Shown here: positions 1 to 64,000 of the stretch, piece by piece
Position numbering within the stretch: the stretch's first letter is position 1
Layout of the letters: every line of letters starts with the position of its first letter
Origin: Actinomycetota bacterium
GTDB taxonomy: Bacteria; Actinomycetota; Actinomycetes; S36-B12; UBA5976
Assembly: GCA_947452765.1 (NCBI GenBank)
Contig: CANGDR010000007.1
Location: forward strand, 1-64,000
DNA: 64,000 nt
Direction: 5' to 3'
Position numbers and translations under genes: made by a program
Notes under the pieces: model-generated
Databases searched by the model: none
Seen by the model: the letters and a program-made list of their open reading frames with translations, nothing else
What the model was told of the DNA's origin: nothing

Positions 1-109
1 AAATGGTAAAAGGCTCAGCGTGCGGCAACATATATTTAGCACCGACGAACCCAGTGCTCCATAGGAATGCAAATCCCAGTGGGATGGCACGCTTGAAATT
101 ATCAGACAT
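1..109 (-). CDS. EamA/DMT-family transporter, N-terminal part (truncated by window edge)
   Basis: Minus-strand translation from ATG at 109: MSDNFKRAIPLGFAFLWSTGFVGAKYMLPHAEPFT..., resembles the N-terminus of the adjacent EamA protein. Confidence 0.75.
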   Translation of the reverse strand, partial: MSDNFKRAIPLGFAFLWSTGFVGAKYMLPHAEPFTI

Positions 110-115
110 CTATTT

Positions 116-1009
116 TTAGTGACCCACTTCAGTACTTTGTCGCATAACGAGGACAACACCCAGGCCAGCAAGGGCCATGCCCACGATGCCAACTGGTGGG
201 ATTACTTCATCAAAGAGAAAGTAAGCCTGGATTGCTGCCACCGGCGGCACCAAATAATACAAACTGGAAACTTTGCTGGCACTGCCCGCACGAAGCATGC
301 CATACAACAAAACGATAGAAGCAATAGAAAGCATTAAAACGATCCAGGCTAAGCCGAAGAAAAATGCTGGCGACCATTCAACTCGCTGATCCTCAGTAAA
401 CGCCGAAAGCAAAGCAAAAGCTGCCGCGCTAACGGCATACTGCAAGCCAGTTCCAGTTAGGAATGGGATTTCACCACCAAGTTTCTTTTGTACTAAATAG
501 CCCGCACTCGTTCCCAGCAAGGCGACGATACAAATTATGATCCCAACCTCAGAGATTGAAGAAGAATAGTCACCTTGAAAAACCTTGGGAAGTAGCAAAA
601 GCGCAATTCCAGCTACACCCAAAATTAGTCCGACAACCTGAATCCAGCGAATTCTCTCGCCCAGAAGTGGGACCGCAAGAATAGAAACTAAAACTGGCTG
701 AATACTTACAATTACTGCACTGATTCCAGCTGATACACCAAGGCTGACTGCATAGAACACTCCGCCAATGTAGATCACGTGCAGCAGCATTCCCACGGCC
801 ACTGATGCTTTCACTTGGTCTCGACTTAGCCTCAAGGGTTGCTTCAGGATTGCAGCGATTGCAATCAAGATTGCGGATGCAATCAAATATCTGATTGTTA
901 GGAAAGTGAATGGATCGGCATACGGAACGATGTACTTGGCGCCGACAAATCCAGTGCTCCAAAGGAATACAAAAAGTGCTGGGGCATACTTTTGAAGCTT
1001 TAGTGGCAC
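116..1009 (-). CDS. EamA/DMT-family transporter
   Basis: 297 aa polytopic membrane protein, FVFLWSTGFVGAKY motif and internal EamA-like repeat; GTG start directly after argG stop. Confidence 0.85.
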   Translation of the reverse strand: MPLKLQKYAPALFVFLWSTGFVGAKYIVPYADPFTFLTIRYLIASAILIAIAAILKQPLRLSRDQVKASVAVGMLLHVIYIGGVFYAVSLGVSAGISAVIVSIQPVLVSILAVPLLGERIRWIQVVGLILGVAGIALLLLPKVFQGDYSSSISEVGIIICIVALLGTSAGYLVQKKLGGEIPFLTGTGLQYAVSAAAFALLSAFTEDQRVEWSPAFFFGLAWIVLMLSIASIVLLYGMLRAGSASKVSSLYYLVPPVAAIQAYFLFDEVIPPVGIVGMALAGLGVVLVMRQSTEVGH

Positions 1010-2434
<1,425 letters not shown>

Positions 2435-2461
2435 CTATTGGAGCAAGCGGGGTCTACTTCC

Positions 2462-2959
2462 CTATTGCTGTGTCGTCCGGATCATACGTTGATAGAACTT
2501 GCCAGGCTGGCGGGTGCTTTCTTGTGGGTCTCCCTTTTCTAAGAAACCGAGTCGTTTGTACGTGCTAATCGCCGAGTAATTATCAGTCCAAACCCCGAGC
2601 CCTTGGCAGCCCCAAGGTCGGGTTTCACTTTGCTGATCTATGAAGTCAATCAAAGCTCGCATCACGCCGTTGCCGCGAGCAGCTGGGCGAACCCAGCAGC
2701 CACCGATCCAACACGTGGTTCCAAAATCGCCTTCATGTGTCTCTACCGACATGATTCCAACGTCTCCACTCGAATCGGCAGCAATCACAAAATTGAGGCT
2801 AGTTAGTCGATCTCGCCACTGTGATTCGGGTATCTCGGACTCAGATTCATGAGTCGCCCCGAATGCTTCTGGATTTGCACTTAGCGCATCCAACCGAATT
2901 GCGCGCACGCGCGCCCAGCTGTCAGGGCCAACTATCTCAATTTGAAATGTGCTGCTCAC
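2462..2959 (-). CDS. GNAT family N-acetyltransferase
   Basis: VRPAARGNGVMRALIDF acetyl-CoA binding motif and NYSAISTYKRLGF. Confidence 0.85.
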   Translation of the reverse strand: MSSTFQIEIVGPDSWARVRAIRLDALSANPEAFGATHESESEIPESQWRDRLTSLNFVIAADSSGDVGIMSVETHEGDFGTTCWIGGCWVRPAARGNGVMRALIDFIDQQSETRPWGCQGLGVWTDNYSAISTYKRLGFLEKGDPQESTRQPGKFYQRMIRTTQQ

Positions 2960-3019
2960 AAGAACAAACTTATGACAGATTTAACGCGTAAGGAACCTAG
3001 GGACGCGGAGCGAGACTGC

Positions 3020-4069
3020 TTAAACTGCTTGGCTTTTTACCGAACGTAACTTGCCACGTCCAGTGTGCGTGTACAAATCTTTCGGCCCAATCGGAGTTGG
3101 TACTAATTCGATCTCAGTACCTATTCCGCGTTGCACACTTTGTTTGTAGATGTATTCAAGCGTGGAAAAATCTTCGATTGCAAAACCCACTGAGTCAAAA
3201 ATGGTTACCTGCTCATCGTTGTCGCGGCCAACTTCTTTTCCAGCGAGTACTTTCCAAAGATGGTTGACCGGGAAGTCAGCTGGCATTTGTTGAATGTCGC
3301 CTTCGATCCGAGTCTGTGGTTCAAATTCAACAAACACTTTGCCTTGGGTTAGTACTCCGGCTGCGAGTTCGGTTTTGCCTGGGCAATCTCCGCCTACGCC
3401 ATTGAAGTGCATGCCTGGTTCAACCATTTCTGGCGTGATGATTGTTGCCATTGCCTTGTCGGCAGTAATAGTGGTGACAATGTCAGCACCCTTAACAGCT
3501 TCTGCGACAGAGTCACAACGGGTAACCGTTAGTCCGGAAAATTCCGACAGGTTACGAATCAATTTTTCGGTTGCTTCCGGATCAATATCAAATGCCCGAA
3601 CTTCGGTAATGCCAATTACTTTATGGAATCCAATTACCTGGAATTCTGCCTGCGCGCCGTTGCCAATGACTGCCATTACTTTTGAGTCCTTGCGAGCCAA
3701 AGCTCGCGCAGCCATTACTGAGGTCGCTGCAGTACGCAAAGCGGTAGCTAGCGTCAATTCGCTAAGCAACATCGGGTAGCCAGTTTCCATATCGGAAAGT
3801 ACGCCAAATCCCATAACACTGAATAAGTCGTGCTTGATGTTCTCTGGGTGACCATTTACATACTTAAACCCATAACGCTCTGCATTAGCAGTTGGCATTA
3901 ATTCAATAACACCTTCGTCATTGTGCGCGCCAAACCGTGGTGACTTATCGAATTCTTCCCAGCGCACGAAATTGGCTTGGATGCCATCGGCAAGTTCGGC
4001 AATGAACTCTTCGATTCCAATGGCTTGGATGAGCTTTGCCATTGCTGGTACATCTACGAAGCGAGTCAT
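3020..4069 (-). CDS. Ornithine cyclodeaminase/mu-crystallin family protein
   Basis: MTRFVDVPAMAKLIQ..., VIGNGAQAEFQ Rossmann motif, ADIVTTITADK; start chosen at MTRF inside the longer ORF. Confidence 0.85.
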   Translation of the reverse strand: MTRFVDVPAMAKLIQAIGIEEFIAELADGIQANFVRWEEFDKSPRFGAHNDEGVIELMPTANAERYGFKYVNGHPENIKHDLFSVMGFGVLSDMETGYPMLLSELTLATALRTAATSVMAARALARKDSKVMAVIGNGAQAEFQVIGFHKVIGITEVRAFDIDPEATEKLIRNLSEFSGLTVTRCDSVAEAVKGADIVTTITADKAMATIITPEMVEPGMHFNGVGGDCPGKTELAAGVLTQGKVFVEFEPQTRIEGDIQQMPADFPVNHLWKVLAGKEVGRDNDEQVTIFDSVGFAIEDFSTLEYIYKQSVQRGIGTEIELVPTPIGPKDLYTHTGRGKLRSVKSQAV

Positions 4070-4166
4070 TTTGGTCCGTTCTAATTTGGGTAAGAACACA
4101 ATTCTACCAACGAATTAAGGACTCAATTTTCAACGTTTGCATGCAAAATGACATACAAACACATCA

Positions 4167-4952
4167 CTAATTAGCAGGTGGCCACGAAATCAACTCGGGA
4201 TATTTTGCAACTCGTCCATCACCGGATGATTTATCGGTGATGCGGCGGATAGCCCATGGCACGAGAAATCCAATTCCCCAAACGACAGTTCCGATGACGC
4301 GAATTGGTGCGGGTGCTTGTTGCATGGGTGGCATCTCTTCCGCATAATCCAAATCATGAGGCAGACCTAGTTCCTTTAATACGGCTGCCGCAACTCTGCG
4401 GTGTCCTTCGGCAGATAGATGAAGGCGATCTTTTGCCAACATTCTTGGATCTCCGAAAACGTCTAGCGAGTTAGCATCCATTAGTACTGCCTCAGTTTCG
4501 GATGCGACCTGCCTAACGTTGGCGTTGAAAGGTCCAAATCTTTCATTCCAATAGATTTCAGTTTTTGATTTAGGATTCGCAACCTCGCGCACTGTGAAAA
4601 CTAAAACCTTGGCACCGGTCGCGGTTAGTTTCCGCACGGCTTCTCGATACTCATTTATTACTTTGGAAACATCGAGTTTCGGACGCAGGATGTTATTTGC
4701 TCCTGCATGGAAGGAGATAACTGTCGAAGATCCCTCTATAAGTGGTAGCGCCGCACTTAATTGATCGGCAACCACTTGCTCGAGTAGTTTGCCGCGAATA
4801 GCCAAGTTTGCATAGGTAAAGTTCTCGTGCTGTTTGGCTAACTCGTCAGCAACTCGATCAGCCCAACCCCGATACGAACCGTCTGGATATTTGTCAGAAA
4901 GGCCTTCGGTTAGGGAATCCCCGATGGCAATATATCGATTTAGCCGAGTCAC
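4167..4952 (-). CDS. SGNH/GDSL hydrolase
   Basis: YIAIGDSLTEG block I, GANNI block III, DRLHLSAEGH block V. Confidence 0.9.
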   Translation of the reverse strand: MTRLNRYIAIGDSLTEGLSDKYPDGSYRGWADRVADELAKQHENFTYANLAIRGKLLEQVVADQLSAALPLIEGSSTVISFHAGANNILRPKLDVSKVINEYREAVRKLTATGAKVLVFTVREVANPKSKTEIYWNERFGPFNANVRQVASETEAVLMDANSLDVFGDPRMLAKDRLHLSAEGHRRVAAAVLKELGLPHDLDYAEEMPPMQQAPAPIRVIGTVVWGIGFLVPWAIRRITDKSSGDGRVAKYPELISWPPAN

Positions 4953-4965
4953 AATGCCATCCTAT

Positions 4966-5949
4966 TTAATGGGATAAAAGTTTTTCCCAGCCGCGAGATT
5001 TGAATGCCTTGCCAACTCGCGATTTAAGATCCTGAATTTTGGTTTCCATTTCACGTAACTCAAGTTGTGCTCGATCCATGTCTATTATCGAAATCGCCAC
5101 CGAATCTCCTGGTCTAGCCTGCGAAACCCTATCGATTGAGCACTTGGTCAGAACCGCAACGACTGGATAGCCAGCAGTCACAAGTCTTCCCCGCAGCAAA
5201 ATAATTAATTCCCCACTTGGTGGAACTTCAACTGCACCTATTGGAACTCCCCTACTGAGAATCTCACCTGCAGTCCCAATGTCGAGTCCAACTCCGCTTA
5301 GTCGCATGCCAACATGATCCGATTGTGGCAGGACCTCAAATTCCTGCACGAATGACTGTTCGCCACCTTTTAGTCGCGACACATCAGGGCCAAGAGTTGC
5401 AGTTAGCGTAAATTTTTTAGAATAAATTTCGTGTGGCACTGAAAATCTAAAGACCGGGAGTTCATTACCTGGAATTTCCATGTCAAAACTTGAATCGACT
5501 ATTAGCTGTGAACCGCTGGTAAGTCTTTCCCCGAATTCCAAAAATGAATCTGGTGCGAAGCTTCCCAAAATTCGCTTGCCGTGCAGCTCTCCATTGATGC
5601 CAAGGTATGTTCGTTGACCGAATTCAGGACCAGGAATAATCACTCGTGAACCGGCTGGAATAACTAAAGTTTCATACGTACCGTGAGGAAGTTCATCAAT
5701 CAATACAGTTTTTGCTGCGCCAGTAACGCAAATCAATAGATCTGCATCGGTAACAAAAACCAGGTCTGAACCGATGACTTCCACAACTGCATGACTGTCG
5801 TCATTGCCAACTAAAATATTTGCTAATCGCGCAGATCTTTGGTCGCCGGCGCCATTTGCAGAAACACCCAGCTTGGCTAAGCCAGGGCGGCCTAAGTCTT
5901 GGATAACTGCGTAACCAACGCGCTCAATTGAAATATTTGCGGTGTTCAC
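4966..5949 (-). CDS. pxpC: Biotin-dependent carboxyltransferase family / 5-oxoprolinase subunit C
   Basis: VIQDLGRPGLAKLGVSANGAGDQRSARLAN...; AHS2-domain signature. Confidence 0.85.
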   Translation of the reverse strand: MNTANISIERVGYAVIQDLGRPGLAKLGVSANGAGDQRSARLANILVGNDDSHAVVEVIGSDLVFVTDADLLICVTGAAKTVLIDELPHGTYETLVIPAGSRVIIPGPEFGQRTYLGINGELHGKRILGSFAPDSFLEFGERLTSGSQLIVDSSFDMEIPGNELPVFRFSVPHEIYSKKFTLTATLGPDVSRLKGGEQSFVQEFEVLPQSDHVGMRLSGVGLDIGTAGEILSRGVPIGAVEVPPSGELIILLRGRLVTAGYPVVAVLTKCSIDRVSQARPGDSVAISIIDMDRAQLELREMETKIQDLKSRVGKAFKSRGWEKLLSH

Positions 5950-6653
5950 AGTTTCACCTGATGAAAGTACTTATTCCAGTTGTCCCAATCAGACGGCAAA
6001 ATCGGAATAAATCGAATCCGGTCGCCTGCTCGGTAAGGCACATTTGGATTTGTTTCAAGGTCGAAAAGTTTCACCGGAGTTCTTCCGACAACTTGCCAGC
6101 CACCCGGTGAAGGTGCGTTGTAAATGATCGACTGCAAGCCACTTACTGCAACTGAACCAGGTTCCATGCGTGTGACCGGCGTTGTTAACCGCGGCACACT
6201 TACCGGAAATTTTGGTCCATCTAAAAATGGCGCGCCAATTGGGGATCCAACAAACCGGATGGCCCAGTCTTGGCCGCTGTGAATTTCAATCACGTCATCG
6301 ACTGAAATCCCACAAATCTCTGCAACTTGGTTAATGTGTGGACCGAAAACATCACCATAGACAATTGGAATTTTGAAATGGTTTGGAACCCGAGGCGTTA
6401 AGTCCGATTGCAATTCGTCTTTTACTATTTCGAAAACTTGGCTGTGGTTAATTACCAGGGCATCAAAGCTAATAAATACTGACTGAAAACTGGCGACAAC
6501 ATCAATGATTCCAAGTGAAGTTTTTTCTCGCATGGCATCACCAAGTAGTTGAACCGTTAGCCAGCGAACTTCATAATCGTCATTTTCAATATTGATGAGA
6601 ACTGCCGAGTCACCATATTCTTGGCAAGTGAAACTCGTTTGCATATCTTTCAT
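5946..6653 (-). CDS. pxpB: 5-oxoprolinase subunit B (allophanate hydrolase subunit 1 family)
   Basis: AHS1-type: YGDSAVLINIE, FVGSPIGAPFLDG, TPVTRMEPGSVAVSGLQSIIYNAPSPGGWQVVGRTP; overlaps the pxpC start. Confidence 0.85.
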   Translation of the reverse strand: MKDMQTSFTCQEYGDSAVLINIENDDYEVRWLTVQLLGDAMREKTSLGIIDVVASFQSVFISFDALVINHSQVFEIVKDELQSDLTPRVPNHFKIPIVYGDVFGPHINQVAEICGISVDDVIEIHSGQDWAIRFVGSPIGAPFLDGPKFPVSVPRLTTPVTRMEPGSVAVSGLQSIIYNAPSPGGWQVVGRTPVKLFDLETNPNVPYRAGDRIRFIPILPSDWDNWNKYFHQVKL

Positions 6654-6690
6654 TATGCAGTCACATCAAATTGAATGCGAAGCACTTATC

Positions 6691-7521
6691 TTAGATATCT
6701 TCGAGCTTCGGGAAAGTGTCCACTGGGAAAGTTTCAACCTGCGGGCTGCGCTGTTGAACTAGTACGGCGCCATCTACTACTAGGCAACTGCCAGTGATGT
6801 AAGCCGCATCTTCGGAGGCCAAAAATGCTGCGGGTCCGGCTAGATCTGCAGGTGTTCCACCGCGACCAATTGGAACTGTCTTATTACGACGCTCGTCAGC
6901 AACAGGCTCTGCGTGTTCTGGTCGAGTAACAATCAAGCCAGGTACTAATGCGTTAACGCGAATTCCGTACGGCGCTAGTTCAAGTGCGAGTGCGCGAGTG
7001 AATCCCTCTACTCCGCCCTTGGATGCATCGTAAGCAACCATTCCGCGATGTGAACGAGTTGCGCCACCACTAGACATGTTGATGATGCAACCCTTGCCAG
7101 CTTTCGCCATGAAAGGTGCGACAAGACGCGAAATTAGATACTGGCTCTTTAAATTGGTATCTAGGAAATGATCCCACCAGGCTTCATCAGTTGTTAGGAA
7201 GTGCTTTGCAATCGTTACGTCGCCTGCATTGTTAACCAAGATGTCAATTTTTCCGTAAGTTGCAATCGTCTTTTCAATCATTGCGGCGATGTCTTCTTTA
7301 GATTTAACGTCGCATTTAACTGCAATGGCAGATCCGCCGCGAGATTCAATTCCGCTTACAACTTCGTTCGCACCAGGCAGATCGATATCGGATACGACTA
7401 CAGATGCGCCTTCTTGGGCAAACCGCTCGACAATTGCTTGACCGATGCCGTGCGCTGAACCAGTAACTAACGCAACTTGGCCGACAAATCTTTTTAGGTC
7501 AGACATTTGGACTCCATTCAA
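6691..7521 (-). CDS. SDR family oxidoreductase
   Basis: VALVTGSAHGIGQAI, NNAG, YDASKGGVEG. Confidence 0.9.
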   Translation of the reverse strand: MNGVQMSDLKRFVGQVALVTGSAHGIGQAIVERFAQEGASVVVSDIDLPGANEVVSGIESRGGSAIAVKCDVKSKEDIAAMIEKTIATYGKIDILVNNAGDVTIAKHFLTTDEAWWDHFLDTNLKSQYLISRLVAPFMAKAGKGCIINMSSGGATRSHRGMVAYDASKGGVEGFTRALALELAPYGIRVNALVPGLIVTRPEHAEPVADERRNKTVPIGRGGTPADLAGPAAFLASEDAAYITGSCLVVDGAVLVQQRSPQVETFPVDTFPKLEDI

Positions 7522-7647
7522 AATGATTACTACTCAAAAACCTTGTTATGGCTTGCAGTTTATCGGGGTTAAATCCTTGATGGATACCGAGATTACCTTT
7601 TCGGGAGACCCAGATCAGACAAGTTAATACCGAGCAATCCTCGGAAG

Positions 7648-8061
7648 TTAGGAAGTTGTTGCTTGGTGCTGCTTGATGTCTTTATTCAAAGCCCAGCACC
7701 AGTAAAACAATCCAAATTGCAGCGGTAGTCGCAAGAATGCATAAATTGGGTCTGGCATTGGTCGATCCATCCAATCGACTGCCATATAGATGTTGGCTGG
7801 GAAAACCAAAACGAATAATGCAAATGCACACCAGATTCCAAGTTGCCTAACAGGCTTTCCAAATAACTTGGTGGTCATTGGCGCTAACAGCATAATTGCG
7901 ACTACAAGTTCAGCAACTCCACTTAGATACGTCCAGAACCGAGGATCAAACGGTAGACCTGGCGGAATGATCTTGTCGAGTGAGGCTGGCGCAAGAAAAT
8001 GCCCAGTTCCGGTAATAATCAGCATGATTCCCATGCCCCGACCTGCTGTGTATTTAGTCAT
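7648..8061 (-). CDS. DoxX family membrane protein
   Basis: Small four-TM protein with TGTGHFLAPASLDKIIPPGLPF and SGVAELVVAIML. Confidence 0.75.
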   Translation of the reverse strand: MTKYTAGRGMGIMLIITGTGHFLAPASLDKIIPPGLPFDPRFWTYLSGVAELVVAIMLLAPMTTKLFGKPVRQLGIWCAFALFVLVFPANIYMAVDWMDRPMPDPIYAFLRLPLQFGLFYWCWALNKDIKQHQATTS

Positions 8062-8087
8062 GATTTAAGTATGCCTGCAATCGGCAA

Positions 8088-8405
8088 TTAACTAGGTGCG
8101 CCTGCTGGTGGAGTTGTGGCAAAGATTTCCCAATCCCATAATTTCGAAAGCGGCAAAGATTCAATGTTTGAATTCACTTGGGTTTCATCGTCGCCAAAAG
8201 CTTCAATGAACACCGTTCGTTTCGGCATGGCGATTTTGATAGTTCCAATAGCGCCTTTTTCTTCAAGTAACTTTGCTTGGGCTTGCTCGGCAGGAACCAA
8301 CTCGCGAATATCTTCCTGAGAAACGCCTTCTTTGAATTTTGCGACCACCATGTAACTGTTCACTGCACTGCTCTCTTTCGAATTCTGGTTATCGAAAAGT
8401 ACCAC
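8088..8405 (-). CDS. Small muconolactone-isomerase/YCII-like (dimeric alpha-beta barrel) protein
   Basis: YMVVAKFKEGVSQEDIRELVPAEQAQAKLLEEKGAIGTIKIAMP...; fold-level similarity only. Confidence 0.5.
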   Translation of the reverse strand: MVLFDNQNSKESSAVNSYMVVAKFKEGVSQEDIRELVPAEQAQAKLLEEKGAIGTIKIAMPKRTVFIEAFGDDETQVNSNIESLPLSKLWDWEIFATTPPAGAPS

Positions 8406-8459
8406 TATTCAAGGTGAATTTAACTTATTCAGCCAGGAGCGAAGTTTGTTGGCAGATAA

Positions 8460-9425
8460 TCAGGCCAACAGTGTTGCAACTTCTAAGTAAATCGGAATTC
8501 CAAAAATTAAATTGAATGGAAATGTAACGCCGATGCTGGACATCAGGGCAAGTGATGCGTTCGCAGTTGGCAATCCGATCGACACGGCGGCAGGAGCGGC
8601 GATGTAAGAAGCGCTGGCAGCGAGTACACCAAGGATTGTCGCGCCACCAACACTCATACCGATGGTGTGGCCTGCTATTACAGCTAATGTTCCAACGATT
8701 ACCGGGAATATGATTCCAAATACTGCAACTCTTGGTCCCACCTTCTTAATCTCTGCAAAATTACTGCCCGCTAGATATCCAAGATGCATTAGGAATAGAG
8801 CCAATAGCCCGCCAAGTATCCCGATAAAGAATGGTGAGACTTTTTCGTAACCAGCATCACTTGTGAGTCCGCCAATAACAAGACCGCCGATTAGTAGAAG
8901 CACCGTTTTACCCGTCAAAACTTCAAGCAAAGTTTCTTTCCATTCAACATTTCTATTTAGGTGCCTTGATCCCAAATAGATTCCAACGACAAGCCCAGGT
9001 ATTTCCATCAAGACCAGCAAGACAGTTGCGAAACCTTCAACTTCAATCATTTTGGTTTCTAAAAAAAGCAAGGCCGCTGAAAATGTAATTAGTGAAGTAG
9101 AGCCATAATGTGCAGCAATTGCGCCACGATCTAAGTCAGTTAGCGTTCGCACTAGTTTCAAGACGAAGTACGCAGCCACTGGAACTAGTGATCCAATTAC
9201 TAGCGTCAAGAGTGCTGGGCTGATGATTTCCTGAAACTGGACCGACTTAATTGCATGGCCACCCTTTAGTCCGATTCCAAAGAGTAAATAGATAGACATG
9301 AATTGGTAGATCTGGTCCGGCATTCGCACGTCGCTCTTTACCCGAGCTGCGATACAGCCAAAGACGAAAGCTAATACTGCTACCGATGTGAGGTTTTCTA
9401 GGGCGAGCGACCATGAACTTGACAT
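8460..9425 (-). CDS. Sodium-dependent bicarbonate transporter family (SbtA/DUF897) permease
   Basis: MPDQIYQFMSIYLLFGIGLKGGHAI and ten-TM layout typical of the SbtA family. Confidence 0.8.
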   Translation of the reverse strand: MSSSWSLALENLTSVAVLAFVFGCIAARVKSDVRMPDQIYQFMSIYLLFGIGLKGGHAIKSVQFQEIISPALLTLVIGSLVPVAAYFVLKLVRTLTDLDRGAIAAHYGSTSLITFSAALLFLETKMIEVEGFATVLLVLMEIPGLVVGIYLGSRHLNRNVEWKETLLEVLTGKTVLLLIGGLVIGGLTSDAGYEKVSPFFIGILGGLLALFLMHLGYLAGSNFAEIKKVGPRVAVFGIIFPVIVGTLAVIAGHTIGMSVGGATILGVLAASASYIAAPAAVSIGLPTANASLALMSSIGVTFPFNLIFGIPIYLEVATLLA

Positions 9426-9451
9426 TTAATCTCCTTTATCTGAAGCATAAT

Positions 9452-9471
9452 ACCTGTAATTGAATTCAGGT
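9452..9471. promoter_or_regulatory. Imperfect palindrome ACCTG-N10-CAGGT in the divergent SbtA/HTH promoter region
   Basis: acctgtaattgaattcaggt, just upstream of a TATAAT-like box (9485-9490) and the HTH start at 9497. Confidence 0.45.
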
Positions 9472-9496
9472 GTCAAATTACTGCTATAATCGATTC

Positions 9497-9787
9497 ATGG
9501 TCAAAGAAGTGGCAATCCCCCGCGAGTGGACATTTCTCTCAAATCATGGGCACGTCTTAGTCCACATCAGTCAGGACCCAGAGGCTCGAATTCGGGACAT
9601 TGCCCAAGCTGTCGGAATAACCGAACGAAGCACACATCTGATACTGGCCGATCTGGAAGTGGCTGGCTACCTAACGATCACTCGAGTAGGTAGACGCAAT
9701 ACCTATAAAGTCAATTCGAATTTAAAGTTTCGTCATCCCTCAGAAGCCAGTAAACCTATCGGTTCGCTACTCAAGATTTTTCTGTAG
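9497..9787 (+). CDS. Winged-helix (MarR-like) transcriptional regulator
   Basis: HVLVHISQDPEARIRDIAQAVGITERSTHLILADLEVAGYLTITRVGRRNTY winged-helix pattern. Confidence 0.85.
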   Translation: MVKEVAIPREWTFLSNHGHVLVHISQDPEARIRDIAQAVGITERSTHLILADLEVAGYLTITRVGRRNTYKVNSNLKFRHPSEASKPIGSLLKIFL

Positions 9788-10658
9788 CTAACTTAGTTTT
9801 TAGCCAAGCAAAGCCTTCACTAAGTGCAGGTTCTCCAATAGATAAGTGACCGTGTCCCTCAAGTAGGTTCACGTTGGCATGTGGCAGTTTCTTTGCAAGC
9901 CACTTCCCGTGGTCAAAAGGCACCATTAAGTCAGTAGCTCCCTGCCAAATTGTCACTGGGTTGGAAATATCTGACAACTCAAAACCCCAAGGAAGTACAA
10001 ATGCGATGTCGTCATCTAGCCAACCGTCTACTCCGGTATGCACAGCCCATCGAAAAATCTCTGCCATATTCTCGCCAAATTCGCCAGTAAGTGAATCACG
10101 ATCTTCTTCTGGCAGTAACGAGCCCATCATGTCGACGATTTGTTCACCTGAAATCTTTTGCATTTCAGGTAGTCCGGATTCAAGGTAGCTGCGTAGGTCT
10201 GATTCACCCTTAAGGGCAGCACCAAATTCATCGTGGTTGTCCTGACCCATTCCATTTAGAAAATCTAAATCCAATTGACCAAACATGCCCACACCAGCAA
10301 GAGACATAGCGGCAACGCATCTTTTCGGACTCAGCGCGACATTTGCCAAGGCATGTGGTCCGCCACCAGACCAGCCCATCGTTACGTATAGATCAAAACC
10401 TAAGTGATTTGCAAGCTCATCGACGAGTGTGACGACATCAGCAACGCTTCTGTTAGGTTGCCGAGTTGAGTTACCGTAACCCGGCCTGACCAATTCAACT
10501 ATTCGCAAATCACTCGCGAGTGCAGGCTCAAGTAAATCAGCGTGTAGCGGACCAGCACCAGGTGTTCCATGATGGTAGATCAAAAGGTCAGAGCCCTCTC
10601 CACCATCGAAGTAGTCAACCCGATCCCCGTTTGCACGAATGAAAAATTTGACAGTCAT
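9771..10658 (-). CDS. Alpha/beta hydrolase
   Basis: HHGTPGAG oxyanion motif, GWSGGGPHALA nucleophile elbow, GHGHLS. Confidence 0.9.
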   Translation of the reverse strand: MTVKFFIRANGDRVDYFDGGEGSDLLIYHHGTPGAGPLHADLLEPALASDLRIVELVRPGYGNSTRQPNRSVADVVTLVDELANHLGFDLYVTMGWSGGGPHALANVALSPKRCVAAMSLAGVGMFGQLDLDFLNGMGQDNHDEFGAALKGESDLRSYLESGLPEMQKISGEQIVDMMGSLLPEEDRDSLTGEFGENMAEIFRWAVHTGVDGWLDDDIAFVLPWGFELSDISNPVTIWQGATDLMVPFDHGKWLAKKLPHANVNLLEGHGHLSIGEPALSEGFAWLKTKLATEKS

Positions 10659-10711
10659 GACTAGAGTGTGGCACTTACAAGTTGGGTTTACGTAGATTTA
10701 CAAAAATAAAA

Positions 10712-11046
10712 TTAGTTTCCCTTGAACTTACGAATTTCTTGTGGCCAACCGCATGCCTGACCAACTTTGGCGCCCCACAATTTTGCTTCTTCATCCGTCG
10801 ACACGTTAATGATGGTTAGCCCGCCCAGAAATTCTCCGTTAGTTGTTATTGGTCCACCAACATTGCCTTCGTCATCTGAACCAAAGGCCAACTCGATTTC
10901 TTCTTCTAGGCCACCGGCAAAGACGAGTACGCCGGCCTCTTTCATTTCGGCTACCACTGCTCGAGAAAGCGGACCTCGTGGTTCGTACCACTCTGCTGGA
11001 TGATCGCCCACCCATTGCTGATTGAAATAAATGAGGTATTGCGCCA
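10712..11046 (-). CDS. YCII-related domain protein
   Basis: MAQYLIYFNQQW...GPLSRAVVAEMKEAGVLVFAGGLEEE...GGLTIINVSTDEEAKLWGAKVGQACGWPQEIRKF; start placed after the repeat at 11062. Confidence 0.8.
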
Positions 11047-11061
11047 TGTAGCAATAGTAGA

Positions 11062-11085
11062 AGACGAGTCGGTCTGTAAGCCGGA
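11062..11085. repeat. rnpB 3'-end-derived repeat, distal copy
   Basis: agacgagtcggtctgtaagccgga, identical to the rnpB terminus at 20500-20523. Confidence 0.95.
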
Positions 11086-11174
11086 CACTGTTCAAGAGCC
11101 ACTACTTAAATGAAAATTTCGCGGTTTGCCCACATGCTTGCCCACAAAGTCGTACTTGGTTTGCTTCGAAACAG

Positions 11175-11603
11175 CTAATCGCGCACTTCCTGTTCCACTA
11201 CCGCAATTCCAGAAACAACATCCGCTAGTCGCTTGCGGTCTTGCCTGCGCACAATTCCTGAAATGTCCCATAAGTGGAAGCAAAGTAGAAGTGCTATTCC
11301 AAGGCCAAGCAAGATCCCATTTGGGTTGATCGCGTATGCGATGTTTGAAACTGCAAAATACCCAAACCAGTACGCCGTGAAAATCAAGAAGTAACGAATA
11401 AACATCTGAGGACGCTTTGCTGGTGCATTTGTTGTGTCATTGATCGTAACTATTCGCAATAAGTTTTGAGCTGGGGTTTGTCCCCTACCCCAGGTAATCA
11501 AACTCCAAGCAAGCCAACCGATGTAGGCAGTTCCAATGACCAAAACCATTTCTAAAACCCAAGCTGTAAATCGCCTTCTGGGTTGCGCTGGTGTCATGCT
11601 CAT
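11175..11603 (-). CDS. RDD family membrane protein
   Basis: PRRRFTAWVLEMVLVIGTAYIGWLAWSLITWGRGQTPAQNLL...RQDRKRLADVVSG typical RDD pattern. Confidence 0.85.
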   Translation of the reverse strand: MSMTPAQPRRRFTAWVLEMVLVIGTAYIGWLAWSLITWGRGQTPAQNLLRIVTINDTTNAPAKRPQMFIRYFLIFTAYWFGYFAVSNIAYAINPNGILLGLGIALLLCFHLWDISGIVRRQDRKRLADVVSGIAVVEQEVRD

Positions 11604-12535
11604 TTCTTCAGACTCGCTCTCGTTTCTGCGACAACTTCGTTAAGAATCTGATTCCACGGGGTTGGATGCATCCCAAAAGTTTCACGCGCAGCGCTGTCAT
11701 CCAAAATGTACGGACGTTGGAATTGATAGGCGGTCTCTTTTAGAGCCTTCAACAAAGGGTTGAATCGCGCAAGGAGATTCCACATCAGGCTTGGAACTGA
11801 CGAAAGCTTTGGATTCTTAACTCCACCAGCTGCTGCCAGTTCTCTTACAACTTCATTTTGAGTTTTTGCTTCATTACTTGGTACATGCCAAGCCTTACCC
11901 CAAGCCCTTGAATCCGAAGCGACAATCTTCATCAGTCGAGCAACATCTAATGGATAAGTCCAGGTGTGCTTTAGATCGATCGCTCCCAGAACTTGCGCCG
12001 TTTTACCTGCGAGCACCTTCGGCAAGACTCGGGCGCCAACACGACTTTGGTCACTGGCAGATATGTAATCGGAACCTCGAACTTCAGTGGCCTTGATGAT
12101 CCCGGCATCGTGCATGGCCTTTGCTTCGACCCACATGGTCGCTCGAACTTTGCCATTTACTCCTGTTGCATTCAGTGGCAGAGATTCGGTCATTGGAACA
12201 TCAACTGGACCATAGCCATAAAGGTTGGAACAAGTTACTAAGACTGCGCCAGTTTTTTCGGCATAGGCCAGGAAGCTGGCAGCCATTGGCGGCCAAAGCT
12301 TTGCCCACTGGTGATATGGCGGGTTACTGCAGTTGTAGATTGCGACAGCACTTGGAGCCGCAGACAAAAGGCTAGAGACATTGCTGGCATCGGCAGAAAC
12401 TAACTTAATGTTTTCGTGCTTTGGCCCAGAACCCGAACGGGTAGCCAAAATCACCTCTTTGCCATCATTTGCAAGTAACTCAGCTACCGCACTACCGACT
12501 GTGCCTGCACCTACGACCAAATGTATTTCGTTCAT
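11600..12535 (-). CDS. NAD(P)-dependent epimerase/dehydratase-type protein
   Basis: MNEIHLVVGAGTVGSAVAELLANDG Rossmann motif; start chosen at MNEI. Confidence 0.85.
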   Translation of the reverse strand: MNEIHLVVGAGTVGSAVAELLANDGKEVILATRSGSGPKHENIKLVSADASNVSSLLSAAPSAVAIYNCSNPPYHQWAKLWPPMAASFLAYAEKTGAVLVTCSNLYGYGPVDVPMTESLPLNATGVNGKVRATMWVEAKAMHDAGIIKATEVRGSDYISASDQSRVGARVLPKVLAGKTAQVLGAIDLKHTWTYPLDVARLMKIVASDSRAWGKAWHVPSNEAKTQNEVVRELAAAGGVKNPKLSSVPSLMWNLLARFNPLLKALKETAYQFQRPYILDDSAARETFGMHPTPWNQILNEVVAETRASLKK

Positions 12536-12579
12536 GACACGCTCCCCTTGAAATTGACTAAGGCTCACGATAATGGCAC

Positions 12580-12600
12580 AATGTTAACAATGTCAACATT
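12580..12600. promoter_or_regulatory. Inverted repeat (putative TetR operator) overlapping the tetR start codon
   Basis: aatgttaaca-a-tgtcaacatt, 10-bp arms with one mismatch. Confidence 0.65.
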
Positions 12601-13210
12601 AAAAAAATCCGAGTCAGAATTCCATCACGGGGACCTACGGGCCGCCCTTGTGACGGCGGGGCTAAAGCATGTCCAAAAGCATGGCTTGAATTCTTTGGGC
12701 CTTCGACAACTTGCCCTAACTACCGGCGTGAGTCCTACCGCCGTCTATCGCCACTTCGCAGATCTTGAACACCTAAAGGCTGCAATAGCAAGGGCAAGCC
12801 GCGAAGTTTTGGGCACCATGATGCTAGAGGCACTAATAGCCGCTCCTAAAACTCAAACTGCAAAAGGTGCAATCAGCCGCTTTCTTGCAATCGGCGGCGC
12901 CTACATTGATTTTGGAATTAAGGAATCAAACCTTTGCGAAATTGCATTTATCTGCTTTGACTCCCCAACACTGGAACCAGACTCCCCAAATCCATCTGAG
13001 TTATTAATGGCCTCACTCAGTGAATTAAGTGAGATTGGGTGCTTGCCAGATAAGAACCTTAAAACCGCTCCCATGATTGCTTGGAGCATGGTCCATGGGT
13101 TTGCTGGATTGGCTGCCCAAGGCGCTACCGGGAATCCAAAGGAAACTCTTGCATCGAAAAAAGATGTTCTTGCAGCAGCCCTAAAGTCGCTCGACATCAA
13201 AGCTGCTTAA
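12590..13210 (+). CDS. TetR/AcrR family transcriptional regulator
   Basis: N-terminal HTH: LGLRQLALTTGVSPTAVYRHFADLEHLKAAIA; start MSTLKKSE (in-frame ATG also at 12581). Confidence 0.9.
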   Translation: MSTLKKSESEFHHGDLRAALVTAGLKHVQKHGLNSLGLRQLALTTGVSPTAVYRHFADLEHLKAAIARASREVLGTMMLEALIAAPKTQTAKGAISRFLAIGGAYIDFGIKESNLCEIAFICFDSPTLEPDSPNPSELLMASLSELSEIGCLPDKNLKTAPMIAWSMVHGFAGLAAQGATGNPKETLASKKDVLAAALKSLDIKAA

Positions 13211-13214
13211 AGCG

Positions 13215-13252
13215 ACGATCCCGCATCACTGTTTATAGCAATGCGGGATCGT
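13215..13252. terminator. Hairpin between convergent tetR and doxX genes
   Basis: acgatcccgcat...atgcgggatcgt, 12-bp perfect arms. Confidence 0.75.
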
Positions 13253-13267
13253 GTTAACACTTACGGG

Positions 13268-13624
13268 CTAGAGGAAGATCGTGACCAATGCCAACAGGCC
13301 CAAAATTAGTGCAGGGGCAAATGGTTCCTTGCGCTTGCGGTGGACATTAGCTGCGCCGGCCATCAAAAGAAATAGGCAAACTGCCGCAACCTTAGACAGA
13401 ACTTCTGCAACTGAAAAAACGTGCGGCAGGATTAATCCAAGTGCGCCAAGTACTTCAGCAAGCCCAATCATCTTTATCTGAGAATCGCTGAAATCAGCAG
13501 CCCAACCCATGTTCTTGTTTGCAAGCAACTTTTCCCTGCTTGAAGTAACTTTCATCATTCCTGATGCTAAGAATGCAAATGCAGCAATCCCCGCAACAAC
13601 CCAATATGCAGTACTCATATTCAC
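13268..13624 (-). CDS. DoxX family protein
   Basis: Four-TM, FLASGMMKVTSSREKLLANKNMGWAADFSDSQIKMIGLAEVLGALGLILP. Confidence 0.85.
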   Translation of the reverse strand: MNMSTAYWVVAGIAAFAFLASGMMKVTSSREKLLANKNMGWAADFSDSQIKMIGLAEVLGALGLILPHVFSVAEVLSKVAAVCLFLLMAGAANVHRKRKEPFAPALILGLLALVTIFL

Positions 13625-13676
13625 CTATCTCTGATTAGTTTTCCCTGATTCTTGCCTTGAAAGTAATCTTCGCCAT

Positions 13677-13700
13677 AAATGGTTGATTTGTCAACCATTT
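13677..13700. promoter_or_regulatory. Perfect palindrome (putative MarR operator) between doxX and marR
   Basis: aaatggttga-tttg-tcaaccattt, 10-bp perfect arms in a divergent intergenic region. Confidence 0.75.
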
Positions 13701-13714
13701 GATACAGTAATCAT

Positions 13715-14212
13715 ATGGAAACATACGGGCTTTCAGTAAGGCAGCTAAGAGCTTGGCGCTCATTTCACAAGCTGAGGTCGCAATTACTTCCACACATGGC
13801 CAAAAAGATCTACCGAAATACTGGATTAACACCGGCTGAATATTTTCTGATGGTCACCTTGCTGGAATCCCCCAATGGCTCCCTGCATTCCAGCGAAATT
13901 GCAGAGCAACTGGATTGGGAAAAGAGCAGGATTTCGCATCAAGCAAAGCGCATGGAGTCGCGAGGATTAGTTTCTCGGTTTACTTGCGAAACAGATGCCC
14001 GAAGTTGCGTAATAGAAATCACGCCTTCTGGGCGCAAATACATGAAGCAAGCACTTCCCATGCAGTTTCAAGATGTAAAACATTGCTTCGCTGATCTTTT
14101 AACTCAAGCACATCTAGATGCCTTGATTGAAATTTCCCAGATAGTTTCTAAACACCTTGCAGAAGAACATGCGACCGATGACTCTGCTAGGTCACTGGAA
14201 AGTGTGAAATAG
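13715..14212 (+). CDS. MarR family transcriptional regulator
   Basis: LTPAEYFLMVTLLESPNGSLHSSEIAEQLDWEKSRISHQAKRMESRGLVSRF winged helix. Confidence 0.9.
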   Translation: METYGLSVRQLRAWRSFHKLRSQLLPHMAKKIYRNTGLTPAEYFLMVTLLESPNGSLHSSEIAEQLDWEKSRISHQAKRMESRGLVSRFTCETDARSCVIEITPSGRKYMKQALPMQFQDVKHCFADLLTQAHLDALIEISQIVSKHLAEEHATDDSARSLESVK

Positions 14213-14283
14213 AAAGTAAACGATTCGATCTGCGAGCTGGAGTCCGTGGCTGTACCCTGACTGAAAGCAGCTAGGACCCACGG

Positions 14284-15813
14284 ATGAACACTTCTAAGAC
14301 CACACAACGCGAGGCGTTTGCCCTAGGCGTGATTGCCGTCTGCATTGGAATATTTGTTGGCGAATTAACCTCAAACCGATCTTCCGAATGGAAGTCACCG
14401 GTTGACTCACTTGGCAGCTGGATCATCAGCGTAATTCCGCGCTTCCTGGAATCATTCGCTATCAACTTATTCGGCACTCAAGATAAAAGCGTCTTGGTCG
14501 GAATCATCCTGCTGGTTGCGCTTCTGCTGGGTGGATTGGCTGGCGATTTATTGCTGCGAGGAAAAAGCAGAATTGCTTATGCAATCGTGGCACTAGAAAC
14601 CATCTTCGGCGCATTAACTGTAATTGCCCGTCCACATTCCGGCATCTCGGCAGTAGTGCCCGCCTTGCTAAGTGGAATATCAACAGCCTTGGTTCTCTAT
14701 TTTGCTTTGGGGCGAGTAAAGATAGAGACGACTAAAGAGAATCAATCGGCGCAATTAAGTTCTCGACGACAAGTACTAATGTTTGCCGGTGGTGCGGGAG
14801 TCCTTGGCGCGCTGATGCTTATCTCGGGTCAAAAAGTAAAAACCCACGGACTTAACGCAATCAAACGATTAGCAGTCAAGTTGCCAACAGCAACGCAACC
14901 ACTTCCGCCTCCCCCAGTTGACCCCGCACTGCAAATCACTGGCTTATCCCCGCTAATCACCACAAATGATCAGTTCTATCGAATTGATACCGCAATCAAC
15001 ACTCCGATTATTGATGTTGCAGAGTGGTCGCTCACTATCAACGGCATGGTGAAAAATCCAGTCACTTTGAGCTATGCCGACTTACTAAACCGCCCCATGT
15101 TTGAACTAGATGACACCATGTCATGTGTCTCCAATCCAGTTGGCGGAACATTGGTTGGAAATGCGCGCTGGCTTGGATGTCGACTTGATGATTTGATCAA
15201 TGAAGCTGGGTCACTAACTTCAGCCGATCAAATTTTGAGTTCATCAGGCGATGGCTTCGGAGCCGGATTCCCGCTTAATTTATTGGATGGTCGCGATGCG
15301 ATGATCGCTGTTGGCATGAATGGCCAACCCCTTCCGATAGCCCACGGTTTTCCAGCTCGCGTAATAGTTCCTGGCCTGTATGGATACGTATCGGCAACAA
15401 AGTGGCTAACTAACATCGAGTTGACACGTTTCGACGTGAAGCAAGGGTTCTGGATTTCACGTGGTTGGTCTCAACTTGGACCAATAAAGATCCAATCTCG
15501 GATTGATTATCCAACTGATGGCGCCGCCATACCGCACGGAAAATTTACCTTTGCAGGAGTCGCGTGGGCACCACTTTCTGGCATTGATTCAGTACAGGTG
15601 AACATCGATGGAACTTGGAAAGATGCGACTCTTGGTCCAGTTCTTTCCGGAACCACTTGGCGCCAGTGGTGGCTTGATTGGGATCCGACTGCAGGAATGC
15701 ATGAAATTCAAGTCCGTGCGGTCGCAGTTAGCGGTGAGGTGCAGACCCAGGACGTCGCAGACATTGCACCAAACGGTGCATCAGGCTGGCACACCATCAA
15801 GATTTCGGCATAA
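14284..15813 (+). CDS. Molybdopterin-dependent (sulfite oxidase-type) oxidoreductase, membrane-anchored
   Basis: TM-rich N-terminus followed by MSCVSNPVGG...ARWLGCRLDDLI and C-terminal Mo-co dimerisation domain. Confidence 0.9.
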   Translation: MNTSKTTQREAFALGVIAVCIGIFVGELTSNRSSEWKSPVDSLGSWIISVIPRFLESFAINLFGTQDKSVLVGIILLVALLLGGLAGDLLLRGKSRIAYAIVALETIFGALTVIARPHSGISAVVPALLSGISTALVLYFALGRVKIETTKENQSAQLSSRRQVLMFAGGAGVLGALMLISGQKVKTHGLNAIKRLAVKLPTATQPLPPPPVDPALQITGLSPLITTNDQFYRIDTAINTPIIDVAEWSLTINGMVKNPVTLSYADLLNRPMFELDDTMSCVSNPVGGTLVGNARWLGCRLDDLINEAGSLTSADQILSSSGDGFGAGFPLNLLDGRDAMIAVGMNGQPLPIAHGFPARVIVPGLYGYVSATKWLTNIELTRFDVKQGFWISRGWSQLGPIKIQSRIDYPTDGAAIPHGKFTFAGVAWAPLSGIDSVQVNIDGTWKDATLGPVLSGTTWRQWWLDWDPTAGMHEIQVRAVAVSGEVQTQDVADIAPNGASGWHTIKISA

Positions 15814-15830
15814 AAATCAAATCCCAAACC

Positions 15831-16148
15831 TCAACGATTCGAAACTATCCATCTTTTAAATGGTCCACCATTGAATGTATAAACCTTGGCAACACCCCGC
15901 CCGTAGACAGCTGCAAATTCTTTACCATTCTTACGTCGCAAGGTACCCAGCATCACAACTCCCGGTAGACCTGTTCCTGGCGCGCGAAGTCCCCGCAAGC
16001 CATTGGCCTTAAACCAAGGGTTAGGAATGTCCTCGATGGAAACAAGTGAACTTTTAGGTACTCGAAGTGACTTATGAAGTGATCCAATTTTTTCTAGTCG
16101 AGAGAGCTTAAGAACTAACTGGTCACCAATTTCAATTACCTTTGCCAT
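15831..16148 (-). CDS. Hypothetical small protein (possible bacterial PH-like domain)
   Basis: Uninterrupted ORF with good codon use, MAKVIEIGDQLVLKLSRLEKIGSLHKSLRVPKSSLVSIEDI...; weak fold-level impression. Confidence 0.6.
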   Translation of the reverse strand: MAKVIEIGDQLVLKLSRLEKIGSLHKSLRVPKSSLVSIEDIPNPWFKANGLRGLRAPGTGLPGVVMLGTLRRKNGKEFAAVYGRGVAKVYTFNGGPFKRWIVSNR

Positions 16149-16220
16149 ATTTGAGATGCTACTCCGTCTAAAGCAAATCTAAATCGGCAAAAACCCGCCT
16201 TAAACGTAGGGGTTCGCCCT

Positions 16221-16277
16221 ATGAGTTCGCCTCAATACTGCTCTCGAATTGCTAGCCAGTTTCTTTCTGCTAAATAG
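16221..16277 (+). pseudogene. 3'-terminal relic of an SRPBCC cassette gene
   Basis: ctcgaattgctagccagtttctttctgctaaatag aligns to the 3' end of the SRPBCC gene at 18311-18346 with a 1-nt deletion, followed by the same repeat. Confidence 0.65.
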
Positions 16278-16280
16278 TGG

Positions 16281-16305
16281 TAGACGAGTCGGTCTGTAAG
16301 CCGGA
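16281..16305. repeat. rnpB 3'-end-derived repeat
   Basis: tagacgagtcggtctgtaagccgga, identical to 20499-20523. Confidence 0.97.
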
Positions 16306-16372
16306 AGTTCTTGGAATCATTCAAATTTCAAATATGCAAGTTAAGCGAAATAGCCGAAATTCAGAATGCGCC

Positions 16373-16391
16373 CATGTAAAATTTTTACATG
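16373..16391. promoter_or_regulatory. Perfect palindrome CATGTAAAA-T-TTTTACATG ending on a start codon
   Basis: 9-bp perfect arms; the final ATG is the start of the DUF1761 ORF. Confidence 0.55.
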
Positions 16392-16817
16392 ACTTTTTCT
16401 GGACTGAACTTACTCGGCGTATTAATTGCATTCTTTGTCTCATTTATCAGTGGAGCCATCTGGTTTGGGCCCAAGACCTTTTATCCGATTTGGATGAGAG
16501 CCAAGGGAATTCCATCTGGCCAACTCACTACGAGCCAGAACAAACCTGTGGCACTCTTTGGCGGAACCATCGTTGGAGTCTCAATTCAAACTTTCACTGT
16601 CGCTTTAGTTGTGACTTCGCTGGCACATAACAATGCGAATTTTGGAGTGAAAGATGGAGCGCTGGTTGGTTTAGCTCTGGGAGTAGGTATCGCAATGTTT
16701 GCGTCACTATCGCACCGACTATTTGGTGGCGAAAGCTTCAAAGTTTGGATTATTGAAACGGCGAATGATGCGATTAATTTAACAATTGCTGGCGCGATAA
16801 TCACTTACTTCAATTAA
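16389..16817 (+). CDS. DUF1761 family membrane protein
   Basis: FISGAIWFGPKTFYPIWMRAKG motif characteristic of DUF1761. Confidence 0.85.
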   Translation: MTFSGLNLLGVLIAFFVSFISGAIWFGPKTFYPIWMRAKGIPSGQLTTSQNKPVALFGGTIVGVSIQTFTVALVVTSLAHNNANFGVKDGALVGLALGVGIAMFASLSHRLFGGESFKVWIIETANDAINLTIAGAIITYFN

Positions 16818-16833
16818 GAATCTCTCACGATCC

Positions 16834-17400
16834 CTAGATGAGGGTTCTTTTATATTCCTTGCCATTGACATCGTAAGTAATCCACGTTCCGACTTGCTCA
16901 CCGTTCTTGAAACTACCTGAACGCATGATTACGCCAGTTTTCCGAAACCATTTCCAATCACCGTGGAGTTTTCCACTCTTGAACCTCCCTCTAGCTTTCA
17001 AAACTCCATTTTTATAAAACTCAAGATATTCGCCTGTTTTTTTTGGATATAAAGAATTTATCTGAATGATTTTTTCATTGAGAATTTTATTTATGAGTGG
17101 CTTTGGAATACTCATCCCTACTTCAAAATGAACTGACCCCTTGGTTTGCTCGTACTTCCCTAGTTCTTCCTTTAGTCGTGCATTAAACGAACCGCTATAA
17201 GGAAAAATACTGTTGTGGTTTTTGAAACCGTCAAAACCAATGACCGGCACTCCCTCAATCAAAAAAGTCGGAATGCCGTATTTAATAACTTGCTCGGCAG
17301 CTGGAAGTTTGGAAGCTACATGATCGCTTAGATCTGTGAGAATCTTCCTCTGGTTCGGTGGATACTTCTTCAAGTGCGCCGTGACTTGTTGGCTCGTCAT
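16834..17400 (-). CDS. DUF1801-like domain fused to MORN-type/YwqK-like repeats
   Basis: N-term MTSQQVTAHLKKYPPNQRKILTDLSDHVASKLPAAEQVIKYGIPTF (DUF1801); C-term GEYLEFYKNGVLKARGRFKSGKLHGDWKWFRKTGVIMRSGSFKNGEQVGTWITYD. Confidence 0.8.
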   Translation of the reverse strand: MTSQQVTAHLKKYPPNQRKILTDLSDHVASKLPAAEQVIKYGIPTFLIEGVPVIGFDGFKNHNSIFPYSGSFNARLKEELGKYEQTKGSVHFEVGMSIPKPLINKILNEKIIQINSLYPKKTGEYLEFYKNGVLKARGRFKSGKLHGDWKWFRKTGVIMRSGSFKNGEQVGTWITYDVNGKEYKRTLI

Positions 17401-17441
17401 GAATAAATGCTACTAATCTTATTAATGACTCTGTCAATCAC

Positions 17442-17774
17442 TTAAAGGTTTTTATCGGCCCAAATGCAGACGGCATCGTAATGATACTTACCAAGCCCCT
17501 TGGCGACTTCTTCATAACTTTCCCTGTATGGCGAAGGAAGGATGTAAGTCATCGCAAGAGATTTATATGCTTCTTTGTTTGGAGTCCAGAATTGAAGTAT
17601 GAAATCATAATGTTTCGCAGCAAGATCCTGCACGCTCGCATCCCCTGGTGAAACGCCCTCTGCCATTTTGGTCGCAAACTCAGACGTTAAGTCACCGAAG
17701 ACTTGAGTGAACTTCTGCACTTCTTCTCTTGAATGCTCATTCTGGTATTGCTCCGAATGGATGCCAAATTTCAT
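17442..17774 (-). CDS. TipAS antibiotic-recognition-domain-like protein
   Basis: QYQNEHSREEVQKFTQVFGDLTSEFATKMAEGVSPGDASVQDLAAKHYDFILQFWTPNKEAYKSLAMTYILP; lacks a MerR domain. Confidence 0.75.
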   Translation of the reverse strand: MKFGIHSEQYQNEHSREEVQKFTQVFGDLTSEFATKMAEGVSPGDASVQDLAAKHYDFILQFWTPNKEAYKSLAMTYILPSPYRESYEEVAKGLGKYHYDAVCIWADKNL

Positions 17775-17800
17775 AACACTATATTAATCCATGCCCACAA

Positions 17801-17824
17801 AGGCGAGTCAGTCTGGAAACAGCA
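17801..17824. repeat. Degenerate rnpB 3'-end-derived repeat
   Basis: aggcgagtcagtctggaaacagca, partial match to the consensus at the expected cassette boundary. Confidence 0.6.
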
Positions 17825-17875
17825 AACTTGCTTATGTCTTTGCTCCAGATCCGGTTGGCTTGTTATAGTTTTTTT

Positions 17876-18346
17876 GTGACTCAGCCGTTTCTTTATTCAG
17901 TCGAGCGTGAATATCCCGTTTCTGTTGATCGGCTATGGCGCGCTTGGACAGTTGCAGCGGAACTAGAAGATTGGTACCACCCAACTGATCTGCGGGCTGT
18001 TAAAGGTGCAACAGCATCTGAATTAATTGTTGGCGGACTTTGGAGTTGTGGAGTTGATGTGCCAGCTCATAATTTCGCCGCTTACTTCTTTGGTCAGTAT
18101 ACGAAAATTGTGCAAAATGAATTGTTAGAGCACACCATGCACTACACAGAATCATTTGAAGAGTTTGCAGCCAAGGACTTTACGTCACCTTCGCACCTTG
18201 TTGTACTTGAATTTCAAGCTCGAGAAGAAGGTGCCTGGGTGAAATTCAGTCAATTTGGTGAACTACCGGAGGGTCAGGAAAAGCAAGCCCAAGAGGGTAT
18301 GACTAGTTACCTCGAATCGCTAGCCAGTTTTCTATCTGCAAACTAG
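17876..18346 (+). CDS. SRPBCC / AHSA1-like domain protein
   Basis: VEREYPVSVDRLWRAWTVAAELEDWYHPTDLRAVKG; GTG start within the longer ORF. Confidence 0.85.
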   Translation: MTQPFLYSVEREYPVSVDRLWRAWTVAAELEDWYHPTDLRAVKGATASELIVGGLWSCGVDVPAHNFAAYFFGQYTKIVQNELLEHTMHYTESFEEFAAKDFTSPSHLVVLEFQAREEGAWVKFSQFGELPEGQEKQAQEGMTSYLESLASFLSAN

Positions 18347-18710
18347 GGGTAGACGAGTCGGTCTGTATGCCAGATCTAAGTATCTTTTCGATCGGACGTC
18401 CTTTGGCAAGCTCGTCAACCAACTTGTCCATGTAACGAATTTTCTTCATCAATGGGTCTTCAATTTCAACAATTTTCACACCGCAAATAGAACCTGTAAT
18501 TAGTTTTGCATTTGGATTAATTTTTGCGGCCTTAAAGAAATCCCTAAATGTTGTCTTCTTCTTTAGGTGACTCTTTAAGGTCCTTGAGTCAAAACCTGTT
18601 AGCCACGTAATTACCTCGACGAGTTCCGCTTCTGTGCGATCTTTGCGCTCAACTTTATTTACATAATGAACGTAGACATCAGCTACCGGCACTTCAAATA
18701 TCTTGTGCAT
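18303..18710 (-). CDS. DUF2200 family protein; C-terminus reads through a repeat junction
   Basis: MHKIFEVPVADVYVHYVNKVERKDRTEAELVEVITWLTGFD (DUF2200). The last ~24 aa are encoded by the repeat and the antisense of the SRPBCC 3' end. Confidence 0.85.
   Translation of the reverse strand: MHKIFEVPVADVYVHYVNKVERKDRTEAELVEVITWLTGFDSRTLKSHLKKKTTFRDFFKAAKINPNAKLITGSICGVKIVEIEDPLMKKIRYMDKLVDELAKGRPIEKILRSGIQTDSSTPSLQIENWLAIRGN
18350..18374. repeat. rnpB 3'-end-derived repeat
   Basis: tagacgagtcggtctgtatgccaga, 2 differences from the rnpB end. Confidence 0.95.
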
Positions 18711-18730
18711 ACCAAAATCCTAATTGAAAG

Positions 18731-18755
18731 TAGACGAGTCAGTCTGTAAGTCGGA
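18731..18755. repeat. rnpB 3'-end-derived repeat
   Basis: tagacgagtcagtctgtaagtcgga, 2 differences. Confidence 0.95.
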
Positions 18756-18786
18756 TGAAGTTTAATCCAAAAGAACCTTTGTATTT

Positions 18787-19248
18787 TTAATCTTTCAGTC
18801 CTGAACTAATTTGTTCCGCGTGCTCAATCGGATGATTGATGTAGGTCTTAAGCCAGGTCTCCAATGTGTACTCACCTGACTCTGTGTGAATGCCTGCATT
18901 TTTGAGTTGTTCTTTCGCGAGCCTCTTAAGTATTTCTAGAGACGAGGCGCGTACAGCGCTGAAAACTGCGAGTGAAATTTCAATTGGAAGAACTTTGTAT
19001 CCCAATGTTTCGTTCTCTCCCCATCCAGCTTCGTCATAGCCCTGGATTTGTGTACCGGGTTCTGCAATCAACCGGCGGAGTCTCGCGTAGGACTGAGCTT
19101 CGCTATCCGCAACGTGATGGACAACTTGCCTGGCATTCCATGAGTCATTTTGAGGCATATCTAAGTCAACGTCGGTTAACTTAGCCGCAACAGCAAGAAA
19201 GATCTCGGTCGCTTTGTTATATTCTTCAATCGCGTCTCGTAGTTCCAT
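18787..19248 (-). CDS. DinB family protein
   Basis: MELRDAIEEYNKATEIFLAVAAKLTDVDLDMPQNDSWNARQVVHHVADSEAQSYARLRRLIAE...YINHPIEHAEQI. Confidence 0.85.
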   Translation of the reverse strand: MELRDAIEEYNKATEIFLAVAAKLTDVDLDMPQNDSWNARQVVHHVADSEAQSYARLRRLIAEPGTQIQGYDEAGWGENETLGYKVLPIEISLAVFSAVRASSLEILKRLAKEQLKNAGIHTESGEYTLETWLKTYINHPIEHAEQISSGLKD

Positions 19249-19277
19249 AATTAACTTTAGCAATCCGCGGTGAAAAG

Positions 19278-19302
19278 TAGACGAGTCGGTCTGTAAGCCG
19301 GG
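19278..19302. repeat. rnpB 3'-end-derived repeat
   Basis: tagacgagtcggtctgtaagccggg, 1 difference. Confidence 0.96.
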
Positions 19303-19382
19303 TTCATCAGCATTAAGCTCTGGCGAAAATCACTTTGATAAGATTTTGTAATTCTATTTAAGACTTTTTTGGAGCCTAAAAA

Positions 19383-20489
19383 ATGCGGTTTGAACCATTC
19401 GAGTTGGAACGTTACTTTGCGAAATATGAGTTTTCCGCGAAGTATTTGCTTTCAAGTTCAGACTGTGACGGGTTGCTACAAAGTGATGTCCTGGACCTCG
19501 CGGACGCACAATCCCGCGAATTGTGGGACAACCTAACACTTGGATACACCGAATCTGGTGGCCATCCGCTGCTAAAGAATGAGATTGCCAAGATGTATCA
19601 AGGCATTACATCTGATGACATTTTGACAGTTGTGCCTGAGGAAGGCATTTACCTTGCCCTGAACTGCATCCTGAAAAGTGGCGACCACGTGATTTGTACT
19701 TTCCCTGGATACCAATCACTTTATGAAATTGCTGAAGGCATTGGCTGCGAAGTGACGAAGTGGGAACTGGATGAAGCCCGAGGTTGGGCGCTTGATCTGG
19801 ATTTCTTAAAATCACAGATCAAATCCAACACCAAACTTCTTGTGGTGAACTTCCCGCATAATCCAACGGGTTATACGCCAACTTTGCTTGAGTTCCAAGA
19901 AATCATGGACATCGCTCGAGAACACAATATTTTCGTTTTGTCTGACGAGATGTATCGCTACATGGAATTTGATGCCGCAGATCGGCTCCCCTCGGCATGC
20001 GAAGTTTATGAAAATGCCGTATCCCTATTTGGAGTTTCCAAAGCGCTTGGTCTTGCTGGGCTACGAGTTGGTTGGGTCACCACAAGAAACAAAGAACTTC
20101 TTTCGCGCATGGTTACGTACAAAGATTTCACAACGATTTGCGGAAGTGCACCAAGTGAAATCTTGGCCTTGATTGCGCTGCGAAATAGCGAGTTAATTGT
20201 CTCCAGAAACTTAGACACAATTAGAACAAATCTTGGCCTTTTAGAAACCTTCTTTGAAGGTCAGGACCTTTTCTCCTGGATTAAGCCTCGCGCAGGATCA
20301 ATTGCATTTCCGCGGATAAATGGCAATCGAAGCTCATTGGCTTTTTGCGAAACCCTAGTTGCTGAAACTGGAATCATGTTGTTGCCGTCAACCGTGTATG
20401 GATATGGCGACAACCATTTCAGGCTTGGCTTTGGCAGAAAAAATATGCCTGAAGTACTTGATAGGTTTTTCGAGTATTTAAAAGCATAG
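19383..20489 (+). CDS. Class I/II PLP-dependent aminotransferase
   Basis: NFPHNPTGYTPT, SDEMYRYMEF, SLFGVSKALGLAGLRVGW (PLP lysine). Confidence 0.92.
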   Translation: MRFEPFELERYFAKYEFSAKYLLSSSDCDGLLQSDVLDLADAQSRELWDNLTLGYTESGGHPLLKNEIAKMYQGITSDDILTVVPEEGIYLALNCILKSGDHVICTFPGYQSLYEIAEGIGCEVTKWELDEARGWALDLDFLKSQIKSNTKLLVVNFPHNPTGYTPTLLEFQEIMDIAREHNIFVLSDEMYRYMEFDAADRLPSACEVYENAVSLFGVSKALGLAGLRVGWVTTRNKELLSRMVTYKDFTTICGSAPSEILALIALRNSELIVSRNLDTIRTNLGLLETFFEGQDLFSWIKPRAGSIAFPRINGNRSSLAFCETLVAETGIMLLPSTVYGYGDNHFRLGFGRKNMPEVLDRFFEYLKA

Positions 20490-20498
20490 GCGTTTAAT

Positions 20499-20523
20499 TA
20501 GACGAGTCGGTCTGTAAGCCGGA
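20499..20523. repeat. Native rnpB 3' end, parent of the dispersed repeats
   Basis: tagacgagtcggtctgtaagccgga, continuous with the rnpB body (ttctgta...). Confidence 0.95.
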
Positions 20524-20846
20524 TTCTGTACGCTTGCGCGCGATGATCATCCATCTGCGATTGTTGTTACCAACAACCTGTTGCAACCTACCTGCAGGCT
20601 AGTGACGGGCAGTCACCTGCGTCTTGGTCTTGCTCCGAGTGGGGTTTACCTAGCTACCTATGTCGCCATAAGTACTGGTGAGCTCTTACCTCACCGTTTC
20701 ACCCTTACCTATTGCTAGGCGGTTTACTTTCTGTTGCACTTTCCCGTGGGTCACCCCAGGTGGACGTTATCCACCACTCTTGCCCTATGGAGTCCGGACT
20801 TTCCTCGAGCATTGCTGCCCGCGATCATCCGACCGACTCGTCTACC
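20499..20846 (-). ncRNA. rnpB: RNase P RNA (type A)
   Basis: Minus strand contains GAGGAAAGTCCGGACTCCATAGGGCA near the 5' end; termini TAGACGAGTCGGTC / GACCGACTCGTCTA form P1. Ends approximate. Confidence 0.95.
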
Positions 20847-20879
20847 GTAAGACTACGGGGATATCACTAAGGTTGAAAA

Positions 20880-22496
20880 GTGCTGGATTTATTACTTAAA
20901 GGTGGAGTGCTTCACCAACCAAATGGATCCGCACCGATACCCGCTGCCATTGGTTTACAGGACGGCAAGATCGCATTCGTTGGAGATCCTGCGGATGCGC
21001 CAACTGCGCGCGAAGTAATCGAACTTTCTGGGCAATTAATAACTCCAGGATTTATCGATAGCCATAATCACTTGCTTCTTGGGTTCGATCCCGAAGCTGT
21101 GAACTTACAAGACCTTGTCGATCTAGCTAGTGTGCGTTCACGAATGAAAGAATTTGCGGGCTCGCGACCAGAATTGGAATGGATTTGTGGCGAGAACGCG
21201 AACTATTCAGTAGTTGAGGGCCGACGGCCAAATGCAAACGACTTAGCTGGCATCACCAATCGACCGATTTTTATCACAACTTACGATCAGCATTCGGTTT
21301 GGCTGAACGATGTTGCGATTCGCGCGCTTGGGATTGAACCGGGTGTGGAACTAAGTTGGGGTCGCCCAGAGTTTGATGAAGTTACTAGGAAGCCAACCGG
21401 TTGGGTTACTGATTTTTACACCAGTGCGATGACGACGCTCGGATTAAAGGCACTGCAACGTGACATTCCGATGTATTCACCTGATCGCAGGTATCGCAAA
21501 TTAATAGCCAGTATGGAAATGGCAACTCGATTTGGAATTACAACCGTCGTTGAGCCACAAGTTCCCATGGCTGAACTGGACCTGTTTCATCGAGCACTTG
21601 GCGAAGGAAAACTAAGTTCACGAGTTATTGCTGCGCTGTTTCATCCGATCGAAGAAGGATCTGACTTCCGCATGGAACTTCGCAATACCATCGATAGTCA
21701 CGTTGAATCGCCAAAACTTTCGCTTGGTCCGATCAAGCTTTACGCCGATGATGTAATTGAACCTCATACCGCTTGGTTGCTAGATGACTATGCGAACAAA
21801 CCAGGTCATCGCGGTAACCCAAGTACTTCAGTTGCCGAGTTTCATCACATAGTTGCCGAACTTGATCGCATGGGATTGCAAACGCATACCCATGCCACAG
21901 GTGATGGCGGAATTCGATTAGTACTTGATGCGATTGAAAATGCGGCAAAGTTAAACAGCACAACTGATCGTCGGCATGGAATTGTGCACGTGGAATGTAT
22001 TCACCCAGATGACTTATCCAGGCTGGCTTCCCTTGGAATTACCGCAGCAATGCAACCTCGCCACTGCTCCCCTGACTTAATCGAAGGTTCGTGGATGAAC
22101 AACATCGGCGAAGATCGCTGGGATCGCGCTTGGCGGATTAAGTCATTGCAAGCAGTTGGCACCCACGTTGCGCTATCAAGTGACTGGCAAGTTGGCGAAA
22201 TGGATCCGTTAGTTGGCATTTACAGCGCCATGACCCGAGCATCACTTGATGGCAAAAAGTCCTGGACGCAAGACGAACGCATTTCACTTTCTGCCGCCAT
22301 CGATGGCTACACCAAAGAAGGTGCTTGGGCTTGGCATCGCGAATCAGAATTCGGCGCTTTGGGAATCGGTATGGCTGCCGACATTGTGGTTTGGTCTAGC
22401 AACCTGAACGAATTCGGTTCCGATCCAGCTGGTTTGCTTGGGCAAAACACTTTGCTCACGATTGTCGATGGCCAAATCGCCTACGACGCGCGCTAA
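20880..22496 (+). CDS. Amidohydrolase (YtcJ-like metal-dependent hydrolase)
   Basis: GQLITPGFIDSHNHLLLG, THATGDGGIRLVLDAIE, LSSDWQVGEMDPLVGIYSAMTR. Confidence 0.9.
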   Translation: MLDLLLKGGVLHQPNGSAPIPAAIGLQDGKIAFVGDPADAPTAREVIELSGQLITPGFIDSHNHLLLGFDPEAVNLQDLVDLASVRSRMKEFAGSRPELEWICGENANYSVVEGRRPNANDLAGITNRPIFITTYDQHSVWLNDVAIRALGIEPGVELSWGRPEFDEVTRKPTGWVTDFYTSAMTTLGLKALQRDIPMYSPDRRYRKLIASMEMATRFGITTVVEPQVPMAELDLFHRALGEGKLSSRVIAALFHPIEEGSDFRMELRNTIDSHVESPKLSLGPIKLYADDVIEPHTAWLLDDYANKPGHRGNPSTSVAEFHHIVAELDRMGLQTHTHATGDGGIRLVLDAIENAAKLNSTTDRRHGIVHVECIHPDDLSRLASLGITAAMQPRHCSPDLIEGSWMNNIGEDRWDRAWRIKSLQAVGTHVALSSDWQVGEMDPLVGIYSAMTRASLDGKKSWTQDERISLSAAIDGYTKEGAWAWHRESEFGALGIGMAADIVVWSSNLNEFGSDPAGLLGQNTLLTIVDGQIAYDAR

Positions 22497-24964
22497 GTCT
22501 TTAGCCTTGCATTCGTTGGATCATAAAACGGCTCGTCACTGATAGTTGCGGGAACTAAAACGCCAGCGCAATCAATGATGAAGTTTGATCCGGCTGGAAT
22601 ATCGGCTGGAATGTTTCCAAGACCACAAGCACCACCGATGGTGTGGCCATAGGAACCCGAAGTCACATGCCCAATGATTTTGCCATCAAGCAAAATTGAT
22701 TCATCGTGCACAAATAGTGGTTCTGGCTTATCCAGTTTGATGTAAACCTGGCGGCGATCTGGGTTTTGCTTTCCTTCGATTGCGCTTCGACCAACGAAGT
22801 CGCCCTTCTTAAGGCTGACTGCAAAACCAAGTGAGGCTTGATAAGGGTCATCAATTGGTCCAATGTCATGGCCTAAGTGTCGGTAACCCTTTTCAACTCG
22901 CAAACTATCTAGCGCGTGGTAACCAGCGCGTCGAATACCAAGGTCAGAGCCCGCGGCAATAACTGAGTCATAGATTGAAACTGCCATGTCAGCGGTTGGA
23001 TAAAGTTCGTAGCCTAGTTCGCCCACGAAACTAACGCGTAAGCAAAGCGCCGAACCATTGCCAACTTCAATTTCACGAGCAGTTCCCCATGGCTGATTTT
23101 CAGTTGAGAAATCCGCTGGGCTAATGCGCGACAACAACTCTCGCGAGTTTGGTCCCATAATTCCGATAGTGGCTAGTCCTGCGCTGGCATCAAATACCGC
23201 AGCCGCATTCCCGCGCGCTGCGCGACGGAACATGGCCATGGTTTTGGTTTGTGAAGCAGTAGGGGTCACCACCAAGAATCGATCTTCGGCTAATCGAGTA
23301 ATCGTGCCATCAAGTTCGATACCGCCACCCCTATTGAGCATCAAGGTATAGACCACGCGCCCGATCTTTACATCCAGATTTGCCGTAGTTACCGATTGCA
23401 CGACTTGCAACGCATCCGGTCCAGCTACTTCAACTTTGGTAAAGGTTGATAGATCAAAGACTGCAACTGCCTCGCGCGCAGCCTTATGCTCAGCCGCCGA
23501 ATGCTCGAACCAGTTCTGGCGCTGGTAACTGTATTCGTATTCCCGCTTAACTCCACTAGGGGCAAACCAATTTGCCCGTTCGTATCCAACTAGTTCGCCA
23601 AATACGGCGCCTGCGGCATCGAGGCGATCGTGCAATGGGGAACGACGGATATCTCGCGCAGTATGCGGTTGCAGGAATGGCCAGTGCATTGCATAAAGCC
23701 GACCTAAACCTTCTTTGGTCCGTTCGTGAAGGTAAGGCCGATTGGCTTGATACTTAGAGAACCGTTGCACATCAACGGCAGACACGTCATAAGTCGGGGT
23801 CCCAGCCACAACCCATTCGGCCAATGCGCGACCGGCGCCAGGTGCATAAATAATTCCTTGGCTATTAAATCCAGCAGCCACCCATAAACCATCAACTTCG
23901 GCAGTTTCACCCAAACAGAAGGATGAATCCGGGGTGAAGGATTCTGGCGCGTTTAAGAAGCGAGAGAAATTCGCAGTTTTGAGAGCTGGGATTCGATCTT
24001 CGGCAAATCCTTTGACGGCCGCAAAATGTTCCCAGTCAGGCTCGAACTCACCAAATGCAAAATCAGGTGCAAGTGTTCGAGGATCCACCGGAATGCCATC
24101 AGGTTCAAATGCGCCAACAACTAATGAGCCGTTATGTCCACGTACATATAAATAGCCATCAAGATCTCGCAGCACCGGCAATGGCACATCCGCGCCTTCA
24201 ATTGGATCGGTGGTCACATGCACATGCGCCGCTGGATAAAGCGGAACCATAGCGCCACATTTTTGAGCAAGTTCGCGCGTCCATAGCCCAGCAGCCAAAA
24301 CTAAGTTTTCGCATTCAACTACGCCAAAGTCAGTTTCGACTGCAGTTATTCGACCATTTGTTTTCTGCACTCCGGTAATAATGACGCCTTCGCGAATTGT
24401 TACACCTCTTGTGTGTGCGCCTTTGGCAAAAGCTAAAGCTGCGCGACCAGGGTTTACATGGCCATCTTCGGCGTGATGCATGCCGCCAAGTAGTCCTTCT
24501 GAAGTTGCCAGCGGATGAAGTTCAGCAACTCGTTGCGGCGAAACTAATTCAGTTGCAATTCCGTTATGTCGCGCAACCATGTCGCTGTAACGAAGTTCAT
24601 CTAAGCGACCGGGCGTGCGAGCAAGAGATAACGAGCCGTTTTGTTGCAAGGAGACGTTGATGCCAGTTTCTTTTTCAATTGCGCGATAGGCATCGATGCC
24701 ATAGTACGAAAGTTTTGTCATGGCATGTGTCGCGCGCGAGCGAACAACCAAGCCCGCCGCATGCCAGCTAGTACCCGCAGCTACCGATGCTCGCTCAATT
24801 AGCAATACGTCTTTGTGTCCTAGTTCGGCCAAATGGTAAGCAATGCTCGACCCGACAACTCCAGCGCCAACGACTATGGTTTGTGCCCGTGCTGGTAGCG
24901 GGCGGCTTTGTGCTTGGTCGTCAAAGGAAGTTGCAGTTAGGTCTTTTTCCAGCAAATTATCCAC
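22493..24964 (-). CDS. FAD-dependent oxidoreductase with C-terminal GcvT/aminomethyltransferase domain (sarcosine/dimethylglycine dehydrogenase-like)
   Basis: N-term TIVVGAGVVGSSIAYHLAELGHKDVLLIER; C-term VSFVGELGYELYP and DSLRVEKGYRHLGHDIGP. Confidence 0.92.
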   Translation of the reverse strand: MDNLLEKDLTATSFDDQAQSRPLPARAQTIVVGAGVVGSSIAYHLAELGHKDVLLIERASVAAGTSWHAAGLVVRSRATHAMTKLSYYGIDAYRAIEKETGINVSLQQNGSLSLARTPGRLDELRYSDMVARHNGIATELVSPQRVAELHPLATSEGLLGGMHHAEDGHVNPGRAALAFAKGAHTRGVTIREGVIITGVQKTNGRITAVETDFGVVECENLVLAAGLWTRELAQKCGAMVPLYPAAHVHVTTDPIEGADVPLPVLRDLDGYLYVRGHNGSLVVGAFEPDGIPVDPRTLAPDFAFGEFEPDWEHFAAVKGFAEDRIPALKTANFSRFLNAPESFTPDSSFCLGETAEVDGLWVAAGFNSQGIIYAPGAGRALAEWVVAGTPTYDVSAVDVQRFSKYQANRPYLHERTKEGLGRLYAMHWPFLQPHTARDIRRSPLHDRLDAAGAVFGELVGYERANWFAPSGVKREYEYSYQRQNWFEHSAAEHKAAREAVAVFDLSTFTKVEVAGPDALQVVQSVTTANLDVKIGRVVYTLMLNRGGGIELDGTITRLAEDRFLVVTPTASQTKTMAMFRRAARGNAAAVFDASAGLATIGIMGPNSRELLSRISPADFSTENQPWGTAREIEVGNGSALCLRVSFVGELGYELYPTADMAVSIYDSVIAAGSDLGIRRAGYHALDSLRVEKGYRHLGHDIGPIDDPYQASLGFAVSLKKGDFVGRSAIEGKQNPDRRQVYIKLDKPEPLFVHDESILLDGKIIGHVTSGSYGHTIGGACGLGNIPADIPAGSNFIIDCAGVLVPATISDEPFYDPTNARLKT

Positions 24965-25062
24965 GGGTAACTTCCTTAAAAAATTAAGTCTTAGCGCAAC
25001 TTTATTGCAGAATTTGGGCGGCCATTCTGGTAGCCCCTAATTACCTCAGGCAATGGAGAAGA

Positions 25063-25096
25063 CCCCGCAATAAGTATGAGTTACTGCGGGGCCTTT
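25063..25096. terminator. Intrinsic terminator-like hairpin
   Basis: ccccgcaataagtatgagttactgcggggccttta. Confidence 0.75.
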
Positions 25097-25290
25097 ATTT
25101 CGTCAGAAGCTGACTTTGCCCTGCGGTGACACTGTTGCGCTGCATCGATGATGCCGAGCAATGATCGAACCGGGACGTCAATTCCTAACTAATCCATTCC
25201 TACGCCTGGTAAATCAAGGGTGCAAGGGGTTTTCCAAAAAATACGCCAGTTTGTTATGAAACTGCCCACTAGTTCGTTGAATAACTGAAC

Positions 25291-26082
25291 TTAGAGAACT
25301 TCCACGATTACATCAAGGCCCCAAGGTTGGCCGGCCTTTTTTGGTTTGATTACAGCAACATCTACGGCAACTTTGGCAGCCAAAGTTGCCAACTGGTCAA
25401 CTCCATTAACGGATTTTGAAGACTGCGCTAATGCCCGCACTAATCGGCCCTTAGTTGCCTTATTTGAATGGCTGACAACTTTGGGGGCGCCCTTTGGCAT
25501 TTTCTGCATGATGCGAGGAACAACTACTTGCTCAGATATGCCCGGTTCGATTGGCCCAAGTTTTGCATACGTGCCAGATCGCAAATCAATGACAAATTCG
25601 TCGCTTTGGGAAATAAGCGTGGAAATATTTTCACTCCAGAATTTAGTCAGTGAGCCTATTTTCGGCAGTACTGAATCTCCTGAGAATCGATAAGCCGGAA
25701 TGTGATCGCTAACGCTGATTAATCCAAACAATGCGCTCACAACAAAATTCTCGGCTTCAAACTTATTCATCGCAGCGGCGCTTAAAGTATCTATTTCAAT
25801 CGCGTCATATAGTACGCCGGTGTAGACCTGCCAAGCAGGAGCAGTTGGCGCAGTCAGTAACTCAAGATCTCGAGTGATTTCAAAATCTTGTTTTGCACTA
25901 GTTCCTAAAATGCTTCGCACTTTTGGCTTTGGTCCGCTGGCAACTTTAACGAGTTCAGCAATTAATTGATCACGCTTGGAATTCAATTCCGGAAAACTTA
26001 ACTGTGAAAGGCCTAGCTTCTTTTTGCCGGAAGCATCTGTTTTACCTTCAGAAGGCGGTAGCAAAATCAACGTCATAATCAA
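25291..26082 (-). CDS. yaaA: YaaA family peroxide stress protein
   Basis: ILLPPSEGKTDASGKKKLGLSQLSFPELNSKRDQLI; YTGVLYDAIEIDTLS; VVSHSNKATKGRLVRAL. Confidence 0.85.
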   Translation of the reverse strand: MIMTLILLPPSEGKTDASGKKKLGLSQLSFPELNSKRDQLIAELVKVASGPKPKVRSILGTSAKQDFEITRDLELLTAPTAPAWQVYTGVLYDAIEIDTLSAAAMNKFEAENFVVSALFGLISVSDHIPAYRFSGDSVLPKIGSLTKFWSENISTLISQSDEFVIDLRSGTYAKLGPIEPGISEQVVVPRIMQKMPKGAPKVVSHSNKATKGRLVRALAQSSKSVNGVDQLATLAAKVAVDVAVIKPKKAGQPWGLDVIVEVL

Positions 26083-26088
26083 TTGCCC

Positions 26089-26526
26089 TCAGGGACGGGC
26101 AATGATTCCCGAACCACCTGCAAGGTGAGTATCAAGGGCTTCATTAGCTAGCGCGTCAGCATGCTTGTTATCTTCGCGCGGAATCCAGGTATAAGTGACA
26201 TTTCCATAAGGCAAAATTTCTCGTGCTTCCAGCGCTAACTTCTGCATATCAGGACTTTTAATTTTCCAGCGTCCTGACATTTGCTCGACAACTAATTTGC
26301 TATCCATGCGAACTTCAACCAAGGCTTGTGCGTCAATTTCAGCAATAGCGCGAAGGCCGGCGACGAGTCCGTTGTATTCGGCCACGTTATTTGTGGCATG
26401 TCCTAGAACCGCTGCGCGTTCGGCTACTACTTCCCCGGTGTTTGCATTGCGAATCACCGTGCCATACGAGGCATGTCCTGGATTACCGCGCGAGGCTCCG
26501 TCGGCCTCCATCACAAAATGGGTCAC
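26089..26526 (-). CDS. RNase HI family protein
   Basis: MEADGASRGNPGHASYGTVI, NVAEYNGLVAGLRA, VRMDSKLVVEQMSG, REDNKHADALANEA; GTGA overlap with the upstream gene. Confidence 0.9.
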   Translation of the reverse strand: MTHFVMEADGASRGNPGHASYGTVIRNANTGEVVAERAAVLGHATNNVAEYNGLVAGLRAIAEIDAQALVEVRMDSKLVVEQMSGRWKIKSPDMQKLALEAREILPYGNVTYTWIPREDNKHADALANEALDTHLAGGSGIIARP

Positions 26527-27272
26527 AGACCAGACTCCGCGGTTCGAACCAGAATCCGTCGACATTGATCGCAGCGCGCAATCGCATCCGGTGCCAAGTT
26601 GCGAATGTGATCGATTTCTTGGGCATCAATAGTGATGTGACAACCTTGGCACGAACCACGATGAATTAACGCAGCCCCAATGCCATCATGATCTGCCCGA
26701 ATCTTGTCATAAAGGGCAATTAGATCTCTAGGCAGTCCGCTGGATAATTCAGTACGCTGCTGAATTATCGAATTACTCTCAAAGTCGATGTCAGCAAATG
26801 TGTCATCTCTAGCTTGGGTCACTTGCGCTAATTTTTCGGTAATCGCAATTTCATCGGCTTCTAAATCGATAACAGCTTGCTGTGCATCTTCGTATTGCTG
26901 CATGATTTCAAGTTCGATGTCTTCAAGTTCAGCTTGCCGCTTTGCCAGCGTTGCAATTTCATGTTGCAGACTTTCCAATTCTTTGGCCGCTGAAACCGCG
27001 CCCGCATCTAACCGATCTTGATCTCGCTTAGCCCGAGCAACTACCTGTTCAACGTCAGATTCAGCTTTAAGTTGATTCAGCTTCAGATCCGAAGTTTCGG
27101 TTTTGGCAGCTACTAACCGCATCTTGATTGAGCCCAACTCAACTTCTAGATCTTGGGCCTGGGAAATTTCCGGAACCGAGGCGCGCTTATGGGCTAATTG
27201 GAGAATTTTGGTATCAAATGCTTGGACATCAAGGAGCGCCTGTTGGTGTTCGGCGCTTGCAGTTACTGCCAT
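26523..27272 (-). CDS. Zinc-ribbon coiled-coil protein (DUF164/C4-type family)
   Basis: Long coiled coil and C-terminal CQGCHITIDAQEIDHIRNLAPDAIARCDQCRRILVR. Confidence 0.9.
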   Translation of the reverse strand: MAVTASAEHQQALLDVQAFDTKILQLAHKRASVPEISQAQDLEVELGSIKMRLVAAKTETSDLKLNQLKAESDVEQVVARAKRDQDRLDAGAVSAAKELESLQHEIATLAKRQAELEDIELEIMQQYEDAQQAVIDLEADEIAITEKLAQVTQARDDTFADIDFESNSIIQQRTELSSGLPRDLIALYDKIRADHDGIGAALIHRGSCQGCHITIDAQEIDHIRNLAPDAIARCDQCRRILVRTAESGL

Positions 27273-27339
27273 TGTGTCTCCGAAAGTTGAGAAAACTATT
27301 TACTTTCTTGTAAGACTACCGCTGCCGCCAACTTTGGGG

Positions 27340-28140
27340 CTATGCCACCTGAATCGAAGTTTTTGCCAGCCCCATCCAATAGCCGTCGATGACAACGTCT
27401 GGGGCTGAGTTGGCGTTACTTGCCGCGCCCAGCGTGACAAAAAGTGGCGATAGGTGTTCAACCGTTGGATGTGCGTAGGGCATGCCTGGAGCTAGTTCCT
27501 TAAAGTTCATCAAGGTATCCATGTCGGAACGGGCAATTGCCTCTTTGGCCCACAAGTCGAAGTCCACACTCCAGCCTGGCGGTGTGGCTCCAATCCGAAA
27601 TTCCCGAAGGTAAGGCAAACCATGAGTCAAAAATCCGGAGCCAATAATTAGCACGCCATGATCGCGAAGTGGTGCCAGGCGCTGTCCAAGTTCAAAAAGC
27701 TGTTTTGGATCGTGCGAAGGAATAGACATCTGAAGGACCGGGATGTTTGCGTCCGGATACATCACCATTAACGGCACAAACGCACCATGATCAAGTCCGC
27801 GCTGTGGTTGATCTGAAACGTTTTGGTGATCGGGTAAAACACTCTTTACTAAATCTGCGAGTGCTCCTGCATCAGGTGTTTGATACTGCAGCTGGTAGTA
27901 CTTTGGATCAAATCCCCCAAAGTCATAAACAAGTGGCGTGCCGTGATCAGTTGCGCCTAAAGTTAGCGGCGCAGATTCCCAATGTGCCGAAACAATCAGA
28001 ATTGCTTTTGGTCGCACGATAGTGCCAGAAAGATCGTTAAGTTGCCCGCTCCAAATTGGATCGTCCAGAAGCGGTGGAGCGCCATGGCCGATGTAAAGCG
28101 CTGGCATTTTTGTTTCGAGAGAATCGGTCACTCTCACCAC
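27340..28140 (-). CDS. Class III extradiol dioxygenase (DODA/YgiD-like)
   Basis: PALYIGHGAPPLLDD, ILIVSAHWES, YPDANIPVLQMSI, GSGFLTHGLP, EHLSPLFVTLGAA. Confidence 0.9.
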   Translation of the reverse strand: MVRVTDSLETKMPALYIGHGAPPLLDDPIWSGQLNDLSGTIVRPKAILIVSAHWESAPLTLGATDHGTPLVYDFGGFDPKYYQLQYQTPDAGALADLVKSVLPDHQNVSDQPQRGLDHGAFVPLMVMYPDANIPVLQMSIPSHDPKQLFELGQRLAPLRDHGVLIIGSGFLTHGLPYLREFRIGATPPGWSVDFDLWAKEAIARSDMDTLMNFKELAPGMPYAHPTVEHLSPLFVTLGAASNANSAPDVVIDGYWMGLAKTSIQVA

Positions 28141-28230
28141 ATCCTAGATAGTTTAACTTTCAACTACATTAACACACATCTCTCCCATTTCATGCATTGC
28201 CAAAATTCAGATAAGATCGTCGAGCACGTC

Positions 28231-28307
28231 GGGCGCTTAGCTCAGTTGGCTAGAGCATCTCGTTTACACCGAGAGGGTCAGGGGTTCGAGTCCCTTAGCG
28301 CCCACCA
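28231..28307 (+). tRNA. tRNA-Val (anticodon TAC), CCA encoded
   Basis: gggcgcttagctcagttggctagagcatctcgtttacaccgagagggtcaggggttcgagtcccttagcgcccacca folds as a full cloverleaf. Confidence 0.95.
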
Positions 28308-28334
28308 AAAAATCCCCCACAAGGGGATTTTTTA
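28308..28334 (+). terminator. Intrinsic terminator after tRNA-Val
   Basis: aaaaaatcccccacaaggggattttttac. Confidence 0.8.
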
Positions 28335-28371
28335 CTTTCTAGAGGTGTCAATGATTTTGGACAATAAAAAA

Positions 28372-28408
28372 CCAAGGTTGGTGGGTCTCGGGTCCACACC
28401 AACCTTGG
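28372..28408. repeat. Long inverted repeat / hairpin
   Basis: ccaaggttggtg-ggtctcgggtcca-caccaaccttgg, 12-bp perfect arms. Confidence 0.85.
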
Positions 28409-28481
28409 CGTAACTATTCGACACCAACTTTCGCAAGTCCGCATCTTTTAGAGAACCGGACAAATTACTTGCGGCTGGAAA

Positions 28482-28940
28482 TTAAAGTGCGGCTAGCGCT
28501 GCCTTGTATTCATCGGTATTTCGGGCATCTCCAGGGCCGTTAACTACCGACCAGCGCAGGATGCCTGCCTTATCAATGACGAAGGTTCCGCGCATCGAGA
28601 AACCGCGTGGCTCAAACCAGGATCCGTAAGTTTTGGAAATTTCGCCGTGTGGCCAGAAGTCGGAAAGCAGCGGGTAGTCAAGGTTCTCTTGTTCCGCGAA
28701 AACCTTTTGGGATGCGGAAGTATCGCATGAGATTCCCAGCACCTGCACATCGTCAGAAACAAAGGCTGCACGCTGGTCTTGGATTTCGCAAAGTTCGCCG
28801 GTGCAAATACCTGTGAATGCCATTGGGAAGAAAACAAGTACGACATTCTTCTTGCCTCGGAAGTCTGAAAGTTTTACATCTTCACCGAACTGATTTTGCA
28901 GGGTGAAGTCTGGGGCTTCTTGTCCAATTTCTACTGACAT
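28482..28940 (-). CDS. Peroxiredoxin (AhpE/bcp-like)
   Basis: APDFTLQNQFGEDVKLSDFRGKKNVVLVFFPMAFTGICTGELC. Confidence 0.93.
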   Translation of the reverse strand: MSVEIGQEAPDFTLQNQFGEDVKLSDFRGKKNVVLVFFPMAFTGICTGELCEIQDQRAAFVSDDVQVLGISCDTSASQKVFAEQENLDYPLLSDFWPHGEISKTYGSWFEPRGFSMRGTFVIDKAGILRWSVVNGPGDARNTDEYKAALAAL

Positions 28941-28988
28941 GTGTTTTCCATTTCGTTTGGTTAATAAATTAAGAATAAAGATTTGGGA

Positions 28989-29450
28989 TTAGCGGCGTGA
29001 CTTTGGAGCCACAAGTCGAGTGCCTTGCCAGTCTGGGGCTGCATTGATATTGCTGGTTGATTGCAGTCCGGCGGTTGGCGCTGCGTCAGCAATGTCTTCC
29101 GGTTCCACGTGACCTGAGCGACCAGGCTTTGGTGTCATCAACCAGATCACACCATTATCGGCAAGCGGTCCGAGTGCATCGACGAGCGTATCCACTAGAT
29201 CTCCGTCGTCTGCTCGCCACCAAAGCAGGACTGCATCGACAACATCATCAAAGGCTTCATCAACTAATTCCGCCGCTGCTGCAATTGCATCCGAGACAGA
29301 TTTATCGCAATCAACGTCGAAACCTAGCTCTTGGACTATCAGTCCCTCGCCTAACCCAAACTTGCTGGCTAACCTTGGAGCGGCGCCTTCTTGTGAACCC
29401 ACCTGCCTAGTCCACCCGAGTCCGGATAAAAAGGCAACTGCAATCGTCAT
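28989..29450 (-). CDS. DUF3052 family protein
   Basis: LASKFGLGEGLIVQELGFDVDCDKSVSDAI...AVLLWWRADDGDLVDTLVDALGPLADNGVIWLMTPKPGRSGHVEPEDI. Confidence 0.88.
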   Translation of the reverse strand: MTIAVAFLSGLGWTRQVGSQEGAAPRLASKFGLGEGLIVQELGFDVDCDKSVSDAIAAAAELVDEAFDDVVDAVLLWWRADDGDLVDTLVDALGPLADNGVIWLMTPKPGRSGHVEPEDIADAAPTAGLQSTSNINAAPDWQGTRLVAPKSRR

Positions 29451-29565
29451 ATTTCCCGGTGCAATTTGCCAGAATTTAACCACGCGGTGAATCGACTTGG
29501 TAACGAATAGGACACAATAGAGCAGTAAGGCTCGGGCTAAATCAACATCTAGGCAGGTAAACCGC

Positions 29566-32301
29566 GTGACAAACTCTCCAAATCGAGATTCGCTGATCGC
29601 CGAGGGAATGCCTACCCAATATGTAGACGTCAACCCAGAAGAGACCCGCGAATGGCTGGAGTCTTTGGATGCCTTGATCGAAACGCACGGCGAACAACGT
29701 GCCCGCCACATTATGTTGTCGCTGATTCGCCACTCTTCAGAACGCAATGTTGGGCTGCCGAGCTTACGTAGCACTGACTACATCAACACCATCTCGCCTG
29801 ACCGCGAACCTGAGTTTCCTGGTGATGAAACAATCGAACGACGAATCCGCGCCTACATTCGCTGGAATGCCGCAATGCTCGTTCATCGCGCGCAACGTCC
29901 CGGTGTTGGTGTTGGCGGACACATTTCAACTTATGCATCAAGTGCATCGCTTTATGAAGTTGGCTTCAACCATTTCTTCCGTGGACCTGATCACGAAGGT
30001 GGCGGGGACCAAGTTTTCTTCCAGGGCCACGCCTCCCCTGGCATGTATGCGCGAGCATTTCTCGAAGGTCGTCTGAGCGGCGATCGACTCGATGGCTTCC
30101 GCCAAGAACTTTCTGCCGCGCCAAACGGTTTGCCGTCATATCCGCATCCACGTTTGATGCCAGACTTCTGGCAGTTTCCAACAGTGTCAATGGGCCTTGG
30201 TCCGATGAATGCGATTTACCAAGCGCGCTTCAATCGCTACTTGCATCACCGCGGGATCAAGGACACATCGCAACAGCGTGTATGGGCATTCCTTGGCGAT
30301 GGCGAAATGGATGAGCCGGAATCACTTGGTGCAATTGGAATTGCTGCGCGCGAAGAACTAGATAACTTAACGTTTGTTATTAACTGCAACTTGCAACGCC
30401 TTGATGGCCCAGTTCGCGGTAACGGCAAGATCATTCAAGAGCTTGAATCTCACTTCCGTGGTGCTGGGTGGAATGTCATCAAAGTTATTTGGGGTCGCGA
30501 GTGGGATGAACTCCTGGACATCGATAACGAAGGTGCCCTCGTTAATTTGATGAATCGCACTCCAGACGGTGACTTCCAAACTTACAAAACTGAAAACGGC
30601 GGCTTTGTTCGCGACAACTTCTTTGGTCGGGATCCGCGCACCAAGGCCATGGTCGAGGGCTGGTCAGATGAAAAGGTCTGGAACTTAAAGCGCGGTGGCC
30701 ACGACTACAAGAAGATGTATGCGGCTTATGCGGCTGCCGAAGCTCACACTGGTCAACCAACCGTAATTCTGGCTAAGACCATTAAGGGCTGGACACTTGG
30801 CTCGCACTTCGAAGGTCGTAATGCCACGCACCAGATGAAGAAGCTAACCCACGAGGACTTACAGGAATTCCGGGATCGGCTACAGATTCCATTTACGAAT
30901 GATCAACTTGACGATAAATTGCCACCGTATTACCACCCAGGTGACAACCACGAGCACATTCAATATCTACATGAGCGTCGTCGCGCGTTAGGTGGATACG
31001 TTCCTTCGCGAAACCCAGTTTCACGGCCACTATCGCTTCCGGACAATGATCTTTACAAAGACATGAAAACTGGATCCGGCAATCAGGCAGTTGCCACCAC
31101 CATGGCTTTCGTGCGCCTACTTCGTGAATTAGTTCGACACGAAGGTATCGGAAACCGAATTGTTCCAATAATTCCGGATGAAGCTCGAACGTTTGGCATG
31201 GACAGCTTTTTCCCAACGTTAAAGATCTATTCACCACATGGCCAGCAATACATGTCAGTTGACCGCGAGCTTATGCTTTCGTACAAAGAATCCGAAGTTG
31301 GCCAGATTCTGCACGAAGGAATTAACGAAGCAGGCTCGGTTGCATCGTGGACTGCAGTTGCAACTTCATATTCAACACATAACGAACCAATGATTCCGGT
31401 TTACGTTTTCTATTCCATGTTTGGCTTCCAGCGAACTGGCGATTCATTCTGGCTTGCTGGCGACCAGATGTCACGTGGGTTTGTGTTAGGCGCGACCGCT
31501 GGTCGAACCACGCTTAATGGTGAAGGACTACAACACGAAGATGGGCACTCGCATCTTCTTGCGTCAACTAATCCTGCGGTCGTTGCATACGACCCTGCGT
31601 TTGCTTTCGAAATATCACATATTGTGCAAGACGGTTTACGTCGGATGTATGGCGAGAACTCCGAAAACGTTTATTACTACCTGACGCTTTACAACGAGCC
31701 ATACATCCAGCCGGTTGAACCTGCCAACGTAGATGTTGAAGGTATCTTGCGCGGTATGCACCTATTTGCTCCAGCATCAGATACTTCTGGACCACGTGCT
31801 CAGATCTTGGCATCTGGAGTTTCCGTCCCGTGGGCAATTGAAGCCCAGCGCCTGCTTCAAGCAGATTGGGGCGTAAATGCTGATGTTTGGTCAGTTACGT
31901 CATGGAACGAGTTGCGGCGCGAAGGCCTAGAAGTAGATCGTCACAACTTGTTGCATCCATCTGGCGATCGATTGGAAAGTTTTGTAACAAAGAAACTTAA
32001 GGCCGCACCTGGTCCAGTTATTGCAGTTTCAGATTTCATGCGCGCAGTACAAGATCAGATTCGCGATTATGTGCCGTCTGATTTCGTATCGCTCGGTACT
32101 GATGGTTGGGGTATGTCAGATACTCGCGGCGCACTTCGCCGTCACTTCTTAGTGGATGCCCAAAGCATCACCGTTCAGACTTTGGCAATGCTTGCCAAAC
32201 GCGGTGAATTTGAGCCAGTAAAGGTTCAGGAAGCGATCGATCGCTACCAACTAAACGATCCGAAGGCGGCCGGAGCTGGTAACACCGAAGGCAGCGGCTG
32301 A
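29566..32301 (+). CDS. aceE: Pyruvate dehydrogenase E1 component, homodimeric type
   Basis: 911 aa; [67 protein letters not shown]. Confidence 0.97.
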
Positions 32302-33224
32302 TGCGCATTCCGCTCGGCAAAACTGGATTAACGGTCCATCCCCTTTGCTTAGGTGGAAATGTTTTCGGTTGGAGCGCTGATGCGACGCAATCACGAGATG
32401 TACTTGATGCTTACGCATCAGCAGGTGGAAACTTCATTGATACCGCTGACATGTACAGCGAATGGGAAGACGGAAACATCGGTGGCGAAAGCGAAACCAT
32501 AATCGGTGATTGGATGCGCACCAAAGGTAACCGATCCGAAATGATTATCGCTACTAAAGTTGCAAAACTTTCTACCCGGCCCGGCTTATCGGCAGCAAAC
32601 ATTAAGGCTGCTGCCGAAGATTCACTGCGTCGACTTGGCTCTGATTACATAGATATTTACTATGCGCATGAAGATGATGAAGCAACTCCACTCGAAGAAA
32701 CCCTTCAGGCTTTCCACGAACTAGTTGTTGCTGGCAAAGTGCGTCACTTAGGCGCATCGAACTACACCGCGCCGCGGCTAGCTGAGGCGCTACGAATTTC
32801 GCGTGAACTTGGAATAAGCGAATATCAAGTTGTGCAACCGCAATACAACCTCGTTGTGCGCGATGAATTCGAAGGTGCATTGATGGAACTTTCAGTTCGG
32901 GAAAACATTCCATGTCTGCCTTATTTCGCGCTTGCGGCTGGTTTTCTAACTGGTAAGTACCAGCCAGGTGTCGAAGTAGATAGCGTCCGCGCTGACGACA
33001 TGCCTGATTACATGACTGAGCGCGGTTGGGCATTGCTAGCTGCACTAAATCAAGTCGCCGAGGCACACAATGCCTCGATGGCAGCTGCTGCCCTCGGGTG
33101 GTTGCGAGCCCAACCTGGAGTTGCATCTCCGATCGCTAGCGCTCGAACTCCTGAACAACTTGCCCAAATCATGCCGATAGTTGACCTGACATCCGAACAG
33201 GTTGCCGCGCTCAATTCGATTTAA
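32301..33224 (+). CDS. Aldo/keto reductase
   Basis: [61 protein letters not shown]. Confidence 0.93.
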   Translation: MRIPLGKTGLTVHPLCLGGNVFGWSADATQSRDVLDAYASAGGNFIDTADMYSEWEDGNIGGESETIIGDWMRTKGNRSEMIIATKVAKLSTRPGLSAANIKAAAEDSLRRLGSDYIDIYYAHEDDEATPLEETLQAFHELVVAGKVRHLGASNYTAPRLAEALRISRELGISEYQVVQPQYNLVVRDEFEGALMELSVRENIPCLPYFALAAGFLTGKYQPGVEVDSVRADDMPDYMTERGWALLAALNQVAEAHNASMAAAALGWLRAQPGVASPIASARTPEQLAQIMPIVDLTSEQVAALNSI

Positions 33225-33244
33225 CCAAGTGGCACACTTGTTGT

Positions 33245-34453
33245 ATGCCTAGGTCGATTCGCGCTACCGATTCAACTCCGGAGCGCATCGCTGCCGAACA
33301 TGCAGTCTTAGCCCGTCGCGTACAACGAATGACCGGCGAACTTACAACTGCTGCAACCTCGCGCATGGATGAAACTTTGCCGTGGTTTCGCGCGCTTTCT
33401 GCTAACGAACGAGCATCGGTCACGATTGTCGCGCAAAGCGGAATAAGCAACTTCGTCGATTGGTTTTCGGCCGGGCTTGAAAGCAAGGACCATGTCGGCG
33501 ATATATTTTCTTCCGCACCCCGCGAACTAGCCCGCGCACTTACCCTGCAACAAACTGTGGAACTGGTTAGAACTTCGATGTCAGTAGTTGAAGAACTCGT
33601 TGACGACATCGCAGGCGATAACCAAGTGCGTCAGTCTTACCTGCGCGAATCACTACTTCGTTATTCGAGTGAAATTGCTTTTGCTGCTGCAGAGTTCTAT
33701 GCGCATGCGGCTGAAACTCGTGGCGCATGGGATGCTCGGCTGCAAGATTTAGTACTCGATGCAATTTTGTCTGGCGCAAGTGGTGATGCACTACTTTCCA
33801 GGGCATCAGCGGCCGGGTGGAATTCAAGTCAAAATGTGTTTGCCTTGATCGGGCCAATTCCATCTAGCCAAAGTGCCTCCGAAGTCGCGATGGAGCAAAT
33901 TCGCCGAACCGCAAAGACTGCAAACCTCGAAGTAATGGTCGGGGTGCATAGCGATCGCTTAGTAACGATCATTGGTGGCATAACTGATGATGCAACTACC
34001 GAATTAGTAGCGCGACCGTTTGTTGCCCACTTTGGATCAGGAACTGTTGTAGTTGGGCCAGTTGTTGCAACGCTCGAGCATGCGCACGAGTCCGCGCATG
34101 CTGCGCTCTCTGGTTTCCGTTCACTTGGATATGTGGCTGACTCCCCTAGGTTGATTAACTCCCAAGATTTGATTGCTGCGCGGGTGCTAAACGGTGACAC
34201 CGCAGCTATCGACCCGATCGTGACCCAAATTCGCAACAATCTAAAAGCTGACGTTATCCAGACCCTGGCTACTTACCTCGAGGAATCCCCTTCGATCGAA
34301 GGTTGCGCTCGAACCCTGTTCGTGCACGTAAACACCGTTAGATACCGGCTTAAGGGTGTACTTGAGGCCACTGGACTCGACCCATTTGAGCCATCCGATG
34401 CCCTAATCCTGCGGTTAGCCCTAATGGTGGAGCGAAATACGGCTAATTTGTAG
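33245..34453 (+). CDS. PucR/CdaR-type regulator, FasR-like (upstream of fabD)
   Basis: C-terminal HTH: LATYLEESPSIEGCARTLFVHVNTVRYRLKGVLEATGLDP; genomic context directly before fabD. Confidence 0.85.
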   Translation: MPRSIRATDSTPERIAAEHAVLARRVQRMTGELTTAATSRMDETLPWFRALSANERASVTIVAQSGISNFVDWFSAGLESKDHVGDIFSSAPRELARALTLQQTVELVRTSMSVVEELVDDIAGDNQVRQSYLRESLLRYSSEIAFAAAEFYAHAAETRGAWDARLQDLVLDAILSGASGDALLSRASAAGWNSSQNVFALIGPIPSSQSASEVAMEQIRRTAKTANLEVMVGVHSDRLVTIIGGITDDATTELVARPFVAHFGSGTVVVGPVVATLEHAHESAHAALSGFRSLGYVADSPRLINSQDLIAARVLNGDTAAIDPIVTQIRNNLKADVIQTLATYLEESPSIEGCARTLFVHVNTVRYRLKGVLEATGLDPFEPSDALILRLALMVERNTANL

Positions 34454-34507
34454 GATAGGTACAAGAAAAAGCCCTAGAATTTAGTGGATCGTCACCCTAT
34501 TTAGTGG

Positions 34508-35716
34508 TTGCCTATACGAAAGACTATCCAAGTGCTTGCAGTTGTTGCCCCCGGTCAAGGTTCCCAGGTCCCAGGATTTCTAACTCCTTGGTTGGAATTA
34601 CCGAATTTTGAAGACCGGATGCGTTGGCTAGGCACAGTTGCCGGCATTGACCTAGTCGCCCACGGCACAACTAGCGACGAAGAGACCATCAAAGACACTG
34701 CCGTGGCCCAACCGCTAATAGTTAGCGCTGGCATGGTTTCGCTACTTAGCCTCTTCCCGCATCCTGGCGAGGCATACGCCAAAGTTGGTGTGGGCGCGGG
34801 ACACAGTGTTGGCGAAATTACCGCTGCGGCAGCTGCCAATGTGATCTCGGCTGAACAAGCCATGGTTTTTGTGCGCGAACGTGGCAACGCTATGGCTGCT
34901 GCTTCCGCAGTAACCCCTACTGGCATGGCCGCCGTACTTGGTGGCGATCGTGATGAAGTTATCGCAAAACTTGAACAACATGGGCTGACTGCCGCAAACG
35001 AAAACGGTGCTGGGCAAATCGTGGCGGCTGGAACTATGGATCAACTAGCAGCTCTGGAAGCTGATGCGCCAGCTGGCGCGCGAGTTCGCCCGCTCACAGT
35101 TGCTGGGGCATTCCATACCAAGCACATGGCGCCTGCCGTTGGAGTCTTAGCGCAACATGCCAAGGCGATTTCAACCCATGATTCGCGCAGCCGATTACTT
35201 TCAAATGCTGACGGCACGATTGTTCATGATGGTCGCGAAGTTCTAAAGCGTTTGGTTATGCAAGTAAGTAATCCAGTTCGCTGGGACTTATGTATGCAAA
35301 CCATGTTGGATCTTGGCGTAACTGGCCTAATCGAATTGCCACCAGCAGGAACTTTAGTTGGCCTTGCAAAACGCGCTATGCCAGGCGTGGAATGTCTCGC
35401 ACTTAAAACTCCAGATGACATCCCAGCCGCACTGGATTTAATTGCTCGTCATGGTTCTGAAGTTTCGGTAACTGACTCCCCGACTTGGCGGCTCGTAGTT
35501 GCGCCGTTTAAGGGCACAATCGAATTTAATGTTTCCGAAGAGCCAGGCACAGTGCTTGATGGTAAGACCAAGGTTGCCACGATCAGAACCCTGCGCGATG
35601 AATACGTAGTCGAAGCACCACACGGCGGCACCATCGTGGAGTGGCTCGTAACTGACGGCGATCCAGTTAATCCAGGTCAGCCACTCCTTCGCTTGCATCC
35701 AAAGGCCGGTTCATGA
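34508..35716 (+). CDS. fabD: Malonyl-CoA:ACP transacylase with C-terminal lipoyl/biotinyl-like domain
   Basis: VVAPGQGSQVPGFL, GAGHSVGEITA (GHSxGE), AGAFHTKHM; extra ~85 aa C-term EFNVSEEPGTVLDGKTKVATIRTLRDEYVVEAPHGGTIVEWLVTDGDPVNPGQPLLRLHP. Confidence 0.9.
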   Translation: MPIRKTIQVLAVVAPGQGSQVPGFLTPWLELPNFEDRMRWLGTVAGIDLVAHGTTSDEETIKDTAVAQPLIVSAGMVSLLSLFPHPGEAYAKVGVGAGHSVGEITAAAAANVISAEQAMVFVRERGNAMAAASAVTPTGMAAVLGGDRDEVIAKLEQHGLTAANENGAGQIVAAGTMDQLAALEADAPAGARVRPLTVAGAFHTKHMAPAVGVLAQHAKAISTHDSRSRLLSNADGTIVHDGREVLKRLVMQVSNPVRWDLCMQTMLDLGVTGLIELPPAGTLVGLAKRAMPGVECLALKTPDDIPAALDLIARHGSEVSVTDSPTWRLVVAPFKGTIEFNVSEEPGTVLDGKTKVATIRTLRDEYVVEAPHGGTIVEWLVTDGDPVNPGQPLLRLHPKAGS

Positions 35717-36708
35717 TCACGTTAAATACTCCAACCCCAGTAGCGCACTCTGGAATTCTCGGACTTGGTGTTTACCGACCTGAGCGCATCGTGACCAATG
35801 ATGAAATCTGTCTGCGGATTGATTCCAACGATGAATGGATCCGGGAACGTTCTGGAATTATTGAACGTCGCCATGCTGGCGCTGATGAAACTGTAGTTTC
35901 AATGGCCACGTCTGCTGCTCGCAAAGCCTTAACCGATGCTGGTATCACTGCTGAGCAGTTAGACCTGGTTATCGTCGCGACCGTTACCCACCGTTATCAA
36001 ACACCTTCTGCTGCAGCTGAAATTGCTGCTGCACTCGGCGCCGTTAACGCTGCTGCAACTGACACATCAGCGGCATGTGCAGGATTTTGTTACGGCCTAG
36101 GTATTGCGGACGGCATGATCCGATCCGGTGTTGCAAAGTACATTTTGCTAATCGGCGCTGAAAAACTTTCTGAGATTGTCGACTTTGATGATCGTGGCAC
36201 CGCATTCTTATTTGCCGATGGTGCCGGCGCCGTAATCGTTGGCGCAACCACCGCCCAAGGCATTGGCCCAACAATTTGGGGCGCAGACGGAACTCAGCTT
36301 GATGCGATCATCATGGAACCTGACACCTACACGGCCGAAAAGACTGGAACGCCATCTGTGCTGACTATGCAAGGTCAGGCCGTGTTCCGTTGGGCTGTTG
36401 GACAAATGGGCGATGCTTGCGCGAAAGCCATGGCTGCTGCAGGCGTCACTGTGAATGATTTAGCTGCATTTGTACCGCATCAGGCCAACAATCGAATTAC
36501 TGATTCACTGGTTAAGCACCTCGACCTCCCCGACCATGTTGCGATTGCGCGCGACATTCAATACTCCGGCAACACTTCTGCTGCCTCAGTTCCACTTGCA
36601 CTTGATCGCCTGCGCGAAAACGGCGAAGTCAAAAGTGGAGATTTAGTTTTAATGGTTGGCTTCGGTGCTGGCCTTGTTCATGCTGCGCAAGTAGCACTCG
36701 TCCCATAA
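35713..36708 (+). CDS. fabH: Beta-ketoacyl-ACP synthase III
   Basis: DTSAACAGFCYGL active-site Cys, VPHQANNRI, YSGNTSAASVPLAL. Confidence 0.95.
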   Translation: MITLNTPTPVAHSGILGLGVYRPERIVTNDEICLRIDSNDEWIRERSGIIERRHAGADETVVSMATSAARKALTDAGITAEQLDLVIVATVTHRYQTPSAAAEIAAALGAVNAAATDTSAACAGFCYGLGIADGMIRSGVAKYILLIGAEKLSEIVDFDDRGTAFLFADGAGAVIVGATTAQGIGPTIWGADGTQLDAIIMEPDTYTAEKTGTPSVLTMQGQAVFRWAVGQMGDACAKAMAAAGVTVNDLAAFVPHQANNRITDSLVKHLDLPDHVAIARDIQYSGNTSAASVPLALDRLRENGEVKSGDLVLMVGFGAGLVHAAQVALVP

Positions 36709-36780
36709 GTTTCGAGAGTCGAAAGATTTTCGAATAACGACCCGCACACCGCGGGAAGTCCATTACTAAAGGAGATAACT

Positions 36781-37020
36781 ATGTCGCAGGACATCCTCGC
36801 GGGCCTAGCCGAAATCGTAAATGAAGTTGCCGGCATCCCAGCAGAATCAGTCCAGATGGAAAAGTCATTTGTTGATGACCTAGACGTTGACTCATTGTCA
36901 ATGGTTGAAGTTGTTATGGCTTGTGAAGACAAGTTTGGCGTAACTATCCCAGACACCGAGGTTAAGAACCTCAATACTGTTGCTGATGCAGTGAACTACA
37001 TCGCTGCCAACAAGGCATAA
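36781..37020 (+). CDS. acpP: Acyl carrier protein
   Basis: DDLDVDSLSMVEVVMACEDKFGVTIPD phosphopantetheine Ser motif. Confidence 0.95.
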   Translation: MSQDILAGLAEIVNEVAGIPAESVQMEKSFVDDLDVDSLSMVEVVMACEDKFGVTIPDTEVKNLNTVADAVNYIAANKA

Positions 37021-37033
37021 AAAGTTTTGATGT

Positions 37034-37066
37034 GGGCGGGTAGCCATAAGTTGCCCGCCCCATAAA
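37034..37066 (+). terminator. Hairpin after acpP
   Basis: gggcgggtagccataagttgcccgccccataaaa. Confidence 0.65.
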
Positions 37067-37131
37067 AACTAGAGCTAGACCTGAAATAGCACCATTCGTA
37101 TGTACCACTTGAAATTGAAAGGTCGACAACA

Positions 37132-38367
37132 ATGAGCCGTACGGTTGTCGTTACAGGGCTTGGCGCCACTACCCCACTGGGTGGCGACGTTGCCTCAACT
37201 TGGGATTCGCTGCTTGCTGCGCGTTCCGGAATTCATCTTTTAGAAGATCCACGCTTTGCCGAACTTCCAGTTCGCATTGCTGCAACTGCGAAAGTTGATC
37301 CAGAAAGCATTCTGGAACCACATGAAGTTCGCCGCATGGATCGCTCCCAACAACTTGCGTTAATCGCTGCTCGCGAAGCCTGGGCTGATGCTGGCGCACC
37401 TGAGGTCGAGCAAGCTCGACTTGGGGTGGCAGTTGGCTCTGGTGTTGGTGGCGCTATCTCCTTGATGGAGCAGTACGACGTTTTGAAAGAACGTGGCGCA
37501 TCCCGCGTCTCACCTATGACTGTCCCAATGTTGATGCCAAATGGCCCAGCAGCAGTAATCGGTCTGGAATTAGGTGCGATGGCTGGGGTTCACACGCCAG
37601 TTTCAGCTTGTGCCTCCGGCGCAGAAGCAATCGGCTACGGCGCCGAGATGATTCGCACTGGTCGTGCTGATGTTGTGGTCTGTGGTGGTACCGAAGGTTG
37701 TATTCACCCACTTACGATTGCAGCCTTTGCTGCGATGCGTGCGCTTTCCACTTTGCATGAAAATGCTGCTGGAGCTTCCCGTCCATTCGATCGTGATCGT
37801 GATGGCTTTGTTATGGGTGAAGGCGCGGCAATCATCGTGCTGGAATCAGAAGAATTTGCCAAGGCGCGTGGCGCAAAGATTTATGCAACTTATGGTGGCC
37901 AAGGTATCGCGGCTGATGCACATCACATTGCGCAGCCTGAACCAGAAGGTCGGGGCGTAATTCTTGCCATGAACCGCGCTCTTGCCGATGCTGATTTGTC
38001 GACTAAAGATATTTTTCACGTCAATGCGCACGCAACTAGCACTCCTGCTGGTGACGTTGCCGAAGCTAAAGCAATTCGCAAGGTGCTGGGTGCCGATGCA
38101 GACCATGCTCCGGTGACTGCGGTTAAAGGCGTTGCTGGTCACTTGCTCGGTGGCGCTGGGTCGCTTGCGGCTATCGCTTCAATTTTGGCAATCAAGAACC
38201 GGATTGTTCCACCGGTTGGAAACTTGGTTAATTTGGCAGATGGTGTTGACGTCGACGTTGTTATGTCTAAGCCACGCGAGCTGCCAAGTGGCGACATTGC
38301 CGCACTTAGCAACTCATTTGGTTTTGGTGGGCACGACATAGTGTTAGCGTTCCGGAATCCCTCATGA
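37132..38367 (+). CDS. fabF: Beta-ketoacyl-ACP synthase II
   Basis: VVVTGLGATTPLGGD, SACASGAEAIGYGAEMIRTGRADVVVCGG, NAHATSTPAGDVAEAKAI. Confidence 0.95.
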   Translation: MSRTVVVTGLGATTPLGGDVASTWDSLLAARSGIHLLEDPRFAELPVRIAATAKVDPESILEPHEVRRMDRSQQLALIAAREAWADAGAPEVEQARLGVAVGSGVGGAISLMEQYDVLKERGASRVSPMTVPMLMPNGPAAVIGLELGAMAGVHTPVSACASGAEAIGYGAEMIRTGRADVVVCGGTEGCIHPLTIAAFAAMRALSTLHENAAGASRPFDRDRDGFVMGEGAAIIVLESEEFAKARGAKIYATYGGQGIAADAHHIAQPEPEGRGVILAMNRALADADLSTKDIFHVNAHATSTPAGDVAEAKAIRKVLGADADHAPVTAVKGVAGHLLGGAGSLAAIASILAIKNRIVPPVGNLVNLADGVDVDVVMSKPRELPSGDIAALSNSFGFGGHDIVLAFRNPS

Positions 38368-39779
38368 CAACCGAGGCACCAGTTGACAAGAAGTTAATGG
38401 CAGTTAGCCGATTAACTTCATTATTGGATGCTGGTTCACTTAAGTTCGTTGTTCCGCAAACCGACGGTCTAGGTGCGGTCTCCGCAACTGGAACCATTAA
38501 CGGACGCAATGTAATCGCATTCGCAAATGATCCTTCCTTCCAAGGCGGCGCACTAGGCGCTGCTGAAGGTGAAGTAATTGTTGGTGCTTACGAAATTGCC
38601 ATGAAAGAACAATGCCCGATCGTAGGTATTTGGCATTCAGGTGGTGCGCGTCTACAAGAAGGTATCGGCGCACTTAAACCATTCGGCGAAATTTTCCGCG
38701 CCATGACTTTGGCATCAGGCAAGATCCCACAGGTTTCAGTTGTGCTTGGCCCGGCTGCTGGTGGTGGCGCCTACGGTCCAGCCCTCACCGACATCGTGAT
38801 CCTTGGACCTGAGGGTCGAATCTTCGTAACCGGCCCAGAAGTTGTTCGCTCTGTAACTGGTGAAGACGTGGATATGCTTCGTCTTGGGGGTCCAGAACCT
38901 CATGGTCGCCGTTCCGGTGTAGTGCATGTTGTGGCCGAAACTGAGCACGATGCGATGGAACAGACGCGCAACATCACTGACCTACTTGGAAATCTTGGCA
39001 ACCTAGATGTATCTAAGATTTCAGACACCGACATGGGCAAACTTCTTCCCGAACAAAATAACCGAGCCTACGATGCTCATCCAATCGTCGATGCAGTCAT
39101 TGACGCAGGAACTGGGATCGAACTTCATCCACGTTGGGCACCAAACGTCATCACAACTCTTGGCCGGTTTGGTGGTCGCACCGTTGGAGTTATTGCCAAT
39201 AATCCATTGCGCCTAGGTGGTTGCTTGGATGCAACATCGGCTGAAAAGAGTGCCCGTTTCGTTCGCATGTGTGACGCACTAGGTATTCCGATGATTGTCA
39301 TGGTTGATGTCCCGGGTTACTTGCCAGGTGTTGGCCAAGAATGGGATGGCGTAGTTCGCCGCGGCGCGAAGTTACTCCATGCGTTTGCCGAATGTGTTGT
39401 CCCCCGCATAACCTGCGTAACTCGCAAGTCCTACGGCGGCGCATACATCGCAATGAACTCCAAGGCGCTTGGCGCAACTCGAGTTATGGCTTGGGAAGGT
39501 GCCGAAGTTGCAGTCATGGGACCGCTTGCTGCCATTCGTATCTTGCACCGTCGCCGGCTTGCCGAAGTTCCACCAGATCAAAAGGATGCGGTCGAAGCTG
39601 AACTTGCAGAAGAGCACAAGATCACTGCTGGTGGCTTACCGAAGTGCATTGAACTTGGCGCAGTTGATGAAATTGTTGACCCAGCGAAGACGCGAACTGC
39701 AATTGCTACTGCACTCAAAGCAGCGCAGAATCCTGACGGTTCATTTACGCGCGGAAATCACGGAAACATTCCGCTTTAA
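38364..39779 (+). CDS. Acyl-CoA (acetyl/propionyl-CoA) carboxylase beta/carboxyltransferase subunit
   Basis: HSGGARLQEG, GPAAGGGAYGPALTDIVI, VDVPGYLPGVGQEWDGVVRRGAKLLHAFAE. Confidence 0.93.
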   Translation: MTTEAPVDKKLMAVSRLTSLLDAGSLKFVVPQTDGLGAVSATGTINGRNVIAFANDPSFQGGALGAAEGEVIVGAYEIAMKEQCPIVGIWHSGGARLQEGIGALKPFGEIFRAMTLASGKIPQVSVVLGPAAGGGAYGPALTDIVILGPEGRIFVTGPEVVRSVTGEDVDMLRLGGPEPHGRRSGVVHVVAETEHDAMEQTRNITDLLGNLGNLDVSKISDTDMGKLLPEQNNRAYDAHPIVDAVIDAGTGIELHPRWAPNVITTLGRFGGRTVGVIANNPLRLGGCLDATSAEKSARFVRMCDALGIPMIVMVDVPGYLPGVGQEWDGVVRRGAKLLHAFAECVVPRITCVTRKSYGGAYIAMNSKALGATRVMAWEGAEVAVMGPLAAIRILHRRRLAEVPPDQKDAVEAELAEEHKITAGGLPKCIELGAVDEIVDPAKTRTAIATALKAAQNPDGSFTRGNHGNIPL

Positions 39780-39793
39780 ATATGGATAGTTAG

Positions 39794-40303
39794 TTAACCA
39801 ACTTGATGCAGCCAGCGCACTGGAACACCATCACCGGCATAGCGAAACGGTTCGAGTTCACGATCCCATGCGCCACCAAGAACTTCATCCACTACCTCGA
39901 CTAACGAGTTACCCTGAGTGACTGCGGCAATCATAGCGGCGCGTAGTTTTTCTTCAGATATAAATCCTTCGCCGAATACGCCCATTGGACTACGCCATAA
40001 CCCAAGTGTTGGTGTTGAAACGAATCGCTGGCCATCAAATCCAGGGCTTGGCTCTTCGGTGATTTCAAATCGTAGGTTTGGAAAAATCCGAAGTGCAGAT
40101 GCGATCTTTGCGGATAGATCTGGCGCTCCGATCCAAGAAAGTTCTGCCCTAACCGTGCCTGGAGCTACTGGCTGATCAACCCAATCAAGGTTTACCGATG
40201 AGCCCAGGATGCCACCTATTGCCCATTCGACATGTTGGCATAATGCTTTCGGGGTGCTGTGAACGAACACAACCCCGCGAGCAGCTGACGACTTAGCCAT
40301 GAT
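39794..40303 (-). CDS. DUF3145 family protein
   Basis: RGVVFVHSTPKALCQHVEWAIGGILG...GAWDRELEPFRYAGDGVPVRWLHQVG; start set approximately at MAKSSAARG. Confidence 0.88.
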   Translation of the reverse strand: MMAKSSAARGVVFVHSTPKALCQHVEWAIGGILGSSVNLDWVDQPVAPGTVRAELSWIGAPDLSAKIASALRIFPNLRFEITEEPSPGFDGQRFVSTPTLGLWRSPMGVFGEGFISEEKLRAAMIAAVTQGNSLVEVVDEVLGGAWDRELEPFRYAGDGVPVRWLHQVG

Positions 40304-40423
40304 TCTTCCTCCCATCTGGCCTGCAAGTTGCCTTCCCCGACACGTTGCAGACTCCATAAGTGGGAGTACTTAAGTTGAGAATAACCCCATCAGCCACATA
40401 AATACCAATGGACGCAAAAATTT

Positions 40424-41404
40424 CTAAGCCGGTGTGGAATTAAGCCCAAAATCATGGGTTTTCGAGCCCTGTTTACTTCGACGTTCCCAAGCACGGCAGC
40501 CCAATTCCACCGAAATTGCATAAATTGCACCCAGAATCGCATCAAATAGGTAGTGCTCTCCGCCATAAACCAAGGCAAAGACCATTAGCGAAACATAGAA
40601 AATTAAGAAAGCTCGCAAAGCGACTCGAGCCTTTGGCCAGAAAAAGAGCGAAATTGTCACAGCCATGCCAGCGTGTAACGAGGGAACCGCAGCTACTTGA
40701 TTCACCACACCTTGTCCCAAGCTGATAATTTGCCCCGCAACTGGAATTCCCAAGACTGCCCAACCACGAGTAGCTATTCGAACGATCGGATCCCCCAAAC
40801 CTTGCTGGGCCGCATACCAGGGTGGGCCAGCTGGAACCAAGATGTAAGTAACTAGAGCAGCACACGAAATAGTAATTACGCGCCTAGCAAACTTGACCCA
40901 AAGTTCCCGATTGCGAACATAGAGAGTGCCCACAATCGTCCAAGGCACTATGAAGTGCGAAACGTAAATCAGGGCCACAAATACTTCCCACCAAGGTATG
41001 TGGTTTGGATTGTACAAGTGCTGCTGCAGGTAAACCGTCGGAATCTTGCCGTCGAATATTCCCCCAAACCAGGAAAGTTCGATGTCGTAAATCTCTTCAA
41101 CGCGAACAGGAAATCCGAAAGTGTCAGCCGCACCGCGTGAATAGTCATAGCCATAAAGCAGTGCAAAAAATGGAATCCAGTCTGCAAATACGCGCCAGGA
41201 TTTAGTTTCAGAACTAACTGAGAACGCCAACGCAGCTGTGATGATAATCAAGATCTGAGTTGCACGATCAAATGGAATCCCACGAAAGGCTACGTATGCA
41301 ATAACTAGAGCTGCCCAAATTCCAACAGCAATCTGTCGATTTCGCGGCCAAGTTGTCATGATGTGTAACAGAATAGTCCCATGCCAAATCTGCGGATCAA
41401 TCAA
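40424..41404 (-). CDS. PAP2 superfamily / inositol phosphorylceramide synthase-like membrane phosphatase
   Basis: VAAVPSLHAGMAVTISLFF and GGEHYLFDAILGAIYA motifs; multi-TM. Confidence 0.85.
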   Translation of the reverse strand: MIDPQIWHGTILLHIMTTWPRNRQIAVGIWAALVIAYVAFRGIPFDRATQILIIITAALAFSVSSETKSWRVFADWIPFFALLYGYDYSRGAADTFGFPVRVEEIYDIELSWFGGIFDGKIPTVYLQQHLYNPNHIPWWEVFVALIYVSHFIVPWTIVGTLYVRNRELWVKFARRVITISCAALVTYILVPAGPPWYAAQQGLGDPIVRIATRGWAVLGIPVAGQIISLGQGVVNQVAAVPSLHAGMAVTISLFFWPKARVALRAFLIFYVSLMVFALVYGGEHYLFDAILGAIYAISVELGCRAWERRSKQGSKTHDFGLNSTPA

Positions 41405-42082
41405 GTCGAGTCAATCGCAGAAATGGAAGCAGTGAGTGCATTTTTTTGCCGAGTCTGGTCCGGTGGCCCGGAACCTGTTCCGTTTGATTTGGGTCTAGCC
41501 GTACTACACGTCGGAGCCTACTGTTCGGCTGCGTACGATGGCGACGATATGGTTGCCGCATCTTTTGGTTTCCGCGGTGTCTACGGTGGCGAAAATATCC
41601 TTCATTCACATGTGACGGGATCATTCCAACCCGGGGCGGGATACGCCTTAAAAATGCATCAATTTGCTTGGGCAAAAGCTCAGGGACTTGATGCTATAAC
41701 TTGGTCCTTCGATCCCTTGGTCCGCCGAAATTGTGTGTTTAATTTCGACAAACTAGGCGCAGTTGCTAATGAATATTTACCAAACTTTTACGGCACCATG
41801 ACTGATGAGATAAATGTCGGTGACGATTCTGATCGACTTTTTGCGCATTGGGCCGTAGCGCAGCCTCGCACAGCAATTAGTGTGTCTCAGGATGCAGTTG
41901 TGATCGAATTGCCCGAAGACATAGAAGCTCTTCGCAAAACAGATATGGAATTGGCGCGCAAGTGGCGCCGTCAAGTTCGCGAGCAATTAAAACCATTGCT
42001 GGACGAGGGCTGGATAATTTCCCGAATGAAAGATCGAAGCCACCTATTAGTTGAACCTCCAAGCTCGAAGGGCACGCTATGA
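41381..42082 (+). CDS. GNAT-superfamily acetyl/succinyltransferase (COG3375-like)
   Basis: GGENILHSHVTGSFQPGAGYALKMHQFAWAKAQGLDAITWSFDPLVRRNCVFNFDKLGAVANEYLPNFYG; adjacent to the menC-like gene. Confidence 0.85.
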   Translation: MPNLRINQVESIAEMEAVSAFFCRVWSGGPEPVPFDLGLAVLHVGAYCSAAYDGDDMVAASFGFRGVYGGENILHSHVTGSFQPGAGYALKMHQFAWAKAQGLDAITWSFDPLVRRNCVFNFDKLGAVANEYLPNFYGTMTDEINVGDDSDRLFAHWAVAQPRTAISVSQDAVVIELPEDIEALRKTDMELARKWRRQVREQLKPLLDEGWIISRMKDRSHLLVEPPSSKGTL

Positions 42083-43188
42083 AACTTGAAGCAGTAGAAC
42101 TAATTCGCTTGGATGTTCCTTTGAAATCAACATTTAGAACATCCGAAGGCGCCGTAAACGTACATGAAGTGGTTTGGGTTCACGCTATTACAGATGTCGG
42201 CGAAGGTTGGGCCGAATGTGCAGCAAACGGCTTACCTGACTATTCCTCTGAATTTCATACGGGTGCTGCTTTAGTTCTGAAGGAATTTCTGATTCCGAAT
42301 TTGATGAAACTAGGAAACGATTTAACTGCAGAAGCAGTTGCTCCGAGTTTGCATTGGGTTAAGGGGCACCGAATGGCGAAGGCAGCAATCGAGACCGCGC
42401 TCTTAGATGCCCAGCTTCGGGCAGCGAATACCTCCCTTGCAACATATCTAGGCGCCGTCAAAGAAACGGTGCCAGCTGGGGTTTCGGTTGGAATTATGGA
42501 CTCGCTTCCTGAACTCTTGAAATTTGTCGAAGGTTACCTTGCCGAGGGCTACCTACGGATCAAACTTAAGATTCAACCTGGTTGGGATTACGAGCCGGTT
42601 AAATTAATTCGCGAAGCATTTGGGCCTGACTTAATGTTGCAGGTTGACGCAAATACTGCCTACACGCGTGATGACTTTGACTTACTTAAGCGGCTGGATG
42701 AATTCAACTTACTTTTGATTGAGCAGCCGATCGAAGAGGAAGACATCCTGGGACATGCGCGGTTAGCTGAATACATCGAAACTCCAGTTTGTTTAGATGA
42801 ATCAATTGTTTCAGCCGACATCGCCAGAGATGCAATTGAACTTGGGGCCGCAGAAATTATTAACATTAAGCCTTCTCGAGTTGGCGGCTATATCGAATCC
42901 GTGAAGATTCACGATGTAGCACAAGCCGCTGGGATCCCGGTTTGGTGCGGTGGCATGCTGGAAACCGGGATCGGACGAGCTGCAAATTTAGCCTTGGCGG
43001 CGCTACCTAACTTCACGCTTCCTGGGGATACTTCAGCATCAAATCGCTATTTTGCAGTAGACACAACCGAACCATTTGTTTTAGTAGATGGTCATATTTC
43101 AGTGCCAACGGGACCAGGAATTGGCGTGGATCCGATTCGCGAAATTGTGGACGGATACACAGTATCTACCGAGTGGGTTAAGAGATAA
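42079..43188 (+). CDS. o-Succinylbenzoate synthase / N-succinylamino acid racemase (enolase superfamily)
   Basis: YLRIKLKIQPGWDYEPVKLIREAFGPDLMLQVDANTAY, CLDESI, INIKPSRVGGY, GGMLETGIGRAANLALAALP. Confidence 0.9.
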   Translation: MKLEAVELIRLDVPLKSTFRTSEGAVNVHEVVWVHAITDVGEGWAECAANGLPDYSSEFHTGAALVLKEFLIPNLMKLGNDLTAEAVAPSLHWVKGHRMAKAAIETALLDAQLRAANTSLATYLGAVKETVPAGVSVGIMDSLPELLKFVEGYLAEGYLRIKLKIQPGWDYEPVKLIREAFGPDLMLQVDANTAYTRDDFDLLKRLDEFNLLLIEQPIEEEDILGHARLAEYIETPVCLDESIVSADIARDAIELGAAEIINIKPSRVGGYIESVKIHDVAQAAGIPVWCGGMLETGIGRAANLALAALPNFTLPGDTSASNRYFAVDTTEPFVLVDGHISVPTGPGIGVDPIREIVDGYTVSTEWVKR

Positions 43189-43191
43189 CTT

Positions 43192-43644
43192 TTACTTCGT
43201 TAGTCGCGGGAAGATCGCTGGAACTCGAGTTTTGTACTCGGCATAACCTTTGTATTTTGCCGTAAGCATTACTTCTTCCCACCGCGATTTATATGTAAGT
43301 AGTAAAGCGAGGGCCGCCCAGATTACGATTTGCGTCAAAACGCCACTCGAGACAACTAAGCCAAGGGTGATTGCAAGTAAGCCAGCATAAATAGGGTGCC
43401 GCATTCGGCTATAAATGCCAGTTGTTACAAGTGTGCCTTCTTTACTTGGAACCGGGTTAGCGGTGAGCGACTTACCTAGCCCACGAAAACCCATAAAGGT
43501 GACGATCACACCTAATCCGATTAACACCATTCCAACGCTAGTGGCCCAACTTGGTACATTCGCACTATCTGGGAAAATTGCAATAACAAGCAACAAAGCA
43601 AATTGTAGGAATACCAGCGTCCGACCCTTTTGAAAATCATCCAT
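43192..43644 (-). CDS. Isoprenylcysteine carboxylmethyltransferase-family membrane protein
   Basis: TGIYSRMRHPIYAGLLAITLGL and SRWEEVMLTAKYKGYAEYKTRVPAIFP. Confidence 0.88.
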   Translation of the reverse strand: MDDFQKGRTLVFLQFALLLVIAIFPDSANVPSWATSVGMVLIGLGVIVTFMGFRGLGKSLTANPVPSKEGTLVTTGIYSRMRHPIYAGLLAITLGLVVSSGVLTQIVIWAALALLLTYKSRWEEVMLTAKYKGYAEYKTRVPAIFPRLTK

Positions 43645-43685
43645 ACGAACGACTCTACAGAATCGCCCTCCGTTACCCTCTTTAT

Positions 43686-44234
43686 ATGGCTAAACGAATC
43701 GTTTTAGGACTTGCACTTGTTGTCCTAATTTCGGGCTGCTCATTTTCAATTCCAGAGGGCTATCGTCCAAAGCCATCCCCGATGCCAACTGCTGGAGCTA
43801 CGCAAATAGCGCCGAAGGATCGGAGTAAAGCAATTGATTTTTCAGGTGAAACGTTAGCTGGAAAGAATTTTCAACTCAATAATGTTCAAGGACCGATCGT
43901 TCTAAACGCTTGGGCCTCGTGGTGCACGGAATGTAAAGACGAGTGGCCAGTATTTGTGGCTGCCCAAGAAAAATATAAAGATGTGACCTTCGTTGGGCTA
44001 AATGAAGCAGACGACAAAAATTCGGCGTTGGAATTCATCGCTAAATTTGGCGATGGCTGGACGCACGTATTTGACCCGAATCAAACTATCGCAACCGCCA
44101 ACAGAATCCTGCCGGGACCCTACCTACCGGTCACGGTAGTGCTTGATAAACAACATCGCATAGCGGCCCGGATTGTTGGCGGTGCGTCCGAAGCTGAATT
44201 AACCGTAATCCTAAACACTTTGACCGCGGAATAA
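43686..44234 (+). CDS. TlpA/redoxin-family thioredoxin-like lipoprotein
   Basis: Lipobox LVVLISGCSF; NAWASWCTECKDEWPVF redox motif. Confidence 0.9.
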   Translation: MAKRIVLGLALVVLISGCSFSIPEGYRPKPSPMPTAGATQIAPKDRSKAIDFSGETLAGKNFQLNNVQGPIVLNAWASWCTECKDEWPVFVAAQEKYKDVTFVGLNEADDKNSALEFIAKFGDGWTHVFDPNQTIATANRILPGPYLPVTVVLDKQHRIAARIVGGASEAELTVILNTLTAE

Positions 44235-44235
44235 T

Positions 44236-45867
44236 TTAACCGATCGATTCGCCGGCTGCTTCTTCCTTAGCAGCCTGCATTTCCGCTCCAGTGCGAAGCG
44301 GCACTTCGCGAAGGAATAGCGCTAATACAAATCCGATTGCAGTTAGTGGGGCTGCTGCCAAGAACACAACATGGAATGACTGCACGAATGCGTGATAAAT
44401 AGCGTGCTGCAAGTCCGGGCTGAATTCCTTGATCACGGAAGTGTTGTTCTTAAGCTGGGCAAACTTTTCTGGCGTAGCGCCAACTAGTGCGGCTGGATTA
44501 GATGTGGCTAGTGAAGTAACTTCCTTCTCTAGGTTTACCTTTAGTCGACTTGCGTACAGCGAACCAAATAGTGCCACACCAATAGTGCTACCGATGGAAC
44601 GGAAGAAGGTATTTGCGCTCGTTGAAATGCCCATGTCCTTCATTTCCACGGAATTCTGTAGCGCAATAACAATGGTCTGCATGGAAAGGCCAAGACCGAA
44701 TCCAATGAGAACTGCGTAGATTGAAAGTCTCCAGTACGGAGTGGTTTCATTCAGGGTAGAAAGCATCAAAATACCAATTGTCATAATTGCTAGGCCAACT
44801 ATTGGGAATCGTTTGTAATGGCCGTGCTTGCTAATTTGCTTGCCACTGAAGATAGACATCGAAACGATACCGAGCATAAATGGAATCAATTTCAGGCCAG
44901 CAATTGTTGCTGAGTTACCTTGTACTACCTGTAGGTACAGCGGCAGCATAATGATCGCACCGAACATGCCAGCACCGATAATGAAGGCCATACCCGAAGT
45001 TATTGAGAATGTGTGATTCTTAAATAATTCCAGCGGCAAAATCGGTTCGGCGGCGCGCATTTCTTGCATAAGGAAAACGACAGTGAGGACCACGGAAAGA
45101 CCAAGCGTGGCAAGGGTCTTGCTACTCAACCAACCTGCTTCCGGACCGTAAACCGAGATGCCGATTAAGAGTGCTGTAACAGCGGACACCATAAGCAATG
45201 CGCCTGAGTAATCGATGCTGTGCCTACGCTTCACATTCGAGTGATGCAATGATGCAGAAGTTAGAACTAGTGCCAGGATGCCAAATGGCAAGTTGATGTA
45301 GAAAATCCAGCGCCAGCCAGCGATGCCAAAAATAGTTGCATGGTCGGAAAAGAATCCACCGAGTAGTGGACCAGCAACAGCAGACAAGCCCCAAACGCCA
45401 CCGAAGTAACCCTGGTACTTACCGCGATCACGTGGCGATACCAAGTCACCAATGATTACGAAGGTAAGCGCCATCAAGCCACCGGCGCCAAGGCCCTGGA
45501 TAGCGCGGAAAGCAATTAGCTGGAACATGTTCTGGGAAGCGCCAGCTAGGAAAGATCCAATTAAGAAAGTTATGACCGCAAACTGGAAAACCCGCTTACG
45601 ACCATATAGATCAGAGATTTTTCCATAAAGCGGTGTCGAAGCTGTAGATGTCAAAAGGTAGGCAGTAACTACCCAGGTGTAGTGCGAAAGTCCGTTAAAG
45701 GTTTCAACAATACTCTTTAGGGCAGTTGAAACGATCGTTTGGTCTAGTGCTGCCAGCAACATACCAACCATGAGGCCAGCGAGCACGCCCATGATTTCTT
45801 TGTGGGTAGGTTGACCGGTCTGGGTGGCTGTGTCTTGTGACATTGGGGTCCTTATATTTGGGCGCAA
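44236..45867 (-). CDS. MDR-type MFS transporter (DHA2/EmrB family)
   Basis: LDQTIVSTALKSIVETFNG, WVVTAYLLTSTASTPLYGKISDLYGRKRVF, 14-TM layout. Confidence 0.93.
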   Translation of the reverse strand: MRPNIRTPMSQDTATQTGQPTHKEIMGVLAGLMVGMLLAALDQTIVSTALKSIVETFNGLSHYTWVVTAYLLTSTASTPLYGKISDLYGRKRVFQFAVITFLIGSFLAGASQNMFQLIAFRAIQGLGAGGLMALTFVIIGDLVSPRDRGKYQGYFGGVWGLSAVAGPLLGGFFSDHATIFGIAGWRWIFYINLPFGILALVLTSASLHHSNVKRRHSIDYSGALLMVSAVTALLIGISVYGPEAGWLSSKTLATLGLSVVLTVVFLMQEMRAAEPILPLELFKNHTFSITSGMAFIIGAGMFGAIIMLPLYLQVVQGNSATIAGLKLIPFMLGIVSMSIFSGKQISKHGHYKRFPIVGLAIMTIGILMLSTLNETTPYWRLSIYAVLIGFGLGLSMQTIVIALQNSVEMKDMGISTSANTFFRSIGSTIGVALFGSLYASRLKVNLEKEVTSLATSNPAALVGATPEKFAQLKNNTSVIKEFSPDLQHAIYHAFVQSFHVVFLAAAPLTAIGFVLALFLREVPLRTGAEMQAAKEEAAGESIG

Positions 45868-45937
45868 ATTTCGAATAATTAATTGAATCTTAAATCTGAT
45901 ATTACTCGGTTAGCCCTTAGTCATGGTTGAATGAATC

Positions 45938-46120
45938 ATGAGCAAAACTGGTGACCCCCAAGATCCGAATAAGGCCGCATTCCTGGCTGCCCTGGAAAAG
46001 AAGAAGTCCCAGGGCGCAAAAGGTGGCAATTCAGGCACAAGCACCGAGAATTCCAAGGCTAAATCCTCTGGCCCAGCCGCAGCTCGCCGCATGGAACGCC
46101 GCCGTAGCGGAAGCGCTTAA
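45938..46120 (+). CDS. DUF5302-like small basic protein
   Basis: MSKTGDPQDPNKAAFLAALEKKKSQGAKGG...GPAAARRMERRRSGSA. Confidence 0.65.
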   Translation: MSKTGDPQDPNKAAFLAALEKKKSQGAKGGNSGTSTENSKAKSSGPAAARRMERRRSGSA

Positions 46121-46141
46121 CCTGCCAAGTTCGCTTAAGGC

Positions 46142-48562
46142 TTAGACGCGGATGCGTTGGCCTTCGGCATCGAACAAGGCATCAGGGGCAATCGTTGCTT
46201 CTAATAAATTCCCACCGCAAGAAATCTGGAAACTGTCGCCCTCGTTGGCGCTAGCAGGAACCCAACCCAGCGCAATTGGCGATCCAACTGACCAACCAAA
46301 TTCCGCACTGGTGACATAGCCAACTGGTTTTCCATCCTGCAAAATTGGTTGGCTAACCGTTGGAACAATTTCATCATTTAGCAATTTCAAAGTTCGTAGT
46401 TTGCGCTTTGGTTCGCGGGTTTCAGTTACACCAATGTGTTCACCATCATTCGTACGAACTGCAAAATCTAGTCCAGCTTCGAGCGCAGAATCTTCTCGGC
46501 TCATATCACTCCCCCAGGCGCGATATCCCTTTTCAAGTCGCAAGCTCGTGAGCGCACCGCGACCAACTGGGATGGCATCGAATTTTGTGGCTTGCTTGAT
46601 AACCTCGCGCCATAATCTAACTCCGTTTGATGCTGAGGTAGATAGTTCCCAGCCAAGCTCGCCAACATAGGAAACTCGAACGGCAGCAACTGGTACACCA
46701 CCAACCGTGGTTTCTTTTGCGTTGAAGTATCTGAATGTTTCATTAGTTAGGTCAGTATCGGTAATCGGCGCCAATATTTCGCGAGCGGCCGGCCCCCAGA
46801 CTGCAACACAGCACGTTCCGTTGGTGACATCAGTTACCGTTACCCGATGCTCGCGAATGTGTGACTTTAACCAAAGTGCGTCACGTGGCGAATTGCCACC
46901 CACCAAGTACCGATCCTGCGCTAAGCGGCTTATGGTGACATCGGAAACAATTCCGCCGTGGTGATCTAGTAGCAGGGTGTAGGTTGCGGTTCCAACCGGC
47001 CGGTCAACATTTCGGGCTGCTACGTAACTCAGGAACTTAGCGGCATCTGGACCCGTTACATCAATGCGACGCAGCGAAGTCATGTCAAAAATTCCAGCAG
47101 TCTCGCGCGTCTTTAAATGTTCACCGGCACTGATCGGTGACCCATGACGGCTAGACCATTCATCGCGCGCCGGCAGTTTCTTGCCTGCGATTAACGCAGC
47201 ATTTGATTCATACCAACGAGGTCGCTCCCAACCCGAAGTGTCAAAGAATTTTGCCCCTAATGCTTCTTGATCGGCAAAGAACGGTGAGAACCGAACGTTA
47301 CGCGGACTTGCCGATGGTTCAGCTGGATGGTGGATTGCATAAGTGTCAACGTAGGCATTGTCACAACGTTGTTCGAAATCAGGTTTAGATAATTCGACGT
47401 CATCAAATCGAGCTAAGTCACCCGGTGCAAAGTCAATTGTTGGAGCAATGCCACAGATTGCTTGGGCCAAAGACCGTGCTGCACCAACTGAGTGCGTAGC
47501 CCAAACACATTCCAAAGCCCATAGACCTGAAACGTTTGGCACTTCGCCCATTAATGGCAAGCCATCGGATGAATATGGGAAAACCCCGTTGTAAGCCTGT
47601 TCGTATTTCAGGTCTCGAAGTATTGGCATTACTTTTAGCGTTTCGTCCCAAGCTGGATCCCAATCCACTTGCGTAAATGGCAACTTCGAAGGGTCTTCTC
47701 GAGTATCCGAGTTGGCTTTCATTTCGTCGTCAGTCACTGGCAATGCGCGATGGTTAAACGAACCAATGCCAGCTTTGTCGCCTTCATCGCGAACGTAAAT
47801 GCCGCCCTCCCAGTGGCGAACGAATGGCAGACTCGCATCGCCATCGCGCCACGGAGCAAGGATTGCAACTGGTTCGGTTACTGCGTATTGGTGTTCCATC
47901 GCCACCATTGGGAAAATGGCTCCAGCCGTAGCCGCGATACCTTTACCCCATCCACCGGCAGCGATCACTACTAAGTCGGCCGGAATCACTTCACCTGCAG
48001 GTTTAACGCCCGTTACTCTCGATTCTGTAGTTTCAATTCCAAGCACACGAGTGTTCCCAATGAATTTGGCACCATTGGCTTGTGCCCGCTCCCCTTGGGC
48101 TTGCGCTCCGCGTAGGGCCTTACCTATACCTTCACGCTGGGTATAGAAACCGCCGATGAAAGATGTTGGATCCAGTAGTGGATTTAACTTTGCGCATTCC
48201 TCTGGTGAAAGCATCTGTGCCTTGAATCCCCAGGAAGTCGCAAATTCAGTTCGCCGCACGAGGTAAGCAAGTCGCTCTTGGCTTTGCGCAATCTCAATAG
48301 AACCGACTGGATAGAAGCTTGGCAATCCATCGACACTCATTGTCATTAGTTTTTCGATCGTGTAATCCGCGAATAAGTGCATCATCTTTGAAGTACTGGT
48401 CCGAGTCATCAATCCAGGTGCATGAGACGTGGCACCACCCGTTCGCCAAATCGGACCTTGGTCAATTACAGTCACATTGGTTTCGCCCAGCAGCATTAGT
48501 TCATCGGCTAACCCAGTGCCAGCGATTCCGGCTCCAACAATGACAATTTTTCGGGCTGACAC
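46142..48562 (-). CDS. FAD-dependent oxidoreductase with GcvT domain (dimethylglycine dehydrogenase-like)
   Basis: KIVIVGAGIAGTGLADELMLLGETNVTVIDQ; VSYVGELGWELSTSA; SLRLEKGYRAWGSDM. Confidence 0.92.
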   Translation of the reverse strand: MSARKIVIVGAGIAGTGLADELMLLGETNVTVIDQGPIWRTGGATSHAPGLMTRTSTSKMMHLFADYTIEKLMTMSVDGLPSFYPVGSIEIAQSQERLAYLVRRTEFATSWGFKAQMLSPEECAKLNPLLDPTSFIGGFYTQREGIGKALRGAQAQGERAQANGAKFIGNTRVLGIETTESRVTGVKPAGEVIPADLVVIAAGGWGKGIAATAGAIFPMVAMEHQYAVTEPVAILAPWRDGDASLPFVRHWEGGIYVRDEGDKAGIGSFNHRALPVTDDEMKANSDTREDPSKLPFTQVDWDPAWDETLKVMPILRDLKYEQAYNGVFPYSSDGLPLMGEVPNVSGLWALECVWATHSVGAARSLAQAICGIAPTIDFAPGDLARFDDVELSKPDFEQRCDNAYVDTYAIHHPAEPSASPRNVRFSPFFADQEALGAKFFDTSGWERPRWYESNAALIAGKKLPARDEWSSRHGSPISAGEHLKTRETAGIFDMTSLRRIDVTGPDAAKFLSYVAARNVDRPVGTATYTLLLDHHGGIVSDVTISRLAQDRYLVGGNSPRDALWLKSHIREHRVTVTDVTNGTCCVAVWGPAAREILAPITDTDLTNETFRYFNAKETTVGGVPVAAVRVSYVGELGWELSTSASNGVRLWREVIKQATKFDAIPVGRGALTSLRLEKGYRAWGSDMSREDSALEAGLDFAVRTNDGEHIGVTETREPKRKLRTLKLLNDEIVPTVSQPILQDGKPVGYVTSAEFGWSVGSPIALGWVPASANEGDSFQISCGGNLLEATIAPDALFDAEGQRIRV

Positions 48563-48570
48563 AACGGTCC

Positions 48571-49815
48571 TTATTTTTTACCGGTGTGTGTCGCTGTATT
48601 TTCAGTTGTAGCTATAGCAATAACTGTTGCCAAGAGCATTGGGATCCAAGTTTCTTTTGGGAAAAGCAGGATGCCAAGCAGTAGAGCTAACATCGGCTTG
48701 CGAAGTCCAACTGCACTGGCTGCAACAAAACCAGCAGCTGCGAATGTAAGTGGTGCAGAGCTATGCGTAAATTGATTGACCGCAAGACCTATTGCAGCAC
48801 CAATAAATGCAAGCGGGAAAATTTGTCCGCCATACCAGCCGCCAGCCAGGCAAACTACAACTACAAAAAGTTTTAGGAGCGCAAGGACTATAAGTTGGAA
48901 TCCGCCGTAATTACGATCTAACATGTCCTGAATTTCATGGTGGCCCGAAAATAAAATCAACGGTGAAATAAATGACGATGCTCCAAGAACTAATCCACTA
49001 GCGATTCCAATTGGAACTGCACCACCTGGAATATTTTTTACAAAGTATTCTCGAATTGGAGGCAAGGTTGTTGCAAGTGCTCGCCCAAGCGCGCTAGCCA
49101 ACACCGCAATTACGGCAACCCATAACAGACCTAATCCGAATCCAATATTGCTGGCGGTTTTAGTGTGATACACAGATATCCCCGCACCCGGCAAGAGTTT
49201 TGTGATGACTACAAATGATGAAATTGCAGCCAAGATTTCTGGTCCGCGTGCAGCTAATTTCTCAATTGCACTCTTGTCATCTTTTTTGGAATCATCTTCT
49301 AATCCAGTAAGTACAAGTGGAACACCGAATAGTGCACCCAATGACCCCGCAACCGAAAGTTCAACTGCACGATCTCGGGCCATCCGAATTGTGCCGGCTA
49401 AACGTGAACTAAGTTGGGACACCAACGCAATAACCGGAGCCTCTGGACCAAGTGGACCACCAAAGCCAAGGGACACAATGCCAAGTGCGGCGCGACCAAA
49501 AATTACTTTTCCACTTGGTGGCTGGTTTGTGGTCACGTCTTCCATGTCGGATATTGCTTCAGAAAGATCATGTGCATTCACACGCTCTCGCTCACTTGCT
49601 TGATTCAGTAAACCAACAAGTAATCCGCCCACGGTACATAAAATTAAGACAATGGTCGGACTAAGTTGGAAGTGAGTTGGTCGCCAGATTAGGTGTTGAA
49701 GAAATATAACAAGTACCAAAAAGCCTATGGACACCAAGCCAACGGCAGCCCCTAGAGCTACGGCAATTGGGTAAATTTTTAGGGACTGGGACCTTGAATT
49801 AGCAACTTTGGACAT
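48571..49815 (-). CDS. ClC-family chloride channel/transporter
   Basis: GFGGPLGPEAPVIALVSQLSSRLAG (GxGPEGP-like), GGWYGGQIFPLAFIGAAIG; start at MSKVANSRS. Confidence 0.88.
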   Translation of the reverse strand: MSKVANSRSQSLKIYPIAVALGAAVGLVSIGFLVLVIFLQHLIWRPTHFQLSPTIVLILCTVGGLLVGLLNQASERERVNAHDLSEAISDMEDVTTNQPPSGKVIFGRAALGIVSLGFGGPLGPEAPVIALVSQLSSRLAGTIRMARDRAVELSVAGSLGALFGVPLVLTGLEDDSKKDDKSAIEKLAARGPEILAAISSFVVITKLLPGAGISVYHTKTASNIGFGLGLLWVAVIAVLASALGRALATTLPPIREYFVKNIPGGAVPIGIASGLVLGASSFISPLILFSGHHEIQDMLDRNYGGFQLIVLALLKLFVVVVCLAGGWYGGQIFPLAFIGAAIGLAVNQFTHSSAPLTFAAAGFVAASAVGLRKPMLALLLGILLFPKETWIPMLLATVIAIATTENTATHTGKK

Positions 49816-49879
49816 AATAAAAGAGCATAACGCGACACCCCTTATCCTTGATGCATAAGCAACGAAATAGGGTTTTGAT

Positions 49880-50620
49880 ATGAAGCGTGCCATTGAGTGG
49901 TGGACCAAATTGTCCCCAACTTTTTTGCAGACTCTAGGCATCATTTTCTTGGCTGGCTATGCCTGGCCCATCATTAACCCAAATCTCTCGCCTGGTTTGC
50001 ATTCTCTTTGCAATTGGACACTTTTCATAATTTGGATCTTCTTCGCATTTGACTATCTAGCGCGCTTATCGATAGCTGAAGATAAGAAAGTATTTTTTCG
50101 CAAAAACCTGCTCGATCTAGCTGCAGTGGCCCTACCGTTCCTTCCATTACTTCGCGCTATCCGGGCATTAGCCGCCGTTACGGTTCTGTCGCGACGTAAT
50201 CGTGGTTCGCGTAGTCAACAGGTGACTACCTCAGTTGTAACTTTGGCATTTGCTACCTGGTTTGTCGCGGGCCTTGCTGTTACCGATGCAGAGCGCCATG
50301 CTGTGGGTGCAACTATTCAAAGTGTGGGTGATGGTTGGTGGTGGGCTATCACAACTATGGCAACAGTCGGATATGGCGATACCTACCCAGTAACTACACA
50401 AGGTCGAATTGTTGGTACCGCACTGATGATTATGGGTGTTGCGTTACTGGGAACAATTACTGCATCCATTGCGTCAAACTTTAATTTAGCAAATTCCGAA
50501 GATTCCGGACCTAGGTCAACGTCTGCAAACTCGAACGCTGCAAGTCTAAATAAGGTTCACGCTGAATTAGATGCGCTGAAAAAACGGATGGCAGAACTTG
50601 AAAGCAAACTAGAAAACTAA
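49880..50620 (+). CDS. Voltage-gated-type potassium channel
   Basis: WWWAITTMATVGYGDTYPVTTQGRIVG selectivity filter, C-terminal coiled coil. Confidence 0.93.
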   Translation: MKRAIEWWTKLSPTFLQTLGIIFLAGYAWPIINPNLSPGLHSLCNWTLFIIWIFFAFDYLARLSIAEDKKVFFRKNLLDLAAVALPFLPLLRAIRALAAVTVLSRRNRGSRSQQVTTSVVTLAFATWFVAGLAVTDAERHAVGATIQSVGDGWWWAITTMATVGYGDTYPVTTQGRIVGTALMIMGVALLGTITASIASNFNLANSEDSGPRSTSANSNAASLNKVHAELDALKKRMAELESKLEN

Positions 50621-50638
50621 CTCAGATCGTTAGTTTTC
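50612..50638. terminator. Bidirectional hairpin overlapping both convergent stop codons
   Basis: gaaaactaac-tcagatc-gttagttttc, 10-bp perfect arms. Confidence 0.7.
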
Positions 50639-51022
50639 AGTTAGTCCACTCAAATCTGTTGGCACATCAACGCTATGAGCAACTAGATCTTCGGTATTTA
50701 TGTATTCCAGGGCTGCCTCATTAGTTGCTGCCAACACCACGCCACAAGCAGCGCCATCCTCGAGAGCCTGTTGCCAACGTGGCGCACAAACTGCCCAGCG
50801 ATCCCCTGGTTTAAGACCAGCAAATCCAAATTGCGGAGCTGGCGTTGATAAATCATTACCTACTGATTTTTGATGTTCAAGGAATTCCGCGGAAACTACT
50901 GCGCACACCGTATGGCTACCAAAATCAGATTCGTCAGTTGTTGTATATCCGTCGCGGAAATAGCCGGTAACTGGATCCAAGCCACAAAGTTCAAGTGGTT
51001 CTCCAAGTACGTTCTTTTGCAT
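50630..51022 (-). CDS. DUF2237 family protein
   Basis: NVLGEPLELCGLDPVTGYFRDGYTTTDESDFGSHTVCAVV...GDRWAVCAPRWQQALEDGAACGVVL. Confidence 0.92.
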   Translation of the reverse strand: MQKNVLGEPLELCGLDPVTGYFRDGYTTTDESDFGSHTVCAVVSAEFLEHQKSVGNDLSTPAPQFGFAGLKPGDRWAVCAPRWQQALEDGAACGVVLAATNEAALEYINTEDLVAHSVDVPTDLSGLTEN

Positions 51023-51102
51023 TCCCCTAGGTTCTCACATTTTTAGAAAGCGAGCATAAAGAAACGGTATTGAAAGGCAGGAATCTGACTTACATTGGAA
51101 GT

Positions 51103-51663
51103 ATGACCCAAGAGCAGAAGTACAGTGTGGAGACCAAGTATCCCGAATTTGAAGTCCGTCGCTACGAAGCGTGCGTGCTAGCGGATGTTACGAATGATGC
51201 CAATTTCCAGAGCGCAGGTAATTCTGCATTCGGATCACTTTTTGGTTATATCAGCGGCGGCAACCAGCCAAATACGAAAATTGCGATGACTTCGCCAGTG
51301 TTGCAAGAGCCAACAAGCAAGATCCCAATGACGTCCCCGGTTTTGCAGGAGCCTTCAGGGGGTTCAACCATCGTAAGTTTTGTTATGCCTGCTGGTTCAA
51401 CTTTAGATTCCATGCCGACTCCGACAAATTCTGGCGTAAAGTTACGCGCAATTCCAGAAGAACTAGTCGCTGTCTCGAAATTCAGTGGTCGATGGACTGA
51501 ACAAAATTACCTTAAACAACTAGCAGCTCTCGAAAAGCAAATTGAAGCTCATGGAATGATCCCAAATGGAAATCCTAGATTCGCGCGCTTCGACCCACCA
51601 TGGACGCCAACGTTCATGCGAAGGAATGAAATCCAAATTCCAGTTTCGATGCCTGCAAAATAG
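51103..51663 (+). CDS. SOUL heme-binding family protein
   Basis: YSVETKYPEFEVRRYEACVLADV...FGYISGGNQPNTKIAMTSPVLQE...RFDPPWTPTFMRRNEIQIPV. Confidence 0.92.
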   Translation: MTQEQKYSVETKYPEFEVRRYEACVLADVTNDANFQSAGNSAFGSLFGYISGGNQPNTKIAMTSPVLQEPTSKIPMTSPVLQEPSGGSTIVSFVMPAGSTLDSMPTPTNSGVKLRAIPEELVAVSKFSGRWTEQNYLKQLAALEKQIEAHGMIPNGNPRFARFDPPWTPTFMRRNEIQIPVSMPAK

Positions 51664-51746
51664 CTATAGCAAAGTTGACGCTGGCAGGTATAAAAGAATT
51701 ATGGGGATCGAAGCAACTTTGCCTCAATCCCCATATCTCTATTGCA

Positions 51747-52724
51747 TTACTTGCGGCGCTTGATATTCTCTTCTGCATAGTAAGACTTCCAGATCTTACG
51801 ATGCAGCGGAATGATGCGGGGAATTGACCGCAAGCCTGGAATCAATGGCGTAAACATCAGCCCTGCTGTTAGTCCGAGGACAACAAACATTACGTAGGCA
51901 TCAGCATTAGATCCCACCGGTGCCGATGCTTCATTGGTGAATGGCGGTACTTGATACCAAATTGAATAAAGCCATAGCCACGCCTGTCCTGGGTATCTAC
52001 CAGTTTCGTTCATCATGCCCCAGGTATTACCCTGTAAATTTGCAGCAGTTGCCGCATCAGATAGGTAGGCACCATCACCAAAAAACAGGATTTGTTTCGT
52101 GTTGTCTGTGGAATAGAAATTTCCACCGGCAAGAAGTAGCGAATCAAGTGATCCTTTTGCAGCGATGTTGGTTAGTGCGTTTGCCAATACCGGCACAGGG
52201 CCGTAATCACCAGCAGGAACAACGGTGTAATCACCATTAGCATCAGTGATAGCCGTGTCGTAGGTGGTTGCCCACATGGTTTGCTGATCAGCACTTGCTG
52301 ACTTCCAGGTATCTAGTGCGCTGGTTTCGTTGGCGGAAAGAACCGATAGCGAAAGCGGCGTTACCACTAGGTCATTTGGAACATCAACAGGATGAGTAAC
52401 ACCAGCCCATTTTTGTAACCAGAGTGGACCTATGTTTAATCCGGAGCTTGCAGTGTTATATGGCGGTCCATATCCGGCACTTTCCGAAGTTCCAGCAAGT
52501 TCCTTCACCGTAGTGGCGTAGAAGTCAGTTGGATTTGTTTGAGCCCAACCACGGAACGTAAGTTGCTTATCGTCTGGCGATGAGAAGATCAAAGAAAGCA
52601 ACACAACAAGCATTGAAACAATCACAAATGCGATCGTTGCTTCTTTAACGATGTCATATTTGCGAACCCGACCAGCCCAAGGTGCGGCATCGAACTCTTG
52701 CTTGACAGACTGTGTTTTCATCAC
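51747..52724 (-). CDS. Cytochrome b-associated membrane protein with large soluble insert
   Basis: One N-terminal and one C-terminal TM around a ~200 aa soluble region; start overlaps the cytochrome b gene stop. Confidence 0.7.
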   Translation of the reverse strand: MMKTQSVKQEFDAAPWAGRVRKYDIVKEATIAFVIVSMLVVLLSLIFSSPDDKQLTFRGWAQTNPTDFYATTVKELAGTSESAGYGPPYNTASSGLNIGPLWLQKWAGVTHPVDVPNDLVVTPLSLSVLSANETSALDTWKSASADQQTMWATTYDTAITDANGDYTVVPAGDYGPVPVLANALTNIAAKGSLDSLLLAGGNFYSTDNTKQILFFGDGAYLSDAATAANLQGNTWGMMNETGRYPGQAWLWLYSIWYQVPPFTNEASAPVGSNADAYVMFVVLGLTAGLMFTPLIPGLRSIPRIIPLHRKIWKSYYAEENIKRRK

Positions 52725-53362
52725 AATGCCTCATTTCCAGGAAGTGCGTCAATTGGCGGCACTACCCCACGTTTGCGAACCATCAACACGTGCATAACTG
52801 TGATCACGCCGAGTACCAAAGGAAGTAACGCAACGTGAATCAGCATAATTTGCCCGATGTTGGTGGGCGTAAAGAATGCTCCAACACCAACCGCATTGAA
52901 TCCATCTTTGGCTTCGAAGGCAATCCACTGAGCATCAAAATTTGTTTGAATTAAGTAGCCAGTAAATGCGGTTCCGATTGATGCAAGAAATGCAACCATT
53001 CCAGTAATCCAGGTGGCAGTTCGGCGACCGCGCCAGGCAGCCATCCAAAACTTTCCCCATAAGTGAACAACCATAAATACGAAAAATAGTTGGACGCCCC
53101 AGAAGTGCAGACTATTTACAAATAGCCCGAGGGATGAAGTGTGATACCAAGCCGGTCCAGCAAACGCCAGAATCAAACCTGAGATCAAAATATCCACAAA
53201 TGCCACGAGAGTAAGTACGCCAAAGACATAGATCCAAGATGCAACATACGCAGGCTGGGTATCAGGAAGGAGCTTGTCGATTGGAAGGTTTCGTTGCCAA
53301 GAATTGCGCAACCGAGCCGTCCACATCTTTGAATCTTCCGGGGTCTGAGTTTCGGTAATCAT
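52721..53362 (-). CDS. Cytochrome b N-terminal domain protein (diheme)
   Basis: Paired His in SLHFWGVQLFFVFMVVHLWG and LIHVALLPLVLGVITVMHVLMV; four-helix core. Confidence 0.88.
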   Translation of the reverse strand: MITETQTPEDSKMWTARLRNSWQRNLPIDKLLPDTQPAYVASWIYVFGVLTLVAFVDILISGLILAFAGPAWYHTSSLGLFVNSLHFWGVQLFFVFMVVHLWGKFWMAAWRGRRTATWITGMVAFLASIGTAFTGYLIQTNFDAQWIAFEAKDGFNAVGVGAFFTPTNIGQIMLIHVALLPLVLGVITVMHVLMVRKRGVVPPIDALPGNEAL

Positions 53363-53547
53363 TATTTATCACCACGATCAGAAGGAGATTTGCTGTGTGC
53401 TCCAGGAAATGGAATCAGAATTGCAGCTGCGAATATTGCCAACATAATCAGAATTACTAATAAGTTTGACACTGAAATTTGGAGCCAACTGTTGAAGTGA
53501 ATGTACTTCGCTGGAACATTCATGAAGTCGGATAGCCAACCGGACAT
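53362..53547 (-). CDS. Small single-TM protein in the cytochrome b operon
   Basis: 61 aa, one hydrophobic helix, coupled to the cytochrome b gene. Confidence 0.65.
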   Translation of the reverse strand: MSGWLSDFMNVPAKYIHFNSWLQISVSNLLVILIMLAIFAAAILIPFPGAHSKSPSDRGDK

Positions 53548-53778
53548 TTATAACACCCTCTTGCTAACAAAGGCCGAGATACCTTTAATTTCAAGGTACG
53601 CCTGTTGCGATATGAGTAGCTGCGAATTAGGTCGTTTGGATACAAATAATTTGTGACGTTACAGACAATTAACTGAATAAGAGGCAGCAAACTGTGCACC
53701 AAAAGAAAACTCAGGGTTCCTTACTCCATGAAACCCAAGCTAGATGAGAGTCCTTGCGGAGTCCGTCCGCGCCTCTGC

Positions 53779-56412
53779 CTAAGTCACCGCTAGCTGTTGA
53801 AGGATCTTGGCTTTAGGAGTAATACCGAATGGGACCACAGCAGCCTGCAGCGTAATTAAACGTCGATTAACCCCAAGCGCCACCAAGTAGTTGGCGATGC
53901 GCTTGGCCCGGCTCATTGCAAGGGCTCGAACAAACTTCACTGGAATACCAGGCCGCATGCCTGCGCAGCCAGTTATTTCGAAGTGAGCAGATTTGGAGTG
54001 TGCCGCCATTTTTTTAAGTTCACGTTTGGTCGCATTAGATATCGGCCCAGATGTTCCGAATTCAAATGTAGCGCCCGCACTTGACACGCTGCAGGTTTCC
54101 TTACCATTTGATTTTGGCGTTGGAGTTGCGGTGGAATCTGCTTCGCGGGTAATCACCCAAGTGTACGTTTTAGTCGCAACACCATCTTGTGCGGTAATGA
54201 CAAAAGTAAGAGTATTTACCCCTACCAGTAGATTAGCGTTGCAGTCAGCAATTACCGAAGTACCATTTTTCACAACTACCGTCGCATTCATATCACTTAG
54301 CGTGTCTGAGAGACATGCGCTTGATACTGAATATGGAACTTGTGATGTGTAGGCCAAGATTGCTGAATCAAAGGTTGGCGTCAATGTCACACTGGAGGTA
54401 CCAGTAGCCGAGAGCGACTGTAAATCCGCATTAGTGCTTGGATTTGTTTGCGCAGAAACAGTATCCGATGCCGGGCTATCACCGACTCCATTATTCGCAG
54501 TTACATATACGTCGTAATTTGTGAGCGAAGTTAGCCCAGAAATTCTAAGAGACGTTCCAGGCGTAGTTGAAGTTGACCATTGTCCTGTTGTTCCAGTTGG
54601 GCGGTAGTTGACGGTGTAGTTGATGACGTTTGCGCCCCCTAAATCTGTCGGCGCAGACCAAGATGCGTCAAGTTCGCTAGCGCTGCCGGCAACCCTAGTT
54701 GCAGTTACATCTATTGGCTTAGATGTCGCGCTCGCAATAAAGGGGTGAATTGTGTTTGTGAAAGTGTAAACATATCGTCCGAGAACATTGCTGTTGAGTG
54801 AATCGCTAATCAACGGGTGCGCAGCAGTATCCCTGACGTTCGCAAAATACTGGGTGTCATAAATCGTTCCAGAATCTCCCGTTAACGGCGTGAGACTCAT
54901 TACCCAATTTCCTTGATCATCAGGCGCATAAAGTCCTAGGCCGGCGCCAAGCTTCATGCAATCAGGATCGGTGCATGATGAGTAATCAGTACCGCCGTAA
55001 TCGTCGTAGGTCATTTGAGTCGAGCCGTAGTTCATAATCACAGTTGCGTCACCCGAAGTCACCGGGTCTTCGGTTGCATCACTTACTATGGCGACTTGGA
55101 AAGTTGCAAACTTATCGCTAGCTCCGTCATAGCCAGTAGTTTTTATCCAAGTTCCTACAAACGCGGGCTTACCACCAATTGTTGACCTTCCCCAATAGTA
55201 AAGGTCAGATTTTGAAGTATCAAAGTTGTAGACGTCAACAGCAAGTGGAGCGATAGCAGCTGCGATGATTTTAGGTGCATCACTTTCTGGTTCGTTGCAA
55301 AGAATCATTGTTGCAAGCGGAAAGTTATAGCAAGTGCTTGGAACACCAAAAGTAAGTGAACCATTCGAATTCATAAACACCGAGTTGAATGTCTGTCCAT
55401 AAAAATTGACATCAAATCCAAGTGGGATGCCATTTTGACTCTGATCATCAAAATTAATGTATCCGTCACCACCAACCGAGCAATCATCGCAATGGAACCC
55501 TAACCGAGTATCAAAAGTTGGTAATGTAGGCCACCCGCCATATGGGGAGTGAAATTGCTTGGCCCAGTCAGTCGGTGTGACGTCTTCCTGCCCAGCAGAC
55601 ATTTCGCAACCAATTACCGTGCCATCCGGATTTAAAAATAGATTCGAGGCTTCTGGGGTTTGCGAATAATCTACGCAGGGCGCAGCCTGGTCCCGAACAA
55701 TCACCCAGTCGTATGCAACAGAAGTTGTTCCATCTTGAGCCGTCACGACTACCGTAACTGTGTTCGGTCCAAGCGCGAGCGGAGAAGCATGACAGTCCGT
55801 CAGTGCTATTCCTTCAAGACTTATTACTACCTGAGCGTTTACATCTTCTGCAGGCGCATCAATACAAATATTTGTCTCTGCAAATGGAACGGAAGCTGTG
55901 TAGCTTAAAACTTCTGGATCAAAAGGTGTATCTGGAGTCACCAAACCAAATTCACCTATCGCGCTTAGTGCACTTAGTCTCGCATCAGTGCTTGGAGCAG
56001 CCGCACGCGTGATAACAAAAGTGTAGGTCTGAGATGTAACCGCATCTTCAGCAGTAACTGTAATCGTCAGAGTGTTATCGCCAACCATGAGCTCTGCATT
56101 GCAGTCTGATATGTAAGCGCCATTTTTGGCATATGAAATTGTCGCGTTCGGGTCAGTTGAAGTGGGCTGAATACAAACAACATCATCAACATATGGAGCT
56201 GCAACCAAATAGTTCGTTTCTGCTGGGTCGAAAACTGGACTAATCGTTGGAGTCACTCCAGAAGGACTTGGACTGGAGGCTGCCACGCTACTTAGGGATG
56301 CATCATTCCCTAAGGCAAACGCTGGCGCCTGCACCAGGGAGCCGATGGCAACTACAGCGAGAAAAAGCGCGATACGTCGTAAAGTCTTCAATTTAGCCAC
56401 AATTGACTCCAA
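53779..56412 (-). CDS. Large secreted protein: cadherin-like beta-sandwich repeats, Fn3, OmpA-like C-terminus
   Basis: Signal peptide; repeated (F/D)xPxxxxYxxxVPY...C...DCNAxLxVGxNTLTxxVTAxDGxxxxTYTWVITR units; SAPTDLGGANVINYTVNYRPTG Fn3; C-term SRAKRIANYLVALGVNRRLI. Confidence 0.85.
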   Translation of the reverse strand: MESIVAKLKTLRRIALFLAVVAIGSLVQAPAFALGNDASLSSVAASSPSPSGVTPTISPVFDPAETNYLVAAPYVDDVVCIQPTSTDPNATISYAKNGAYISDCNAELMVGDNTLTITVTAEDAVTSQTYTFVITRAAAPSTDARLSALSAIGEFGLVTPDTPFDPEVLSYTASVPFAETNICIDAPAEDVNAQVVISLEGIALTDCHASPLALGPNTVTVVVTAQDGTTSVAYDWVIVRDQAAPCVDYSQTPEASNLFLNPDGTVIGCEMSAGQEDVTPTDWAKQFHSPYGGWPTLPTFDTRLGFHCDDCSVGGDGYINFDDQSQNGIPLGFDVNFYGQTFNSVFMNSNGSLTFGVPSTCYNFPLATMILCNEPESDAPKIIAAAIAPLAVDVYNFDTSKSDLYYWGRSTIGGKPAFVGTWIKTTGYDGASDKFATFQVAIVSDATEDPVTSGDATVIMNYGSTQMTYDDYGGTDYSSCTDPDCMKLGAGLGLYAPDDQGNWVMSLTPLTGDSGTIYDTQYFANVRDTAAHPLISDSLNSNVLGRYVYTFTNTIHPFIASATSKPIDVTATRVAGSASELDASWSAPTDLGGANVINYTVNYRPTGTTGQWSTSTTPGTSLRISGLTSLTNYDVYVTANNGVGDSPASDTVSAQTNPSTNADLQSLSATGTSSVTLTPTFDSAILAYTSQVPYSVSSACLSDTLSDMNATVVVKNGTSVIADCNANLLVGVNTLTFVITAQDGVATKTYTWVITREADSTATPTPKSNGKETCSVSSAGATFEFGTSGPISNATKRELKKMAAHSKSAHFEITGCAGMRPGIPVKFVRALAMSRAKRIANYLVALGVNRRLITLQAAVVPFGITPKAKILQQLAVT

Positions 56413-56660
56413 ATCCTTTGGGCGAATAGTCCTATTTAATGTAATTAAACCTATTTGTACATATTCGCGAAGTTCTGAAATATCTTTTATTGCAATGAGA
56501 TTTCTTTACTATTTCTTTACTATTAATAATGATTCATCCCCATGCGGGAAACCACACGCAAATACGAGTGGCCTTGCATTTGTTTATCTTCACCTGTGGG
56601 CAATTCGATTGGCGAGGTCGCAAGGGAACTTAATGATTCTTTGGGCAGTATGGTCAAAAG

Positions 56661-58343
56661 GTGACAGGTTTTGAGGTGAATTCGCGCAGTCGATTGGCGC
56701 AACGCGCACCGCAAATATTCGGTCTAGCTGCTTTTCTCATTGGTCTAATTGACCTAATTACCTTGACGCTCCCCTTCACTCATGGGCAAGTAATTAGGCA
56801 ACTATCTGGATTCCCCGGCATTGTTCGTGGCCCTGCAATCATGTCCACATTTTTAGTCTCGTTATGTCTGGTGCTAATTGCCGATGGCTTAGCTCGACGA
56901 AAGCGAAGAGCCTACATTGTGACAGCATTTCTATTGATCATTGTGATCATTAATCGGGTCCTTCTCTACCGCAGCGACGCGATTGGAATTGTACGAGTAA
57001 TTGTTCCGGTGGTGCTTCTGCTAGCGCTTTTAGCTTCTCGATCATCCTTTAAGGCAAAGTCGGCACCCCGCACCTTACGGTATGTAGCTGTCGTTGTTCT
57101 TTTTGGTGGACTAATCGTCGTGGCAACTTCCACCATGATTGTTTTTAATCGACTTCGCGAGTTGCATCAAATCTGGAACTGGTCGACATATCTAACTGAA
57201 GGCGTACCAGGACTGGTAGGCGCGGTTACTCCCCTTACTTCGGCAGACAACACGCAAGGTGATCTGACTTACTTTGCATTGGCTGGACTGGGATTAGGTT
57301 TCGTCATTTCACTCTTTTATGTGGGATTGCGCAGTCCTAAACCTGTTGGGTTAATGGAGCATTCTGACATTTTTCTGCTTCGAGGATTATTTAATGAAAC
57401 TGATGAACGAGATTCTTTGAGTTATTTCGCGCTTCGTGATGACAAATTTATGTGCTGGTCACCGGATCGTAGGGCCTGCATCGTTTATCGAGTCGAATTT
57501 GGAGTCATGTTAGCGAGCGGCGATCCGTTAGGCGATAAAGAATCCTGGCCGGCAGCCATGAAGGCTTTTGTGGCCCTTGCACATTCGTACGGCTGGCTCG
57601 TTGGCGTGATGTCAGCCAGTGAGTCTGGAGCCTCTATGTGGACCGAGCAAGAATCACTTCTGTCATTGCACATTGGTGACGAAGCCATTATCGAGACGCC
57701 AAAATTCTCTCTAACCGGGCGTCAAATGAAAAATGTCCGTAATGCGGTCACCCGCTCAAAGAGTCGTGGCTACTCAGTCAAAGTGTGCAGATTGTCAGAA
57801 CTTTCTAGTGACGAATGTGACCAAATTTCTTCGCTTACCCATACCTGGCGGATCGGAAGAAGTGAACGAGGATTTTCGATGGCACTCGGCAGAATCGACC
57901 AAGTTCTTGATCCAGATGTTGTGGTGGCTCGCGCTTTTGTGGCTGGCGAAATTCACGGGTTCATGACGTTTATTCCGTGGGGTAATGACGGGCTGTCGCT
58001 AGATTTTATGAGACGCCACAAAGAGGCAACGAATGGCATAAATGAGTTCCTTCTCGTAGAACTAGTTGAGTGGAGCAAAATGAACGACATCTCGCGCGTA
58101 TCACTAAATTTTGCAACATTTAGAAAATTGCTTGAAGAAGGTGCCAGCCAAGGTGCGAAAACAATAACGATTGTTGGACGTTGGGTCCTTCTCTTTGCAT
58201 CGCGGTTTGTCCAAATCGAAACGCTTTATAGATTCAATTCCAAGTTTGATCCAGTCTGGCAACCGCGTTACCTAGTGTTTGAATCTCGTCGTGAATTTGT
58301 CCGTGCCGGCTTAAGCGCCCTTGCTGCTGAGGGATTTCTTTAA
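56661..58343 (+). CDS. Phosphatidylglycerol lysyltransferase-domain (DUF2156/MprF-like) membrane protein
   Basis: Multi-TM N-terminus; C-term GDPLGDKESWPAAMKAF, KNVRNAVTRSKSRGYSV, DGLSLDFMRR, SLNFATFRKL. Confidence 0.88.
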   Translation: MTGFEVNSRSRLAQRAPQIFGLAAFLIGLIDLITLTLPFTHGQVIRQLSGFPGIVRGPAIMSTFLVSLCLVLIADGLARRKRRAYIVTAFLLIIVIINRVLLYRSDAIGIVRVIVPVVLLLALLASRSSFKAKSAPRTLRYVAVVVLFGGLIVVATSTMIVFNRLRELHQIWNWSTYLTEGVPGLVGAVTPLTSADNTQGDLTYFALAGLGLGFVISLFYVGLRSPKPVGLMEHSDIFLLRGLFNETDERDSLSYFALRDDKFMCWSPDRRACIVYRVEFGVMLASGDPLGDKESWPAAMKAFVALAHSYGWLVGVMSASESGASMWTEQESLLSLHIGDEAIIETPKFSLTGRQMKNVRNAVTRSKSRGYSVKVCRLSELSSDECDQISSLTHTWRIGRSERGFSMALGRIDQVLDPDVVVARAFVAGEIHGFMTFIPWGNDGLSLDFMRRHKEATNGINEFLLVELVEWSKMNDISRVSLNFATFRKLLEEGASQGAKTITIVGRWVLLFASRFVQIETLYRFNSKFDPVWQPRYLVFESRREFVRAGLSALAAEGFL

Positions 58344-58505
58344 AAAGGAATTAGAATTTGGCTTTAGGCGTTTTACGTAGTTTCGAAGCAGTGTGCCTAG
58401 CCTCGAGGAAATCTCCTCACCAGTTAAGTGCGCAAAAATGATTATCTGGGATCAATGGATGCCAACTTAAAACACCGCGCTAGATGCACTAAAGTGGAGA
58501 CTTCG

Positions 58506-58579
58506 GGGGCGGTAGCTCAGTTGGTCAGAGCATCGGACTCATAATCCGTGGGTCGTGGGTTCGAGCCCCACCCGCCCCA
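58506..58579 (+). tRNA. tRNA with CAT anticodon (Met or Ile2)
   Basis: ggggcggtagctcagttggtcagagcatcggactcataatccgtgggtcgtgggttcgagccccacccgcccca cloverleaf. Confidence 0.93.
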
Positions 58580-58582
58580 CCG

Positions 58583-59776
58583 TTAAAGGGTATGTTTCAG
58601 CAATTTACCTAGGCGTGTGATGCCTTCAACAATTCGATCGTCCTCAACACCGGAAAAATTCACGCGAGCATGATTTGGCTCTTGAACAACTGGGAAGAAA
58701 GTTGCGCCAGGCACGTAGGCCACTTTTCCCTCAGGAAGCAAAGTTTCCTTCATAAAAGCAGTCGCATCGAAGCCGACTGGGAACGTCAGCCAAGTGAACA
58801 ATCCACCTTCCGGCTCAGTGAAGCTAACTTCATCTGGAAATGTTTCCCGCATGGTTGAAAGCATTAAGTCACGCTTTCGTAGGTAATTAGGACGGAGCTT
58901 TGCAATATGGTCATCAATGCTGTGACGTCGCAGATATTCAAGAGTTGCATTCATGTTCAAGGTGCTGTTTTGGGTGTCCGATGCCACTTTCAGTAACGAA
59001 AGTTTGTCTAAAAGCTCAGGGCTAGCTAGTGCCCAACCAAGTCGCATAGATGGCACGAGAATTTTTGAAAAACTACCTAGATGGATAACTCGGCCTTCAG
59101 TATCTAAGCTCTTTATTGTTGGTAATTGCTCGCCTTCAAATCTCAATTCGCGATACGCCGTATCTTCGACAACGAGCACGTTGTATTTATTTGCAAGTTC
59201 TATCAAGTGCTTTCGTCGTTCAAGATTCATCGTTGCCCCAGAAGGATTTTGAAACTCTGGAATTGTATAAATCATCACGACATTTGGATTAGCCGCAAGT
59301 ACTTCCGCCAAGTGATCAGTGTCCATGCCGAATTTATCTGTGCGAACTGGGGCATATGTTGGTTGTGTTGGGGCAAACGCAATTAGCGCACCAAGGAATG
59401 TTGGATTTTCTGTGACGATCGTGTCACCAGGATTTACTACCAACTTCGCAGCCATATCAAGCCCCTGCTGGGCACCTTGAACGATTAATACGTCGTCTTC
59501 GGTACATGGCATTCCATCACGAGTTAGTCGCTTAGCGACTTCCGCTCGTAATCCTGGCAAACCATTCGAAGCCGTGTACTGCAAGACATCCGCTCGCTCT
59601 GGGATAAGCAAACTTGAATAGATCACATTTAATTCTTTAATAGGAAATAGGCTCGGATCCGGGTAACCCCCACCGAAAGAAATTAAGCCCGGATCATCTC
59701 CAATCTTTAATAAATCCTTGATAGCTGAAGGTTGTACGCCTTCCATCCGCTCTGAGAATTGAATTTCAGGAGTCAT
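58583..59776 (-). CDS. PLP-dependent aminotransferase (2-aminoadipate aminotransferase/LysN-like)
   Basis: LISFGGGYPDPSLFP, GAQQGLDMAAKLVVNPGDTI, YTIPEFQNPSG, LGSFSKILVPSMRLGW. Confidence 0.92.
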   Translation of the reverse strand: MTPEIQFSERMEGVQPSAIKDLLKIGDDPGLISFGGGYPDPSLFPIKELNVIYSSLLIPERADVLQYTASNGLPGLRAEVAKRLTRDGMPCTEDDVLIVQGAQQGLDMAAKLVVNPGDTIVTENPTFLGALIAFAPTQPTYAPVRTDKFGMDTDHLAEVLAANPNVVMIYTIPEFQNPSGATMNLERRKHLIELANKYNVLVVEDTAYRELRFEGEQLPTIKSLDTEGRVIHLGSFSKILVPSMRLGWALASPELLDKLSLLKVASDTQNSTLNMNATLEYLRRHSIDDHIAKLRPNYLRKRDLMLSTMRETFPDEVSFTEPEGGLFTWLTFPVGFDATAFMKETLLPEGKVAYVPGATFFPVVQEPNHARVNFSGVEDDRIVEGITRLGKLLKHTL

Positions 59777-60456
59777 GAAAAGTTCAACTTACTTTCCTTG
59801 CCAGATTGCAATGCTGCTAAATGTTCGTCGTAATTCATATGCTCCAACAAGGACGAGCCGTTCACTATTTTAAGTCGTAGATCTGCTTCAAATTTCTCAA
59901 TTTCTTCAGCGCGATCAATCACGGCCATGAACTCAGCAACGCTTCCAACTACGATCCCATCAGCGTCGCCAACTAAATAATCCCCTGGCTGGACAGTTAC
60001 GTCTTCAATAGCGAGTGGAATTTGGATGGCAGGCAGCGCAGCAGTTCCTGGTGCACTTGGTTTTGATCCGCGAGCGTAAATTGGCAGGTCGATTGAGAGC
60101 AGAACGGAGCGATCTCGACAATAGCCATCGATCACAATTCCTGACATCCCAATTCGATGCGCTTCGGTGGCGAAGAGCTCACCAGATACGGCCCCTGATT
60201 TACTTCCTCGCACGACTAGTACATCTCCAGCCACCGCCATTTTTAGCGCACCCACCATAGATAGCAAACCATCACTTGCATCTACTGTGATCGCTTGCCC
60301 CACAAGCTTCAACTCAGGTCGAACCGGGATTATTTCGCAGGTAAGTTCACGAAGTGGTGTCGTCGACTTACTTGCATCAGCAAGTGAGGTGCTACTTACG
60401 CCATTTAGTCGGACAACAAGTTTGGCTACCGCGTCGGAATCGAATTGGACAGTCAT
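59773..60456 (-). CDS. RraA family protein (HMG/CHA aldolase-type)
   Basis: GDVLVVRGSKSGAVSGELFATEAHRIGMSGIVIDGYCRDR...GDYLVGDADGIVV. Confidence 0.92.
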   Translation of the reverse strand: MTVQFDSDAVAKLVVRLNGVSSTSLADASKSTTPLRELTCEIIPVRPELKLVGQAITVDASDGLLSMVGALKMAVAGDVLVVRGSKSGAVSGELFATEAHRIGMSGIVIDGYCRDRSVLLSIDLPIYARGSKPSAPGTAALPAIQIPLAIEDVTVQPGDYLVGDADGIVVGSVAEFMAVIDRAEEIEKFEADLRLKIVNGSSLLEHMNYDEHLAALQSGKESKLNFS

Positions 60457-60460
60457 TTAA

Positions 60461-61012
60461 CTACTTTCCATCTGTCGTCACTTCTTTGACAGTTCTCACT
60501 GTTGCAAAGGTTCCATCAAGTGCGGCAAGAAAAGTCGCGTGAATTACTTCGGCCGGCAAGGTAATTCCGCTGTAGGTCTGTTCGTATGTAGCGCAGGCTT
60601 CGCCAACTAAGTCAACTGAGAATCCATAATCAAAAGCGGCTCGCACCGTTGAATCAATGCACATGTGCGTCATCATGCCGACAACGACCAAGTCATCCAC
60701 ATTTAAGTCACGAAGGTGCTGCAGCAGTTCTGTTCCCGAAAAAGCATTGGGTGTGTGCTTCACAAAATGAGTCTCGCTATCTAGCGGGCGTACAAGTTCA
60801 TGAATTTCAACACCGACTGATCCTGCGACAAAAAATGAAGCATCCGAATCTTGTTGAATGTGCTGAATGTGGACAATCGGTTGTTCGGTCTTCCTGAAAT
60901 GCGCAAGGACTTCGCTGGCTTTTTGACCGGCCTCTACGCTTCCCGACAGCGGCAATGCGCCACCCGGAAAGTAGTCATTTTGAATATCCACGATCACCAA
61001 GGCACGAGTCAT
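60461..61012 (-). CDS. Isochorismatase-family cysteine hydrolase
   Basis: ALVIVDIQNDYFPGGALPL, VVVGMMTHMCIDSTVRAAFDYGF. Confidence 0.93.
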   Translation of the reverse strand: MTRALVIVDIQNDYFPGGALPLSGSVEAGQKASEVLAHFRKTEQPIVHIQHIQQDSDASFFVAGSVGVEIHELVRPLDSETHFVKHTPNAFSGTELLQHLRDLNVDDLVVVGMMTHMCIDSTVRAAFDYGFSVDLVGEACATYEQTYSGITLPAEVIHATFLAALDGTFATVRTVKEVTTDGK

Positions 61013-61187
61013 GATTTAACTATGGTGCATTAGGGCGCGAATTGGAAGCACGGGTAGCACATTTCTTTATGATGGTTTAGCAAATAAAACCTGACGCTAT
61101 AAATCAATTAGATTTAGTTCCGCTACCCAAAGGTCCGCAATGCAGCAATTGACTACCCAACATTCAATATCTACCTAGTATGAGCAA

Positions 61188-61862
61188 ATGGGACGAATGA
61201 TGCGATCGCAGGTAGCCGGATTACTCAAGGCATCTCACTTCGGTCCTACCGTTCTCGTCGTCAGCATTACATTTGTATTGTCACTTACGCAGTTTTCAGC
61301 CTTGGATTCCTTGGTTATTGCAGTTGCCATTCTCCTTGGACAATTTGTCGTTGGCTGGACAAATGACCTAGTTGATTTTCCTAGTGACAAAGCTGCCAAG
61401 CGACTGAAGAAGCCCCTTGTATCTGGGGCCATTTCTGAATCTACTTTAAGAATTTGCATTGGCATTGCGTTATTAAGTGCGCTAATCGTTTCCCTGCTTA
61501 GTCCATTGGGAGTTAGCGGTACTGCGATCCACTTTCTTGGGCTATTAAGTGCAACTGCCTACAACTTGAAACTGAAAGCGACCATGCTGTCAGTAGTTCC
61601 ATACATGGTTTCGTTTGGAGCGCTACCTTGCGCTATCTATATAGCGGCCGGGGCCAATCCCCCAAATTGGATGGTTTTAGGTTTCATTCTTTTCGCGTCC
61701 GCATTTCACTTCTTAAATGTGCTCAAAGATATGGAATCGGACATCGATCAAGACGTAATGGGATTACCCCAGGTCATCGGGCGTAAGAAAAGTATTGTCG
61801 CGGCTATCGTGCTTGCAGGACTGGGCATATCGGATGTAGTTCTGGGAAACATCACAACCTAA
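61188..61862 (+). CDS. UbiA-family prenyltransferase
   Basis: VVGWTNDLVDFPSDKAAKRLKKPLVSGAIS and DMESDIDQDVMGLPQVIG Asp-rich motifs. Confidence 0.88.
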   Translation: MGRMMRSQVAGLLKASHFGPTVLVVSITFVLSLTQFSALDSLVIAVAILLGQFVVGWTNDLVDFPSDKAAKRLKKPLVSGAISESTLRICIGIALLSALIVSLLSPLGVSGTAIHFLGLLSATAYNLKLKATMLSVVPYMVSFGALPCAIYIAAGANPPNWMVLGFILFASAFHFLNVLKDMESDIDQDVMGLPQVIGRKKSIVAAIVLAGLGISDVVLGNITT

Positions 61863-61904
61863 CCAAGGGTGACCCTGGTCCCAAGCCGTGTTGCTAGAAC
61901 TGCT

Positions 61905-62441
61905 TTATTTCTTGACCTTAATCGGCATGTATTTTTTATAAGCGACATACCAATTGGATGCGATCGCGTGTTGGGCAACTGTTAGCGGAACTTGCCCACT
62001 ACATACCAATGCATGCAGCTTGTTCTCAACTTTGTCCTTAACTCGGGCTCCAGCACTCCCCGCATAAGGTTCAGGCCAAAGATTGCGTGGGTCGCTCGGA
62101 CTTCCCCCTAATTCAAGTGAAATTAAATGGTCCTCTTCGAAATGGCCAGTTACGCGATCATGATAAAACGCATAAGCACCAGCAAGTTGAGACTTCTTAA
62201 GTCGAGTCGTATAAGAAGACGGCGGTCGAATTGTCTTGGTGTAACCAGTCACACAAATGGTCGACTGGATATTGGATTGACTCACATTTGGATTAATTGC
62301 TCCAGGAGTTACTTTCGCTACCGGCAGTACGATTCCGCGTGCAAAAGCTGGTTGCAATTGTGCGAATACTCCAAACGCGATCACTGCAAGTGCAAGCGTG
62401 CCACTACTTAGTATTCGGAGAATTTTAAAAATCTCGCTCAC
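61905..62441 (-). CDS. Secreted HNH-like protein
   Basis: Signal peptide; FEEDHLISLELGGSPSDPRNLWPEPY. Confidence 0.75.
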   Translation of the reverse strand: MSEIFKILRILSSGTLALAVIAFGVFAQLQPAFARGIVLPVAKVTPGAINPNVSQSNIQSTICVTGYTKTIRPPSSYTTRLKKSQLAGAYAFYHDRVTGHFEEDHLISLELGGSPSDPRNLWPEPYAGSAGARVKDKVENKLHALVCSGQVPLTVAQHAIASNWYVAYKKYMPIKVKK

Positions 62442-62592
62442 CTACTTGGTGAAAGCATCCCATAAGCAACGCCCGGAACGTGGGACCACGAAATCTAGAA
62501 GATCTGAGCCGCCTTCAGCTGAGTATTTGACGTTCGGCCTCTAATGTCTGGGGCAAGGAGTAGCGTGGTTTGTATTAGAAAGGCGTGATTCT

Positions 62593-63018
62593 ATGTATGA
62601 ATGGCTTGGGATCGTCCTAGTTCTAGTCATTGCTGAAGTGATGACAACAAACATGGTGTTCGCCTCGTTCGCCATCGGGGCCCTTTCAGCCGCAATCACT
62701 GCAGCATTCACTGATTCACTCTTGTCGCAGGTATTTGTCTTTGGCGTCATGTCTGTGGTGTCGTTAGCCGCGGTTCGCCCTGCCGTACTCAAACATCTGT
62801 ACCGCGGTTCAGGAACGCACGTCTCGGGTCTGAATCGCTTGATTGGCAAGGTCGCAGTAGCAAGTTCCCAGATCGATACCACGGCTGGCGAGATTTTCAT
62901 TGACGGTGAAACTTGGACCGCACGCACAACTGGTTTACCAATTCCAGCTGACACTCAAGTCATAGTCACATCTCTCAACGGAGCAATCGCGATCGTTGAA
63001 ACTCAAAGTAAGGATTAA
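62593..63018 (+). CDS. NfeD family protein
   Basis: N-terminal TMs, C-term LIGKVAVASSQIDTTAGEIFIDGETWTARTTGLPIPADTQVIVTSLNGAIAIVE (OB fold). Confidence 0.88.
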   Translation: MYEWLGIVLVLVIAEVMTTNMVFASFAIGALSAAITAAFTDSLLSQVFVFGVMSVVSLAAVRPAVLKHLYRGSGTHVSGLNRLIGKVAVASSQIDTTAGEIFIDGETWTARTTGLPIPADTQVIVTSLNGAIAIVETQSKD

Positions 63019-63021
63019 GTT

Positions 63022-63882
63022 ATGTTGATCGTTGTTGGATTATTTATAGTGTTAGCCGCTTTAGTTGTGTGGCGTGCAATTCGCATTATCCCCCAAGCCA
63101 GCGCTGGCGTGGTTGAGCGACTAGGTAAGTACAGTCGAACTTTTGATGCTGGCCTCAACATACTTTTGCCCGGTATTGAGCGGATTCGTATGCTTGTTGA
63201 TTTACGTGAACAGGTAGTTTCCTTCCCGCCACAGCCCGTAATCACTGAAGATAACCTGGTTGTCAACATTGACACCGTCGTATATTTTCAAGTTTCAAAT
63301 CCACGTGATTCGACATATGAAATTCAAAATTACATTCAAGGTATCGAACAACTTGTTATCACCACATTACGTAACGCAGTTGGTGGGCTCGATCTTGAAG
63401 CCGCACTCACTTCGCGTGACAAGATCAACGCAACATTACGTGGAGTTCTTGATGAAGCAACTAGCAAATGGGGCGTTCGCGTAAACCGCGTTGAAATCAA
63501 AGCAATTGAGCCACCTCCGAGTGTGCAAGATTCCATGGAAAAGCAGATGCGTGCCGACCGCGATAAGCGTGCTGCAATTCTTACGGCCGAAGGTGAAAAG
63601 CAAGCCCAGATTCTCACGGCCGAAGGCGCCAAACAATCAGACATCCTGCGAGCCGAAGGTGAAGCCCAGGCTGCGGTATTACGCGCAGATGGTGAAGCCA
63701 AGGCAATCCAAAAGGTATTCGATGCGATTCACGCAGCTAATCCATCAGATCAGGTGCTCGCCTATCAATACCTGCAACAGCTGCCCGCTATTGCTAATGG
63801 CACGGCAAGCAAAGTCTGGATCATTCCGGCTGAGTTATCCGCTGCAGCCGGCTCGATCGTAAAGGCATTCACGCCTAAGTAA
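63022..63882 (+). CDS. SPFH/stomatin-family membrane protease-associated protein
   Basis: IIPQASAGVVERLGKYSRTFDAGLNILLP...DNLVVNIDTVVYFQV; AEGEKQAQILTAEGAKQSDILRAEGEAQA. Confidence 0.94.
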   Translation: MLIVVGLFIVLAALVVWRAIRIIPQASAGVVERLGKYSRTFDAGLNILLPGIERIRMLVDLREQVVSFPPQPVITEDNLVVNIDTVVYFQVSNPRDSTYEIQNYIQGIEQLVITTLRNAVGGLDLEAALTSRDKINATLRGVLDEATSKWGVRVNRVEIKAIEPPPSVQDSMEKQMRADRDKRAAILTAEGEKQAQILTAEGAKQSDILRAEGEAQAAVLRADGEAKAIQKVFDAIHAANPSDQVLAYQYLQQLPAIANGTASKVWIIPAELSAAAGSIVKAFTPK

Positions 63883-63893
63883 CTGCAAGCCGC

Positions 63894-63931
63894 TACGAAG
63901 CGAATTTTTTACCCGGGTAATTCGCTTCGTA
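63894..63931. terminator. Long perfect hairpin downstream of the SPFH gene
   Basis: tacgaagcgaatt-ttttacccgggt-aattcgcttcgta, 13-bp perfect arms. Confidence 0.6.
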
Positions 63932-64000
63932 ATTTATATCGCATGTGTGCTGAATTTGGATAATTCGTACAACTCTGACAATTTGTATATTGTGCGAAAT

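Follow-up and report, generated by a model that had tools for sequence, protein, structure and literature searches.

A truncated SRPBCC gene end in a probable cassette island anchored on rnpB in an Actinomycetota bacterium

How did a short stretch resembling the end of an SRPBCC gene come to lie beside a repeat copy away from that gene, and what is the repeat? The question arises from a sequence-only reading of a 64,000-nt stretch of an Actinomycetota draft genome (contig CANGDR010000007.1, positions 1 to 64,000; here called the window), which proposed that a related SRPBCC cassette had once ended at this repeat and that most of it is gone. Our analysis makes it probable that the locus is an additive island of cassettes anchored on rnpB, and that the relic is what a large deletion left of an SRPBCC cassette.

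The repeat is the 3′ end of rnpB

The repeat core is identical to the final 24 nt (20500-20523) of an intact RNase P RNA gene, and this identity explains the one-sided, one-orientation arrangement of the copies as well as the target of the cassettes. The sequence-only reading had placed a repeat at 16281; a copy does abut the relic there, but its core spans 16282-16305, and its nature as an rnpB 3′ end had gone unrecognised. The window holds six clear copies, the rnpB end included, in a single orientation, with zero expected by chance. Counting two decayed copies the total is eight, of which the seven beyond rnpB all lie downstream in the same orientation and divide approximately 9.4 kb into cassettes. 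From rnpB outwards, the features are as follows (strand given for stranded features; G numbers denote genomes).

20499-20840, minus: rnpB, intact class A RNase P RNA (RF00010, 304.6 bits, Rfam)
19303-20499: cassette 1, PLP-dependent aminotransferase gene (19383-20489, plus; PF00155); a 94% identical cassette in G001 and G017
19279-19302, minus: rnpB 3′-end copy, 1 mismatch
18756-19278: cassette 2, DinB-superfamily gene (18787-19263, minus; PF12867); an 85% identical cassette in G004
18732-18755, minus: rnpB 3′-end copy, 2 mismatches
18375-18731: cassette 3, DUF2200 gene (from 18710, minus; PF09966), its frame continuing through the next repeat
18351-18374, minus: rnpB 3′-end copy, 2 mismatches, abutting the end of the intact SRPBCC gene
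17825-18350: cassette 4, intact SRPBCC/AHSA1 gene (about 17876-18346, plus; PF08327), the intact counterpart of the relic
17801-17824, minus: decayed rnpB 3′-end copy, 6 mismatches, intergenic
16306-17800: cassette 5, DUF1761 (plus), DUF1801/MORN (minus) and TipAS (minus) genes, from family search
16282-16305, minus: perfect rnpB 3′-end copy (0 of 24 mismatches), attached to the relic
16243-16281, plus: relic, 3′ end of a second SRPBCC gene, 1 nt deleted, contiguous with the repeat
14242-16281: cassette 6, molybdopterin oxidoreductase-like gene (14284-15813, plus), 105-aa ORF (15831-16148, minus) and the relic
14218-14241, minus: decayed rnpB 3′-end copy, 6 mismatches, intergenic
11086-14217: cassette 7, five genes (11175-14212), the distal part common to G020 at 84%
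11062-11085, minus: outermost rnpB 3′-end copy, perfect, followed by a YciI-like gene

The SRPBCC/AHSA1 assignment of the intact gene is clear (PF08327, 47.9 bits against a Pfam gathering cut-off of 22.1), whereas NCBIfam sulfite dehydrogenase models match the oxidoreductase-like gene of cassette 6 below their cut-off, and the MarR-, DoxX-, TetR-, epimerase- and RDD-like genes of cassette 7 were assigned by reading the ORFs rather than by family search. We also observed that the DUF2200 frame (18303-18710, minus) crosses the repeat at 18351 into the antisense of the SRPBCC gene, and that its native C-terminus, as found in G020 (ILRVEVK*), is replaced by the repeat in the window.

Across 207 kb downstream of rnpB in 19 genomes of the genus, a search allowing up to 6 mismatches returned 25 sense matches, none in antisense and none in the reversed control, and in G015 a decayed copy sits exactly at the end of a cassette homologous to the ASCH cassette of G011. 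Given these sense-only counts and this boundary, the decayed sites are credible cassette boundaries, and the intact SRPBCC gene is a one-gene cassette of 526 nt. Outside the window, the 1.60-Mb draft genome (46 contigs) contained no copy of the repeat.

A relic homologous to an SRPBCC gene end

Local alignment of 16243-16281 with 18311-18350 gave 34 of 40 identical positions, five substitutions and one 1-nt gap, in agreement with the 1-nt deletion and few substitutions first described. The score was 48, and 1000 dinucleotide shuffles gave 32 at best; across the 9.5-kb array shuffled versions of the relic scored no more than 28, and in the rest of the window the relic itself reached 29 at best. 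The similarity is thus real, and the concern that it might be at chance level outside the repeat, which the sequence-only reading had itself raised, was tested and fell to the 40 nt exceeding every shuffle. That chance or an assembly artefact produced the resemblance has a negligible probability: the window does come from a fragmented draft of 46 contigs, yet no shuffle reached the observed score, and equivalent arrays with the very same cassettes are present in independent assemblies. The stretch originally claimed, 16221-16305, was nevertheless too long, with the 22 nt preceding 16243 carrying no similarity. Neither DNA alignment nor three-frame protein alignment to SRPBCC gave a signal upstream of 16243, and SRPBCC/AHSA1 homology of the relic was found for the last 12 codons and not beyond them.

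The intact gene ends in CTC GAA TCG CTA GCC AGT TTT CTA TCT GCA AAC TAG (LESLASFLSAN*), and the relic follows the same frame until a lost T, with CTT TCT GCT AAA TAG as its final codons, so that a coding frame (LELLASF/FLSAK*) is preserved on both sides of the 1-nt slip and up to the stop. Because three of the four coding substitutions fall on third codon positions, the relic had probably been evolving as a gene until it broke, a reading drawn from few sites. Within cassette 6 it occupies the end nearer rnpB; its offset to the repeat equals that of the intact SRPBCC gene, and both run straight into the repeat. The frame kept around the slip argues for the remnant of a second SRPBCC gene and against a recombination arm shared by the cassettes, and the comparison of the two stretches supports a frameshifted 3′ stump of such a gene joined to a repeat copy. 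To that extent the proposal of a lost SRPBCC cassette stands, a stump being present at the same repeat offset, and a whole cassette may once have sat at this place.

That the 40 nt are instead a functional arm of an attachment site common to the cassettes is very improbable. They directly abut the core in both places, as such an arm would, but are absent at all other repeat copies in the genus, as seen in a matrix of 820 pairs of 80-nt flanks at rnpB-repeat copies, in which the shuffled maximum was 22 and the relic pair scored 48. All pairs scoring above the relic pair were homologous cassettes or loci, as were nearly all other strong matches (homologous cassettes); one pair, G007#1 with L049#1, reached the same score as the relic pair, its common stretch beginning about 36 nt off the core. 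The matrix led us to reject a general attachment-arm reading. Moreover, in the intact copy these nucleotides encode the C-terminus of a protein whose family members elsewhere end alike without a repeat: SRPBCC homologues with 48-61% identity occur in seven genomes of the genus, all on other contigs, and they close with similar residues (SLANFLSK, SLADFLK) and no repeat behind them, which identifies the 40 nt as gene sequence and not as a recombination arm.

If a single SRPBCC cassette had been duplicated locally in tandem and one of the copies then largely lost, two SRPBCC copies would stand in one array at the same offset to the repeat, as they do. We regard such a duplication as quite unlikely, since the copies differ by approximately 15% over 40 nt, for the most part at third codon positions, which suggests separately evolved alleles, and nothing else is common to the two units. 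The suggestion of a local duplication as the origin of both copies was accordingly not upheld, the divergence being enough for separate acquisitions. The simplest history is an SRPBCC cassette reduced by deletion to its repeat-proximal stump; a relic arising from a crossover inside a different SRPBCC cassette is also possible.

Cassette exchange between species

Named contigs with the same core belong to Actinomycetota MAGs, which their titles place largely in lakes and reservoirs. Distal copies of the rnpB end (up to 2 mismatches) were found in 11 of 21 same-genus genomes, our own included, the 21 being those with a contig that continues beyond rnpB for at least about 1 kb. In other genera of the same family and order, rnpB itself was found and no distal copies. 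Within the genus the anchor is the same and the cassette layout downstream of it varies: cassettes correspond over their full repeat-to-repeat length beside changing neighbours, and some occupy other slots. The aminotransferase cassette adjoins rnpB in G001 and G017 as it does in the window, the DinB cassette takes the second slot in the window and the first, directly beside rnpB, in G004, the ASCH cassettes of G011 and G015 start at the same base after the repeat, and the YciI gene past the last repeat of the window is a bounded cassette in G003. This recurrence of whole cassettes bears out the proposal that gene-plus-repeat units move as modules. A full SRPBCC gene at the position of the relic was expected in relatives and none was found on searching, nor did a search of the relatives reveal the relic junction or its neighbour genes in place.

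The cassettes are mostly 85-99% identical at the DNA level, compared with 76-84% for the housekeeping gene aceE, and exceed aceE in four species pairs. For the aminotransferase cassette, identity is 99.2% in the pair G001 and G017 (aceE 83.8%) and 94.2% between the window and G001 (aceE 80-83%), for the DinB cassette 85% between the window and G004 (aceE 78.6%), and for the ASCH cassette 86% between G011 and G015 (aceE 76%); the YciI gene, at 80.5% between the window and G003 against 76.5% for aceE, is less telling. Because cassette identity mostly exceeds that of aceE, the comparison indicates that cassettes travel between species. In G011, the outermost rnpB-end copy (L046, oriented position 2034, G011:C72) equals the rnpB end of G035, a member of a different genus, over 28 nt, which suggests transfer between genera as well.

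Insertion at RNA-gene ends and relation to known systems

Site-specific integration at RNA genes is well established from tyrosine integrases that target tRNA genes. Repeats whose identity is confined to the RNA gene's 3′ terminus, which run in one direction and leave rnpB intact, are the anatomy that such integration would give. Under the reading we favour, cassettes of one to five genes, each with a 24-nt copy of the rnpB 3′ end, would insert at the end of rnpB; with each insertion the gene would be restored from the copy on the cassette and the old rnpB end left as the distal boundary, so that repeated insertions would build a series of same-orientation repeats decaying with time. Two different SRPBCC cassettes may have entered the island in this way, of which one survives (17825-18350), and in the other a deletion ending at 16243 would have spared about the last 12 codons beside the repeat; the 1-nt slip may have broken the frame before or after that deletion. 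The order of these events at the relic is our reconstruction, as is the involvement of a tyrosine recombinase that acts in trans and recombines site-specifically. Two perfect repeats, at 16282 and 11062, are farther out than decayed copies, and strict insertion at rnpB alone is therefore too simple; this arrangement suggests insertion or refreshment away from rnpB too, or blocks of cassettes that move together.

Homologous, RecA-type recombination could also bring in cargo with an rnpB end, through crossing over in rnpB or in an older repeat; the relic would then be the trace of a crossover or conversion tract adjoining the repeat. The arrays have no linked integrase, and longer segments, namely a decayed, nearly full-length second rnpB in G019 and an 81-nt rnpB stretch in G013, are what crossovers at points farther upstream in the gene would produce. 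Nearly all distal copies, however, share just 24-28 nt with rnpB, a very small tract for homologous recombination, and their boundary does not scatter along the gene but stays constant; we consider this route unlikely. The second rnpB of G019 (L052 2979-3343, G019:C14:20538-20902; 30.6 bits) lies 3 kb downstream of the intact gene and shows that longer rnpB segments can be duplicated as well.

No tyrosine recombinase (PF00589) was found next to the arrays on the rnpB contigs of 23 genus genomes, no serine recombinase was found in the genus, and exact and degenerate searches of viral contigs did not return the core. The genome under study encodes two tyrosine recombinases, of XerC and XerD type. 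An integron-like exchange at rnpB, in which recombinase-less cassettes are gained and lost at the 24-nt end and at inner repeats too, through host XerC/XerD or the enzyme of a passing element, is a tentative proposal that we hold to be possible though doubtful; if true, it would give streamlined bacteria an interspecies pool of single genes. Longer tyrosine recombinases (383 and 374 aa) are encoded in G007 (G007:C102:1451-1984 and 8465-9955) and G015 (G015:C45:33268-33762; L161) and are candidate trans-acting enzymes. The G007 enzyme shares its contig with a homologue of the cassette 6 oxidoreductase, and that of G015 lies near a tRNA-Lys.

A second repeat island is found in the genus at tRNA-Met(CAT). 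In G014 (L213, G014:C6:57500-70000) and G016 (L214, G016:C3:636500-646500) three copies of the 3′ end, consisting of the last approximately 42 nt, come after an intact tRNA, and 3′-end fragments of this tRNA recur in G004 (L215, G004:C25), G005 (L155, G005:C5) and G020. The tRNA-Met(CAT) of the window (58506-58581) has no extra copy. G005 (L155 4269-4328) and G010 (L045 387-465) each have a tRNA 3′ end that is oriented opposite to an rnpB end and separated from it by 11 nt; the neighbouring tRNA sequences differ between the two genomes, that of G005 being the tRNA-Met end, and in G010 the first rnpB cassette opens with the tRNA 3′ end. The two anchors may share traffic.

Among known systems, integrons are likewise rows of mostly one-gene cassettes at one anchor, each with its own recombination site, but differ in that here gene orientation is mixed and the sites are rnpB ends. 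The tyrosine recombinases of the genome under study score best as XerC/XerD and far below integron-integrase cut-offs, and no integron integrase was found among them. Tycheposons, elements of 4-200 kb in Prochlorococcus and Methylophilaceae (PMC10872708), similarly carry cargo bounded by RNA-gene ends, and the genus also has tRNA-Met(CAT) arrays; unlike them, the rnpB arrays have no tyrosine recombinase and their units are far smaller. In the open papers searched, rnpB is unreported as an integration anchor, an absence that is weak evidence given that most subscription papers were not covered.

The closest likeness is to additive flexible genomic islands, described in 'Ca. Actinomarinales' (PMC7771536), and to island fGI-2 of 'Ca. 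Methylopumilus' (PMC10872708), both made of cassettes or variable segments marked by tRNA-end repeats. Here as there, small variable cassettes stand in series at an RNA gene, bounded by repeats of its 3′ end in one orientation, their content varies at one anchor, and they are exchanged horizontally between related species of streamlined aquatic bacteria; the differences are the anchor, which is rnpB instead of a tRNA gene, and the many single-gene cassettes. The rnpB island thus works like the published tRNA-gene islands, as a variant with another anchor. On its own, the relic is a small, ordinary trace of cassette loss, and it is the surrounding island that deserves the attention. RNA-gene-anchored cassette islands are one route of gene exchange in streamlined aquatic bacteria, and with an island at the RNase P RNA gene, which is essential and single-copy, the tRNA-gene rule reaches another RNA. 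The small bounded cassettes, decaying repeats and stumps of this island allow gains, swaps and losses to be traced with no more than the sequence.
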